Positions 1 through 53,230 of a stretch of 53,230 nucleotides of DNA are shown here, one piece after another. This DNA is from Planctomycetota bacterium (GTDB lineage Bacteria; Planctomycetota; MHYJ01; JACPRB01), in the NCBI GenBank assembly GCA_035574235.1, contig DATLZA010000079.1, positions 1 through 53,230 on the forward strand, written 5' to 3'. The number at the start of each line of letters is the position of its first letter. Within the stretch, counting starts at the first letter, position 1. The notes under the pieces are model-generated. The model searched no databases. It was not told the origin of the DNA and worked only from the letters and a program-made list of their open reading frames with translations. The translations under genes and the position numbers were made by a program.

Positions 1-191
1 ATCAACATGAGGACGAAGACGTGCCCCGCCGCATCCCCCGCCCGCCGCGCGAACGCCAGAAGCGCCACGTTCACGCCGTCGAGCATGAGCTCCACGGACA
101 TCAGCACGATGAGCAGGTTCCGCCGCGCCAGGGCTCCGTACGCCCCCACGGCGAAAAGCGCCGCGCTCAGGATGAGGTATTTGGAAATCAC
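1..191 (-). CDS. nuoK: NADH-quinone oxidoreductase subunit K (partial)
   Basis: This is the N-terminal 63 codons of NuoK, a small membrane subunit of complex I in the proton-translocating arm; the rest lies beyond the left edge. The start is GTG at 189-191, whose last bases overlap the TGA stop of nuoJ (GTGA), the same coupling seen elsewhere in this operon. The first helix ([17 protein letters not shown]) is followed by [16 protein letters not shown], the conserved NuoK stretch with the glutamate in the second membrane helix, and then by NVALLAF. Only the 5' part is visible, so length and stop cannot be judged. Confidence 0.88.
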
Positions 192-658
192 AGTTTCTTC
201 TTGGCCAGAACGACGCCCGCGAACATCGCCACGAGAATAAGCACCGAGATGAGTTCGAAGGGGAGCGGGTGCCCCACGAAAAGAGCCTTCCCCACCGCCT
301 CCACGCCGCCGTATCCCGGAGGAACCGCCGCCGCGGCGGCTTCCCGTTCCCCCAGCCGCGGGTCCGCCAGCGCCGGGACCGCCAGCGCCGCGAAGAGCGC
401 GGCGCACAGGGCCGCCGCGCCCCACCGCGCCGTCGGCGGCATCTCCCGTCCCAGCTCCTCCGGGCCGAGATTCAGCAGCATGATCACGAAGAGGAAAAGC
501 ACGAGGATCGCTCCCGTGTAGACGATGACGTGGAGAGCCGCCAGGAAGGGAGCCTCGAGCTTGAGGTACACGACCGCCAGCGCCAGGAAGCAGACGAGCA
601 TCCAGACCGCGCTGTACACGGGGTTTCTCCGCGTCACGGTCAGCACCGCGGCGGCCAC
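188..658 (-). CDS. nuoJ: NADH-quinone oxidoreductase subunit J
   Basis: NuoJ is a membrane subunit of the proton-pumping arm of complex I. The protein has about five hydrophobic helices. It carries the family signature [12 protein letters not shown] near the N-terminus and [21 protein letters not shown] in the middle, then ends in a lysine-rich tail. The only conventional start in frame is GTG at 656-658, but this would cut into the first helix. In-frame codons upstream ([18 protein letters not shown]) look like the missing helix and contain no ATG, GTG or TTG back to nuoI. A CTG at 707-709 is a possible non-standard start. It lies between nuoI and nuoK in the usual order. Confidence 0.87.
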
Positions 659-725
659 CGCGATCCCCGCCGTCGCGAGGAAGACGGGGTCGCGCGCCGC
701 ATCCCGCAGGACCGCGCCGGCGGAC

Positions 726-1184
726 TCAGCGATTGAGAAGCTTGTGGATGTCGTAAATCTTCTCCTCCCGCGACGTCGCGATCCGGTTGAAGGTGGGGGT
801 CAGCTCGATCGCGTCGCAGGGACAGGCCTCCTCGCACATTCCGCAGTAGATGCACTTGAGGAGGTCGATGTTGAAGACGACGGGGATCTTCTCCCGGTCC
901 GGCCAGGGCGAGGGCCCCGCCACGATCTGGATGCACTCCGCCGGACAGGCGGTCTGGCACATGAAGCACGCCACGCACTTCATGCGCCCCTGCTCGTCCT
1001 TCTTGAGGCGGTGTTCCCCGCGGTAGCCTTTCCGGGGAACATGCACTTCCTCGGGATAGCGGACGGTCTCCTTGGGCAGAAACATCCGCCGCACCGTGCG
1101 CCGGAGGCCCTTGAGCACCGCCGGGATGTACAGTTTCACCATCCAGCGAAGCCAGAGCTGCTTGAGCCGCAGACCCAGCGTCAC
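726..1184 (-). CDS. nuoI: NADH-quinone oxidoreductase subunit I (two [4Fe-4S] ferredoxin)
   Basis: NuoI is the hydrophilic subunit that carries the two [4Fe-4S] clusters (N6a and N6b) linking NuoG to NuoB. Both cluster motifs are present as CxxCxxCxxxCP: CVACFMCQTACPAEC and CIYCGMCEEACPCD. I chose GTG at 1182-1184 because it overlaps the nuoH stop (GTGA) and gives 152 aa. The reading frame stays open far upstream, but that extension lies antisense-like inside nuoH and looks nothing like NuoI. The stop abuts nuoJ. Confidence 0.92.
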   Translation of the reverse strand: MTLGLRLKQLWLRWMVKLYIPAVLKGLRRTVRRMFLPKETVRYPEEVHVPRKGYRGEHRLKKDEQGRMKCVACFMCQTACPAECIQIVAGPSPWPDREKIPVVFNIDLLKCIYCGMCEEACPCDAIELTPTFNRIATSREEKIYDIHKLLNR

Positions 1185-2215
1185 GGCCGACCTCCCGTCC
1201 CTACCCCGATCGCGGCCACCAGCATCACGTTGGCCAGCGACACGGGCACCAGGACTTTCCATCCGAGATTCATGAGCTGGTTGTACTTGAAGCGCGGGAG
1301 CGTCCAGCGGATCAGGATGTAGACCATCAGGACCGCCAGAACCTTGGCCACGAAGACCCCGACCGAGAGCGCTCCCGCGGCCCAGGAGGACGCCCCCGGA
1401 TCCGTCACCCCCGGCAGATGCCAGCCGCCCAGGAAGAAGGTCACCAGAAGCGCGCTCATGAGCACCATCCCCACGTACTCGCCCATCATGAACAGCGCGA
1501 ACTTGATGGCCGAGTACTCCGTGTGATACCCGCCCACGAGCTCCGCCTCGCATTCCGGCAGATCGAACGGCAGCCGGTTGTTCTCCGCCAGCGCCGAAAC
1601 GAAGAAGAGGACGAAGGCCGTCACCCCGCTCGGCAGGAGCCAGGGATTCCCCCCGCCGAAGACGTTCCATCCGTTCTCGATCTGGCGGCGGACGATCACC
1701 TGCGGATCGATGCTCTCCGAGAACATGACGGCCGTCACGATGGAAAGCGCCAGAGCCAGCTCGTACGAGATGAGCTGCGCGGAGGCGCGCAGTCCCCCGA
1801 GGAGCGAATATTTGTTGTTCGACGCCCAGCCGCCGAAGGCCAGCCCGTACACGGCCACCGAAAGGACCGACATCGTAAAGAGAATTCCGACGCTGAGGTC
1901 GGCCACCTGGAGCGGTTCGTTTCCTATCCGGTTCCCGAAAGGAATCACGACCAGCCCGAGCGCCGGCGGCACGAGCACCAGAAGCGGCCCGCACACGTAG
2001 AGAAACCGGTCCGCCCCCGCCGGCCGGACGTCCTCCTTGAAAAGGAACTTGATGAGGTCGGCCAGCGGCTGAAGCAGGCCCCCGGGCCCCACGCGGTTGG
2101 GGCCGATCCGGCTCTGAATCCAGGCGCTGATCCTCCGCTCCAGCAGCACCAGGAGCGGCACCAGGCCCAGCACGAAAAAGCCCAGGACGAAGAGAATCTT
2201 AAGCAGGGCGGCCAT
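1181..2215 (-). CDS. nuoH: NADH-quinone oxidoreductase subunit H
   Basis: NuoH is the multi-spanning subunit that contacts the quinone site and anchors the peripheral arm. The translation shows the conserved RRISAWIQSRIGPNRVGPGGLLQPLADLIKFLFKED segment (split here only by reading), then ENNRLPFDLPECEAELVGGYHTEYS, which carries the acidic quinone-site loop, and a C-terminal RWTLPRFKYNQLMNLGWK. The start is ATG at 2213-2215 (MAALLKILF), giving 344 aa and a 17-bp overlap with the end of nuoG. A TTG further upstream at 2252-2254 would add 13 residues and is less likely. Confidence 0.93.
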   Translation of the reverse strand: MAALLKILFVLGFFVLGLVPLLVLLERRISAWIQSRIGPNRVGPGGLLQPLADLIKFLFKEDVRPAGADRFLYVCGPLLVLVPPALGLVVIPFGNRIGNEPLQVADLSVGILFTMSVLSVAVYGLAFGGWASNNKYSLLGGLRASAQLISYELALALSIVTAVMFSESIDPQVIVRRQIENGWNVFGGGNPWLLPSGVTAFVLFFVSALAENNRLPFDLPECEAELVGGYHTEYSAIKFALFMMGEYVGMVLMSALLVTFFLGGWHLPGVTDPGASSWAAGALSVGVFVAKVLAVLMVYILIRWTLPRFKYNQLMNLGWKVLVPVSLANVMLVAAIGVGTGGRP

Positions 2216-3713
2216 CGATCCTCGCGCCCCGGGAACCCACCTTCCCGTAATCAAGCCCCGGCATCGCCTCGCGGAACACGGCTTCCGCCGGAAGGACCGC
2301 GCGGCGCTCCCCCAGCTCCACGAGCGCCTCCTGCAGCCATTCGATCTCCGGGCGCGCCCCCGGCGGAGGCTCCACGGCCTTGCGCGTCCGCTGAACGCGC
2401 CCGTCGCGGTTCACGAACGTCCCCTCCTTCTCCGCCCACGCGCAGCCGGGCAGGACCACATGGGCGGACGGCGTCAGCGCGTTCTCCAGAATGTCCGAGA
2501 CGGCCACGAATTCCGCCCGGCGGGCCGCCTCCACCAGGCGCGCCGGCAGCGGAACGTCCGGAATGCCGTTGAGCACGACGATGCCGCGCGCGCGCCCGGA
2601 TTCCAGAAGCTCCGCCGCCTTCGTCCAGCCGGCCGCGACCGCCTCGGGGCCGAAGAGGCGCTCCGCGTACGTCCGGTTCGGCGTCTTGTCGGGTTCGATC
2701 GCGAAGCCCCCCGGGAACGTCCGCCGCTCGCCGCGCTCCAGGGTCAGGAATCCCACCGCCTCCGCCCCCAGCGCCTCCATGAGCCTGCGGAAAAGCCAGA
2801 GCTCCTCCACCGTCTGGGCCGTCGAAACCACTCCCACGAAGCGCACCTTCCGTCCCGCGGCGGCGATCTCCCGCGCGGTTCCGACGCCGCGCGCCAGCCT
2901 CCGCTCCGACGCCACGTACCGGAAATTCAGGCGCCCCTCGTCGCACATCCAGTACTGGTTGACCTCGGGATTCGGCCGAGGCACGAGCCGCTTGATCTCG
3001 TTGTCGAGGACCGTGAACTCGACGTTGCACCCGCGGCTGCACGACGCGCAGACGCCCTCCTCCTTCTTGGCGAACCACACGCGCGCCGAGTACATGAAAT
3101 TCTTGTCGATGAGCGCCCCGACCGGGCAGATGTCCACGACATTCAGCGACAGGGGGTTGTCGAGCGGCACTCCCGGGAAAACATCCACCACCGAGCGGTC
3201 TCCGCGGTTGACGACGCACAACTCGCCCGTGCCGGCGACCTCCTCGCAGAACCGGACGCACCGGGTGCACACGATGCACCGGTTGCCCCAGATCCGCACG
3301 TCCGGCCCCAGATCCTTGGTGTGCCGGATGACCTTGTCTTCCTCGAAGCGCGAAACGCCCCCGCGGTAGGCGTACGTGAAATCCTGAAGGTCGCATTCCC
3401 CCGCCTTGTCGCAGATCGGGCAGTCGAGCGGGTGGTTGATGAGCATGTATTCAAGCACGGCCTTTCGGCCCGCCTGGACCTCGGGCCCCTCGGTCGTCAC
3501 CTCCAGCCCTTCGGTCACCGGGTACATGCACGACACTTCGAGCTTTCGGGAGTTGGACACCTTCACGAGGCACATCCGGCAGTTGCCGGCCGGAGTGAGG
3601 CCCGGATGCCAGCAGTAATGAGGGACGAAGACCCCGTGGTCGAGAAGGACCTTCAGGAGCTTGTCCTTCCCGTCCGCCTCGATGTCCTTCCCGTTGACCT
3701 TGATCTTAGGCAT
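2199..3713 (-). CDS. nuoG: NADH-quinone oxidoreductase subunit G (short form)
   Basis: NuoG carries several iron-sulfur clusters of the peripheral arm of complex I. The N-terminal half is complete. It has the [2Fe-2S] motif (CWHPG...CRMC...C), the HxxxCxxCxxxxxC motif (HPLDCPICDKAGEC), the CIVCTRCVRFC and DICPVGAL [4Fe-4S] motifs, and an additional CASCSRGC...C set leading into the molybdopterin-like domain. That last domain is short: the protein is 504 aa, while many NuoG proteins are 700-900 aa. ATG at 3711-3713 overlaps the end of nuoEF by 8 bp. Confidence 0.92.
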   Translation of the reverse strand: MPKIKVNGKDIEADGKDKLLKVLLDHGVFVPHYCWHPGLTPAGNCRMCLVKVSNSRKLEVSCMYPVTEGLEVTTEGPEVQAGRKAVLEYMLINHPLDCPICDKAGECDLQDFTYAYRGGVSRFEEDKVIRHTKDLGPDVRIWGNRCIVCTRCVRFCEEVAGTGELCVVNRGDRSVVDVFPGVPLDNPLSLNVVDICPVGALIDKNFMYSARVWFAKKEEGVCASCSRGCNVEFTVLDNEIKRLVPRPNPEVNQYWMCDEGRLNFRYVASERRLARGVGTAREIAAAGRKVRFVGVVSTAQTVEELWLFRRLMEALGAEAVGFLTLERGERRTFPGGFAIEPDKTPNRTYAERLFGPEAVAAGWTKAAELLESGRARGIVVLNGIPDVPLPARLVEAARRAEFVAVSDILENALTPSAHVVLPGCAWAEKEGTFVNRDGRVQRTRKAVEPPPGARPEIEWLQEALVELGERRAVLPAEAVFREAMPGLDYGKVGSRGARIDGRPA

Positions 3714-5487
3714 GGGCGAGCTCCCGCGCGACGCCGTGGCGGTGCGGGCAGGCCCGTCCGCGCGCGTGGGCCTCGAACTCGGCCCGGAATTTCTGGACGT
3801 AGCTGCGCGTGGGCATCGCGGCCGCGTCCGCCAGGACGCAGATCGTCCGCCCGCACATGCCCCAGGCGACCTCGTCGAGCTTATCGATCTCCTCGACGCG
3901 CGCCTTCCCCTCCTCGAACTTGGCGGCCAGCTTCTCGATCCATCCGGTTCCCTCGCGGCACGGCGTGCACTGCCCGCAGGACTCGTGGTGGTAAAACCGA
4001 AGGGTGTTCCAGAGAAGGTCCGCCATGCAGGTGTCCTCGTCGATGACGATGACCCCGCCGGAGCCGAGCATCGTCTTGGCCGCCTGGAGCGACTCGAAAT
4101 CGAGCCGGACGGGCGGATCGGCGTGCACCTCGGCGGCCGTGAGCACCGGCGCCGAAAGCCCCCCCGGCACCACCGCCTTGAGCTTCTTTCCTCCCCGAAT
4201 CCCGCCCGCCAGATCGTAGATCAGCTCCCGCAACGGGATTCCGAGCGGCACCTCGTAGTTCCCCGGCCGCTCCACGTGACCGCACACCGAGAAGATCTTG
4301 GGCCCCGGACTCTTCTCCGTCCCCATGGAACGGAACCATACGACCCCGTTTTTCACGATGTGGGTCACCGTGGCCAGCGTTTCGACGTTGTTGACGATCG
4401 TGGGACACCGGAAGAGGCCTTCGACGGCCGGGAACGGCGGCTTGATCTTCGGGTACCCGCGGTTTCCCTCGAGCGAGGAGAGGAGTCCCGTCTCTTCGCC
4501 GCAGATGTACGCCCCCGCCCCGCGGTGCAGCGTCACCCGGATGTCCCCGAAGAGGCCCGCCGCCTCCGCCTCGTCGATCGCTTTCTGGAGAATCCGGGCG
4601 CCCCGGACGAACTCGCCGCGGATGTAGATATAGCAGTCCTTGGACCGGATGGCGTACGCCGAAATGAGAATTCCCTCGAGGAGGGCGTGCGGATCCCGTT
4701 CGATGAGAATCTTGTCCTTGAACGTCCCGGGTTCCGATTCGTCCGCGTTGCAGACGAGATAGCGGGGCTTGTCGTTCTTGGCCAGGAACTTCCATTTCTG
4801 GCCCGTGGGAAAGCCCGCGCCGCCGCGGCCCCGGAGCCCCGACTGGAAGACGAGTTCGACGATTTCCTCCGGCGGCCGGCCGCTTCCCCGAAGGGCGAGC
4901 CACGTGTCGTAGCCCCCCCGCGCCCGGTAGTGGGCCAGGGTCTCGCTCCCCGGCTCCAGAACATGCTTGAGAAGAACCGGGGGATATTTGTGCCGCGGCA
5001 CGGCGTAGACGGGCTCGGGCGCCTTCCAGGTCCCCTCCCGCATCCGCGCCAGCATCGCCTCGACGGATTCCGGCGTCACCCGGTCCACGTAGTCGCCGTT
5101 CACCTGCAGGCACGGCGCGGTGTCGCAGCTCGCCAGGCACTCGACCTTCTTGAGGGTCACGGGATCGTCGGGGCGCAGGAGCGACCTCAGGTGGTCGTGG
5201 ATTTTTTCGCTTCCGCGCAGGGCGCACGGCACGGTGGAGCAGAATTCGACGACGTACTTCCGATCCGTAGGCCGGCGGTAGTGCGTGTAGAACGTGAAGA
5301 CGCCGAAGACCTTCGCCGGCGGAAGGCCCAGAAGCCGGGCCACGTGGATCATTCCTTCCTCGTCCACGCACCCGAACTCGCGTTCCAGAAGCCGCAGCGC
5401 CGGAAGAAGCGCCGCTTCGCGCCGGGGATAGCGGGCGCAGATCCGTTCCAGCTCCTCTTTGACGGCGTCCGTGAACTCTCGGGTCAC
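3706..5487 (-). CDS. nuoEF: Fused NADH-quinone oxidoreductase subunits E and F
   Basis: One continuous 593-aa frame holds both NuoE and NuoF, the NADH-oxidising tip of complex I. Residues about 1-155 are NuoE, a thioredoxin-like [2Fe-2S] protein with ligands in CSTVPC and CLASC. After a linker of about 20 residues comes NuoF. It has the FMN/NADH site (SGLRGRGGAGFPTGQKW, NADESEPGTFKDK, GAGAYICGEETGL) and the C-terminal [4Fe-4S] motif ESCGQCTPCREG with a later C (GRTIC). The start is GTG at 5485-5487, which overlaps the nuoD stop; an upstream GTG/ATG extension would run through nuoD. No stop or start separates the two parts. The end overlaps nuoG by 8 bp. Confidence 0.93.
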   Translation of the reverse strand: MTREFTDAVKEELERICARYPRREAALLPALRLLEREFGCVDEEGMIHVARLLGLPPAKVFGVFTFYTHYRRPTDRKYVVEFCSTVPCALRGSEKIHDHLRSLLRPDDPVTLKKVECLASCDTAPCLQVNGDYVDRVTPESVEAMLARMREGTWKAPEPVYAVPRHKYPPVLLKHVLEPGSETLAHYRARGGYDTWLALRGSGRPPEEIVELVFQSGLRGRGGAGFPTGQKWKFLAKNDKPRYLVCNADESEPGTFKDKILIERDPHALLEGILISAYAIRSKDCYIYIRGEFVRGARILQKAIDEAEAAGLFGDIRVTLHRGAGAYICGEETGLLSSLEGNRGYPKIKPPFPAVEGLFRCPTIVNNVETLATVTHIVKNGVVWFRSMGTEKSPGPKIFSVCGHVERPGNYEVPLGIPLRELIYDLAGGIRGGKKLKAVVPGGLSAPVLTAAEVHADPPVRLDFESLQAAKTMLGSGGVIVIDEDTCMADLLWNTLRFYHHESCGQCTPCREGTGWIEKLAAKFEEGKARVEEIDKLDEVAWGMCGRTICVLADAAAMPTRSYVQKFRAEFEAHARGRACPHRHGVARELAHA

Positions 5488-6728
5488 CGGTCGAGTTCCC
5501 CCGCGATGATGTTCAGACTGGACAGGACGGCCACCACGTCGCTCAAAAGCCCGCCCTCGCACATGGCCGGAAACGCCTGGTAGTTGTAGAACGAAGGCGG
5601 CCGCACGCGCCAGCGGTACGGCCGCTGGCTTCCGTCGCTGACGAGATAAAATCCGAGTTCCCCGTTGGGCGCCTCCGTGCAGGAATAGACCTCCCCCTTC
5701 GGAGGGCAGACGCCGTGACCGAACATGTAGTTCTTAAAGTGGTAAATCAGCCCCTCCATCCCCCCCGAGGGCGTATTCAGGGCGCTCTTCGGAGGGATCA
5801 CGATCCGGGGGTCGTCCACCCAGACGGGACCTTCGGGCATGGCGCGCAGCACCTGATCGAGAATCCTGAGCGACTCGCGCATCTCCCGCATCCGGACGCG
5901 GTAGCGGGCGAAGACGTCCCCTTCCTGCTCCGTCACGACGTCGAACGCGTATTTTTCGTAGCCGAGATAGGGCCGCGCGCGGCGCACGTCATAGGGAACC
6001 CCGGCCGCGCGAAGGAGCGGACCCGTCAGCCCGTAGCTCACGCAATCGTCCCGGGAAAGAATGCCGACGCCGCGCGTCCGATCAAGGAAAATCCGGTTCG
6101 TGTTGAGCATGTCCTCGATCTCGTCGAGGACCTTCGAGCACTTGCCCATGAACGTGCGGCACATCTCCTCGAAATCCGGGGGAACGTCGCGGAGCAGTCC
6201 GCCCACGCGCGTGTACGAGGTCGTCAGGCGCGCGCCCGTGACGTTCTCGAAGATGTTGTAGAGGTTCTCCCGCTCGATGAAGGTCCAGAGCATCACCGAG
6301 AAGGCCCCCAGGTCCATCGCCTGCAGGCCCACCGAGAGGATGTGGTCGGCGATGCGCGACAGCTCGCAGAGGGCCACCCGGATCGCCGCGCACCGCGGGG
6401 TGACCTGGATCCCCATGAGCTCCTCGACCGCCACGGCGAAGCCGACGTTGTTGCAGAGGGGCGACAGGTAATTCATCCGGTCCGTGACCGTGACGGTCTG
6501 ATTGTAGGTCCGATACTCGGAGATCTTCTCGAAGCCGGAGTGGAGATAGCCGATCTCGGCCTCCAGGCGCAGGACGCGCTCGCCGTCCAGCTCGATGATG
6601 GACCGCAGCGTGCCGTGGGTGGCCGGATGCTGGGGTCCGAAGTTGACGATCATCCGGCGCGTGCCGAGATCGCCTTCTTCCTCCTCCTCGATGAGGAGCG
6701 CCGGCCGGCGGGGCGTTTCGTCGCTCAC
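5484..6728 (-). CDS. nuoD: NADH-quinone oxidoreductase subunit D
   Basis: NuoD is the 49-kDa-type subunit that forms the quinone pocket with NuoB. Conserved landmarks include NFGPQHPATHGTLR near the N-terminus, EAEIGYLHSGFEK, DRMNYLSPLCNN, and near the C-terminus SFYNYQAFPAMCEG and DVVAVLSSLNIIAGELDR, which closes the family. It is 414 aa, the usual size. An acidic stretch (EEEEEGD) near the N-terminus precedes the core. The start is GTG at 6726-6728, overlapping the nuoC stop. Confidence 0.95.
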   Translation of the reverse strand: MSDETPRRPALLIEEEEEGDLGTRRMIVNFGPQHPATHGTLRSIIELDGERVLRLEAEIGYLHSGFEKISEYRTYNQTVTVTDRMNYLSPLCNNVGFAVAVEELMGIQVTPRCAAIRVALCELSRIADHILSVGLQAMDLGAFSVMLWTFIERENLYNIFENVTGARLTTSYTRVGGLLRDVPPDFEEMCRTFMGKCSKVLDEIEDMLNTNRIFLDRTRGVGILSRDDCVSYGLTGPLLRAAGVPYDVRRARPYLGYEKYAFDVVTEQEGDVFARYRVRMREMRESLRILDQVLRAMPEGPVWVDDPRIVIPPKSALNTPSGGMEGLIYHFKNYMFGHGVCPPKGEVYSCTEAPNGELGFYLVSDGSQRPYRWRVRPPSFYNYQAFPAMCEGGLLSDVVAVLSSLNIIAGELDR

Positions 6729-7210
6729 GGGACGTACCTCGGAAAGTTCATGCGCTCGCCGCGGCCGGTGAGAGGATAATCCTTCCGGAGGGGATGGCCT
6801 TCGTAGTTTTCCGGCAAGAGGATGCGCTTGAGGTCCGGATGTCCCCGGAAGCGGATCCCGAAAAGGTCGTAGACCTCGCGCTCCGCCCAGGGGGCCGCCT
6901 TCCAGAGGGACGCGGCGCTGTCGATCTCGGGATCGGCTTCCGGAACGAAGGCCTTCAGCCGCGTGCGGACGTTGGCCTGCAGGCTGTAAAGGTTGTAGAC
7001 CACCGCGAACCGTTCGGGCATCCCCTGATTAAAGTAATCGACGGCCGTCAGGTCGGTCAGCATGTCGAAGCCGCACTCGTCGCGCAGCAGACGCAGAATG
7101 TCCAGAATGCGGTCGCGGCGGACCTCGACCCAGCGCTGGCCTGCGTGCTCGCGCACCGCCAGCACCTGGTCGGCGAACCGCTCCTTGACCTTCTCGATCG
7201 GATCGTCCAT
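6725..7210 (-). CDS. nuoC: NADH-quinone oxidoreductase subunit C
   Basis: NuoC is the 30-kDa-type peripheral subunit that packs on NuoD. The 161-aa product contains FDMLTDLTAVDY, the signature WAEREVYDLFGIRFRGHPDLKRILLPENYEGHPLRKDYPL (read in two parts) and ends close to it, as is usual for unfused NuoC. ATG at 7208-7210 follows nuoB after a gap of about 34 bp. This is one of the few junctions in the operon without overlap. Confidence 0.94.
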   Translation of the reverse strand: MDDPIEKVKERFADQVLAVREHAGQRWVEVRRDRILDILRLLRDECGFDMLTDLTAVDYFNQGMPERFAVVYNLYSLQANVRTRLKAFVPEADPEIDSAASLWKAAPWAEREVYDLFGIRFRGHPDLKRILLPENYEGHPLRKDYPLTGRGERMNFPRYVP

Positions 7211-7244
7211 CGGTTTCGGAAACGCCGGGCGGGCCCGGCGCGCC

Positions 7245-7742
7245 TCAGGGCTTCGGGGACGCGGGTTTCGGGCGCTGCGTCCGGCGCTCGATCTTCTTCT
7301 GGATCTCCAGGACCGCGTCGATGACGCTTTCCGGCCGCGGCGGACATCCGGGAATGTAGACGTCCACCGGGATGAAGCGATCGATCCCCTGGATCATGGC
7401 GTAGTTGTCGAAGATGCCTCCGCAGGAGGCGCACGCGCCCATCGCGATGCACCACTTCGGCTCCGGCATCTGTTGCCAGATCTTCAGGAGCACGGGCATC
7501 ATCTTGAGCGAGATGCGCCCGGACACGATCATGAGATCCGCCTGACGCGGCGAGAAGCGGATCACCTCCGCCCCGAACCGCGCCAGGTCGTAGCGCGACG
7601 AGAGCGTCCCCATCAGCTCGATCGCGCAACAGGCCGTCCCGAACGGCATGGGCCAGAGGCTGTTCTTCCGGCCCCAGGCGACCACCTTCTCGACGGTCGT
7701 CGTCAGGACGCCCTCCGGAGGAAGCAGGGTCTCTACTCCCAT
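7245..7742 (-). CDS. nuoB: NADH-quinone oxidoreductase subunit B
   Basis: NuoB carries the terminal [4Fe-4S] cluster N2, next to the quinone site. Cluster ligands are visible in [11 protein letters not shown] (adjacent cysteines), MGACASCGG and PGCPPRPE. I chose ATG at 7740-7742 ([11 protein letters not shown]), giving 165 aa and a 10-bp overlap with nuoA. The open frame upstream lies inside nuoA and has no NuoB character. The C-terminus is a basic, proline-rich tail. Confidence 0.95.
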
Positions 7743-8086
7743 TCGAGCGCCCCCCGCTTCCACAGGTACGCCAGGCCGTACGCCAGGACCGCCACGAAGA
7801 CGCCCATCTCCACCAGTCCGGCGGGACCCAGCTGCTTGTACAGCACCGCGTAGGGAATCATGAAGACCGTCTCGATGTCGAAGAGAATGAAGAGGATCGC
7901 CACGAGGTAAAAGTGCACGCTGAAACGCCGGCGGGCGTCCGACAGAATCGGGACGCCGCACTCGTACGGATCGAGTTTCTCAGGCTGCTCGCGGCGCGGA
8001 CCCAGCAGGCGGGAAAGGTTCACCAGGACGACCCCAAGTCCGACGACCAGGGCCGCATAGACTGCCACAATCGTCCACTGGTCCAT
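7733..8086 (-). CDS. nuoA: NADH-quinone oxidoreductase subunit A
   Basis: NuoA is a three-helix membrane subunit and the first gene of the complex I operon. The 117-aa product has the conserved loop [11 protein letters not shown], followed by [24 protein letters not shown], the strongest signature of the family, and a final helix. ATG at 8084-8086 has GAGGAAA just upstream as a ribosome binding site. A candidate promoter lies at 8109-8137. Confidence 0.94.
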
Positions 8087-8108
8087 GGGGTTTCCTCGGT
8101 GTTGCGCT

Positions 8109-8137
8109 ATTCAAGCAAAAAGGCATCCTCGAGTCAA
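8109..8137 (-). promoter_or_regulatory. Candidate sigma-70-type promoter of the nuo operon
   Basis: Read on the minus strand, TTGACT (8132-8137) and TTGAAT (8109-8114) are separated by 17 bp, upstream of nuoA in the 110-bp divergent gap shared with the radical SAM gene. The -35 box matches five of six consensus bases and the -10 box four of six. No experiment supports it. Confidence 0.4.
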
Positions 8138-8196
8138 AGGTTGGGGCGGCGGGCGCCTCGCCCCTCGGCTGGCTCCCGCGGCGCGGAAGCGATAGA

Positions 8197-9273
8197 ATGG
8201 AGCCGGTGAAGGAAAGCCTCCTCTACGACAAGCTCCCCGGCCGGAAGGTCCGCTGCAACGTCTGCGCCGTCCGATGCGTCATCCCGGAAGGCGACCGCGG
8301 CGCCTGCCGGACGCGTCTGAACGAGAACGGGACGCTCTATACCCTGCTCTACGGACTGACGAGCTCCGTGTGCGTCGACCCCATCGAGAAGAAACCTCTT
8401 TATCACTTCTATCCGGGCACCCGGATCCTCTCCATGGGCACCCGCGGCTGCAACTTCCGCTGCCCGGGATGCCAGAACTGGGAAATCTCCCACGACGCTC
8501 CCGACCGCTTCGGCGAAAACCTGGAACGGATGGATCCCCGCGAGAGCGCCCGCCTCGCCCGGCGCCTGGGATGCCAGGGCATCGGATGGACGTACAACGA
8601 CCCGACGATCTGGCTCGAGCACACGCTGGAGGCCATGCAGGAGGCGCAGGCCCTGGGACTCTACACCGCCTACATGACCAACGGATACGCCACCGAGGAG
8701 CACCTGGAGCTCATCGGACCGTATCTGACCGCCTGGCGCGTGGACCTCAAGGGCTTTTCCCGGGAATCGTACAAGCAGGTCACCGGCCTGGCCCGCTGGG
8801 AACCCGTCCTCGAGATGACGCGACTGGCTTTCCATCGCTACCGAATGCACGTGGAATGCGTGACGAACGTCACCCCGACGATTAACGACTCCGAAGAGAT
8901 CGCGCACGGGATCGCCGCCTGGATCCGAGAGAATCTCGGCCCGTTCGTGCCCTGGCATGTCACGCGATTTTTTCCCTACCTCGACCTCTCGCACCTGCCC
9001 CCGACGCCGATCCGGACCCTCGAACGGTTCTGCGAAATCGGCCGCCAGGAAGGGCTCAAGTACGTCTACATCGGCAACGTCCCCGGCCATCCCTGGGAGG
9101 ATACGTACTGCCACGGGTGCGGGAAAGCGGTCATCCGGCGGCGGGGCTTCGCGGTCGCTCAAGCGGACCTCCGGGACGGCGCCTGTGCATCCTGCGGAAC
9201 CGTCATCCCCGGGCGCTTCCAGACCCGGATCGACGCCACGACCGGCGAGCGAATCCCCGTCCTATATACATGA
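8197..9273 (+). CDS. AmmeMemoRadiSam-type radical SAM enzyme
   Basis: This 358-aa protein looks like the radical SAM member of the AmmeMemoRadiSam group (AmrS-like, related to pyruvate formate-lyase activases). The SAM cluster motif C85NFRCPGC92 fits CxxxCxxC. It is preceded by a cysteine-bearing N-terminal region (CNVCAVRC, GAC) typical of this subfamily, and the C-terminus has two further CxxC pairs (CHGCG, CASCG) that could bind zinc or a second cluster. The substrate of these enzymes is not settled. The usual AMMECR1 and Memo partner genes are not in the window. It is divergent from nuoA. Confidence 0.8.
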   Translation: MEPVKESLLYDKLPGRKVRCNVCAVRCVIPEGDRGACRTRLNENGTLYTLLYGLTSSVCVDPIEKKPLYHFYPGTRILSMGTRGCNFRCPGCQNWEISHDAPDRFGENLERMDPRESARLARRLGCQGIGWTYNDPTIWLEHTLEAMQEAQALGLYTAYMTNGYATEEHLELIGPYLTAWRVDLKGFSRESYKQVTGLARWEPVLEMTRLAFHRYRMHVECVTNVTPTINDSEEIAHGIAAWIRENLGPFVPWHVTRFFPYLDLSHLPPTPIRTLERFCEIGRQEGLKYVYIGNVPGHPWEDTYCHGCGKAVIRRRGFAVAQADLRDGACASCGTVIPGRFQTRIDATTGERIPVLYT

Positions 9274-9394
9274 AGAGAAAGGCGAAGAGCGAAGGACGGG
9301 GAATCCCCCTCGCCGCCGCTCCAGGACGGAAGGGCTTCCTTCGTGACTTGATTCCCTGAACGGTTCCCGGAAGGATTTGCGGAAACTCGATCCC

Positions 9395-9586
9395 ATGCCG
9401 GCCAAAATCTACTGCCCCTGCGGCCAGAAGCTTTCCGTGAGCGACGAGCTGCTCGGCAAGCACGTGCGCTGTCCGAAATGCCGCCGCGTGCTGGTCGCCC
9501 CTCAGCCGCTCCTCAGCCACACGGAAATCAACGAGCCTCCGGAGGACGAGGCGGAAACGAAGAAGATCCCGCCGGCGACGTCCTGA
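9395..9586 (+). CDS. Small zinc-ribbon protein
   Basis: This 63-aa protein has two CxxC-type pairs, YCPCGQ and VRCPKCRRVL, which would form a zinc ribbon of the kind common at the N-terminus of planctomycete proteins (CPCGQKL...CPKC). Here it stands alone with an acidic tail. I chose ATG at 9395; a TTG at 9377 would add six residues. Its last 59 bp overlap the 3' end of hemG on the opposite strand. The function is unknown. The start and the real extent of the tail are uncertain. Confidence 0.6.
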   Translation: MPAKIYCPCGQKLSVSDELLGKHVRCPKCRRVLVAPQPLLSHTEINEPPEDEAETKKIPPATS

Positions 9587-10865
9587 CCGGGTCTTCGGCC
9601 AGCACCCTCCGGGCCGTCGCCCGGCCGTCGCGGACGCAATCCGGGATCCCGATTCCGTGGAAGCCGCTGCCGGCCACGTGAAGCCCGCACGGAAGCCGCT
9701 CTTCGAATTCCCGCATCCGCCGCTCGTGGCCTACCGCGTAGACCGGATTCCGGCGCGGCCAGACCCACGATCGCGCGAAGAGCGGCTCCTCCCGGAGCCC
9801 CAGAATCTCCCGCATCTCCTCGCGGGCGACCTCCTCCGCCCCCTCCCCTTCCCCCTTCACGAAACACCGCACGAGAAGGCGCCCCTCGGGCGCCCGGCCC
9901 TCGAACTTGCGCGACGACCACGTGCAGGCGAGAATCCGCCGCCCTTCGCTCCGCGGCACGACGAATCCCGATCCCTCGGGCACGTCCCCCGCCGCGTATC
10001 CAAGCGAAACCACCGTCGTCGAGACGTACTTCACCTCCGGAACGCCCGGCCAGAGCCGCGCCGCCTCGTAGGCCGGGACGGCCAGGACCACCGCGTCCGC
10101 CTCGATCGCCCCGTCGGCCAGCCGCACGCGCCAGGAAGGCTCCAGGCCGAGCACCTCCTTTCCCGTCAGAATCGTCACCCCCTCCAGGCGCGCCACGAGG
10201 CGGTCCACAAGTTCCCCGATCCCGCCGCGCAGGGAAAGAAAAGGGCTCACGTTTCCCGAGGGAGGCGCCCGCCGGAGCGCCCGGATGAGGCTTCGATGTT
10301 CCCGCTCCATGTCGGCGAACCGCGGGAAGGTCGCCCGAAGCGAGAGTTCCTCCGCGGAGGCGACGTAGATCCCCGCCATCAGCGGCTCCGCCAGCTTTTC
10401 GAGCGCTTCCCGCCCCAACCGGCGGCGGACGAACGAGGCGAGCGATTCGTCCTCCACGTCCGGACCCCTCGGGAGCACGAGATCCATCGCCATCCGAAGC
10501 TTGCCGCGCCAGGAGATCAGGCCGCTTCTGAGGAAAGGCCCCATCTTGGAGGGCACCGTGAGGAAGAGGCCCTCGGGCAACGGATGGAGCGACCCGCCCG
10601 AAAGGACATAGACCCGCCGCGCGCGCGAAGGGATCAGGCGATCCGCCAGCCCCAGCTCCTCGCAGAGCTCCCGCGCCCACGGTTTGGTCGCCAGAAAGGA
10701 GTCGGGCCCCCCTTCGACCAGGAATTCCCCCACGCGCTCGGTGCGGACGACGCCGCCGAGCCGGCGGTCGCGCTCCACGAGCGTCACGCGGGCCCCTCCG
10801 CGGGACAGCTCGTACGCGCACGCGAGGCCCGCGATCCCCCCGCCGACGACGACCACGCGCTTCAC
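9528..10865 (-). CDS. hemG: Protoporphyrinogen/coproporphyrinogen oxidase (HemY-type, FAD)
   Basis: This is the FAD-dependent oxidase of late heme synthesis (the HemY/PgoX/CgoX family, listed as hemG in many annotations). The N-terminal dinucleotide-binding motif VVVVGGGIAGLACAYELSRGG ends in VERD, followed by LGGVVRTER. The C-terminus has the second FAD contact, LHVAGSGFHGIGIPDCVRDGR. Length is 445 aa, normal for the family. Whether it oxidises protoporphyrinogen or coproporphyrinogen cannot be told from sequence alone. ATG at 10863-10865 overlaps the hemH stop (ATGA). The 3' end is convergent with the small zinc-ribbon gene. Confidence 0.9.
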   Translation of the reverse strand: MKRVVVVGGGIAGLACAYELSRGGARVTLVERDRRLGGVVRTERVGEFLVEGGPDSFLATKPWARELCEELGLADRLIPSRARRVYVLSGGSLHPLPEGLFLTVPSKMGPFLRSGLISWRGKLRMAMDLVLPRGPDVEDESLASFVRRRLGREALEKLAEPLMAGIYVASAEELSLRATFPRFADMEREHRSLIRALRRAPPSGNVSPFLSLRGGIGELVDRLVARLEGVTILTGKEVLGLEPSWRVRLADGAIEADAVVLAVPAYEAARLWPGVPEVKYVSTTVVSLGYAAGDVPEGSGFVVPRSEGRRILACTWSSRKFEGRAPEGRLLVRCFVKGEGEGAEEVAREEMREILGLREEPLFARSWVWPRRNPVYAVGHERRMREFEERLPCGLHVAGSGFHGIGIPDCVRDGRATARRVLAEDPVRTSPAGSSSFPPRPPEAR

Positions 10866-11677
10866 GCGAGATGCTTCCTCACCGCCCCCGCCATCGCCTC
10901 GACGAGGAGCGGATGGGCGTTCGGCATCGGCAGCCGCTCCCAGACGAGCCCCCGCGCCTCCGCCTGCTTCCGATGAAGAATGTCGAGATCGTACAGAATC
11001 TCCACATGGTCGGAGACGAAACCGATGGGCGCCACGCTCACCCGGCCGCGCAACGACCCCAGGACTTCCGGAATCTCGGGGCCGAGCCAGGGAACCGGCG
11101 ACGGACTGCGCGACTGGTAGGCCAGAGCGTGAGGCCCCGAGGCGATCGCCCGGACCATTTCCGCCAGCTGGGTGGGATACGGCTCCGCCCCCTCCGCGGG
11201 AATCGAGTGCGCCGTGAACAGCACGAACTCCCGCCCGCGTGTCGCCTCCCTCCAGTATTCGAGAAGCGGCGGCTCCAGATGCCAGTGGGACACCAGCGCG
11301 CAGGGCATCCCCGTGCGGCGGAGCTCTTCGTGATACGCCCCCACGCTCACCCGCGCGTACTGCGGCGCCAGAGCCAGCCCGACAAGCCGTTCCACTCCCT
11401 CGCGCCGCGCCTGCTCCACCGCCTCGCGGATGGTCGGCCGCCAGTGGCGCATCCCCACATACACGGGAATCCCGAGTTTCTCCTGAAGCGCCTGGGCCTG
11501 CCGCCGGGTGACCTCCAGGAGGGGCGACCGCCCGCCGATCTGCCGGTAACGGTCCTGGAATTCCGCCACCAGAGCGGGTGTCGGCGGCCGGCGCGTCAGA
11601 ATCCCCCGCAGGAATTCCTCCATGTCTTCGAGGCGGTCCGGCGACCCGTGCGCCATGAGGAGAACGCCCGTCCTCAT
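10862..11677 (-). CDS. hemH: Ferrochelatase
   Basis: HemH inserts ferrous iron into the porphyrin ring. Diagnostic stretches are LLMAHGSPDRLEDMEEFL, the catalytic-histidine motif LFTAHSIP, YQSRSPSPVPWLGPEI, and PIGFVSDHVEILYDLD with the conserved glutamate. At 271 aa it is shorter than typical ferrochelatases of about 310 aa or more, but all the core motifs are present. ATG at 11675-11677 overlaps the hemE stop. Its position between hemE and hemG fits a late heme operon. Confidence 0.92.
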   Translation of the reverse strand: MRTGVLLMAHGSPDRLEDMEEFLRGILTRRPPTPALVAEFQDRYRQIGGRSPLLEVTRRQAQALQEKLGIPVYVGMRHWRPTIREAVEQARREGVERLVGLALAPQYARVSVGAYHEELRRTGMPCALVSHWHLEPPLLEYWREATRGREFVLFTAHSIPAEGAEPYPTQLAEMVRAIASGPHALAYQSRSPSPVPWLGPEIPEVLGSLRGRVSVAPIGFVSDHVEILYDLDILHRKQAEARGLVWERLPMPNAHPLLVEAMAGAVRKHLA

Positions 11678-12678
11678 CGACGTGTCCTCGCGTGCACGTG
11701 CTCGATCACGGCGGCGACGTTTTCCTCGGGCGTTTCGGGAAGAATCCCGTGTCCCAGGTTGAAGACGTGTCCCGGGCGGCCCGCGGCCCGCCGGAGGACA
11801 TCGTCGGTGCGCTGAAGGAGCTCCTCGCGGGATCCCAGCATCGCCTGAGGATCCAGATTCCCCTGCACCGCCACGCCGTTTCCCAGACGCGCCCACGCCT
11901 CGTCGATCGGCCGCCTCCAGTCCACCCCGATCGCGTCGCCGCCCGCCTCGCGCATGAGCTCGAGAAACTCCCACGTCCGCGTCCCGAAATGAATCGACGG
12001 CACCGGCAAGGAGGCAAGGATCCGCCGCGAATACGGAAGGACGTGGCGCCGGTACTCCTCTGGGGAAAGGACCCCGACCCAGCTGTCGAAAAGCTGCACG
12101 GCGTCGGCGCCCGCGGCCGCCTGGGCCTTCAGATGCGCCGAAACCGCGTCCGCCAGCTTGTCCATCAGGCGCGGCCAGGCCGGGGTCGCCATGAGCGCCC
12201 GCGTGCGGGCGTAGTCCTCGGACGGTCCGCCTTCGACGAGATAACTCGCCAGCGTGAACGGCGCCCCCGCGAATCCGAGAAGCGGAACCCGGATCTCGCG
12301 CTTGACCATCCGGATCGCCTCGAGCACGGGGCGAAGATCCCGGTCCGGCTCCACGGGGCGCAGCGCTTCGACGTCCCGCTCGGTGGCGACCGGATTCCGG
12401 ATCGCGGGCCCTTCGGAGCGAACGAACTCCACGCCGATCCCCATGGGTTCCAGAAGAAGCAGGATGTCGCTGAAGATGATCGCCGCGTCGAGATCGGGGA
12501 ACCGCCGGAGCGGCTGAAGGGTGACCTCGGCGGCCAGCTCCGGAGTCCGGCAGATCTCCAGAATCGTGTGCCGCCGGCGGACCTCCCGGTAGGCGGCCAT
12601 GTACCGGCCCGCCTGGCGCATGAACCACACCGGAGTGCAGTCCACGGGCTCGCGGCGAAGCGCCCGCAGAAGCCTCAC
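11674..12678 (-). CDS. hemE: Uroporphyrinogen decarboxylase
   Basis: HemE decarboxylates uroporphyrinogen III to coproporphyrinogen III. The 334-aa protein has the substrate-arginine motif FMRQAGRYMAAYREVR near the N-terminus, IIFSDILL, GFAGAPFTLASYLVEGG, FDSWVGVLSPEEYRRHVLPY, and the C-terminal FNLGHGILPETPEENV. I chose GTG at 12676-12678, which overlaps the TGA of the upstream phosphodiesterase gene. The reading frame extends far upstream through that gene in another frame, but that part has no HemE character. Confidence 0.94.
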   Translation of the reverse strand: MRLLRALRREPVDCTPVWFMRQAGRYMAAYREVRRRHTILEICRTPELAAEVTLQPLRRFPDLDAAIIFSDILLLLEPMGIGVEFVRSEGPAIRNPVATERDVEALRPVEPDRDLRPVLEAIRMVKREIRVPLLGFAGAPFTLASYLVEGGPSEDYARTRALMATPAWPRLMDKLADAVSAHLKAQAAAGADAVQLFDSWVGVLSPEEYRRHVLPYSRRILASLPVPSIHFGTRTWEFLELMREAGGDAIGVDWRRPIDEAWARLGNGVAVQGNLDPQAMLGSREELLQRTDDVLRRAAGRPGHVFNLGHGILPETPEENVAAVIEHVHARTRR

Positions 12679-13949
12679 CGCAGGAGCCTCCGCACGTATT
12701 CCTTGAACCCGCGCATGTCGTCCGGCGGCTCGCCCGGACCCAGAACCAGCGGCCCGTCTTCCGGCGCCGGCCGCAGCCCGTGGCTTCCGCGCACGCGCGA
12801 CGCGTCCAGGGGAACAATATCCATCCGGTAACGGAATCCCAGCTTCTTCTGGGCCAGGCGGAAGAGCGCGCGCGCCTTCGAGGTCATGAAAAGCTCGCAC
12901 GGATCGTAGCCGGGCTTCCGATGGATGTCCACCGTGGGGGCGAAATCCGGAGCGCGCGCGTCGTCCAGCCAGTAGGGGTAGGCGAACCAGGCGTCGGGTT
13001 CGGCCAGCGCCACCAGCTCCCCCGACCGCGGATGATCCAGCTCCAGCTCCCGGGGTTCCGCCACGCGGTCCACGCCTTCGAGCCCCTCGAGAACGCGGCG
13101 AACCTCCTCCACCGGCGCGCCGCGGAGATAGACGTGCGCCAGCTGATGGTCGGCGACCGCGAACGCCTCCGATCCGAACGTGTCGAGCATTTCCCCGAAG
13201 GGGCCGTCGCGCACCGCCAGCCACCCCTCGCGCCGCAGCGCCCGGTTGATGTAGACCGGCTTCGAAACGGGCACGAGGCCGTATTCGGAGACCACGACCA
13301 CCTGCGCCCCGATCCGGCGCGCCGCGTCGATCACGATCCCGGCGCAGGCATCCGCCTCCGCGACCCGGGCGGGATCTCCGGGGCCGTGGCGCTGGTAATC
13401 GTAATCGAGATGCGGAAGATAGACGAGGGTGATTTCCGGCCGGCGCTCCTCGAGCACAAGCGCCGCCGCGCGCGCGATCCACCGGCTGGAGGCCAGTCCC
13501 GCCGCCGGCCCCCAGAAAGCCGGAAAGGGGAACGGTCCGAGCCGCGCCTCGAGATTGCACTCCGTGCGGTCGATGATCCCGAAGACCTTGGATCCGTCGC
13601 AGCCGTAGTGCGGCTTGGGGGTGACGCTCCACGCCACGGGGGCCCCCTGGTTGAACCACCAGAAGATCTTCGCCGTGCGGAAACCGGCATAAAACGGTTC
13701 CCCCTGGAGGAGCGAAAAGGACTGCTGCCAGAACCGCACCTCCAGGGTGTCGCGGTACAGCCATCCGTTGCCCACGATGCCGTGCCCCGAAGGGGCGAGT
13801 CCCGTCAGCATCGTGGCCTGGGACGTCAGCGTCACGGCCGGAAGCGGGCTCTTCCACGGACGCGCCCGTCCCAGCGCGGCGATCCGCGGCGCGGAGGCCA
13901 GAAGACGGGGCGTCAGACCCACGACGTTCAGGATGCACAGGGAAGGCAT
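12675..13949 (-). CDS. Alkaline-phosphatase-superfamily phosphodiesterase
   Basis: This 424-aa protein resembles type I phosphodiesterase/nucleotide pyrophosphatase members of the alkaline phosphatase superfamily. A candidate nucleophile threonine lies in AVTLTSQATMLTG, followed by SGHGIVGNGW. Further metal-ligand regions are LPHLDYDYQRHG, VVVSEYG and VADHQLAHV. The N-terminal strand reads LNVVGLTP, without the aspartate usual at the first metal site, so the active site may be altered. The start is ATG at 13947-13949; longer frames upstream cross the divergent promoter region. It is the first gene of the hem operon, overlapping hemE. The substrate is unknown. Confidence 0.75.
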   Translation of the reverse strand: MPSLCILNVVGLTPRLLASAPRIAALGRARPWKSPLPAVTLTSQATMLTGLAPSGHGIVGNGWLYRDTLEVRFWQQSFSLLQGEPFYAGFRTAKIFWWFNQGAPVAWSVTPKPHYGCDGSKVFGIIDRTECNLEARLGPFPFPAFWGPAAGLASSRWIARAAALVLEERRPEITLVYLPHLDYDYQRHGPGDPARVAEADACAGIVIDAARRIGAQVVVVSEYGLVPVSKPVYINRALRREGWLAVRDGPFGEMLDTFGSEAFAVADHQLAHVYLRGAPVEEVRRVLEGLEGVDRVAEPRELELDHPRSGELVALAEPDAWFAYPYWLDDARAPDFAPTVDIHRKPGYDPCELFMTSKARALFRLAQKKLGFRYRMDIVPLDASRVRGSHGLRPAPEDGPLVLGPGEPPDDMRGFKEYVRRLLR

Positions 13950-14061
13950 GGCCCGAAGTATACCATGACCCGATGGGGTCTCCGACGCCTTCCCGCCCCC
14001 GCCGGAACGTCCTCGCGCGGGCCGCTTGCCTCCGGCAGACGAACCGGATAATCTGAGCGCC

Positions 14062-14316
14062 ATGAAACTCCTGGCCGCGACGCTCCTGGCGGCGGCTCTT
14101 TCCGCCTGCGCGGCTTCCGATCCCGATCCGCGCCCCGTGGCGATCGACCCGGTGTGCCTGTGCAACGGAGACCTGGGCTGCATCCGCGTCCGCGTGGACG
14201 AGCGCACGCCGCGGGCGGAATACGCGGGCCGGACGTATTATTTCTGCGCCGAGTCATGCCGCGAAGCCTTCCTCAAGGATCCGGCCCGTTACACGCGCCC
14301 GGAGCCGGGACGCTGA
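14062..14316 (+). CDS. YHS-domain lipoprotein
   Basis: This 84-aa protein begins with a lipoprotein signal (MKLLAATLLAAALSAC) with lipobox LSAC and cysteine 16. The remainder is a YHS/TRASH-like metal-binding domain: IDPVC near the front, then YAGRTYYFCAESCREAFLKDPARY. It would sit on the outer membrane or in the periplasm and bind a metal ion. It is the all-cysteine counterpart of the selenocysteine-like YHS domain encoded about 0.8 kb away on the other strand. ATG 14062 was chosen over an upstream in-frame ATG at 14026 because it starts the signal peptide. Confidence 0.8.
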   Translation: MKLLAATLLAAALSACAASDPDPRPVAIDPVCLCNGDLGCIRVRVDERTPRAEYAGRTYYFCAESCREAFLKDPARYTRPEPGR

Positions 14317-15062
14317 GGGCCCTTCCGGCCGGACCGGACGATCTGGACCTCTTCGACTCGCTCCGCGAGCGCCGCTGTCCCCCCGGCCGCTTCATCGGCG
14401 ACGGCTGGCGGGTGGTCTCCAAGATGATCGAGCGCGGGGCCGCGGAACGCATCCTTTGTACGCCGGAGTGGCTCGAACGCCTGGCGCCGCTCCCCGGCGT
14501 CGAAATCCGGACGGCTCCGAAGGAAACGCTCGATCGGCTCGTCGGTTTCCGGCTGCATCAGGGAATCATGGCTCTCGGGCGGATTCCGCCAGCTCCGCCG
14601 CGCGTGGAGGGAACGCTTCTGGTGGCCCTCGACGGACTTTCGAACGCGGAAAACGTGGGGGCGATTCTGCGAACCTGCGCGGCCTTCGGGGCGGACGGCG
14701 TTCTCGTGGGTCCCACCACGGCCTCCCCGTGGCTTCGCCGCGCCGTGCGGGTGTCGATGGCCGCGCCGCTGCAAGTGCCGGTTCACTTCGTGCCGGATCT
14801 TCCGGAGGCGCTGCGTCCTCTGAACGCCTGGGCGGCCGACCTGCGCGGCGAGCGCCGGTCCTATACGGACGTCGATTACACCGCTCCGGTGTGTCTGGTC
14901 CTCGGCGGCGAGGACAAGGGAGTGACGCCGCCGGTCCGGGCGGCCTGCCGCGGAGCGATCGGGATTCCGATGGCGCCGGGATGGGACTGTCTGAACGTGG
15001 CGGCCTGCGCGGCGGTTCTGCTGGCGGAAGCGCGCCGCCAGCGGGCGGCGCGCGTTACTTGA
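14256..15062 (+). CDS. SpoU/TrmH-family RNA 2'-O-methyltransferase
   Basis: This is a SPOUT-fold RNA ribose methyltransferase. The three family motifs are NAENVGAILRTCAAFGADGVLV, LVLGGEDKGV and the knot end LNVAACAAVLLAEARR. An N-terminal region of about 110 residues is probably the substrate-binding domain (LFDSLRERR...). The start is uncertain. ATG 14256 gives 268 aa but overlaps the YHS gene by 61 bp. The next conventional start, GTG 14412, removes much of the N-terminal domain. The 3' end overlaps the convergent YHS selenoprotein gene by 8 bp. The target RNA cannot be named. Confidence 0.8.
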   Translation: MPRSLPQGSGPLHAPGAGTLRALPAGPDDLDLFDSLRERRCPPGRFIGDGWRVVSKMIERGAAERILCTPEWLERLAPLPGVEIRTAPKETLDRLVGFRLHQGIMALGRIPPAPPRVEGTLLVALDGLSNAENVGAILRTCAAFGADGVLVGPTTASPWLRRAVRVSMAAPLQVPVHFVPDLPEALRPLNAWAADLRGERRSYTDVDYTAPVCLVLGGEDKGVTPPVRAACRGAIGIPMAPGWDCLNVAACAAVLLAEARRQRAARVT

Positions 15063-15717
15063 TCCAGCCTTCCTTGCGGGCGGCCTCGAGCGTGGCTTCC
15101 GGCGACGCCAGAAACTCTTTCCGGCAGGAATTTCAGCAGACGTAGTAGGTCTTGCCCTGGTAGCTCACCTCGATATCCCCCGTGCCGCCGGTGACGACGC
15201 ACTTGGGGCGCTCCGCGCGCACGAAGGGGACGCCCTTCTTCGTGAACTGATAGGAGAAAACGGGACGCCACGCCTTGGCGCCCGCCTCGCGGCGCTCCAG
15301 GGTGCCGAGGAACCGGTTGTCCCGCAGGAACTGCAAGGTCAGCCGCTCGCGGCCGCCGGAGGAGTCCTGGGACTCCTCGAGCTTCAGCTCCCGCCCCGCC
15401 CAGGACCCTTCGAAGACGGCGGGCGCCCCCGAGACGCGCACCGTCTCCAGGCGGTACACCTTTCGCGTCAGGTCGTAACCGAGGACGCCTTCCTTGAAGA
15501 CGCGGCTTCCCTTGGCCGAAAACCGGAGGGCATAAAGATCCCCTTCGATGCGATACTCCCAGGCCTGCTCCTCTTCCCAGGACTGATCCCGCCGGATTTC
15601 GTCCGTGACCAGGACCTTCCATTCGCCCACGAGAAACTGCACGGGGCGCATGGCTTCCTTGGTCGTGCGGGGCTCCCCCTGGAGCGCCAGCAGCGCCAGC
15701 GCGAAGGCGGCCTTCAT
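15055..15717 (-). CDS. Predicted selenoprotein: secreted DUF1579-like barrel with C-terminal YHS domain (in-frame TGA)
   Basis: Read through one TGA (15133-15135), this gene encodes 220 aa. Residues 1-15 are a signal peptide. Residues about 25-165 look like a small beta-barrel (FLVGEWKVLV...; DUF1579/nitrobindin-like, weak call). The C-terminus has PKCVVTGG and YQGKTYYVC-U195-NSCRKEFLASPE, a YHS/TRASH-like metal-binding end in which homologous domains often carry Cys at or next to the U position. Stopping at the TGA would cut the domain in the middle of its metal motif. After the TGA the frame continues 25 codons to a TAA. A hairpin at 15106-15126 has SECIS features. The gene lies 35 bp downstream of the other TGA-containing gene. 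Confidence 0.75.
15106..15126 (-). promoter_or_regulatory. Predicted bacterial SECIS hairpin of the YHS gene
   Basis: In the mRNA the stem is formed by TGCCGGAAA and TTTCTGGCG, nine pairs including two G-U wobbles, closing a three-base loop GAG. The loop begins 16 nt after the TGA. Known bacterial SECIS hairpins lie just after the UGA, have a short loop with G in its first two positions, and place that loop about 16-37 nt away. Pairing was done by eye. Confidence 0.65.
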
Positions 15718-15752
15718 GCCCTTTTAACCCCGGAGCCGGGCCGACGTTGCGG

Positions 15753-16679
15753 TCACTTGCTCTCTTTGAGCTTCTTGAGGGTTTCTTCCTTCTCCTTGAA
15801 CCACTTTTGCGCCTGGGGCAGCTCGCCGAACTTCGCCTTGAGAGCCTTGAAACCCGCCTCGAACGCGACGGCGTCCTTTTTCTCCTCCGCGCAATCCATG
15901 AGGAGGATCCAGTAGGCCTGCACGGCGTCGTCGGACGTCGGAGCGGCTTTTCCGGCCTTGTACATCTCGTAGAACTTCTTCCCCGCCTGCTCGGCGCCCT
16001 CGTCGTTTTGAATCGCACGCACCGTTTCAAGGATCGTGGCGTTGGTCAAGGCGACCTCGAACCGGGTTTTCTGCTCCGCGGAGAGCGTGCCGAGCCCCCC
16101 GACCTCCCGTTCGGCGTCGCCCACCTTCGCGTGGCCCAGGTCGAGCCGGGCGATCAGGTAGTCGAGCTTCGCCCCGGGGTCGCCCGTCTCCGCCTTCTTG
16201 CGAAGCTCGAGGAACGCCCGGACCTTCTTGCCCGTCTCGCGGAATCCGTCGGCATCCCGCGCGCCCTCGTGCTTGGCCAGGACGTTCCCCTCGGCGTCCA
16301 GGAAGACGAGGTACGGGAAGCCCATTCCCCCCTTCTCCATGAGAAGGTTCTGGTGCTTGTCCCCGGGAACGCGGGACATGATGTTGCAGTAGAGAACGTA
16401 ATCCTTGGAGAACTCCACGAACGCGTCCGTCAGGAGGGCGCCGCCCTCCAAAGCGTTGCAGGGGGGTCAAGGCGCGTAAGAGCGCGTGAAGTAGGCGAAG
16501 ATGACCCGTCCCGTCTTGCGGCTCTCCTCGAGCGCCTTGTCGTAGTCCGTGATCCAGGCCGCCTTGGAAAGGAAGGGGGACTTGAGCTTCTGATCCCGTT
16601 TCTCCTCGAGCGACTGCTGGGCCGCCGCGGCGGACCCGAGCGCCAGAAGCGCCAGCGCTCCGCGGAAAAGATGTCTCAC
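15753..16679 (-). CDS. Predicted selenoprotein: secreted thioredoxin-like protein with U-P-P-C active site (in-frame TGA)
   Basis: Read through one TGA (16467-16469), this gene encodes 308 aa. A signal peptide (residues 1-20, ending AAAA) is followed by a thioredoxin-like domain. GRVIFAYFTRSYAP-U71-PP-C74 replaces the first Cys of a CPPC redox motif, then come VEFSKDYVLYCNIM and the thioredoxin strand GFPYLVFLDAEGNVLAKHEG. The rest is helical, perhaps TPR-like. GTG 16677-16679 is supported by AAGGAG seven bases upstream. The segment after the TGA has no convincing start of its own: its first option, TTG 16451, begins inside the fold. A hairpin at 16433-16449 has SECIS features. The gene is 27 bp after the glycosyltransferase-kinase gene. 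Reduction of periplasmic disulfides or peroxides is an inference. Confidence 0.78.
16433..16449 (-). promoter_or_regulatory. Predicted bacterial SECIS hairpin of the thioredoxin-like gene
   Basis: In the mRNA, GGAGGGC and GCCCTCC form seven perfect Watson-Crick pairs around a three-base loop GGC. The first loop G lies 25 nt after the TGA, inside the window expected for bacterial SECIS elements. The hairpin is within coding sequence, as is normal for these elements. Pairing was done by eye. Confidence 0.65.
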
Positions 16680-16706
16680 AAGCGTCTCCTTAAAACCCCC
16701 GTCATC

Positions 16707-18668
16707 CTACCCGGTGCCGTCCGGAAAGAAAACAAGAGTTCCGCGGGATTCCCCGTCGCGCAGGAGAACCGCCGCCGGGACCGGACCCCGGCCCTCCCGC
16801 GCGCGCCGGTTGGCCCGGCGCCATTCCCCCAGCGGATCGGCCGCTTCCTCCAGCCGGTAGCGTCCCTCCGCGACGCGCCCTTCGGCCAGGGCGCGCAGGT
16901 CGTCCGGCCCGAGACCGGGGCCCGATCCCCGGTCTTTGCGGTAATAGCCTCGAACCGCGCCCAGCCGAAACGCGCCGAAGTCCCGGTTCTCCTGCACGCA
17001 ACGCCGTTCCGCCCGGGCGAGATCGCGCTCCCGCTGCCGGGCGGCGCCGGCCCGGATCGCTTCCACGATGCGCCGCAGGCGCGCCCGGTCCACTTCCTCC
17101 GCGTCCAGGTACCCCCGGAGAAACCGCAGGCGATCCGTCCGCGAGAGACGCGGGATGCGGTTCATCTTGGCCAGCGCTTTCCAGCGCGCTCGTTCCGGAA
17201 CCCGACCCCCGTAGATTTTCAGATGCTCGAAGTCGATCAGCCGGAAACGGCCTTCCCGCACGAGAACATTGGTGGGGTTGAAGTCGTACTGGGTGATCCC
17301 CGCGTCGTGAAGCCGCCGGGCGAAACGCCCGTACGCGCGGCAGAGGCGCCGCCGCTCGGCGGGAACCGTCGCGTCCGACAGAAGGACCTCCTGAAGCTGC
17401 GCCCATCCTTCGAGCTTCTGGAAGGCCACCCACGGCGCCGGGCCGCGATCCCGCGCCGCCGCCACGGGAACGCAGGGAATCCCCCGCCGGACGACTTCGC
17501 GCGAGCGCGCGAGTTCCCGTGCCGCCTTGGAGCCCAGGACGGCCCCCTTCAGGCGCCGCAGCGCGGAGCCCGGCTTGTAGAACTTCACGAGATACGTCCG
17601 GCCGCCCCAGGAGTATTCCACCGTGCGCTTGCGCCGCAGGTCCTTGACGACACGGGCGCCGGCCGATTTGCGCTCGAAGTCGTGGAAGGCCTCCAGATGC
17701 TCCTCGTCCGCCCGCGTTCCGTCCCTCAGGGTCGCGGTGCGCGGCTCCGCCTCGCCCGAGAGTCCCCATCCGCGCGGGCCCCCGCAGAGCTGCCACCCCA
17801 GCACCGCGGCGGTTTCGATCCACCGCTGGGGCACGCCCGGCGCCCAGAGCGTCAGGGTCTGGCCCAGCAGCTCGAACAACGTCCGGACCGGAAAGAGCGC
17901 CCGCAGAACGGGATAGGCGGCCGGACGGTTCTTCCGGAAGAACGTGAAGAGGGAGCGCGTGTACTCGATCCGCGCGCGGATCCGGACGCGGTCGCGGGTG
18001 CGTCCCTGGAGGTGGACGACCCGCGCGGACGGCACGAAGACCACGCGCGCGCCCGCCCGCCGCGCCCGCAGGCACCAGTCCGTTTCCTCCAGGAAGAGAA
18101 AATACGCTTCGTCCAGGGGCCCGATCCGTTCGATGAGATCCCGCCGCACCAGCATGCAGGCGCCGATAACGGACTCCACGTCGAGCGGCGCGGCGATCTC
18201 CCGGTGCTTGCTCGGGAACCGTCCGGGAAAGAGCCGCCGCAGGAGGCTTTTATTGAGGAACACCGTGGCCAGGGATGGGAAGTTGTCGAAGGAATGCTGA
18301 CGGCGGCCGTCCTCGTGGAGGAGCTGAGGGGCGCAGATCCCGACGTCCGGATGGGTATCCATGAACCGGACGAGTTCCTCGAGGGCGCCGGGCGCCAGGC
18401 GCGCGTCGTTATTGAGCAGGCACACGTACCGGCCCCGGGCCTCCTCGAGCGCGCGGTTCACGGCGGCGGCGAAGCCGCGGTTGACGGAATGGCGAAGCAG
18501 GCGCACGGAAGGAAACCGCGCCGCGATCGTCTCGGGCGAGCCGTCCCGCGAGCCGTTGTCCACGACGATCGTCTCGGCCGCCGGCGGAATCGTCTCGAGG
18601 CACGCGGGGGTCAGGTCCCCGCCGTTGTAGTTGACGACGACGACGGTGACGTCCGGCCCGCGGCTCAC
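16707..18668 (-). CDS. Family 2 glycosyltransferase fused to a WaaP/Kdo-kinase-like domain
   Basis: This 653-aa protein has two parts. Residues about 1-290 are a GT-A family 2 glycosyltransferase (VTVVVVNYNGGDL, ETIVVDNGSRDGSPE, CLLNNDARLAPGAL, then EETDWCLRARRAGA), resembling rhamnosyl/GlcNAc transferases. Residues about 330-600 resemble LPS kinases of the WaaP/Kdo type, with the catalytic loop ITQYDFNPTNVLV and metal motif LIDFEHLK. The likely job is adding and phosphorylating a sugar of the LPS core on the cytoplasmic side. The start is GTG at 18666-18668, overlapping the upstream glycosyltransferase stop; the longer frame upstream lies inside that gene. Confidence 0.85.
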   Translation of the reverse strand: MSRGPDVTVVVVNYNGGDLTPACLETIPPAAETIVVDNGSRDGSPETIAARFPSVRLLRHSVNRGFAAAVNRALEEARGRYVCLLNNDARLAPGALEELVRFMDTHPDVGICAPQLLHEDGRRQHSFDNFPSLATVFLNKSLLRRLFPGRFPSKHREIAAPLDVESVIGACMLVRRDLIERIGPLDEAYFLFLEETDWCLRARRAGARVVFVPSARVVHLQGRTRDRVRIRARIEYTRSLFTFFRKNRPAAYPVLRALFPVRTLFELLGQTLTLWAPGVPQRWIETAAVLGWQLCGGPRGWGLSGEAEPRTATLRDGTRADEEHLEAFHDFERKSAGARVVKDLRRKRTVEYSWGGRTYLVKFYKPGSALRRLKGAVLGSKAARELARSREVVRRGIPCVPVAAARDRGPAPWVAFQKLEGWAQLQEVLLSDATVPAERRRLCRAYGRFARRLHDAGITQYDFNPTNVLVREGRFRLIDFEHLKIYGGRVPERARWKALAKMNRIPRLSRTDRLRFLRGYLDAEEVDRARLRRIVEAIRAGAARQRERDLARAERRCVQENRDFGAFRLGAVRGYYRKDRGSGPGLGPDDLRALAEGRVAEGRYRLEEAADPLGEWRRANRRAREGRGPVPAAVLLRDGESRGTLVFFPDGTG

Positions 18669-19420
18669 GGCGCCGCCCTTCCCTTCTCCCAGAGCTTGAC
18701 GTACCGCGCGAAGATGTAGAAAGCGGAGCCCACGGCGATGACGAATCCGGGGAATCCGTCGAGGAATCCGAGTTTCCAGACGTAGCACTCGAAGAATTTC
18801 CAGGGCGGGTGGAAGATCGCCTGAAGGATCGAAGGCTTCTTTCCCTGCTTCAGGTACTCGGCGACGACGACGTCGGAGAAGTGGTTGATGATCCGGATCT
18901 GGTGGGCGAAATCGCGGTAGGTGAAGTGGTGGAGGTCCGCGTCGAGGCGACGGACGGGTCCGTCGGGGATGAGTTTGTCGTGCGGATCCACGCCGCCCCA
19001 GCGGGCGCGCCCCCTGCGGATCACGCGCAGCTTCCAGTCCGGGTACCATCCGCCGTGGTTGATCCAGCGGCCCAGGTAATGCACATGCCGGCGCACCTCG
19101 AACCCGGCCAGCCCGTCGGCGGAAGGGATCTCCCGGAGGATGGCCTCACGGAGCTCCGGGGTGCAGCGCTCGTCGGCGTCCAGACAGATCACCCAGTCTC
19201 CGGTCGTCCGGTCGAGCGCGAAGTTCTTCTGGGCGACGTAGCCGGGCCACTCGTGGAAGATCACCTTGTCGGTGTAGCGCCGCGCGAGCTCGACGGTGCG
19301 GTCCGTGCTTCCGGAATCGACGACGACGATCTCATCGCACCACGAGACGCTGCGGAGGCAGTCCTCGATGTTGTGTTCCTCGTTCTTGCAGATGATCGAG
19401 GCCGAGATGCGGGGTCTCAT
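18665..19420 (-). CDS. Family 2 glycosyltransferase, WaaE/LPS-core type
   Basis: This 251-aa protein matches the short LPS-core glycosyltransferases of the WaaE (lipopolysaccharide core beta-1,4-glucosyltransferase) type. It has ISASIICKNEEHNIEDCLRSV, EIVVVDSGSTDRTVELARRY, the acceptor region DWVICLDADERCTPEL, and GRWINHGGWYPDWKLRVIRRG. The C-terminus (FLDGFPGFVIAVGSAFYIFARYVKL) is hydrophobic, as usual for the family. I chose ATG at 19418-19420, before MRPRISASIICKN; an earlier start would add 14 unlike residues. It begins the minus-strand LPS/selenoprotein cluster. Confidence 0.85.
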   Translation of the reverse strand: MRPRISASIICKNEEHNIEDCLRSVSWCDEIVVVDSGSTDRTVELARRYTDKVIFHEWPGYVAQKNFALDRTTGDWVICLDADERCTPELREAILREIPSADGLAGFEVRRHVHYLGRWINHGGWYPDWKLRVIRRGRARWGGVDPHDKLIPDGPVRRLDADLHHFTYRDFAHQIRIINHFSDVVVAEYLKQGKKPSILQAIFHPPWKFFECYVWKLGFLDGFPGFVIAVGSAFYIFARYVKLWEKGRAAP

Positions 19421-19487
19421 GGGAGTCCCCGGGATGGTAGGGGATGCGCCGCGCGGCGTCAATGGCGACGGCCCGTTCCCGAGGACC

Positions 19488-19515
19488 TTGATTTTGTCCC
19501 CGGGCGGCCTACAAT
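19488..19515 (+). promoter_or_regulatory. Candidate promoter of the Kdo hydroxylase gene
   Basis: TTGATT (19488-19493) and TACAAT (19510-19515) are 16 bp apart. The -10 box ends only nine bases before ATG 19525, so a transcript started here would have almost no leader, and no clear Shine-Dalgarno is present. Confidence 0.35.
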
Positions 19516-19524
19516 TGGACGGGC

Positions 19525-20430
19525 ATGCTTTCGACTTTCACCCAGGAACAACTCTCCCGCCTCGGCCCGACGGATCTGTCCGACGAACTGGAGCGCGGGC
19601 GGATCGTATGCTTCCCCGAGTGTCCCGTGAAGCTTCCGGCGCCGGAGGACCTGGCGTTTCTCCGGGAGGAGATGCCCCGGCACCTCAAGCTCAAGAACAT
19701 CAGCTACCACCCGGAGGCGGACCGCATCTTCGGGATCAAGGGCCAGCGGGACATCGTCGAGCGCGCGCGCCGCATCCTTAAGGAGCACAGCGCCCGCGTG
19801 CAGGAGTTCCTGACGCGGGCGATTCCCACGCTGGCCCGGGGCTGGCAGCCGGGAACCTCGAGTTTCCGGCCGCTTCAGGAGCGGGGGCGGAACCTGTCGC
19901 CGCATGCGTCCAATGAGCTGATCCACGTGGACGCGGGGGCCTACGGGGCCACCCACGGGGACCGTATCCTCCGCTTCTTCGTCAACGTCAATCCTTCCGA
20001 GGATCGGGTCTGGACCTCGAAGGGCGCCTTTCCGGAGCTTTACGAGCGGTACGGCCGCCAGGCGGGAGTGGCTCCCTCCAACGGAAAGGGGCCGCGCCTC
20101 GAGGAGGGATTTCTCGATCGCCTGCGGACCGCGACGGTGAAGGCCCTGGCGGCGGTGATCCCCCCGGCGCGCCTTCTGGATTCGTCGCCCTACGATCGGG
20201 CGATGCGGCGTTTCCACAACTTCATGAAGGACACGCCGGAGTTCCAGGCGGCCCCGGAGGGCCATCGGGAATTCGCCTTCAAGCCCTTCTCCGCGTGGAT
20301 GGTGTTCACGGACATGGTGAGCCACGCCTGCATCTCCGGGCAGTATGCGTTCATCGACACCTTCATCGTGCCCCTGGCCAACTGCCGTCTGCCCGAGCTG
20401 GCGCCCATCAACATCCTCCGGGGGCGTTGA
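19525..20430 (+). CDS. kdoO: Kdo hydroxylase-family Fe(II)/2-oxoglutarate dioxygenase
   Basis: The 301-aa protein resembles the Kdo hydroxylase family (DUF2843), which hydroxylates 3-deoxy-D-manno-octulosonic acid in lipid A-core, using Fe(II), oxygen and 2-oxoglutarate. The iron facial triad is probably started by HVD in NELIHVDAGAYG, and a distal histidine may be in DMVSHACISGQYAFIDTFIVP. The N-terminus (LPAPEDLAFLREEMP, KNISYHPEADRI) is also characteristic. Its place beside a heptosyltransferase and opposite LPS glycosyltransferases supports the call. Confidence 0.8.
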   Translation: MLSTFTQEQLSRLGPTDLSDELERGRIVCFPECPVKLPAPEDLAFLREEMPRHLKLKNISYHPEADRIFGIKGQRDIVERARRILKEHSARVQEFLTRAIPTLARGWQPGTSSFRPLQERGRNLSPHASNELIHVDAGAYGATHGDRILRFFVNVNPSEDRVWTSKGAFPELYERYGRQAGVAPSNGKGPRLEEGFLDRLRTATVKALAAVIPPARLLDSSPYDRAMRRFHNFMKDTPEFQAAPEGHREFAFKPFSAWMVFTDMVSHACISGQYAFIDTFIVPLANCRLPELAPINILRGR

Positions 20431-20437
20431 GGGACCG

Positions 20438-21493
20438 GTGGCGCGGGCGCCGCGACGGATCCTCCTCGTCCGGCTGAGCGCCGTCGGGGACGTGGTCAAC
20501 ACGCTTCCGGCGCTCGAAGCGATCCGTTCCGCCCTGCCCGAAGCGTTCCTCGGGTTCGTGGTCGAAGACCGGGCGCACGATCTCATTTCGCGCCATCCGT
20601 CGGTGGACCGGGTGCATCTCTATCGCCGAAAGCGCTGGGCGCGCATGGCGCTTCAGCCCACGCGCTGGGGCGCGCTCTACGAGGAATTCGGCCGTTTCGT
20701 GTGGGAGCTGCGGCGGGAGCGCTATGAGGTGGCCCTCAACTTTCAGTCGAATCTCAAGGGGGCCCTGCACACCCTTCTGAGCGGGGCGCCCCGCCGGATC
20801 GGGTTCGCGCGCGGCCACTGCCGGGAGTGGAGCCACCTTCTGGCCAACGAGCGCGTCGTGCCCCCCGAGGGCGGGCGGATCAACCGGGTGGACAAATTCC
20901 TCTCGATGGCCGCCGCGCTCGGGATCCCCATCCGCGGCGCGGCCTACCGGCTTCCGGAGACGCGCGAAAGCGGCCGCCGCGTGGCGGAATGGCGGGCGCG
21001 CGCGGGGCTGGGCGAGTATGTGGCGATCCACCCCGGGACGAGCGACTTCGGCCGGCTCAAGCGCTGGCCTCCGGAACGCTTCGCGGAGCTGGCGGCGCGG
21101 ATCCGGAAGGAGCTCGGCCTCCCGGCGGTCGTCACGTGGGGCCCCGGCGAGCGGCCGCTGGCGGAAGGAATCGTCGCCGCCAGCCGCGGCGGCGGCGTGC
21201 TGGCCATGGAAACCGCCTCCATCCTCGACCTCGCGGAAATCCTGCGGCAGGCGCGGCTCTTTGTGGGGTGCGACTCGGGGCCGCTTCATCTGGCCAGCGC
21301 GGTGGGCGTGCCGAGCGTCGCGCTGTTCGGCCCCAAGGATCCCCGGATCTACGGCCCCTACAATCCGCTCCGGAGAGTGGTCCTCAAGGGCGAGCCCGGC
21401 CAGGCTCCCATGGACGCGATCTCCGTCGAAGACGCCCTCGGGGCGGTCCGCGACCTCCTGGAGGAAATCCGCGCCGCGCGGCTCAGCTCTTGA
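20438..21493 (+). CDS. ADP-heptose:LPS heptosyltransferase (family 9)
   Basis: This 351-aa protein is a glycosyltransferase family 9 heptosyltransferase of the LPS inner core (WaaC/WaaF/RfaF-type). It has the N-terminal ILLVRLSAVGDVVNTLPALEAIR, the central IHPGTSDFGRLKRWPPERFAELA and the donor-site region LFVGCDSGPLHLASAVGVPSVALFGPKDPRIYGPY. I chose GTG at 20438-20440, preceded by GAGGGA, eight bases after the Kdo hydroxylase stop. Longer frames run into that gene. Which heptose it adds cannot be told. Its end overlaps the convergent downstream gene by 11 bp. Confidence 0.9.
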   Translation: MARAPRRILLVRLSAVGDVVNTLPALEAIRSALPEAFLGFVVEDRAHDLISRHPSVDRVHLYRRKRWARMALQPTRWGALYEEFGRFVWELRRERYEVALNFQSNLKGALHTLLSGAPRRIGFARGHCREWSHLLANERVVPPEGGRINRVDKFLSMAAALGIPIRGAAYRLPETRESGRRVAEWRARAGLGEYVAIHPGTSDFGRLKRWPPERFAELAARIRKELGLPAVVTWGPGERPLAEGIVAASRGGGVLAMETASILDLAEILRQARLFVGCDSGPLHLASAVGVPSVALFGPKDPRIYGPYNPLRRVVLKGEPGQAPMDAISVEDALGAVRDLLEEIRAARLSS

Positions 21494-22571
21494 AAAGAAA
21501 CAGCGCCGCGAGGTCCAGAAGAAAGAGCGCCACGATCGTGGCCTCGAGAACGATCATCCGGCGCTCGTTGATCTCCTGGTGCACGAGCGAATAGAGCCGG
21601 TCGAGCTCCAGGAGCTTCGTGTCCACGCTCGCCTCCCAGTGCCCGAGGTGGAAACGGTCCTTGCACGCCAGATAGACCCGCGCCAGATACCAGTCCCCCA
21701 CGAACTTCGTGATGTTGGAAAGCTCCTCGGACATCTTGGTGATGTCCATGCGGATCGACCGGAGGGCGCGCATCCGCTTCTCCGTGCGATGGAAGAGGCT
21801 CCGCCGGCGATAGTACTCGTCGAGGTCCTCGTACGCCTCCAGAAACAGCCGATCCAGACGGTCGTCCAGCAGCTTGAATTCCTCGAGCTGAAGGTTGGCC
21901 AGCTCGATGACGTAGAGGACGTCGTCGTAATAGCCGCTCCGGTCGATCACGAGCGCGGCGTCCCAGTCCACCACCACCACGTCGTCGCGGGTATACGAGA
22001 GCGCCTGGCTGAGGGTTTCCTCCACCTGGCCGGCGGCAAGCCGCCCGGGATCCGGCTCCTCGTTGAGGAGTCCCGCGACCTCTCCGCCGCGGGAGCGCAC
22101 CCAGTCCATCGCGTCGCCCTCCGCGTCGCTGATGCAGAAGACGGTGTACGCTTCCGCCGGCGGACGCTCGACGCTGGGACGGTCCATGAAGGGACGCAGC
22201 TCCTCGGCCACCCGCGCGCACAGCTCCTCGGCCCGCTCCGTCAGCGTCCGGGACCCCGCCCGGATCTGATGGTAGGGCACGAGGTCGGCCAGCGTCCCCA
22301 CCTCGAAGGGAACCTCGTAGGAGATCGAGACGACTCCCACGTCGAAGATCTTCACCACGGGCGCGATGCGGACGCGGCCGACGCTCGAGTCGGCCTGTTC
22401 TTCCGGAAGCCGGACCATGAGCGGCCGGTAGAACGGAACGTCCCGGGGGGCCGTTCCCCCCACGCGGATCTGGAAGGGCTCCGGACGCCGCGAGAGCACC
22501 TCGGTCACGCGACCGGAATGGATTTCGCCGGCCACGTCGAAGGCGTAAAGATAGACCACCGTTCCTTTCAT
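21483..22571 (-). CDS. RMD1/DUF155-like membrane-anchored protein
   Basis: A 362-aa protein of uncertain family. The N-terminal half is soluble, with strands such as VVYLYAFDVAGEIHSG. The C-terminal half is mostly charged helices (LQLEEFKLLDDRLDRLFLEAYEDL, LLELDRLYSLVHQEINERRM), and a single hydrophobic helix (VLEATIVALFLLDLAALFLF) ends the chain. That order resembles RMD1/DUF155 proteins, whose bacterial function is unknown. It could also be a planctomycete-specific family. It follows the HTH-PilZ regulator gene after a 48-bp gap on the same strand. Confidence 0.45.
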   Translation of the reverse strand: MKGTVVYLYAFDVAGEIHSGRVTEVLSRRPEPFQIRVGGTAPRDVPFYRPLMVRLPEEQADSSVGRVRIAPVVKIFDVGVVSISYEVPFEVGTLADLVPYHQIRAGSRTLTERAEELCARVAEELRPFMDRPSVERPPAEAYTVFCISDAEGDAMDWVRSRGGEVAGLLNEEPDPGRLAAGQVEETLSQALSYTRDDVVVVDWDAALVIDRSGYYDDVLYVIELANLQLEEFKLLDDRLDRLFLEAYEDLDEYYRRRSLFHRTEKRMRALRSIRMDITKMSEELSNITKFVGDWYLARVYLACKDRFHLGHWEASVDTKLLELDRLYSLVHQEINERRMIVLEATIVALFLLDLAALFLFKS

Positions 22572-22619
22572 CCGACGGGCAGTCTATCTTTGCGGCCGCC
22601 GATTACAAGAGCGCGCCGA

Positions 22620-23114
22620 TCAGACGATCTTCCGGAGCCGCTGAGCCTTGGCGATTTCGGTGTGCAGGAACCGGATCCCCAGGCTCAGGGCCCCGTCGCT
22701 CGTCACGAACCGAACAGGCTCGCCCAGGATCTCCAGGCCCTTCAGGGGCCCCTCGAGGAGACGGATCCCGACCGTATAGGGCTCGGCCGGCAGCTTGCGC
22801 TCCGGAAGCACGATCCCGGTCAGCAGGCTCCCGCTGAGGGAAACGTTCTTCATCACGGCCTGCCCGCGATCGAAAAGCGTCCCGTCCTTCCGGTAGACGC
22901 TGATCTCCAGGGGGACGGAAACTTCCTTTCGGGGGTGGCTGCGCCGGTGGGAGAACTTCAGTTTGTTGAAGTCGTAGCCCAGCTCTCGGGCGACCTTGAA
23001 GACCCTTCGAACGGTCTCCTTGCGGAAGACGGAGCCGGGCCGGCGATTGAGGATCTTATTGACCGAGGAGACGTCCAAGCCGACGCGCCGGGCGATCTCG
23101 AGCTGCGTGACCAT
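22620..23114 (-). CDS. LacI-type HTH fused to a PilZ domain
   Basis: This 164-aa protein has a LacI-type helix-turn-helix at residues 1-52 (TQLEIARRVGLDVSSVNKILNRRPG, then RVFKVARELGYDFN). It is followed not by a sugar-binding domain but by a PilZ-like domain from about residue 57. The c-di-GMP motif pieces are RRSHPRKEV, fitting RxxxR, and NVSLSG, fitting (D/N)xSxxG. I infer a DNA-binding regulator gated by cyclic di-GMP. The ribosome binding site TAAGGAGG lies eight bases before ATG 23112-23114. The regulated genes are unknown. Confidence 0.75.
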   Translation of the reverse strand: MVTQLEIARRVGLDVSSVNKILNRRPGSVFRKETVRRVFKVARELGYDFNKLKFSHRRSHPRKEVSVPLEISVYRKDGTLFDRGQAVMKNVSLSGSLLTGIVLPERKLPAEPYTVGIRLLEGPLKGLEILGEPVRFVTSDGALSLGIRFLHTEIAKAQRLRKIV

Positions 23115-23158
23115 GCTCTGTCCCTCCTTAGAACCCGCACCCCGGCCGCTCGCCCTTA

Positions 23159-23164
23159 ATATAC
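23159..23164 (-). promoter_or_regulatory. Candidate -10 box upstream of the HTH-PilZ gene
   Basis: Minus-strand TATATT at 23159-23164 matches five of six -10 bases and lies about 45 bp before ATG 23114. No good -35 box is visible 16-18 bp further upstream. The 170-bp gap 23115-23284 is otherwise AT-richer than its surroundings. Confidence 0.25.
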
Positions 23165-23284
23165 ACCCCCCTCGATTCGCAGGATAATTCTTTTTTTTGC
23201 GCCCTTCCGGCGAGGCATGAAACTTCTACCGCCGACGGCGGATCTCGAAGACGAGACGGACGCGGAACGCCCGCTCCCGGCGCT

Positions 23285-24502
23285 CTATCGCAGGGGCTTG
23301 GGCTGCGCCTTCTCCCACTCCTCCCGGGAGACCCGGCGCGCCTCCTGGAGGTGCACGAACGTCCCCATCTTGTTTCCCACCACGACGTCCGGCCGCCCGT
23401 CGCCGTTGACGTCCGTGGCCACGACCTGGGTCCCCACGCCCGAGGCGTCGTCAATCAGGTACGGCACGAAGTCGGGCCCCTGCGGGCCGCGCACAAGCCG
23501 GAACCAGTAAAGGACCGGCGGCGCCAGGGGCTCCGCGTCGCCCTTCGAGCCGTGCGCAAAGTGCCGCTTCCCCGTCACCAGGTCCTTCAGGCCGTCCCCG
23601 TCCACGTCCACCAGGTCGATCGCGTGCGGCTGGGAAAACTTCACTCCGTAACGGTTCTCTTCGGGCTTGGACCCGACGATGAGATGGCGCCGGAAGCGGA
23701 TTTCGCCCCCTTCGCGCACCTGCTCCCACCAGGCCACCCCGTACTGATGCGCGTGCACCGCGCCCAGAATATCGCTGTCGCCGTCCCCGTCCACGTCATA
23801 GGCATAAATCTGCGCCCCGGCTTCCCCGAACGACGCCGGCCGCCGGGTCCACATCGGATCCCCCTCCAGATGGGAGGGTTGCTCCCACCAGCCCCCCGTC
23901 TCCAGAAAATCCTTCCGGCCGTCTCCGTTCACGTCCCCCAGCCCCAGGCCGTGGGTGAATCTCTGATAATGCCCCTTCGGCGAAATCGCATGGAACTTGC
24001 CGTCCCGGATCGTCACATAGCCCAGCTGGCCCCCGCTGGCGCAGATGATCTCGGGCACCCCGTCGCCGTCCACGTCCTCGAACCCGGGCGATTCCATGTC
24101 CACCGACTCCCACAGCACGTGCCGCGGCCAATGCCCGGGCCGGCCCTGCGGATTCTCGAACCACGAGGCGTCCTTGCCCGGAAAGCCGTAGACGAGAATG
24201 TCCGTCCAACCGTCCTTGTTGAAATCGTAGGTGAAGACGAAGAAACAGTTCGAGTAGTCGTTGTCCTTCTTGTACGTCCGGACGGGAAAGTATTCATGAC
24301 GCCGGGTGAAATCCGGTCCCTCGTACCACCAGGGTCCCGACGCCACGTCCATGCGCCCGTCCCGGTTGAAATCCCCCGCGTGGGCGCCTTCGGAGACGAA
24401 CTGATCCGAGAGGACGATCTTCTTCCAGGTCCGAACCACGTACTCCTCTCCCCTGCCCTCCTGCAGCACCGGCACGAGCGCCAGAATCGCCGCCCACATC
24501 AT
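23285..24502 (-). CDS. Secreted FG-GAP/VCBS repeat beta-propeller protein
   Basis: A 405-aa secreted protein made of repeated FG-GAP/VCBS-type blades with calcium-binding-like loops: DFNRDGRMDVASG, DFNKDGWTDILV, DVDGDGVPEIICA, DVNGDGRKDFLE, DVDGDGDSDILG, DVDGDGLKDLVTG and DVNGDGRPDVVVG. Seven D-x-[DN]-x-[DN]-G loops point to a seven-bladed propeller. Signal peptide MMWAAILALVPVLQ. ATG 24500-24502 has GGAGGGAA upstream; the next ATG is one codon in. It follows the cytochrome/DUF1080 gene by 29 bp, so it is probably in the same operon. Confidence 0.85.
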   Translation of the reverse strand: MMWAAILALVPVLQEGRGEEYVVRTWKKIVLSDQFVSEGAHAGDFNRDGRMDVASGPWWYEGPDFTRRHEYFPVRTYKKDNDYSNCFFVFTYDFNKDGWTDILVYGFPGKDASWFENPQGRPGHWPRHVLWESVDMESPGFEDVDGDGVPEIICASGGQLGYVTIRDGKFHAISPKGHYQRFTHGLGLGDVNGDGRKDFLETGGWWEQPSHLEGDPMWTRRPASFGEAGAQIYAYDVDGDGDSDILGAVHAHQYGVAWWEQVREGGEIRFRRHLIVGSKPEENRYGVKFSQPHAIDLVDVDGDGLKDLVTGKRHFAHGSKGDAEPLAPPVLYWFRLVRGPQGPDFVPYLIDDASGVGTQVVATDVNGDGRPDVVVGNKMGTFVHLQEARRVSREEWEKAQPKPLR

Positions 24503-24531
24503 GGTTCCCTCCCCGGAATGCGCCGGCCCCC

Positions 24532-26256
24532 TCAGCGGGCCGTCTTGAGCTCGAACGCGGGGTTCGCCTCGAGGCGGATGTTGCGGAACCGGACCTCGAG
24601 AGGCCCGCCGCTGTGGATCTGCAGGGCGATCTTCCCCCGCAGAACCGGTTTCGGGTCGGTGAAATCGACACACACTTTCCCGTTGAGCGCCGTGCGGATC
24701 CGGTTTCCCACGGCCACGATCTCGTAGGTGTTCCACTCCTCCGGCTTCACGAACGCGTCTCCGTCCACTTTGACGAGGAGGCCCCGCCCGTGCTCGTCGT
24801 AGAGTTTTCCCCACCATCCCTTGCCGATGTCGGCCTGGTAGCCCCGCGCGTGGCCGTCCGGAAGCCGCTCGCTGCGGAACTGGATGCCGCTGTTTTCGCG
24901 GTCGGGCACCAGGCGGACTTCGAGCGTCAGGCGGAAGTCGCCGACCTCCTTCGCGTAGTACAGGAACTGATTCTTCTTCTGCGGGCCCCGGCCCACGATC
25001 GCGCCGTCCTCGACGCTCCAGGCGGAAGCATCCCCTTCCCAGCCGGTCAGATCCTTGCCGTTGAAGATCGACTCCTCGCCCGCGGCCGGAAGGGGCACCT
25101 GCACCGGGCTCTGGAGGTACGCGATCAGGTCCCGGATCTCCTGGGCGGAGAGATTCGCCAGAAGCCCCTCCGGCATCATGGAAACCTCGCTCGTCCGGAC
25201 GGCATCCACTTCGTCCTTCGGCAGCACGACGACGTCGTTTTCCGTGACGATCGAAATCGACCGGCCGTCGCCCGGCCGCAGAATGCCGGAAATCACCCGG
25301 CCGCTCTTGGTCCGGACGGCCGAGGCCTGGTAGTCCTTCCCCACCACGGCGCTCGGATCCACGATGTTCGAAAGCAGGTAATCGAGTTCCGCGCGGTTGG
25401 ACCCCGTCAGCTCGGGCCCCACCTTTCCACCCCCTTCGAAAAGGGTGTGGCATTGCATGCACGTCCGGGCGAAAATCGCCCGGCCGCGCGACGGATCCCC
25501 CTTGGGCCCGGCCTGGATCATGGTCTTGAGCTCGGCGATCTCGCGGGCTTTCGCTTCGGGCGTCGCCCGCACCCGGCCCCACTCCGTCTCGATCCAGTTG
25601 TTGATCGTCGGATCCCGATGCTCGCGAAGCTGCCGGATCGTGGCGGCCGTCAGGTCCGAGCGCGGCACGACGTTGCGCCGAACGGCGCCCACGAGCTCCA
25701 GCGCGTACGCCTTCCGGGAAGCGAGCGTGTTGACGGCATCCCTCCGCTCCGAAACGTCCAGCGAGGGATACACCCGCAGGATGGCCTCCGGCGCGGCCGG
25801 CTCATCGAAGGCCGCCAGGGCGCGGATCGCCGTCCCCCGTACCGCGGGATCCTCGACAAGCTTAAGCAGGATCGCCGCGAGTCCCGCATACCGAACCCCC
25901 AGCAGCGTCTCGAGCGCTTTGCCGCGCGCCGCCGGGTCGGCCTTCGCGTCCGCCAGCGTCCGAACCAGACCTTCCAGGGCCGACGCGTCCCCGAAGCGCG
26001 CCGAAAGGTCCCGCACGAGCGCCCGCACTTCGGCGCTCGGGCTTTCGGACAGGCGGGCGGCCAGTTCCGTCCACCCCTTCGGCATCTTCACCGTCTGGGC
26101 GCCGAGGCCCTCGCGCATGCCCCGGAGGATGTCGGCCTGAGCCTGGACGTCATCGGTCTGTTTGAGCACCTCGACCAGCAGCGAAAGGTTGTCCCCGCCT
26201 TCGGGGTCCTGGGGGACCCCTCCCGCCAGCGCCGCCACGACGAAAAGAAGCGTCAT
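24532..26256 (-). CDS. Secreted HEAT-repeat/cytochrome c/DUF1080 protein
   Basis: This 574-aa protein combines three parts: an N-terminal helical HEAT-like region, a c-type cytochrome domain with heme motif CMQCH (RAIFARTCMQCHTLFEGGGKVGPELTG) and the planctomycete 'heme-binding domain' tail (LSNIVDPSAVVGKDYQ, MMPEGLLANLSAQEIRDLIAYL), then a DUF1080 (3-keto-disaccharide hydrolase-like) jelly roll from about residue 400 (IFNGKDLTGWEG, NSGIQFRSERLPDG). The start is ATG 26254-26256, before signal peptide MTLLFVVAALAGG. It is ten bases after the dehydrogenase gene and probably accepts its electrons or works with it on sugars. Confidence 0.85.
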   Translation of the reverse strand: MTLLFVVAALAGGVPQDPEGGDNLSLLVEVLKQTDDVQAQADILRGMREGLGAQTVKMPKGWTELAARLSESPSAEVRALVRDLSARFGDASALEGLVRTLADAKADPAARGKALETLLGVRYAGLAAILLKLVEDPAVRGTAIRALAAFDEPAAPEAILRVYPSLDVSERRDAVNTLASRKAYALELVGAVRRNVVPRSDLTAATIRQLREHRDPTINNWIETEWGRVRATPEAKAREIAELKTMIQAGPKGDPSRGRAIFARTCMQCHTLFEGGGKVGPELTGSNRAELDYLLSNIVDPSAVVGKDYQASAVRTKSGRVISGILRPGDGRSISIVTENDVVVLPKDEVDAVRTSEVSMMPEGLLANLSAQEIRDLIAYLQSPVQVPLPAAGEESIFNGKDLTGWEGDASAWSVEDGAIVGRGPQKKNQFLYYAKEVGDFRLTLEVRLVPDRENSGIQFRSERLPDGHARGYQADIGKGWWGKLYDEHGRGLLVKVDGDAFVKPEEWNTYEIVAVGNRIRTALNGKVCVDFTDPKPVLRGKIALQIHSGGPLEVRFRNIRLEANPAFELKTAR

Positions 26257-26266
26257 CCCGATCCTT

Positions 26267-28609
26267 TCATTTTCCCGCCGCCAGCTTCCGAGCGATAAAC
26301 TCCCGCACCCGCGGAATCTTCGTCCGGGCGGCCAAGGCCGCTCCGGCGGCGGAGTCGGCCCCGACCACCGGCTCCACAGCATACCAAATCATCAGCGGAA
26401 GGTTGGCGTCCGAGGCGTCTTCGGCGCGCCCGACCAGCCCCTCGAGGATCTCGCGCCGGTCCGGCACCGGAAGCCTCTGGCACGCCGACGCCAACGCCAG
26501 CCGCACGACGGGCGAAGGATCCGTGCGCGCCAGCTCCGCCAGACGCGCCCGAAGCGCCGCCGAGGGCCGCCCGTCCTCGCAGGCCAGCCGCACCGCCCAG
26601 GCGCGCACGCGCGGATGCTCATGCTCCAGCCCGCGCCGGACCCGCTCCTCCGTGAGCCGGCCTACCGCGTGCAGGCACCAGAGCGCCCGGAGCGTCCGCA
26701 CGGGATCCGTCCCGCCCCAGGCCAGCCCGTCGAGCCGGGACTCCATGTCCGCCGCCCGCCGTTCCTGGAGCACCTTGCGGGCATGCCGCACATACCATTC
26801 ATTGCGGTGAAGCTGGAGGGCCACGAGCTCCTCGTTGGAAAGCGCGCGAAGGTTCGGCCGCGCCGGCGCCGGACGGCCGTACGCCACCCGGAAAATCCGG
26901 CCGTTCGTGGTGTCGTGATCCTTGGGATTGCCCGTGTGGCACTGCTGCTTGTCATACCAGTCGATCACGTAGACCGTCCCGTCCGGGCCGTAGCGGAGAT
27001 TCAGAATCTGCGACCAGCGGTCGTTGGCGCGCAGGAAGTCCGGGCCATGCCGGCCGACGAATCCCGACCCGCGCGGCTCCAGAACGTCCATGTTCACCCG
27101 CGCGCCGTGGATGTTCGAGAAGAAGATCCGGCCGCGGTACTCTTCCGGCCAGTTGTCCCCCAGGTAGATCATCGCGCCGCAATGAGCGTGCCCTCCGCCG
27201 GCGGCGTCCGAGATGCCGTTGCCCGCGTGCGGCCCCCGCGCCCCCACGTAGTGGAGGTGATCGGCGATCGTCTTAAGATCGTCGTACGTATGCGGATTGA
27301 AATGCCGGCCGGCCTGCCGGTGGTAGCGCGCTCCCGGGATGACGTGCCAGAGATGCGGGATGACGCACGCCGTCGCGAACGCTTCGCCGTGCGCGTCGAA
27401 ATCGATCCCCCACGGGTTGCTCGTCCCTTCCGCGAAGATCTCGAACACGCGCCGCTGGGGATGATAGCGCCAGAAGCCCGCGTTGATGGGCCGGCGCTCC
27501 TCCGGAGGCGCCCCCGGACGCCCCACGTTCGAGTGGGTGAAGACGCCGTGGCACCCGTAAAGCCACCCGTCCGGACCCCAGATGAAGGCGTTGAGGGTTT
27601 CGTGCGTGTCCTGGTGTTCCCACCCGTCCAGAAGCACTTCCGGCGGACCGTCGGGCCGGTCGTCCCCGTCGCGGTCGGGAACGAAAAGGAGATAAGGGGG
27701 CGCGCCGATCCACACGCCCCCGAAGCCCACCTCCAGGCCGCTGATGAAATTGACGTTCTCCAGGAACACCGTGCGACGGTCGTGCGTCCCGTCCCCGTCG
27801 GTGTCCTCCAGCACGAGGACGCGGCACGAGCCGCCCTTTTCCGGAGGGCTCCAGCGCGGATATTCCGGATTCTCCGCCACCCACAGTCTTCCCCGCTCGT
27901 CGAGGGCCATCGCGATGGGCTGCCGGATCTCGGGTTCCGCGGCGAAGACCGTGGCCGAGAACCCCGGCGGCAGCGTCATGGCCCGGACCGCCTCGGCGGC
28001 CGAAAGTCCGGCGAAGCGGAACTCGTCCCGGCGCGGGGCTTCCCCGGGCACGCGGGCGCCCGGAAGGTCCGGCCGGCGGGCGTGAAACCGGAAATGATCG
28101 AAATTGATGTGCCCCCATCCGCCGCTGTGACGGTCCACCAGGCGCACGCGCAAGGTCTTCCCCACGTAAGGCGTCAGGTCCACGACGACCGGACGCATGT
28201 CCTCCCGGTCCTCGCCCGAGACGCGCGCCACAACGCGGTTCTCCTCGACCAGGACAAGCTCCACGGCGGTCGTCTCGTGCGACCCTCCGCCCACGCGGAA
28301 GCTGGCGAAGGGATGCGCGATCGGGAAAGGCTCGGACGTCAGCGTTCCCTGAGGCCCGTCTCCGGCGACCTCGTAGGTTCCGATCCAGTACTCCCCTACG
28401 TGGCCGCTCCTCATGTCCGCCCGCCGCGCGGAGACGGTGTCCCCGCGAACCGGCTGGCGCTGGAACGCGTCCCCTTCGGCCTGCCAGTCCCGGAGCGTCC
28501 CGGTCTCGAAGTCGAGGTTGAGCGTCCGGCCGGAGGCGTCCGCGGGGGGCACTCCTTCGTCCCCCCCCGCCATCGGAACGAGCGCCAGGAGCCACAGCGC
28601 GCGCGTCAT
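26267..28609 (-). CDS. PVC-type dehydrogenase beta-propeller with HEAT repeats
   Basis: This 780-aa secreted protein has an N-terminal galactose-binding-like module (FETGTLRDWQAEGDAF to about residue 180). Then comes the PVC-type membrane-bound dehydrogenase propeller (LPPGFSATVFAAEPEIRQPIAMALDERGRLWVAEN, VLEDTDGDGTHDRRTVF, VWIGAPPYLLF), and C-terminal HEAT repeats (RVRAWAVRLACEDGRPS). The family resembles PQQ sugar dehydrogenases. No CxxCH is present; the cytochrome is in the next gene. ATG 28607-28609 has AGGAGG upstream and starts signal peptide MTRALWLLALVP. The upstream frame extension is not homologous. Confidence 0.85.
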   Translation of the reverse strand: MTRALWLLALVPMAGGDEGVPPADASGRTLNLDFETGTLRDWQAEGDAFQRQPVRGDTVSARRADMRSGHVGEYWIGTYEVAGDGPQGTLTSEPFPIAHPFASFRVGGGSHETTAVELVLVEENRVVARVSGEDREDMRPVVVDLTPYVGKTLRVRLVDRHSGGWGHINFDHFRFHARRPDLPGARVPGEAPRRDEFRFAGLSAAEAVRAMTLPPGFSATVFAAEPEIRQPIAMALDERGRLWVAENPEYPRWSPPEKGGSCRVLVLEDTDGDGTHDRRTVFLENVNFISGLEVGFGGVWIGAPPYLLFVPDRDGDDRPDGPPEVLLDGWEHQDTHETLNAFIWGPDGWLYGCHGVFTHSNVGRPGAPPEERRPINAGFWRYHPQRRVFEIFAEGTSNPWGIDFDAHGEAFATACVIPHLWHVIPGARYHRQAGRHFNPHTYDDLKTIADHLHYVGARGPHAGNGISDAAGGGHAHCGAMIYLGDNWPEEYRGRIFFSNIHGARVNMDVLEPRGSGFVGRHGPDFLRANDRWSQILNLRYGPDGTVYVIDWYDKQQCHTGNPKDHDTTNGRIFRVAYGRPAPARPNLRALSNEELVALQLHRNEWYVRHARKVLQERRAADMESRLDGLAWGGTDPVRTLRALWCLHAVGRLTEERVRRGLEHEHPRVRAWAVRLACEDGRPSAALRARLAELARTDPSPVVRLALASACQRLPVPDRREILEGLVGRAEDASDANLPLMIWYAVEPVVGADSAAGAALAARTKIPRVREFIARKLAAGK

Positions 28610-28760
28610 GGGGCCCTCCTTTCCGACGGGGACCCACGCCCCGCGCCCCCACGCTACCTGCTTGAACTCCGCCGCTCCATGAGAAGGGACGCAAAAATAT
28701 TGAGAATTTTCACCGCCCGCCCCGAAGGGCCCGACGCTCCGCCGCCGCCGCAACTGAGGA

Positions 28761-30536
28761 TTATTTCCCGGCCGGCTCCTCCCGGATCGAGACCTCCGCC
28801 CAATACGCGAGCTCGACGCCGACCCCGCCCGGGCGATTGACGAGTTCCACGAGAACGGCCTTACCGGCGTGGGGGGTGAGGTCCACGGAGACCTCCAGCC
28901 ACCCTCCGGGAGCGGTCCGGGGATTGACGGGCCGGCTCAGGACCTCCCGGCCCTCCACGTTCACCGCCAGCGTCCACTCGCCTCCGTCGGGGTGCCCCAC
29001 GACCGCGCGGAGCGTGGTCTTGACCCCCTCGGCGACCTCCACGGTGCGCCGCAGCGTCGGTGCGGTCCCGAGATTCGGCGGCGCGGTCACGAGCACGCCG
29101 GAGCGCCCCCGCACTTCGACGAGCTTCTCGGTCATGGGCGTCCGGGCCGAATTCACCAGTTTCCATCCCGGGGCGAACTCCCGAACCGCCCGCGCCTGGC
29201 CCGAGAGCCCTCCCGCGCCGGCCTGCGGCTCCGCCGCGCCCGGGGCGCCGGGGTTGGCCACCGGCGCGCCCCCGCGGGGGGCCGCGCCGCCCGTGGCGAC
29301 GGCTTCGCGCCGGAGGGGGGCCGTGCCGCGGCGCAGGAACAGGATCGCGAAACACGTGTTCACGTTGACCTGGCTCGGCAGCCGATCCCCCGGATCCCAG
29401 AACCCGAAAGGATTCTGCGTCTTCAGGAGGTGATGGGCCCCGTCGGGATACCACTCGTGCGCCCCGAACTGCTCCGTGCCGTAGAGCATCCCCACGCGCT
29501 CCAGCCCGTAAAGGTAGTACAGATACGCGAAGTTCTTCTTGCGGGGATTGGCCGTGACGTCGTAGTTCTTCACGATCCATTCCAGCCCGCGCTGCACGCT
29601 CGAGTCCGCCCTATAGTTGATCCCCAGGTAATAGTCGTAGATGCACAGCGCCCCCACCGCGCCGACGGTCATGCTGCCGTAGCTCGTGTTGGAGACGCCG
29701 GTTTCGTTGTCCTCGCCTCCCTGGGAGCCGTCGCCGTTATATCCCCAGCCGCCGTCGGAGTTCTGCGATCCGACCCACCAGCGCCGCGCCGCCTGCAGGA
29801 CGCGCGCTTCGATGTCGCATCCGGCCTCGATGCACGCGCGCAGGCCGAGCGCCGCGTACTGGGAGTTGGAGTTGTCCCCGGCCGGCGGCCCCGGCCGGCG
29901 CTTCCGGATGGGAATCTTCCGAAGCGGCTCCGTCTTTCCCGGACGGGACGACGTCGCCCCGGGCGGACGCGCGCCGGACCCGCCCGTTCCCGGACTTCCT
30001 CCCGTGGCGACATCCTCGGGCGCCTTGCGGCCCCCGCCGGCGGTGGCCGTGTCGGCCGGCGGTCCCGGCTCCGGAGGAAGCGGCTCTCCGTAATCCCACT
30101 GCCCGTTCTGGCATTGATTGTCCACCAGGAACTGGGCGCACTGGGCGATGCGGGCCTGATACTTGCGCGCGTTGAGCTTCTGAAGCGCCATGGCCATGAG
30201 CGAAGCCGTATACGTGGATCCGATCGGCTTCTGGAGCACGTATTCGACGAGGGGCTGAAGGGCGGGATCGCCGTCGGCGTAGTAGCCCGAGTGAGCCAGC
30301 GTCAGAAGCACCAGTTCCGCGTACGACTGGAGCGCTTCCGGCTGATGGCGCTTCCCGTGAGGAAACGTGCCGAACGCCCCGCCGGCGGACAGCAGGAACG
30401 CGCATCCCTTGCGGATGGCCTCGTCCACCTTCTCCTGATCCACTTTGGGATGAGCGGGGACGGGCTTGGCCGGATCGGGCGGTACCTGGGGCGCGGCGGC
30501 CGAAAGGAGGATCCCGAAAGCGGCGAGCGTCTTCAT
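28761..30536 (-). CDS. Secreted prenyltransferase/squalene-oxidase repeat protein
   Basis: A 591-aa secreted protein with the alpha-toroid repeats of squalene-hopene cyclase and protein prenyltransferase (VDEAIRKGCAFLLS, QNSDGGWGYNGDGSQGG, GHHLLKTQNPFGFWD-like). It is not an obvious cyclase: I see no DxDD acid motif. A long disordered insert rich in Gly, Pro and Thr (about residues 145-215) splits the barrel. A second Gly/Ala-rich linker joins a C-terminal beta-sandwich (about 480-591) that resembles the N-terminal module of the neighbouring dehydrogenase. ATG 30534-30536 has GGAGG upstream and begins signal peptide MKTLAAFGILLSAAAPQ. Confidence 0.75.
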   Translation of the reverse strand: MKTLAAFGILLSAAAPQVPPDPAKPVPAHPKVDQEKVDEAIRKGCAFLLSAGGAFGTFPHGKRHQPEALQSYAELVLLTLAHSGYYADGDPALQPLVEYVLQKPIGSTYTASLMAMALQKLNARKYQARIAQCAQFLVDNQCQNGQWDYGEPLPPEPGPPADTATAGGGRKAPEDVATGGSPGTGGSGARPPGATSSRPGKTEPLRKIPIRKRRPGPPAGDNSNSQYAALGLRACIEAGCDIEARVLQAARRWWVGSQNSDGGWGYNGDGSQGGEDNETGVSNTSYGSMTVGAVGALCIYDYYLGINYRADSSVQRGLEWIVKNYDVTANPRKKNFAYLYYLYGLERVGMLYGTEQFGAHEWYPDGAHHLLKTQNPFGFWDPGDRLPSQVNVNTCFAILFLRRGTAPLRREAVATGGAAPRGGAPVANPGAPGAAEPQAGAGGLSGQARAVREFAPGWKLVNSARTPMTEKLVEVRGRSGVLVTAPPNLGTAPTLRRTVEVAEGVKTTLRAVVGHPDGGEWTLAVNVEGREVLSRPVNPRTAPGGWLEVSVDLTPHAGKAVLVELVNRPGGVGVELAYWAEVSIREEPAGK

Positions 30537-30578
30537 GGCGCTCCTCCCTCGAGGAAATCCGGCCCGCCGCCGCACGCG

Positions 30579-30584
30579 ATTATA
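30579..30584 (-). promoter_or_regulatory. Perfect -10 box upstream of the toroid-repeat gene
   Basis: Minus-strand TATAAT at 30579-30584 matches the consensus -10 exactly, 43 bp before ATG 30536. The -35 region at 17-18 bp spacing is poor (TTCCCT-like), so it may be an extended or activated promoter. It shares the 186-bp divergent gap with the plus-strand gene at 30723. Confidence 0.4.
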
Positions 30585-30669
30585 CGGAGGCGGTCCCGCG
30601 AAGGGAACCGGAATCCGCCCGCGTCGTTTCTCCTGAAGCCCGGGCGGGGGAGCCCCCTCGAGGCGAGCC

Positions 30670-30699
30670 TTGACACCGCCGCCCCCCGCCGGGGAGGAT
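30670..30699 (+). promoter_or_regulatory. Candidate promoter of the 30723 gene
   Basis: TTGACA (30670-30675) is a perfect -35 box. GAGGAT (30694-30699) is 18 bp further and resembles the GC-rich -10 form TAGGAT more than TATAAT. GGAGG at 30706-30710 would lie at the very start of the transcript before ATG 30723. Confidence 0.35.
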
Positions 30700-30722
30700 A
30701 GCCGCGGAGGTAACCGCCGCGT

Positions 30723-32162
30723 ATGAGCCGCATCGCCATGGCCGTGGCCTGCCTGGCCGCCGCTTGGGTCCAGACCCCCGTCCCCGTCCCGGACCCCGCC
30801 CCCCGCCTGCGGGGACTCCGCGCATGGGACTCCTGGATCGCCGACTTCGACCCCGAGGGCAAGAGCTTTCTGGCGGAGTTCAAGGACCTCCTGGACTGGA
30901 TGGGAAAGAACGACTACTCGGCGCTTCTTCTGCGCGGCTTCGTGGACGACCGCCACGGCGGCGAGCCGGCCGCCCGGGAGCTGGTCCGCTACGCGCGGTC
31001 TCGCGGGATCCTTCTCCTGCCCGCCGTGCGCCTCGACGCCGAAGGATTCGTCGCCCATCCCAAGGAGCATCCGTTCGCCGCTGAAACGGCCCGGCGCGCC
31101 GCGGCCGCCGCCCCGCGCCCCGGCGAGGCGGGCTTCTGCACCTCGCGGCCCGAAAACCTGGCCTGGCTGCGGCGGGGAACCGAATGGCTTCTGGAGACGT
31201 TCGAGGTGGACGGCGTCGTCCTCGAAACCTCCGAAGAGGCGCCCCGTTGCCGCTGCGCGGAGTGCGGCGAACGCGGCGAAGCGGCGGCCGCCGGAGGCCT
31301 GGCGGATCTCTGCCGCGCCGCCCCCATCGTGGCCGACGTCTTCCGCCAGAAGCGCCCCCAGGGTCTTGTCCTCTGCGCCCCGGCCGCCTGGCCCGGAGCG
31401 GAGCGCCATCCCGAAACGGCCCCCATTTTCCGGCACGTTCCCGAGAACGTACTTTTCCTGCGGGAACCCGGCGCGCTCCCGGCCGACGAAGCGATCTCCC
31501 CCGCCCGGCGCGTGGTCGCCCTGGTTCCGGGCGGCGGGCCGGCGCACCACCGGCGCACCCTCCGCCTGCCGGGCGGACTCTACCGGTCTTTCCGGCCGCG
31601 CTTCGAGGAAATCCACCGCGCCTGCGCCGCGGCGCGGCGCCTGAAGCCCGAAGGCTTCTTCGCCTCCGTCGCCGCCAGCCCGAAGAATCCGGACGCGGAG
31701 CTCGCCCTCCTGGCCTTCTCCGAATTCTGGCGCGCGCCCGATCTGACCGTGGACGACTTCCTGCGCCGCCACCTGGCGCGCCTCTACGGCGAGCAGGCGG
31801 CCCCCGACGTCCTGCGCCTCTTCGCCGCCCAACCCGCCCTGCACGACAAAGCCCTGCCCTTCTGGGAAGGCTACGACGGCCGCTGGCCCGCCGGCTCCGC
31901 CGAAACCGCCGGGGCCGCGGCGCGCGAACTGGCCGCGCAGAAGGCACTCGCGCAGGCCGCCGCCGCCAAGGCCACCGCGGATGGAAAGCGCCGCCTGGAC
32001 GCGCTGGCGGCCGTCCTGGACGAATACCGCATCGTCTGCGAGGCCGCCGCATCCCTGCCCTCCGACGGTTCCCCCGAATCCAAGGCGCGCCTGGCGGAGT
32101 TCTATGAGAAAGCCGGACTCCCCGACGAGCTTTACGGGTTCAAGGCCTGGAAGAAAAAATAG
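30723..32162 (+). CDS. Secreted TIM-barrel-like protein, possible glycoside hydrolase
   Basis: A 479-aa protein with a signal peptide (MSRIAMAVACLAAAWVQ). The body has the alternating pattern of a (beta/alpha)8 barrel: NDYSALLLRGFVDD, SRGILLLPAVRLD, GTEWLLETFEVDGVVLETSEEAP, followed by CRCAECGE. The C-terminal part is Ala-rich helix. It resembles uncharacterised planctomycete sugar-binding or glycoside hydrolase-like proteins. I cannot name a family or catalytic residues. It is divergent from the toroid-repeat gene and precedes a sulfatase by 33 bp, probably in one transcript. Confidence 0.6.
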   Translation: MSRIAMAVACLAAAWVQTPVPVPDPAPRLRGLRAWDSWIADFDPEGKSFLAEFKDLLDWMGKNDYSALLLRGFVDDRHGGEPAARELVRYARSRGILLLPAVRLDAEGFVAHPKEHPFAAETARRAAAAAPRPGEAGFCTSRPENLAWLRRGTEWLLETFEVDGVVLETSEEAPRCRCAECGERGEAAAAGGLADLCRAAPIVADVFRQKRPQGLVLCAPAAWPGAERHPETAPIFRHVPENVLFLREPGALPADEAISPARRVVALVPGGGPAHHRRTLRLPGGLYRSFRPRFEEIHRACAAARRLKPEGFFASVAASPKNPDAELALLAFSEFWRAPDLTVDDFLRRHLARLYGEQAAPDVLRLFAAQPALHDKALPFWEGYDGRWPAGSAETAGAAARELAAQKALAQAAAAKATADGKRRLDALAAVLDEYRIVCEAAASLPSDGSPESKARLAEFYEKAGLPDELYGFKAWKKK

Positions 32163-32195
32163 GAGGGCCCGGAGCCCCGTGCCGGGCGTACCCCG

Positions 32196-33872
32196 ATGCG
32201 AGCGATGCGGCGCCCCGCCGGCCTGGCCGTTCTGCTGGCGGCGTGCTCGGCGCCTGCCGACCGCGCCGTCCCCGCCGACCGTCCGAACGTGCTTCTGGTG
32301 ATCACCGACGACCAGGGGTACGGGGACGTCCGAATCCACGGCAACGACCGGATCCGCACGCCGAACTTGGACGCACTGGCCGCGCAGGGCGCCCGGTTCA
32401 CGCGCTTCTACGTCTCCCCCGTCTGCTCGCCCACGCGCGCCGCCCTCTATACGGGCCGGTACAACTACCGCACGGGCGTCGTCGATACCTACCTGGGGCG
32501 ATCGCTCATGCACCCCGACGAGGTCACCGTCGCGGAAATCCTGGGAGCCGCCGGCTACCGGACGGGTCTCTTCGGCAAATGGCACCTCGGGGATAACTTT
32601 CCTCTACGGGCCATGGACCAGGGATTCCAGGAAACGTTCGTTCTCAAGGGAGGCGGGATCGGCCAACCTTCCGATCCGCCCGGCGGAGATTCCTACTTCG
32701 ATCCGACGCTTTACCGCAACGGCACGCCCGTCAAGACGCGGGGATACGTGACGGACGTCCTCACCGACGCCGCCCTGGAGTTCATCAGGGCCCCCTCCCC
32801 GTCTCCTTTCTTCGCCTGCGTCGCCTACAACGCCCCCCACACGCCGCTCGAGGTCCCGGAGACCCGCGTCGCCCCTTACCTGGCCCTGGGGCTCAAGCCC
32901 GAGACGGCCCGGGTCTACGCCATGGTGACCCACATCGATGAAAACGTGGGACGGCTCCTGGCGGAGCTCGAGTCCTCCGGGCGGGCGAAGAACACGCTGG
33001 TCGTCTTTCTCACGGACAACGGCCCGCAGCAGGACCGTTACAACGGCGGCTTGCGCGGCCGCAAGGGCTCGGTCTTCGAAGGCGGCATCCGCGTCCCCTG
33101 CTTCGTGCGCTGGCCGGCGCGCATCCGACCCGGATCGCTCGTGGATCGACCCGCCGCGCACATCGACCTCACCCCCACGATCCTTGACGCCTGCGGCCTC
33201 CCCCGGCCGGAGGAGACGGTGTTCGACGGCGAAAGCCTCCTGGCCGCCCTCGAGGGACGCGAACGCGAAGCTCCGGAACGCACGATCTTCGTTCAGTGGC
33301 ACCGGGGAGACGTCCCCGAAAAGGGACGGTCCTGCGCGGCGATCACGTCGCGGTGGAAACTGGTGCGGACCGATCCCCACGCGCCGCCGCTCCTCTTCGA
33401 CCTCCAGGCCGATCCCGGCGAGCGTTATGATCTCGCGGCGCGAAACCCGAACGAGGTGGAGCGCCTCTGGCGGCAGTACGAAACCTGGTTCGCCGAGGTC
33501 GGCGCCGCCCGTGGATACGCTCCCCCGCGCATCCGGGTGGGAAGTCCTCGCGAGAATCCCGTGCTCCTGACCCGCCAGGATTGGAGAGGGCCGCGCGCCG
33601 GCTGGGGGGCCGAGAACCTCGGACACTGGGAAATCGAGATCGACCGCCCCGGGACGTACGACATCCGCCTGCTCTTCCGGGCGCTCAAGGAGCCGGCCGT
33701 CGCGCGGGTTTCCGTCGCCGGCGCCGGCGCCGAAGTTCCCCTCGCCCCCGGGGCGACGGAATGCTCCTTCCGTCTGGATCTGCCCGCCGGCCCGGCGCGC
33801 CTGGAGCCGCACGTGGCGGCCGAAGGACGAGCGCGGGGCGTCGAATATGTCGAGATCCGCCGGCGGGAGTAG
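32196..33872 (+). CDS. Sulfatase, lipoprotein (CSPTR)
   Basis: A 558-aa type I sulfatase. After a lipoprotein signal with lipobox LAAC17 come the metal motif VLLVITDDQGYGD and the formylglycine signature C77-S-P-T-R, so Cys77 would be converted to formylglycine. Further motifs are GKWHLGDN and FLTDNGPQ. The C-terminal ~100 residues form an extra beta domain (WGAENLGHWEIEIDRPGTYDIRLLFRAL). It likely removes sulfate from extracellular polysaccharides. A second in-frame ATG at 32205 could also be the start. It ends four bases before the convergent sulfatase gene. Confidence 0.9.
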   Translation: MRAMRRPAGLAVLLAACSAPADRAVPADRPNVLLVITDDQGYGDVRIHGNDRIRTPNLDALAAQGARFTRFYVSPVCSPTRAALYTGRYNYRTGVVDTYLGRSLMHPDEVTVAEILGAAGYRTGLFGKWHLGDNFPLRAMDQGFQETFVLKGGGIGQPSDPPGGDSYFDPTLYRNGTPVKTRGYVTDVLTDAALEFIRAPSPSPFFACVAYNAPHTPLEVPETRVAPYLALGLKPETARVYAMVTHIDENVGRLLAELESSGRAKNTLVVFLTDNGPQQDRYNGGLRGRKGSVFEGGIRVPCFVRWPARIRPGSLVDRPAAHIDLTPTILDACGLPRPEETVFDGESLLAALEGREREAPERTIFVQWHRGDVPEKGRSCAAITSRWKLVRTDPHAPPLLFDLQADPGERYDLAARNPNEVERLWRQYETWFAEVGAARGYAPPRIRVGSPRENPVLLTRQDWRGPRAGWGAENLGHWEIEIDRPGTYDIRLLFRALKEPAVARVSVAGAGAEVPLAPGATECSFRLDLPAGPARLEPHVAAEGRARGVEYVEIRRRE

Positions 33873-33875
33873 CGC

Positions 33876-35393
33876 TCACTGTTTCCGTTCCGGCTCCGGG
33901 TCCTTCTCCGGAACCCGGTAGAGCGTTCTCAAACGGTCCAGTTCCTTCTTCAGGTCCGCCACCGTCTCCGCATAGGCGGGGTCGGCGTAGACGTTGCGAA
34001 GTTCGTCCGGGTCCTTCTCGAGGTCGTAAAGCTCCCACTCGCCGAGCTGATAGAAGTGGATGAGCTTATGACGCTCCGTCCGCACGCCGTAATGTCGGGC
34101 CACGTGGTGCGGACCGGGAAATTCGTAGTAGTGATAGTAAAAGCTCCGGCGCCAGTCGGAAGGAGTCTCTCCGCGAAGAAGGGGCACCAGACTCCGCCCC
34201 TGCAGGTCCGCCGGCACGGGAACCCCCGCGGCCTCGAGGAAGGTGGGCGCGAAGTCCAGGTTCGAAACCATGTCGCGATTTTCCGAGCCGGGCCGCGCGA
34301 CCCCCGGCCACCGCACCAGGAGGGGCACCCGCAGCGATTCCTCGTACATGAAGCGCTTGTCGAACCACCCGTGCTCCCCGAGGTACCAGCCGTTGTCCGA
34401 GGAGTAGACCACGATCGTTCGGGACGCCAGACCGCTTTCGTCCAGGTAGTCCAGCACCCGTCCGATGTTCTCGTCCATCGAGGCGACGCAACGCAGATAA
34501 TCCTTTGCGTACCGCTGGTACTTCCAGCGCACCAGATCCTTTCCCTGAAGGCCGGCCCGCAGAAACGCCTCGTTCCGCGGTCCGTAGGCCGCATCCCAGG
34601 CGGCCTTCTGCTCGGACGTCAGATTCGGAGGCGGCTTCAGCTTGAGGTCCCGTTCGTTGAGATCGTCCGAAATCCTCATCTTCTGCTGCCGGGCGGCGGT
34701 CCCGCGTCCCGCATAATCGTCGAAAAGCGTCGGCGGCTCGGGAATCGTCGTGTCCTCGTAGAGATCGAGATGCCGGGGCGACGGCTCCCATTCCCGGTGG
34801 GGCGCCTTGTGCTGATACATGAGAAGAAACGGCTTGGAAGGATCCCGTCCCTTCTTCAGCCAGTCGAGCGCCAGATCCGTAATGAGGTCGGTGACGTACC
34901 CCTCGAGCCGCCGGATCCCCTGGGCGCTCTTGAGACGCGGGTTGTAATAGGTCCCCTGCCCGATGAGAACGTCCCAGTAATCGAATCCCGTGGGGTCCGT
35001 CTCCAGGTGCCACTTTCCCACGATCGCCGTCTGGTAGCCCGCCTTCCGCAGAAGCTTCGGGAAGGTCACCTGACTGCCGTCGAAACGGTCGCCGTTCTTC
35101 ATGAAGCCGTTCAGGTGCCCGTACTTTCCCGTCAGAATCACCGCGCGGCTGGGCCCGCACAGGGCGTTGGTCACGAAGCAATTGCGGAAAAGCATCCCCT
35201 CCCGCGCCAGGCGGTCCAGCGCGGGCGTGCGGTTGACGCGCGATCCGTAGGCGCCCACGGACTGCACGCCGTGATCATCGCTGAAAATAAAGAGGATGTT
35301 CGGAGGGGCGGTCCGGTCCTGGGCGGGCGCAGAGGCCGCCGGCGCCCCGGAGCCCAGAAGAGCGATCCCGAAAACCGACGCGATGAAGCGCAT
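33876..35393 (-). CDS. Sulfatase, secreted (CGPSR)
   Basis: A 505-aa type I sulfatase with a signal peptide ([22 protein letters not shown]). It has the metal motif [13 protein letters not shown], the formylglycine signature C79-[14 protein letters not shown], and a C-terminal DUF4976-like end ([20 protein letters not shown]). Its architecture ([23 protein letters not shown]) is near the heparan-sulfate/iduronate-type group, but substrate is not predictable. It forms a same-strand pair with the next sulfatase, 30 bp apart. Confidence 0.9.
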
Positions 35394-35423
35394 GACGATC
35401 TCCCTGTTCGAAAGCGAAACGGG

Positions 35424-36803
35424 CTATTTCGTGCGTGCCGGGCGGGTCCCGGGCCAGCGTGGCGACTCGGTGCGCGCGGTCTTGAGATATTCCTCGATCC
35501 GGCTCACCACCTCCGGATGCCGCGCCGCCACGTCCTGCCGCTCTCCAACGTCGCTCTTCAGGTCGTACAGCTCCAGCGGGCGGCCCGGACCCAGGCGCAC
35601 CGCCTTCCAGTCGCCCCACCGGACGGCCTGCTGGAAACCGCGCTCGTGAAACTCCCAGTAGAGGAATTCATGAGCGCGGGCGGGCTTGCCGAAAAGCGCC
35701 GGCGCCATCGAGACTCCGTCGATGCCTTCCGGCGGCTTCGCCCCCGCCAGCTCCGCGGCCGTCGGCAGAAAATCCCAGTGCGCCCAGACATGATCGCTCA
35801 CGGCTCCCGCCGGAATCTTCCCGGGCCAGCGCACGATCATGGGAACGCGGATTCCTCCCTCGTAAAGGTCCCGCTTGATCCCGCGCAGCGGCCCGGCGCT
35901 GCCGAAGAATTCGGGATCGGCTCCCCCCTCCTTGTGCGGCCCGTTGTCGCTCGAGAAAAAGACGACCGTATCGCCGTCGATCCCGAGTTCCTTGAGGAGC
36001 GCCAGGAGACGGCCGACGTGACGGTCCATCCGCGCGATCATGGCCGCGAACGCGGCCTTCGGCGTCGCCTGCGAACGGTAGCCCCGCGCCGGATCCTCGT
36101 CCGCCTTTCGATTCACGAAGGGGGTCTCCGGAAACCGTCCGCGGAACGGTTCAAGCTCCTCTTCCGGGACCCGGATCTCGGCGTGCGGGACGGTCACCGC
36201 CCAGTAGAGGAAAAACGGCCGGGCGCGGTGCTTGCGGACGAATTCCAGCGCCGCGTCGGCCACGAGATCGTTGGCCCATGCTTGGGGATCGACGGTCACC
36301 CGCTCGGCGTCGCGGAAGAGGTGATCCGTATATTGCCGGTGGGGATGGCCGTGCGTAAGGAAGCCCAGGTGTTCGTCGAATCCCTGCCGGGACGGAAGGC
36401 CCTCGGTCCCTTCGCGCCCCAGCCCCCACTTCCCCATCACGCCCGTGGCATACCCCGCCGCCTTGAGGACCTCCGCGACCGTAACGTCCTCATCGCGCAG
36501 CGGAAAGTCGCCGTTGCCGCGGATCCAGGCGTGCCCCATGTGGTATCCGCACATCAGCGCGTACCGGGAGGGCGCGCAGACGGTGCTCCCGGCGTAATAC
36601 TGAGTGAACCGGATGCCTTCCGCGGCCAGGCGGTCGATGTTCGGCGTCCGGAACTTCTGCTGCCCGTAGCAGGAGAGGTCGCCGTATCCGAGATCGTCGG
36701 CGTGAATGAAGATGATGTTCGGCTTGCGGCCCTGAGAAGGATCCGCGGAGCCCGATCCGGACAGCGCGGCGGCGGCCGCCGTGAGAACAAGAAGCGTACG
36801 CAT
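35424..36803 (-). CDS. Sulfatase, secreted (CAPSR)
   Basis: A 459-aa type I sulfatase with signal peptide MRTLLVLTAAAAALSGSGSA. It has the metal motif IFIHADDLGYGDLSCYG, the formylglycine signature C76-A-P-S-R, GVMGKWGLGREG and FFSSDNGPHKEGG. I chose ATG 36801-36803, with GAGGGA eight bases upstream; an ATG two codons earlier (36807-36809) would sit almost on the Shine-Dalgarno. The divergent gene at 36961 is a dehydrogenase. Together with the neighbouring sulfatase it would attack the same sulfated polymer. Confidence 0.9.
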   Translation of the reverse strand: MRTLLVLTAAAAALSGSGSADPSQGRKPNIIFIHADDLGYGDLSCYGQQKFRTPNIDRLAAEGIRFTQYYAGSTVCAPSRYALMCGYHMGHAWIRGNGDFPLRDEDVTVAEVLKAAGYATGVMGKWGLGREGTEGLPSRQGFDEHLGFLTHGHPHRQYTDHLFRDAERVTVDPQAWANDLVADAALEFVRKHRARPFFLYWAVTVPHAEIRVPEEELEPFRGRFPETPFVNRKADEDPARGYRSQATPKAAFAAMIARMDRHVGRLLALLKELGIDGDTVVFFSSDNGPHKEGGADPEFFGSAGPLRGIKRDLYEGGIRVPMIVRWPGKIPAGAVSDHVWAHWDFLPTAAELAGAKPPEGIDGVSMAPALFGKPARAHEFLYWEFHERGFQQAVRWGDWKAVRLGPGRPLELYDLKSDVGERQDVAARHPEVVSRIEEYLKTARTESPRWPGTRPARTK

Positions 36804-36836
36804 GAACATTTCCCTCGCTTTCAGGCCCGAAGCACC

Positions 36837-36842
36837 AGTATA
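36837..36842 (-). promoter_or_regulatory. Candidate -10 box upstream of the CAPSR sulfatase gene
   Basis: Minus-strand TATACT at 36837-36842 matches five of six -10 bases, 34 bp before ATG 36803. The -35 region is not convincing. The same 157-bp gap contains TATATATAGT at 36924-36933, which may serve the plus-strand gene at 36961. Confidence 0.25.
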
Positions 36843-36960
36843 AACCGCTCCGGACGGTCCCGGTTGCGCCGCTCCGCCGGAATTCCGGCTCCCTATTTGA
36901 GCAACAGGAGGGCGACGGGCAGTTATATATAGTGTTCCCTTCGGTAAAACGGAGATCGCC

Positions 36961-38982
36961 ATGCGCGCATCCGCACCTCTCGTCCGCCGCGCCGTGCTGC
37001 TGTCCGCGCTCACCCTGCTCGCCGGGACGGCCGACGCCCGGCCCCGGCAGGAACCGCCCAAGGGCGGCCCCTCGCCGGAAGAGGCGCTCAAGGCGCTGCG
37101 GGTCGCGCCGGGCCTGGAAGTGACCGTGTGGGCCCACGAACCCGGCGTCGTCAACCCCACCAACATGGACATCGACGAAAGGGGGCGCGTCTGGATCACG
37201 GAGGCCGCCAATTACCGCGGCTCCCGCCAAAGACCGGAAGGCGACCGTATCGTGATCCTCGAGGACACCGATCTCGACGGGCGGTGCGACCGATACAAGG
37301 TGTTCCTCCAGGATCCTTCTCTCTTCGCGCCCCTCGGCATCTGCGTCCTGGGAAACAAGGTTTACGTGGCCCAGTCCCCCAAGATGCTCGTCTATACGAT
37401 CGATCCTTCGGGCGACCGCCCCGCCGGCCCCCCCGAGGTGCTTTTCGACGGCTTCGGCGGCGTCAACCACGACCACGGCCTTCACGCGATCATGTTCGGT
37501 CCGGACGGGCGTGTCTACTTCAACGCGGGCAACGACGGCTGCCACGGGGCCGTGGTGAAGAACGCCCGAGGGGAACCCATCGTGGACACCACGGGAAGCC
37601 ACGTGGGCGGCAAGGGGACGCTCTGGAGGGGCGGTCCCCGCGGCCCCGGCCGCCGCTACGTGCAGGGCATGGCCTTCCGCTGCAATCCGGACGGGACGGG
37701 CTTCGAGACGCTCGGCCACAACTTCCGCAACAACTACGAGGTGGCGGCCGATTCGTTCGGCACCGCCTGGCAGTCCGACAACGACGATGACGGCAACGAG
37801 GGAGTGCGGATCAACTACGTCATGGAGGGAGGCGATTTCGGATACGTGGGGCTCAAGGGCACCAACTGGGGCCGCGACATGCCCGCCTATCCGGGTCAGT
37901 CGCGCCAGGAAGCCCACTGGCATCAGCGTGACCCCGGCACCGTTCCCAACCTTCTCATGACGGGCGGAGGCTCGCCCACCGGAATCCTCGTGTACGAGGG
38001 AGATCTCCTCCCCGAACCGTACCGGGGCAAGATCATTCACTGCGACGCCGGACCGAACGTCGTGCGCGTCTACACCCCGGCTCCGGCGGGCGCCGGATAC
38101 CGCTGCGCGTCGGAAGACCTTCTCAAATCGTCCGACCGCTGGTTCCGCCCCGCGGATGTCGCCGTGGGCGTGGACGGCTCGCTCTTCGTGGCCGACTGGA
38201 CCGATCCGGGCGTCGGCGGACACGCCACCGGAGACAAGCCTCTGGCCGTCATGAGCGGCCGCGTCTACCGGATCGCCCCCAAGGGACACAAACCCGTCGT
38301 CCCGAAGCTCGATCTTTCGACGACGGCGGGACAGATCGAGGCGCTCTGTTCCCCGAATCTGGCGCGCCGCTACCTGGGCTATCAGAAGCTGCTCGGAGGC
38401 GGTCCGGAGGCGCAATCGGCCCTGGCGAACCTCTTCCGCACGTCGGCCAACGTCCGATTCCGGGCGCGGGCGCTCTGGCTGCTGGCGCGCGGACCTCAGG
38501 GTCCCGAGTTCGTCCGCGAAGCCCTGAAGGATGCGGACGTGGACCTTCGAGTCACGGCGCTCCGGGCGGCCCGGCTCATCCGCATGGACATGCCGACCCT
38601 GGCGCGCGAAATGCTTTCGGACCCGCATCCCTTCGTCTGGCGCGAGATCTGCCTGGCCATGAACTACGAGCCTACGGAGAAATGCCTGGACGTCCTCGTG
38701 GCGCTCGGGGACAAGGTCACCCCCATGCCCCCGAACTTCCTCACGGAGCCGGCCCCGAACGTCCCGCGCGGTCCCGAGGGATTCCGGACGCTGGAGCTCT
38801 GGCGCCAGAACCGCTACGAATGGAAGTGGTATCTCGAGGCCTTTGGAATCGCCTGCACGGGACGCGAGAAGGAGGTCCTCGAGGCCTGGAAAGAGCGGGG
38901 CAAGAACAAGGATCCCAAGGTCGCCGAAACGATCGCCTGGAGGCTCAATCGGGAGGTCCCTGAGCCTCCCGCCAAAAAGTAA
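36961..38982 (+). CDS. PVC-type dehydrogenase beta-propeller with HEAT repeats
   Basis: A 673-aa secreted protein of the PVC-type membrane-bound dehydrogenase family. After signal peptide MRASAPLVRRAVLLSALTLLAG come LRVAPGLEVTVWAHEPGVVNPTNMDIDERGRVWITEA, VILEDTDLDGRCDRYKVF and NHDHGLHAIMFGPDGRVYFNAGN, all propeller signatures, then GGHATGDKPLAVMSGRVYRIAP and a C-terminal HEAT region (ALKDADVDLRVTALRAARLI). The start has GGAG seven bases upstream. The cytochrome c gene follows by five bases, so electrons probably pass to it. The sugar or alcohol substrate is unknown. Confidence 0.87.
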   Translation: MRASAPLVRRAVLLSALTLLAGTADARPRQEPPKGGPSPEEALKALRVAPGLEVTVWAHEPGVVNPTNMDIDERGRVWITEAANYRGSRQRPEGDRIVILEDTDLDGRCDRYKVFLQDPSLFAPLGICVLGNKVYVAQSPKMLVYTIDPSGDRPAGPPEVLFDGFGGVNHDHGLHAIMFGPDGRVYFNAGNDGCHGAVVKNARGEPIVDTTGSHVGGKGTLWRGGPRGPGRRYVQGMAFRCNPDGTGFETLGHNFRNNYEVAADSFGTAWQSDNDDDGNEGVRINYVMEGGDFGYVGLKGTNWGRDMPAYPGQSRQEAHWHQRDPGTVPNLLMTGGGSPTGILVYEGDLLPEPYRGKIIHCDAGPNVVRVYTPAPAGAGYRCASEDLLKSSDRWFRPADVAVGVDGSLFVADWTDPGVGGHATGDKPLAVMSGRVYRIAPKGHKPVVPKLDLSTTAGQIEALCSPNLARRYLGYQKLLGGGPEAQSALANLFRTSANVRFRARALWLLARGPQGPEFVREALKDADVDLRVTALRAARLIRMDMPTLAREMLSDPHPFVWREICLAMNYEPTEKCLDVLVALGDKVTPMPPNFLTEPAPNVPRGPEGFRTLELWRQNRYEWKWYLEAFGIACTGREKEVLEAWKERGKNKDPKVAETIAWRLNREVPEPPAKK

Positions 38983-38987
38983 GGGTC

Positions 38988-39767
38988 ATGATCCGACCGA
39001 TCGTTGCCGTCATCGCCGTCTGGGTTTCCGCGATGGGTCCGCAGGGCGACGGCGCCGCGGAAGCTTCCGTAGCGGCCGCGCTTCGGACCGTCCAGGACCC
39101 TTCCGCCGCGCTGCCCGACCGCGAAGGCGCGGTGAAGGCGCTGGCACGCACGCGCGCGGGCGGCCTGGCGCTCCTTCGTCTCGAGGAGGAAGGGCGGCTC
39201 CCGGAGGAGCTTCGCGCGACCGCGCGCTTCGCGCTGGCGGCCTGCCCGGACGCGGAAGTCCGCGCCGCCGCCGACCGGCGCCTTCCGGTCCCCAAGACCA
39301 AGGAAGGAACCCCCCTTCCTCCGATCGCCGCGCTCGCCGCCCTCAAGGGCGACGCCGCCTCCGGAGCCCGCGTCTACCGGCGCGCCGAGGGTCCCAACTG
39401 CATCGCCTGCCACCCGATCGGCGACGAAGGACGCATGGTCGGACCTCCTCTGACGACCGTGGGCAACAAGCTCAGCCGGGAGCAGATGTTCGAGGCGATC
39501 CTGACCCCCAGCGCCGCCATCCTCATGGGCTACGAAAACTGGGCCGTGCGCACGACCGGCGGAGACATCAAGACGGGAATCAAGGTGGAAGAGACCGACG
39601 ACCACATCACCCTCAAGGACGCTCAGGGCGAATTCATCGATATCCCGCTCGACCGGATTGCGGACCGCAAGATGCTCCGCCTGTCGATGATGCCGGAAAA
39701 TCTGACCCAGTCGATGACCCTCCAGGAACTCGTGGATCTTGTGGAATATCTGACCCAGCAGCGGTAG
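38988..39767 (+). CDS. Secreted c-type cytochrome (CIACH)
   Basis: A 259-aa protein with signal peptide MIRPIVAVIAVWVSA, an Ala-rich helical N-terminal half and a C-terminal cytochrome c domain with heme motif CIACH and candidate axial Met in RLSMMPENL. The layout (VGPPLTTVGNKLSREQMFEAILTPSA, ELVDLVEYL) is the heme-binding domain that accompanies PVC-type dehydrogenases. ATG 38988 is five bases after the dehydrogenase stop. It likely takes electrons from that enzyme. Confidence 0.87.
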   Translation: MIRPIVAVIAVWVSAMGPQGDGAAEASVAAALRTVQDPSAALPDREGAVKALARTRAGGLALLRLEEEGRLPEELRATARFALAACPDAEVRAAADRRLPVPKTKEGTPLPPIAALAALKGDAASGARVYRRAEGPNCIACHPIGDEGRMVGPPLTTVGNKLSREQMFEAILTPSAAILMGYENWAVRTTGGDIKTGIKVEETDDHITLKDAQGEFIDIPLDRIADRKMLRLSMMPENLTQSMTLQELVDLVEYLTQQR

Positions 39768-39778
39768 GAGCGCGCACG

Positions 39779-40429
39779 ATGAAGACCGCGGCGGTGGTGC
39801 TGGTGACGGCGGCGATGCCTCTGATGCAGGCCGAGGCGCCCCTGTTTGAGGAATCCTTCGACGGGAAGCTCTCGGACGGCTGGTCCTGGGTGCGGGAGGA
39901 CGCCGCCGGCTGGAAGCTCGAGGGAGGGGCGCTCCGGATCTCCCCTCAGCCGGGAACCATCTGGTTCAAAACCAACAACGCCCGCAATCTCCTGGTGCGC
40001 ACTCCGCCGGCGGCCGGCACCCCCGAAGCGCCGGTGGCGGTCGAGGTGGAAATCGATCACGCCCCCGCCGCCGAGGCCGAGCAGTCCGGCCTGCTTTTCT
40101 ACGTGGACGACGCCAATTACCTCAAGCTCGTCTGCGAATCGCTCAAGGGAAAGACCCACATCGTCTTCGCCCGCGAGGCGAAAGGAATTCCCGCCCATCT
40201 TCCCACCCGCGAGGAACCGTCCCGCCCCGTGCGGCTGCGCCTGCTCTGGACGGGAACCCGGATCCGCGGCGAGTACCGACCGGCGGCGGGGACGGAATGG
40301 ATCTCCGTGGGCGAATACGACAGCGTTCCCGGCGCCGCCCGGGTGGGACTCATGGCCTGCGGCGCGCCCGCGGGAACCGACCGCTGGGCTTCCTTCCGGG
40401 CCTTCCGCGTCGTCCGCGCCGCCCGCTGA
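39779..40429 (+). CDS. Secreted concanavalin-like (DUF1349-type) protein
   Basis: A 216-aa protein with signal peptide MKTAAVVLVTAAMPLMQA and a single concanavalin-like jelly roll: FEESFDGKLSDGWSWVREDAAGWKLEGGALRI, IWFKTNNARNLLVR, AEQSGLLFYVDDANYLKLV and FRAFRVVRAAR. This resembles DUF1349 or the C-terminal domain of family 43 glycoside hydrolases. It may bind or hydrolyse carbohydrate. ATG 39779 is 11 bases after the cytochrome stop, so it belongs to that operon. Confidence 0.75.
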   Translation: MKTAAVVLVTAAMPLMQAEAPLFEESFDGKLSDGWSWVREDAAGWKLEGGALRISPQPGTIWFKTNNARNLLVRTPPAAGTPEAPVAVEVEIDHAPAAEAEQSGLLFYVDDANYLKLVCESLKGKTHIVFAREAKGIPAHLPTREEPSRPVRLRLLWTGTRIRGEYRPAAGTEWISVGEYDSVPGAARVGLMACGAPAGTDRWASFRAFRVVRAAR

Positions 40430-40497
40430 GTTCCGCGCCGCCGCACGGTAACGCCCGGCCGTCTCGGGGTACAGATGTCCGGAAGTCTTCGGACGGT

Positions 40498-41052
40498 ATG
40501 AAGCGGCGTTGCATGGCGGCGGTCCTGCTGGCGGGAGTCCCCGCGTTCGGAAGCGTCCGCCAGGAGACGGGAGCGGAGGTCCGCTCCGGCCTGGTGGCGG
40601 AGTTCTTCCGTCTGGGCCGCGAAGTGCAGGACTTCCCCGCCCTCGCCCCCGACCACAAACCCGCCGTGCGTCGCGTGGACCGCCAGATTAACTACTCCAG
40701 CACGTCGGGCAAGTTCGCCGACACGGATCTCGAAGACTACTTCTACGTCCGCTGGACCGGCCTCCTCCGCGTCCCGAAGGACGGCAAGTATACCTTCTAC
40801 CTGGAATCCGACGACGGCTCCCGCCTCTGGATCGACGGCCGGCCCGTGGTCGAAAACGGCGGCCTTCATCCCATGGAGGAGAAGAGCGGCGAGATGACCC
40901 TCAAGGCCGGCGAGTACGAAATCAAGGTGGAATTCTTCGAGAATATGGGGGAAGCGGGTTGCCGGGTTTCCTGGGAAGCCGAGGGGATCGCCAAGGAGCC
41001 CATCCCCGAGACGGCGCTCCTTCACCGGAGGGACAAAGAGATCGACAAGTAG
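40498..41052 (+). CDS. Secreted PA14-domain protein
   Basis: A 184-aa protein with signal peptide MKRRCMAAVLLAGVPAFGS and one PA14 domain: YFYVRWTGLLRVPKDGKYTFYLESDDGSRLWIDGRPVVEN, GEYEIKVEFFENMGEAGCRVSWE. PA14 domains bind glycans and often sit in polysaccharide-active proteins. It is the last gene of the plus-strand dehydrogenase operon (68-bp gap from the previous gene) and is followed by a clear terminator. Confidence 0.85.
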   Translation: MKRRCMAAVLLAGVPAFGSVRQETGAEVRSGLVAEFFRLGREVQDFPALAPDHKPAVRRVDRQINYSSTSGKFADTDLEDYFYVRWTGLLRVPKDGKYTFYLESDDGSRLWIDGRPVVENGGLHPMEEKSGEMTLKAGEYEIKVEFFENMGEAGCRVSWEAEGIAKEPIPETALLHRRDKEIDK

Positions 41053-41092
41053 CCGGCCGCCGAAAAATCACCGCATAGGTTACCTCCGCACG

Positions 41093-41121
41093 GCAAGACG
41101 CGAAAGCGTCTTGCTTTCGTT
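41093..41121 (+). terminator. Rho-independent terminator after the PA14 gene
   Basis: GCAAGACGC (41093-41101) and GCGTCTTGC (41106-41114) form a perfect nine-pair stem with a GAAA tetraloop, followed by TTTCGTT. It lies between two convergent genes. The T-tract is on the plus side, so it serves the plus-strand operon. The minus strand has no such tract. Confidence 0.8.
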
Positions 41122-41136
41122 ATCGGACCCGTTCGC

Positions 41137-41925
41137 TCAAAGCTCCCGCGCCGGCGGGCGCCGCAGCCGCGCGACTTCCTCCGCGCCCGGCCGTCCGCGC
41201 CCCTCGAAGAGGCTTCCTCCGAAGAAGCCGTCCAGCTCCCCCGTCCCCGTCCAAAGCTCCGTGAAGTCCCGAAGCGTTCTCAAAGGTTCCGTGTGCGCCA
41301 GGACGAGCGCATCCCCCCGCCCCTCGCGCGCCGCGCGCGCGACCTCCCGCACCCGCCGCGAAAATTCTTCCGCGGAGCAGTTCCCCGGACCCGCGTGCAC
41401 GACGAGCACCCGGGCCCCCGCGCGCGCCATCGCCCGCGCCTCGTCGGGTCCGAAGACGCACGCCGCCGCCCAGAGCCCCGCCGCGCCCGCGCCCCGGACC
41501 GCTTCCACCTCCCGTTCGTACCCCAGCCGCGCCTCCTCCAGGGCGGCGCGGAACGAGCCGTCGATCATCCCCACGCTCGGCCAGTTCATCAGACCCGCAT
41601 ATCCGGCGCGGCGGATCTCCTCGAGAAACCGGCCCATCAGGCGCAGCGGATCCGTTCCGCAAATCCCCGCCAGGACCGGGACGCCGCGGGGCTCGGCGAA
41701 GAACTGCGCCGCCGCCTGAAGAACCCGGGCGTTCGCGTCCGCAAACGGAAGCAGTCCCGCCGCTCCGTCGGACCCCGGCCCGCAGGCGACCAGAAAATCA
41801 ACGCCCGCCTTCTCGAGCGCCCGGGCCGCCGCGGATTCCGAAACCGCCGCGCCGAGCACCGGAACGCCCTCGGAAGCCGCCCGGCGGCGCCAGGCGGCCG
41901 AGAGCTCCTCGATCGCCGGGTTCAT
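41137..41925 (-). CDS. PEP-hydrolase-family TIM-barrel protein
   Basis: A 262-aa (beta/alpha)8 barrel resembling the phosphoenolpyruvate hydrolase-like family (PF09370, sometimes called TIM-barrel signal transduction protein). Recognisable parts are VPVLGAAVSESAAARALEKAGVDFLVA, PVLAGICGTDPLRLMGRFLEEIRRAGYAGLMNWPSVGMIDGSFR and DALVLAHTEPLRT, then TGELDGFFGGSLFEG. ATG 41923-41925 shares one base with the kinase stop (TGATG), so it is translationally coupled to that gene. The in vivo reaction is not established. Confidence 0.7.
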   Translation of the reverse strand: MNPAIEELSAAWRRRAASEGVPVLGAAVSESAAARALEKAGVDFLVACGPGSDGAAGLLPFADANARVLQAAAQFFAEPRGVPVLAGICGTDPLRLMGRFLEEIRRAGYAGLMNWPSVGMIDGSFRAALEEARLGYEREVEAVRGAGAAGLWAAACVFGPDEARAMARAGARVLVVHAGPGNCSAEEFSRRVREVARAAREGRGDALVLAHTEPLRTLRDFTELWTGTGELDGFFGGSLFEGRGRPGAEEVARLRRPPAREL

Positions 41926-43910
41926 CAGGGCTCCTGGAACGCTTCCATCGCGCGGTACAGCGCTTCGCGCGCCCGCTCCGCTTCCTCTTCGGCCCGGCGG
42001 AGCCGCGCGCGCGCTTCCTCAAGCTCGGCGCTCCGGCGCGCGCGTTCCTGGGGAACCGGCGGCACGTCCGAGGAAAGACGTTCCACCTCGCGCCGCGCCT
42101 CCTCCGCCCGGCGTCGCGCCCACTCCACTTCCTCGACCGCCTTGGCCAGCCGCTCCGCGCGCGCCCGCTCCTGGGCCAGCGCCATCCCCAGCCGCGCGCG
42201 CTCCTGGCCCGGGGCGCGCTCGAGAATCGCCCGGTACACCTCGGCCGCCTCGGCGTAGCGCCCCTCGGACAGCAGCCGCGCCGCCCGCGCCAGCTCCCGC
42301 TCCGCCGCCGACGGCTGCGTCGCAAGAAAGATCCCCCCCACGAGCGCCGCCAGAGCCGCGCCGCCCGCCGCGGCCAGCGCCCACACCGGCACCTTGCGGC
42401 GGCCGAAGGCGACGACCTTCACCTCCTCCCCCTTGAGCCAGCGGGAAAGGTCGTCCGCCAGCGCTTTCGCCGTCGGATACCGCTCCGCGGGCTTCTTGGC
42501 CAGCGCCTTGAGACAGATGGATTCCAGCGTCCGGTCCGGAAGCGCAACGCCCCGGGCCCGCGCCAGATTCGAAGGCGGCGCGACCTCCTCCGACACCACC
42601 TTGGTCAGGATCTCGATCGGGGAATCACCGCGAAACGGAGGCCGCCCGGCGAGAAACTCGTAAAGAATCGCCCCCAGCGAATAGACGTCCGCCCGGCGAT
42701 CGACCTGCTTTTCGCCCAGCGCCTGCTCGGGGCTCATGTACTGAGGGGTCCCCACCACCCGGTCGGAAAGCGTGATCGCCGGCCCGGGCGTCGCCCCGCC
42801 GGGGCGCCGGGTCTCCTTGGCCAGGCCGAAATCGGTCACGTACGGAGTCTGATTCGCGTCCACCAGAATGTTGGCCGGCTTGAGGTCCCGGTGGAGGACC
42901 CCCTCCTGGTGCGCGTGGTGCAGGGCCAGCGCGACGTCTCTCAGGATTTTCACGAGCTGGCGCAGGGGCAGACCGCCCTTTCCCAGGAGATCCGACAGCG
43001 GCCGGCCGTTGACGAACTGCATGGCGATGTAAGGGCGGCCTTCCAGAACTCCGGCTTCGTACACGGTCACGATGTTCGGATGGCGGAGCTTGGCGGCGAG
43101 CTGGGCCTCGCGCACGAAACGCTCCTCCTCCGGCGAAGGCGGCTGCCCCTGGGGAGCCCGCTCGGCGAGCATCAGCTTCAAGGCCACCCGGCGGTTCAGC
43201 TGAAGATCGAGCGCCTCATAGACCACCCCCATGCCGCCCTTGCCGGCGTGGCGGACGAGCAGATACTTGCCCAGCCGTTCCGCCAGGCCGGGAACCAGTT
43301 CCTGCGTGTCGGTGTTGCCCGGGCCGGATTCATCCGGCCAAGGCTCGTCGCCCGCTTCCGGAGAGAGCTTCTCCAGGGAACCGGAGCACGAGGGACATGA
43401 GGAAAGACCCGCGAGATTCGTCCGCTTCCCGCAGGCCACGCAGGCCAGCACCGTCCTGGCGAGGACCCGCGTCGCGTGCCGAAGCGCTTCTTCGCCGACG
43501 TACTTCTTCCCGCGCAGGAGGTCCGCCAGCCGGGGAACCGGCCCCGCGCCGTTCCCCTCGAGCGCCTCGTCCCGAAGCCGGCGGCACTCCTCGATCTGCG
43601 ACGGCAACACCTTGCAGCGTTCCACGAGAAGCTTCCCGAGCGCCTCGTCCTCCTGCAGGAGGATCTCCTCCTCCACGGCGCGGACCTCCAGCTCCTCCGT
43701 CAGGCGGGCCAGCGTATCGGCCCCCAGGGCGCCCTTCTCGACGAGAATCGCGCCCAGCGCGCGCGGACGTTTGCGTCCGCGCGTCACGCTCTGCGCCTGC
43801 TCGCTCAAGGCGTCGCGCACGAGATCCCGGCCGACGAGCGACCGGTCCAGCAGCGCCTTGGCCAGGAGGATATCCACCCGGCTCTGGATCCGTTCGGAAG
43901 AGAAAGTCAT
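41925..43910 (-). CDS. Membrane Ser/Thr protein kinase with zinc ribbon
   Basis: A 661-aa Hanks-type kinase. Residues 1-150 are two helical repeats (ILVEKGALGADTLARLTEEL, LLVERCKVLPSQIEECRRL). C157VAC...C172PSC175 forms a zinc ribbon. The kinase domain spans about 213-490, with GKGGMGVVYEA, VALK245, HRDLKPANILV (340-350), DFG (360-362) and the activation segment GTPQYMSPEQ. A membrane helix (508-530) is followed by an extracytoplasmic coiled coil with EERARRRAEEA-type repeats. No Shine-Dalgarno is obvious. It is coupled to the PEP-hydrolase-like gene, which could be its partner or substrate. Confidence 0.9.
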   Translation of the reverse strand: MTFSSERIQSRVDILLAKALLDRSLVGRDLVRDALSEQAQSVTRGRKRPRALGAILVEKGALGADTLARLTEELEVRAVEEEILLQEDEALGKLLVERCKVLPSQIEECRRLRDEALEGNGAGPVPRLADLLRGKKYVGEEALRHATRVLARTVLACVACGKRTNLAGLSSCPSCSGSLEKLSPEAGDEPWPDESGPGNTDTQELVPGLAERLGKYLLVRHAGKGGMGVVYEALDLQLNRRVALKLMLAERAPQGQPPSPEEERFVREAQLAAKLRHPNIVTVYEAGVLEGRPYIAMQFVNGRPLSDLLGKGGLPLRQLVKILRDVALALHHAHQEGVLHRDLKPANILVDANQTPYVTDFGLAKETRRPGGATPGPAITLSDRVVGTPQYMSPEQALGEKQVDRRADVYSLGAILYEFLAGRPPFRGDSPIEILTKVVSEEVAPPSNLARARGVALPDRTLESICLKALAKKPAERYPTAKALADDLSRWLKGEEVKVVAFGRRKVPVWALAAAGGAALAALVGGIFLATQPSAAERELARAARLLSEGRYAEAAEVYRAILERAPGQERARLGMALAQERARAERLAKAVEEVEWARRRAEEARREVERLSSDVPPVPQERARRSAELEEARARLRRAEEEAERAREALYRAMEAFQEP

Positions 43911-43958
43911 GGCCGGAGAGACCCCCGCGAGGGAGCCTTCCTGGTTCGTCTTTCTTAA

Positions 43959-43964
43959 ACTATA
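43959..43964 (-). promoter_or_regulatory. Candidate -10 box upstream of the kinase gene
   Basis: Minus-strand TATAGT at 43959-43964 matches five of six -10 bases, 49 bp before ATG 43910; the -35 region is poor. The same 171-bp gap has GGGTATATTAGG (about 44018-44029), which could serve the plus-strand gene at 44082. Confidence 0.25.
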
Positions 43965-44081
43965 TCCCGCCGCTCGAAATTCGGGCCGTTTCTTGTTCGC
44001 GCGCCCCCGCGGCCGTAGGGTATATTAGGCGGAACCGGGAGCGGGATCGGACACGATTCGGAACCCTTTCGCGAGAACCCC

Positions 44082-46004
44082 ATGTCCTTCCCCCGCATCG
44101 CGTGCGCCCTGGCGGCGGCGATCCTCGCCGCCCCGGTCTGGGCCGACACCGGCGACCCTCAGGTCAAAACCGATCACCCCTGGTACCCGGGAGAGCTTTC
44201 CTGCTCCCGCTTCGAACGCCTCTTCGCCACCCAGGCGGAGCTCTACCGGAAGGTGACCGGTCGCGGAGTCTCCACCGACGAGGACAAGGCCCTCGCATCC
44301 TGGCTCTGGCGCAACACACATTACTGGCACGGCGAAGAGGGCGCTGAAAACCTCTGGGATAAGGGCTTCACGGAGGGGGACCTCCGGACGCGCGACTACT
44401 GGACGGGCCTTTTCGCCCACGGATTCGGCCTGTGCGGCACCACCCACTCCCAGTGGAGCGCGGAGATGCAGGATCTCCTCGGCCACGTCCGCGGCCGCGC
44501 CGTCGGCGTCGAAGGACACAACTCCTTCGAGGTCTTCCTCACCGGCGGTCCCTATAAGACAGGGAAATGGGTCCTCCTCGATCACGACATCTCCACGGTG
44601 ATCTTCGACGAAAAGGGAGAGGCGCTTCTTTCGATCGCCGAAGTCATGCGCGACGTGAATCGCTTCGGCGATCGCGGCTTCCGTCCCGAACGCCAGCGCG
44701 GGTGGCTCGTCGCCGGCCTGCATCCACAGGACGCCAAGGGCGTCTACACGCGCTTCACGACGGCCGAATATCTTTCCGGGTACGCGGGGCCGCCGCCCCT
44801 GGTGCGCCTCCGCCGCGGCGAAACCTTCCGGCGGTATCTCCAGCCGGGCCTGGAGGACGGAAAGACCTTCGTCTTCTGGGGCCGCAACTACAACGCCGGC
44901 GGGATTCCCGGACCCGAGCGGCCGCTCACCTGGGTCAACCAGCCGGAGCTCATGTACGGCTCGAAGAGCGGCTCTCCCTACCGCGTGGGCCAGGCCCGTT
45001 TCGCCAACGCCGTTTATACCTACCGGCCCGATTTCGCCGGGGGCGACTACAAGGAGGGCGTCGTCGACGAGGGCGAGGGACACGTCATCTTCGAGTTCGT
45101 GTCCCCCTACATCATCGGAGCCACGCCCCCCGGACCCGGCGCGTGGGACATCTACTCCCCCGGAGGACGAAACGGCCTCGTCCTGCGCGGACGCGCCTCG
45201 TGCCCCGTGGACGTGTCCGTGGACCTGGGCCGGACCTGGAAATCCGCGGGAACCTTGCGGGACAGCATGGACCTGACCGACTTCGTCAAGGGCTATCGGC
45301 AGTATCTTCTTCGGCTGGGCGCCTCCGCCCGGACCCTGGCCGGATCGGACCTTACGATCACGACCGTCTGTCAGGCGAACTCCTCGGTCATGCCCCGGCT
45401 CAAGGATGGAGGCACCCGCGTGACGTTCGAATCGTCCGGCCGCGGCCTCGCGTCCGTCGGTCCCACGGTGGCCCAGGCGCGCGCCCGGCTCGTCGAGGGG
45501 TCCTTCCCCTCCCCGCGCGTGACGCTGGAGGTTTCCGCGCCGCGCGGCGAGCCGATCCTCCGGATCCATGCCGCGGCCCACGTGGCCTCGGGGAATCCGC
45601 CGGACCCGCGCGTGGCCTACGCGATCGAATACTCGACCGACGGGGGACGGGACTGGAAGCCCGTCGTTCGCGACTGGAAGATCGAGCGCCGCGGAGAGGA
45701 ACCGAAGGATTTCTGGTCCCAGAGCCTCTGCTGGGGCTCCGCGGATCTTCCCGCCGGAGGAGCCCGCTCGGTCCTCGTGCGTTTCCACAACACGGGCGGC
45801 CGCGCTTACCTGCGGGCCGAGGCGCATGCGGTCTACGCGGCCGGAAGAGACGCGACCCGCGTGACGTTCGACTGGACGGACCACGAGGGTCCCCGCCGCG
45901 CGTCGCACGTTTTCGCCCCGGGCGGGCCGCACGTCTGGGACCTCCCCACCGGACAAAACGTGGTCACGCGCTGGGTCGAGTTCGAACCGGTTCCGTCCCG
46001 ATGA
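44082..46004 (+). CDS. Secreted protein with transglutaminase-like Cys-His-Asp core
   Basis: A 640-aa secreted protein (signal peptide MSFPRIACALAAAILAAPVWA). Residues 110-170 hold FGLC118GTTHSQW, VEGH146NSFEV and VLLDHD (about 167-169), which fit the Cys-His-Asp order of transglutaminase-like cysteine proteases. The rest, about 300-640, is beta-rich, with sandwich-like stretches (SVDLGRTWKSAGTL, AIEYSTDGGRDWKPV) resembling planctomycete sialidase or fibronectin-like modules. I do not recognise a named family. It is eight bases before the acetyl esterase gene, so probably co-transcribed with it. Confidence 0.6.
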   Translation: MSFPRIACALAAAILAAPVWADTGDPQVKTDHPWYPGELSCSRFERLFATQAELYRKVTGRGVSTDEDKALASWLWRNTHYWHGEEGAENLWDKGFTEGDLRTRDYWTGLFAHGFGLCGTTHSQWSAEMQDLLGHVRGRAVGVEGHNSFEVFLTGGPYKTGKWVLLDHDISTVIFDEKGEALLSIAEVMRDVNRFGDRGFRPERQRGWLVAGLHPQDAKGVYTRFTTAEYLSGYAGPPPLVRLRRGETFRRYLQPGLEDGKTFVFWGRNYNAGGIPGPERPLTWVNQPELMYGSKSGSPYRVGQARFANAVYTYRPDFAGGDYKEGVVDEGEGHVIFEFVSPYIIGATPPGPGAWDIYSPGGRNGLVLRGRASCPVDVSVDLGRTWKSAGTLRDSMDLTDFVKGYRQYLLRLGASARTLAGSDLTITTVCQANSSVMPRLKDGGTRVTFESSGRGLASVGPTVAQARARLVEGSFPSPRVTLEVSAPRGEPILRIHAAAHVASGNPPDPRVAYAIEYSTDGGRDWKPVVRDWKIERRGEEPKDFWSQSLCWGSADLPAGGARSVLVRFHNTGGRAYLRAEAHAVYAAGRDATRVTFDWTDHEGPRRASHVFAPGGPHVWDLPTGQNVVTRWVEFEPVPSR

Positions 46005-46012
46005 GGTGATCC

Positions 46013-47878
46013 ATGACCTGGCGTCTGATCCTTCTTCTTCTGGTCCCGGCGGCGCAGGATCCGGACCGCGAGATCCGGCGGGAACTCGCCGCGCGCGCCG
46101 CCGCGCTCGAACGGGAGTTCCTGCCGGGCGTCAAGTCGGCGGAGGACTTCGAGCGCCTCCGCCCTGCCTTGCGGGATGCCTACTTCGACATGCTCGGGCT
46201 GCGTCCCCTCCCGGAGCGCACACCCCTGGAACCCCGCATCACCGGACGCGTGGACGCGGAAGGCTACACGATCGAAAAGCTCCACTTCCAGAGCCGGCCC
46301 GGCCTTTACGTGACCGGCAATCTCTATCTGCCCCGTCCGGCTTCGGGACGCCACCCGGCCATCCTCTACCTCTGCGGCCACAGCAACCGGGGGCGCGACG
46401 GAAACAAGGCCGCCTACCAGGACCACGGAATCTGGTTCGCGCTCCACGGATACGTCTGCCTGACGCTCGACACGCTCCAGCTGGGCGAAGTGGCCGGAAT
46501 CCACCACGGAACCTACCGCGAAGGCCGCTGGTGGTGGCATTCCGCGGGCTACACCCCGGCCGGCGTTGAATGCTGGAACGGGATCCGGGGCCTCGATTAC
46601 CTCGTCTCGCGTCCGGAGGTGGATCCCACCCGGATCGGGGTCACCGGAATCTCCGGGGGCGGGGCGGCGACCTTCTGGATCTCCGCCGCCGACGAGCGCG
46701 TCCGCGCGGCCGCGCCCGTGAGCGGCATGGCCGACCTCGTCTACTACGTGGGCGAAGACGGCGTCAACGGCCACTGCGACTGCATGTTCCTCTACAACAC
46801 CGCCCGCTGGAACTGGACCACGATCGCGGCGCTCATTTCTCCGCGACCGCTGCTTTTCGCCAATTCGGATCAGGACCCCATCTTCCCGATGAGCGCCAAC
46901 GAGCGGGTCATCAACCGGCTCGAAACGCTCTATGCGCGCTTCGGCGCCGGGGACCGCGTGGAGGCGGTCGTCAGCATCGGCGGCCACGCCTACCGGCGGG
47001 ACCTCCGGCGGGCGATCTTCGAGTTCTTCAACCGGCACCTGAAGCAGGACGCCCGTCCCGTCGAGGATCCCGATGCGGGGTTCGGTCCCGACGGCAAGCA
47101 CCGCCACGCGGGCCGGGAGCTGCGCGTCTTCCCCGAGGATTCGGATCTGCCCAGGGACTCCCTCAACGCGCGCGCGGACGAAATCTTCCCCGTTCTTTCC
47201 CGTCCCGAGGCGCCGGCGCCCGGAGGGTTCGAGCCGTGGAGGGCGCGCCTGGTGAGCGAGATTCGGAAACGCGTCTTCGCGGGCCTTCCGGAAGATCCCG
47301 CCCCCGGTCGGATCCCCGGCGCCCCCGGAGTGGGCCCCTCCGTCGCGGACCTTCCGGGCGCCGCGAGCGCGCCGCCCTGGATGGTGGTTCTTAATCCCGA
47401 TGAACCGGCGGGCGAGCTCCCCTCCTGGGCCCGCCCCCTCGTCGGAGGCGCCGCCGCGCGGGTGGTGGCTCCGCGACGCGGCTGGACGCGGAAGAATCCG
47501 CCCAACACCGTCGAGCGAAGCTACGTGCTCCTGGGCACGACGGTGGACGCCGAACGGGTCTGGGACGTGCGCGCCGCCCTGCGCGCCGACGGCCGTTCCT
47601 GGCGCCTGGCCGGGCGCGGGCCGGCGGGAATCCTGGCCGCGTACGCCGCGCTTCTCGAGCCGGAGCGCGCGGCGGCCGTCACGCTCGTCGAACCTCCCGC
47701 CTCGCATCGCGAGGGACCGCACTTCCTCGGGGTCCTGCGGGCACTCGACATCCCGGACGCCCTGGGCGCCCTGGCGCCCCGTCCTCTGACTCTGGCGGGC
47801 GCGCGGGATCCCGCCTTCGACCGCACGCTCGAAATCTATCGTGCCGCCGGAGCGGAGGACCGGATCGAGCGGAGATGA
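46013..47878 (+). CDS. Secreted alpha/beta hydrolase (acetyl-xylan-esterase-like)
   Basis: A 621-aa protein with a short signal sequence (MTWRLILLLLVPAAQ). Residues about 60-340 are an alpha/beta hydrolase of the acetyl xylan esterase/dienelactone hydrolase type. The nucleophile serine is in VTGISGGGAATFW, the acid in NSDQDPIFP and the histidine in SIGGHAYRRD. The remaining ~270 residues are a second hydrolase-like domain with a degenerate layout (LAGRGPAGILAAYAALL), probably structural. Related planctomycete proteins act on polysaccharide esters. ATG 46013 follows the previous gene by eight bases; its stop overlaps the next gene (ATGA). Confidence 0.8.
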   Translation: MTWRLILLLLVPAAQDPDREIRRELAARAAALEREFLPGVKSAEDFERLRPALRDAYFDMLGLRPLPERTPLEPRITGRVDAEGYTIEKLHFQSRPGLYVTGNLYLPRPASGRHPAILYLCGHSNRGRDGNKAAYQDHGIWFALHGYVCLTLDTLQLGEVAGIHHGTYREGRWWWHSAGYTPAGVECWNGIRGLDYLVSRPEVDPTRIGVTGISGGGAATFWISAADERVRAAAPVSGMADLVYYVGEDGVNGHCDCMFLYNTARWNWTTIAALISPRPLLFANSDQDPIFPMSANERVINRLETLYARFGAGDRVEAVVSIGGHAYRRDLRRAIFEFFNRHLKQDARPVEDPDAGFGPDGKHRHAGRELRVFPEDSDLPRDSLNARADEIFPVLSRPEAPAPGGFEPWRARLVSEIRKRVFAGLPEDPAPGRIPGAPGVGPSVADLPGAASAPPWMVVLNPDEPAGELPSWARPLVGGAAARVVAPRRGWTRKNPPNTVERSYVLLGTTVDAERVWDVRAALRADGRSWRLAGRGPAGILAAYAALLEPERAAAVTLVEPPASHREGPHFLGVLRALDIPDALGALAPRPLTLAGARDPAFDRTLEIYRAAGAEDRIERR

Positions 47879-48468
47879 ATCGAACCCTTGCGGTCGTGGC
47901 GGTCCTCTGGGCGGGTTGCGCCGCGCCGCCCGCTCCGGGCGGACGCGCGACGGTCTCGGGCCGGGTCGTCGGCCCCCACGGCCCGATCCCCAACGCCTTC
48001 GTCTACGTCAAGAAAGGGCTGGAGGGACTCCGCTTCGCCCCTCCCTCGGAGCCCGTGATTGTCGACCAGCGCGGCCTGGAATTCGTCCCCCGGGTCCTCG
48101 GAGTCCGCGTCGGCCAGCCCCTGCGGATCACGTCCTCGGATGATACGATTCACAACGTCCACAGCGACACGCTGGAGAACGAGGGGTTCAACGTGAATCT
48201 CCTCCGGGACGAAAGCGTCGTCCGCGTGTTCCGCCGGCCGGAGATCATGATCGTCCTCAAGTGCGACTATCACGCCCACATGCGCGCCTATGTCGGCGTG
48301 GTCGAGCATCCCTACTTCGCGGTCACGGGCTCCGACGGGCGTTTTCTTTTCTCCGACCTTCCCGCGGGAAGCTACACGCTGGCGGCGTGGGTCGAGGAGT
48401 CCGGAGTTCGCGAGCTCGAGCTTCAGGCGGATCCCGGCACGCTCCGGGAAATCACCCTCCACTTCTGA
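47875..48468 (+). CDS. Cupredoxin-like lipoprotein
   Basis: A 197-aa protein with signal sequence MNRTLAVVAVLWAGC, in which C15 may be lipidated although the -3 residue is Trp. It has a cupredoxin/plastocyanin-like fold with a likely copper site from DTIHNVHSDT, LKCDYHAHM and the strand VRVGQPLRITSSDD. A carboxypeptidase-regulatory-like strand set (VTGSDGRFLFSDLPAGSYTLAAW) follows. It may carry electrons in the periplasm. ATG 47875 overlaps the upstream stop by four bases. Confidence 0.75.
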   Translation: MNRTLAVVAVLWAGCAAPPAPGGRATVSGRVVGPHGPIPNAFVYVKKGLEGLRFAPPSEPVIVDQRGLEFVPRVLGVRVGQPLRITSSDDTIHNVHSDTLENEGFNVNLLRDESVVRVFRRPEIMIVLKCDYHAHMRAYVGVVEHPYFAVTGSDGRFLFSDLPAGSYTLAAWVEESGVRELELQADPGTLREITLHF

Positions 48469-48519
48469 TCCCCTCCGCCGTATAAAGAATGCGGAATCTT
48501 TCCGGGAGGGGATCCGGCC

Positions 48520-50373
48520 ATGCGGAGCGGGCTTTTGGCGCTCGCCCTTTCGGCGCTCGCCGCGCCGGCGCGGGCGGACGAGGAATCGTGGGCGGACCGG
48601 TTCGAGGATCTGGCGCGCCGCTATTATGCGTCCGAAGCCGACCGACCGGAGACCGTGCGGCAGTTGTCCGAAACCCTCGACCGGGCGTTCGCCCGGGCGC
48701 GCGAATCGGCGAAGGCGGCGCACCTCCTGGAGGATCTTCTCGAAAGCCAAAAGCGGCTATTCGACGCCGACAAGTCGCTTCAGGCCCGCCTCCGGGAGGC
48801 GCACGCGGTTCTTTTCTCCTGGAAGCTCAAACAGGCTACGGGTCCCGGGCTTCTCGAAGACCTGCGCCGGTGGTGCGTTCAGAAAAAGCTCGAGGAGGAA
48901 CGCCGGAAGGTGCAGGCGATTCTGGACCGCCTCCGGCCGCCGGCCAAGCCGGCCCCGGATGCTCCGCGGCGGGCGCAGTTGCGCGAGCAGCGGCAGACCG
49001 CCCGGCGTACCGTGGACGAGTTCCTCGCCCAGCGCGTGCGCAGCGCCTCCGCCGAGATCCGCAAGATCGTCGACTGGATGCGCCAGGAGAAGTACGCGCC
49101 CCCTGAAGCCCGGACACGGCTCAAGGACCTCGCGCGCCGGCTCCTGGGCCCCGAGGGGCCGGGGACCGCGGACCTCGCGGCCGCCCTCGACGCCCTGGAG
49201 CACTCGGCCGAGACCCAAGGGGACGCCCGGCGGTTCGAGTCCCGCCTCGAGCAGCTCGTCAAGCCCCTGGCGGACCGCCTCCTGGCGGCGGTGGACAAAT
49301 GCCTGGCCGCACGGGAACCCGGCCTGGGCTTCGATCTGTTCCAGTATCTGATCCGGGTGGATCCGGAGAATGCGCGGGCGCGCAAGGCGCTCGGACAGGT
49401 GAAGGTGCAGGACCGGTGGCTGCGCCCGTACGACGCCGAACAGTTCCGCGCCGGCTGGGTCTGGGACGACCGCTGGGGGTGGATCCTCGCCCGGGAGCGC
49501 GCCCGCTACGAACGGGGTGAATATTTCGACCCCGAGTTCCGGCGCTGGGATGCGATCGCCTCCTGGAACCGGCTGCACGCCGAAGCCTCCACGCCCTGGA
49601 GGCTCAAGAGCGAGCACTTCGAGCTCGTCTCCACCGCGGATCTCGAGCTTTCCGTCAAGGTCCTCAAGCGCCTGGAGGATTTTTTCCTGCAGGCGTTCGG
49701 GGAGTACGACGTCTTCTTCGCCAAGCCGGGATCCACGCGCGGCGCGGACCTCATCTTCGGCGTCGCGCCCGTCTCCAAGCGACTTGTGGTCCACTTCTAT
49801 CGCGACGAGGCGCAGTTTAAGAGGTTCGCTTCTCCCCCCACGAACTGGGCGGCCGGCTTTTACTCCGGAAGCACCGGCGCTTCGTACTTCTACGCGGACG
49901 GCGGCGATTTCGACGCCACCGTGCTCCAGCACGAGCTGACGCACCAGATCCTGGGCGAGTTCTCGGAAGGAGGCGCCCCCGCCTGGCTGGCCGAAGGAGC
50001 GGCCGTCTACCTGGAGGACGCCTTCTTTCAGGACGGGGTCATGACTCTGGGGGCCTTCGAAAACCACCGCAGAGTCGTCGAATACACGAAACACGTCCGC
50101 GCCGGTCGGCCCGAGCACTCCTTTCGAAGAATGCTCGAGTTCGTGACCGGCCGGGACTGGGATCAGGGTAATATCGCGCAGAACTACCGGGGCGCCGGCG
50201 CGGCCGTCTATTTTCTCATGACCTTCGACGGAGGACGCTACCGCGGAGACTTCATCGACTTTCTCCGCGACACCTACCAGCGCGCCGGGCGGCCCCTCGA
50301 AGACTACTTTGGACTCTCTATCGAAAGCCTCGACTTTCTCATGGATCGGTTCTACCGGGAGTGCACTCCGTAG
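48520..50373 (+). CDS. Secreted DUF1570-like protein with HExxHQ zinc motif
   Basis: A 617-aa secreted protein (MRSGLLALALSALAAPARA). The first half is helical and Arg/Glu/Ala-rich (RESAKAAHLLEDLLESQKRL). The second half has the region TVLQHELTHQILGEF with an HExxH zinc motif, and then WLAEGAAVYLED, in the style of planctomycete DUF1570 and related gluzincin-like proteins. The glutamate in LAEGAA may be the third ligand. Activity is unproven. It begins 51 bases after the cupredoxin stop. Confidence 0.7.
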   Translation: MRSGLLALALSALAAPARADEESWADRFEDLARRYYASEADRPETVRQLSETLDRAFARARESAKAAHLLEDLLESQKRLFDADKSLQARLREAHAVLFSWKLKQATGPGLLEDLRRWCVQKKLEEERRKVQAILDRLRPPAKPAPDAPRRAQLREQRQTARRTVDEFLAQRVRSASAEIRKIVDWMRQEKYAPPEARTRLKDLARRLLGPEGPGTADLAAALDALEHSAETQGDARRFESRLEQLVKPLADRLLAAVDKCLAAREPGLGFDLFQYLIRVDPENARARKALGQVKVQDRWLRPYDAEQFRAGWVWDDRWGWILARERARYERGEYFDPEFRRWDAIASWNRLHAEASTPWRLKSEHFELVSTADLELSVKVLKRLEDFFLQAFGEYDVFFAKPGSTRGADLIFGVAPVSKRLVVHFYRDEAQFKRFASPPTNWAAGFYSGSTGASYFYADGGDFDATVLQHELTHQILGEFSEGGAPAWLAEGAAVYLEDAFFQDGVMTLGAFENHRRVVEYTKHVRAGRPEHSFRRMLEFVTGRDWDQGNIAQNYRGAGAAVYFLMTFDGGRYRGDFIDFLRDTYQRAGRPLEDYFGLSIESLDFLMDRFYRECTP

Positions 50374-50437
50374 TCCCGCCCGAACGGCGCCCACCCCTGG
50401 ACCGCCACCGGATTCGCATCCTGCCAATCAAACGGCG

Positions 50438-50456
50438 GTTACGGCCGATTCGTAAC
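50438..50456. repeat. Inverted repeat GTTACG-N7-CGTAAC
   Basis: Six-base arms 50438-50443 and 50451-50456 are perfect inverted copies separated by GCCGATT, inside the 161-bp gap before the DUF4832 gene. No T-tract follows, so a terminator is unlikely. It could be a dyad operator or a small leader hairpin. Confidence 0.4.
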
Positions 50457-50534
50457 ACCTTGATCCGTAAGCTCTCTCGGCAGCCCGGCCGTGAGAGCGG
50501 TGCATTGGAGCGGGCGCATGGAAGGGATCGGTGT

Positions 50535-51917
50535 ATGGGTAGAGGCATTCGGGCGGTCTTGCCCTTTCTTTTCGGCGGAATCCTGAACGCTGCGGCGGAC
50601 GAAGCTCCGCCGGCGCGAACTCATGCCTTCGCCCCTTCGGAGGAGGCGATCCTCAACCCCGAACGGGGCTTCTATTACTGGGTCGATCTTGTCCACGGCC
50701 GCGACTTTCGCTTCCTGCGGGCCAACGGGGACACCTTGGGATTCGCCTCGGTTTCCCTGGCGGCCTATCGGACCTCCCCCATCGATTCCGCCTTCCTGGC
50801 GAAGCTCTGGGCCGGATTCGACGCGGCTCGCGCCTCGGGAATCAAGGTCATCCTCCGGTTCAAATACAGCGAGCGGCCGGGGGATCCGGACGCGCCCAAG
50901 GAGTGGATCCTCCAGCACATCCGCCAGCTCGCTCCTCTCCTTCAGGCTCACTCCGACGTCATCGCCGTCCTCCAGGCGGGGTTCATCGGCGCGTGGGGAG
51001 AATGGCACAGTTCCAGTTACGGCCTCACCAATCCGGCCGACGAGAACGACATCCTGCGCGCGCTCCTGGCCGTCTTCCCGCGCGAGCGGGCCATCCAGGT
51101 CCGTAAACCCATTCACAAACAGCAGGCCCTGGGATTCGCGCCCCTCGATCCGGCGGAGGCTTTTTCCGGATCCGACCGCGCGCGCGTGGGCCACCACAAC
51201 GACGCCTTCCTCTCCAACGAAAACGACGGCGGGACCTATCCCACTCCCGCGGAGCCCCACAAGGAGTGGGTCGCCGCGGAGAGCCGTTTCGTCCCCGTGG
51301 GCGGAGAATGCAACCGCCTGAACGCCCCCCTGACCGACGGCCCTCACGCGGACGGACACATGACCCGCTTCCGCTTCTCCTTCCTGAGCCGCCAATACCA
51401 GCGCTCCGTCATCGAAACCTGGCAGCGCACCGGATGGCTGGAGGTCTTCCGGCGCAAACTCGGATACCGCATCCGGCTCCTGGAGGCCTCCTGGCCCGAC
51501 GCGGTCCGGCCCGGCGGCATCCTCGAGTTCTCCGCGCGCGTCCGCAACGACGGCTACGCTCCCCCCTTCAACCGCCGCCCTGTCTATCTGGTCCTGGCCG
51601 GCGACACGGCGTGGCACGCCTGCCGGCTATGGTGGGTGGATGTGCGCCATTGGGACGGCGGCGGACGCGAGGCGTTCTTCACGGCCCGCTTGCGCGTCCC
51701 CGCCGGCGTGCCGCCGGGCCGGTATCGCCTGAGCCTGTGGATGCCGGACGCCGCGCTCAGCCTCCAGTACCGTCCCGAGTACGCCCTCCGGCTGGCCAAC
51801 GCGGGCCTCTGGGACCCCGCCTCCGGATACAACGTCCTGACGCGGGACCTCCTCGTGGATCCCTCCGCTCCCGGGGGCGCCGATCCGGCCGCCGCGAGAT
51901 TCGCCGAAGCGCCGTGA
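50535..51917 (+). CDS. Secreted DUF4832/DUF4874 protein
   Basis: A 460-aa secreted protein with the layout of the DUF4874 and DUF4832 family: ILNPERGFYYWVDL, IKVILRFKYSERPGD, GFIGAWGEWHSSSYGLT and RAIQVRKPIHKQQAL form a TIM-barrel-like N-terminal domain resembling a glycoside hydrolase. DUF4832 then spans about residue 210 on (FLSNENDGGTYPTP, RFRFSFLSRQYQRSVIETW) and ends in a beta-sandwich (PGRYRLSLWMPDAALS). ATG 50535 is preceded by GGAAGGGA; an upstream in-frame ATG lies in the intergenic repeat region and is less likely. Substrate unknown. Confidence 0.8.
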   Translation: MGRGIRAVLPFLFGGILNAAADEAPPARTHAFAPSEEAILNPERGFYYWVDLVHGRDFRFLRANGDTLGFASVSLAAYRTSPIDSAFLAKLWAGFDAARASGIKVILRFKYSERPGDPDAPKEWILQHIRQLAPLLQAHSDVIAVLQAGFIGAWGEWHSSSYGLTNPADENDILRALLAVFPRERAIQVRKPIHKQQALGFAPLDPAEAFSGSDRARVGHHNDAFLSNENDGGTYPTPAEPHKEWVAAESRFVPVGGECNRLNAPLTDGPHADGHMTRFRFSFLSRQYQRSVIETWQRTGWLEVFRRKLGYRIRLLEASWPDAVRPGGILEFSARVRNDGYAPPFNRRPVYLVLAGDTAWHACRLWWVDVRHWDGGGREAFFTARLRVPAGVPPGRYRLSLWMPDAALSLQYRPEYALRLANAGLWDPASGYNVLTRDLLVDPSAPGGADPAAARFAEAP

Positions 51918-52001
51918 CGAAAATCGTGCCCTGAAACGTTCCCCGACCGTAGAGTAGGAGGACCGGAGCGGGACCGAACGATTCCGGAGAAGCCTCGATT
52001 C

Positions 52002-53230
52002 ATGCGCGCTCGGCGTTCCCCCCTTCTCCTCCTCGCGCTGGCCGGATCCGCCGCGGCGGTCCAGGACCTCTCGCCCGAGGAATCCGTCCGCCGCATGAGG
52101 GTTCCCGAAGGCTTCGAGGTCACCCTCACGGCGTCGGAACCCCAGATCCGCCAGCCGGTCACGATGAGCTTCGACGATCGCGGGCGAATCTGGGTCCTTC
52201 AGTACCTCCAGTACCCGACCCCCGCGGGGCTCAAACCCGTCCGGGTGGACGAGTATCTGCGCACCGTGTATGACCGCGTCCCCGAGCCGCCTCCCCGAGG
52301 CCCCCGCGGCGCCGACCGGATCACGATCCTTGAAGACCGCAACGGCGACGGCTTCTACGAAACGGCCAAGGATTTCGTCACGGGCCTCAACCTCGCCAGC
52401 GGCCTGTGCCTGGGACGCGGCGGCGTCTTCGTCGCCCAGCCGCCGTACCTTCTCTTCTACCCGGACCGCGACGGCGACGACGTGCCCGACGCCGATCCCG
52501 AGGTCCTCCTCGAAGGGTTCGGCATGGAGGACGCTCACGCCTTCGCCAACTCCCTGCAGTGGGGACCCGACGGATGGCTCTACGGCGCCCACGGCAGCAC
52601 CGTGACCGCCCGCATCCGCGGCATCGAGTTCCAGCAGGGCATCTGGCGCTACCACCCCGTCACGAAAGAGTTCGAGCTGTATGCCGAGGGCGGCGGGAAT
52701 ACCTGGGGACTGGACTTCGACCGGCACGGCCACGCCCTCGCGGGGACCAACTGGTCCTCTTTCGCCTGCCTCCATCAGGTCCAGGGCGGCTATTACATCA
52801 AAGGCTTCGCCAAGCACGGCCCGCTCCACAACCCCTATGCGTTCGGCTATTTCGACCACGTCCCCTATGCGGGCTTCAAAGGAGGCCACGTCACCTGCGG
52901 CGGCGTTCTCTACCTCGGAGGCGCCTTCCCGCCCGCTTTCCACGACACCTACATCGCCGCCAACCCCCTCTCCAACGCCGTCCACTGGCATCTCCTGGAA
53001 CGCAAAGGATCGAGCTTCACCGCCCGTCACGGCGGCGAGCTTCTCGTCAGCGACGACCCCTGGTTCCGCCCGATCGACTGCCTCGTGGGACCCGACGGCG
53101 CGCTCTATGTCGTGGACTGGTACGACGCGCGCCTCAACCACGTGGACCCCCGCGACACGTGGGACCGGCGCAACGGGCGCATCTACCGGGTCGCTCCCCG
53201 CGGCCTCCCGAAGCCGGCCCCGCCGCTTCA
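52002..53230 (+). CDS. PVC-type dehydrogenase beta-propeller (3'-truncated)
   Basis: The N-terminal 409 codons of a third PVC-type membrane-bound dehydrogenase; the stop lies beyond the window. Signal peptide MRARRSPLLLLALAGSAAA. Signatures: MRVPEGFEVTLTASEPQIRQPVTMSFDDRGRIWVLQY, ITILEDRNGDGFYETAKDF, FVAQPPYLLFYPDRDGDDVPDADP, and near the end IDCLVGPDGALYVVDWYDARLNH. It resembles the dehydrogenase at 26267-28609 more than the one at 36961-38982 (shared PPYLLF and DWYD motifs). Any C-terminal HEAT or cytochrome part is not visible. Confidence 0.87.
   Translation, partial: MRARRSPLLLLALAGSAAAVQDLSPEESVRRMRVPEGFEVTLTASEPQIRQPVTMSFDDRGRIWVLQYLQYPTPAGLKPVRVDEYLRTVYDRVPEPPPRGPRGADRITILEDRNGDGFYETAKDFVTGLNLASGLCLGRGGVFVAQPPYLLFYPDRDGDDVPDADPEVLLEGFGMEDAHAFANSLQWGPDGWLYGAHGSTVTARIRGIEFQQGIWRYHPVTKEFELYAEGGGNTWGLDFDRHGHALAGTNWSSFACLHQVQGGYYIKGFAKHGPLHNPYAFGYFDHVPYAGFKGGHVTCGGVLYLGGAFPPAFHDTYIAANPLSNAVHWHLLERKGSSFTARHGGELLVSDDPWFRPIDCLVGPDGALYVVDWYDARLNHVDPRDTWDRRNGRIYRVAPRGLPKPAPPL

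Follow-up and report, generated by a model that had tools for sequence, protein, structure and literature searches.

The 53,230-nucleotide stretch of planctomycete DNA analysed here (the window; genome label G000, a fragmented draft assembly of 203 contigs) very probably encodes a selenoprotein in which selenocysteine (Sec) lies among the invariant cysteines of a YHS/TRASH-type motif, an in-frame UGA being read as Sec (Table 1). We base this assignment on the recurrence of this UGA in a homolog of 51% identity, on the cysteine found at that codon in all 48 other aligned homologs, on the conservation of the sequence downstream, and on a complete Sec machinery. It is also supported by the adjoining gene, a member of a Sec family whose SECIS helix covaries, and by the occurrence of only two read-through-like TGAs in the 53-kb window.

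The frame given in the preliminary description of this DNA was recovered with every coordinate as claimed. It consists of 194 codons ending in C194, the TGA, 25 sense codons, and a TAA, and with the TGA written as U the motif reads K-T-Y-Y-V-C-U-N-S-C-R-K-E-F-L-A-S-P-E. When every in-frame TGA of the window was scanned, coding-like composition on both sides was seen at only two, 15133-15135 and 16467-16469.

Table 1. Predicted features of the YHS gene and of its upstream neighbour in the window
Feature	Position	Strand	Details
Predicted Sec-containing YHS protein gene	15055..15717	(-)	220 residues if UGA is decoded as Sec; ATG 15717, stop TAA 15055-15057; basis: translation, homologs
In-frame UGA, codon 195, proposed Sec	15133..15135	(-)	UGA also in G001; Cys in 48/48 other homologs
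Conserved coding stretch past UGA, 25 codons	15058..15132	(-)	17/25 identical to G001; all 50 rows have F202 and P206
YHS/TRASH motif region	15097..15201	(-)	C173 15199-15201, C194 15136-15138, U195, C198 15124-15126; Pfam YHS and invariant columns
N-terminal part of YHS gene: short signal-like hydrophobic stretch and nitrobindin/lipocalin-like beta-barrel	15202..15717	(-)	AlphaFold2, Foldseek
Candidate SECIS hairpin A, favoured	15095..15115	(-)	9 bp, loop GUC, 26 nt past UGA, -12.2 kcal/mol
Candidate SECIS hairpin B (preliminary description)	15106..15126	(-)	loop GAG, 15 nt past UGA; RNAfold 8 pairs, -10.0 kcal/mol
Thioredoxin-like gene, exported-looking	15753..16679	(-)	GTG start 16679; 35 nt upstream of YHS gene, same strand
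In-frame UGA of thioredoxin-like gene, U-P-P-C	16467..16469	(-)	homologs with one in-frame TGA; same codon in loci read
SECIS-like hairpin of thioredoxin-like gene	16433..16449	(-)	GGAGGGC-GGC-GCCCUCC, 24 nt past UGA; equivalent helix covaries in family

Conservation at codon 195 and downstream

The homolog that shares the UGA was found by a search of relatives in a Planctomycetota assembly (G001, isolate nzgw515; a draft of about 660 contigs with low contig coverage, 2.6x) from another genus within the window organism's family. Its gene has a single in-frame TGA, at the identical codon (YYVC-U-NTCRKEFLAEPAKSLENAKKEGFIK), and the two proteins are identical at 17 of the 25 residues past the TGA and at 94 of the 193 ahead of it. 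In the window, the YHS gene and a convergent SpoU-family rRNA methyltransferase gene (14154-15062) overlap by eight bases at their 3' ends (15055-15062); the SpoU gene of G001 is likewise convergent and adjoins the YHS gene. Since the overlap takes in only the last five bases of the post-TGA stretch, it cannot explain the conservation there.

A profile search of Planctomycetota placed the family that combines a barrel with a YHS domain in 44 of 392 genomes of the phylum. Columns C173, C194, C198, F202, and P206 are invariant in an alignment of 50 family members, and position 195 is Cys in each of the 48 rows besides G000 and G001. These rows are the homologs continuing past the TGA with Cys at 195 that the preliminary description had suggested looking for, and no truncated homolog, such as one ending at Y-Y-V-C, which it had named as evidence against a Sec codon, was seen among the aligned family members. 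Two members of the Sec form are known, which make up one clade on a long branch in a quick tree, and a single change at position 195, presumably from Cys to Sec, is the simplest history. Most genomes of family code f32 (G045, G153, G271, and others) carry two Cys-form paralogs, with YVCC and WVCC.

Scanned for the peptide pattern of the single YHS protein, 84,980 species genomes yielded no relative, and with the alignment of the two Sec proteins the sole match was the G001 contig itself. A degenerate DNA search of the 392 phylum genomes for [YF][YF][VF]C-TGA-xx-C-x3-F returned only G000 and G001 together with one low-complexity, AT-rich match in G047; the reversed control gave 3 matches.

Candidate SECIS hairpins

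The nine-pair, GAG-loop hairpin of the preliminary description exists (15106-15126, hairpin B), but it is not the sole SECIS candidate, as a GUC-loop hairpin (hairpin A) competes with it. The two are mutually exclusive, and RNAfold prefers A in the window sequence. Bacterial SECIS elements are constrained to a loop of 3-9 nt with a G in the first two loop positions, a spacing of 16-37 nt, and an energy of -7.5 kcal/mol or lower (PMC13188914). In a bulge-free SECIS scan, the window gene passes via the hairpin at 26 nt and the G001 gene fails, as do all but 3 of 52 Cys homologs. The G001 counterparts of B and A reach -8.9 kcal/mol (loop GGAG) and -8.6 kcal/mol (loop GGA), respectively, each with one bulge. 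We tentatively favour hairpin A as the putative SECIS because its 26-nt spacing is close to the SECIS geometry of the family of the thioredoxin-like neighbour. In an Rfam scan, every match in the region fell far below its gathering score.

Selenocysteine machinery

The window genome carries a tRNA-Sec with anticodon UCA, SelA (568 bits), SelB (308 bits, or 341 with a second piece, against a cut-off of 242), and two SelD genes (G000:C165:30105-31013, L037, and G000:C10:1530-2444, L036), one of them with an in-frame TGA (GG-U-AGKL) and the other with Cys (GG-C-AAKL). A SelA fragment was found at a contig edge in G001. SelA scores over the cut-off in some genomes with the Cys form of the YHS protein (G271, G085, G077, G065, G352, G134, and G147) and was not found in others (e.g., G045, G153, G293, and G230). 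Since Cys forms occur in genomes both with and without SelA, the Sec trait alone does not force Sec at position 195.

The upstream thioredoxin-like gene

The gene upstream of the YHS gene is, as judged from its sequence, a second selenoprotein gene. Its product matches Pfam Thioredoxin_7 and has its TGA in the context RSYAP-U-PPC. The family has no NCBIfam model of its own, the nearest being DsbH, a weak match far below the cut-off (40.8 bits against 190). Of 392 Planctomycetota genomes, 104 carry the family; almost every strong match has exactly one in-frame TGA, which falls at the same codon in all loci read except L119, where it is Cys. In the SECIS scan 30 of 33 sequences of the family pass, and in most of them the loop has three bases and lies 24-25 nt past the UGA. 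Across 18 sequences the helix is paired in 93.8% of cells, with five pairs changed on both sides, far more than in slid controls.

The shortness of the gap between the two genes (35 nt) suggests that they are co-transcribed. In G001, the contig of the Sec YHS gene also bears, on the same strand, the end of a thioredoxin-like gene, and a divergent HEAT-repeat-like gene separates the two; no thioredoxin-like neighbour was seen in the examined flanks of Cys homologs. Some genomes carry two or three tandem Sec thioredoxin-like genes (L103 and L125, in G009 and G382, and G009:C29).

Domain architecture and the cysteine site

The TGA lies inside the YHS/TRASH motif, as the preliminary description had it: the Pfam YHS alignment (residues 181-207, E 1.3e-5, 25.5 bits, below the gathering score of 30.3) spans it, and the surrounding cysteines are invariant. 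All 50 family members match Pfam YHS at E<=0.01 (best 2.2e-9), and none matches DUF1579 at that threshold. An assignment to DUF1579 was therefore dropped. The N-terminal part models as a nitrobindin/lipocalin-like barrel. In the AlphaFold2 model (mean pLDDT 93) the barrel takes up about residues 31-160 and the YHS part follows; Foldseek likens the barrel to OlmO (TM-score by target 0.81) and to nitrobindin (about 0.68). The short hydrophobic N-terminus suggests that the protein is probably exported.

C173, C194, U195, and C198 are the only Cys/Sec residues of the window protein, and U195 lies immediately ahead of helix 196-204 in the model. TRASH domains space their three cysteines as CX19-22CX3C; C173, C194, and C198 fit such a pattern as CX20CX3C, and U195 and C198 also form a UxxC. 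In this spacing the protein resembles other YHS/TRASH domains (PF04945 and PF08394; the copper-responsive adenylyl cyclase of Mycobacterium phlei; ribosomal L24e) (PMC4626032). These usually have an extra ligand three residues before the first cysteine (in the M. phlei cyclase, D178 ahead of C181; PMC4626032), whereas in our 50-row alignment the equivalent position, 170, varies, so that the Cys/Asp of the first TRASH ligand is not conserved, and an invariant extra Cys/Sec follows C194. The Planctomycetota Cys homologs combine barrel and YHS domain in the same way and keep the invariant C..CC-x-x-C set but differ in having Cys at 195 and G at 197, where the Sec forms have S/T.

Relation to catalogued selenoproteins

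The preliminary description knew of no Sec form of the YHS family. One is in fact catalogued, NF041384 (YHS_seleno_dom), a predicted protein of unassigned function that likewise carries Sec in a YHS-type domain, with the motif GxU (PMC2398784, PMC9312934, PMC13188914). By its sequence, nevertheless, the window protein, with CUxxC, is of a different family and Sec motif. No NCBIfam family matches the Sec YHS protein of G000 or G001 at E<=1, and the NF041384 model gave no match to the window gene in a search of its own genome. Different Sec positions are treated as distinct subfamilies in a review of 119 selenoprotein families, none of which combines the barrel and YHS architecture with CUxxC (PMC13188914). 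MbdU (NF045648, a metal-binding double selenoprotein) and other CU-motif selenoproteins, some of them metal-linked, similarly place Sec beside Cys (PMC13188914), but no NCBIfam model among them matches the window protein at E<=1. A description of the protein was not found in the open-licence literature searched, which is weak evidence of absence.

Proposed mechanism and alternative readings

SelB and Sec-tRNA(UCA) would decode the UGA as Sec, aided by a stem-loop directly downstream, to give a product of 220 residues with the predicted centre C173...C194-U195-N-S-C198, borne by a probably exported protein that is modelled as a nitrobindin/lipocalin-like barrel followed by a YHS/TRASH domain. 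Among the other ways in which the UGA could be understood, termination as its main function is improbable. The main product would then be a protein of 194 residues without the complete motif, and Sec read-through would be minor or selenium-dependent. Bacterial Sec insertion does compete with termination, and at SelB, SpoU, and other genes of the genome UGA serves as an ordinary stop; against this, the residues past the UGA are conserved at least as well as those ahead of it, and no truncated homolog was seen among those aligned. Those same ordinary stops led us to reject a general recoding of UGA, and a changed code, with UGA standing for another amino acid (Trp, Cys, or Gly), is very improbable at this gene. 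The frame would be open whichever residue the UGA encodes, but the Sec machinery is complete and the replaced residue is always Cys. A sequencing error or a dying pseudogene, which the fragmented state of both drafts might bring to mind, was also rejected, its probability being close to nil: two genomes with proteins only 51% identical share the TGA at this codon, and conserved sequence follows it. The reading error that the preliminary description had allowed for falls on the same ground.

The preliminary description took the site for a Sec metal-binding or redox centre. Sec itself is strongly supported, and the metal binding is conjectural, a redox UxxC being equally allowed. Our tentative preference, held at not quite an even chance, is that C173, C194, U195, and C198 form a soft-metal thiolate/selenolate site that also cycles as a C-U or UxxC redox pair, is re-reduced by the thioredoxin-like neighbour, and serves in the cell envelope to handle copper or mercury or to protect thiols. 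A purely redox Sec195, acting without metal as a selenol oxidoreductase through U195-x-x-C198 at the helix start or through a C194-U195 selenenylsulfide, is somewhat less likely than not. Among the catalogued Sec redox motifs UxxC is the most frequent (PMC13188914), U195 directly precedes a helix in the model, and a thioredoxin-like selenoprotein is encoded next door, but C173 and the TRASH spacing are also invariant and would be needless for a UxxC site alone. It is rather unlikely that Sec195 is a direct metal ligand, replacing the missing first TRASH ligand as the fourth in a soft-metal selenolate site of an exported barrel protein, a site that the Sec thioredoxin-like reductase next door would maintain. 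In the proposed mechanism, U195 would act in the centre as fourth ligand or as nucleophile, and the adjacent Sec thioredoxin-like protein may re-reduce it.

Implications

The window gene would add a Sec/Cys pair to those available for comparison, with Sec placed among the metal-ligand cysteines of a YHS/TRASH motif, outside the thioredoxin fold, which would allow metal affinity and redox behaviour to be set side by side for the Sec and Cys versions of this one site. Selenoproteins in planctomycetes are already known as such (PMC4807772). The phylum nevertheless appears to be a source of uncatalogued ones, the thioredoxin-like family occurring in about a quarter of its sampled genomes and nearly always with an in-frame UGA, and this family may be a more consequential finding than the YHS protein. 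Gene callers that take UGA as a stop would truncate both the YHS and the thioredoxin-like proteins.
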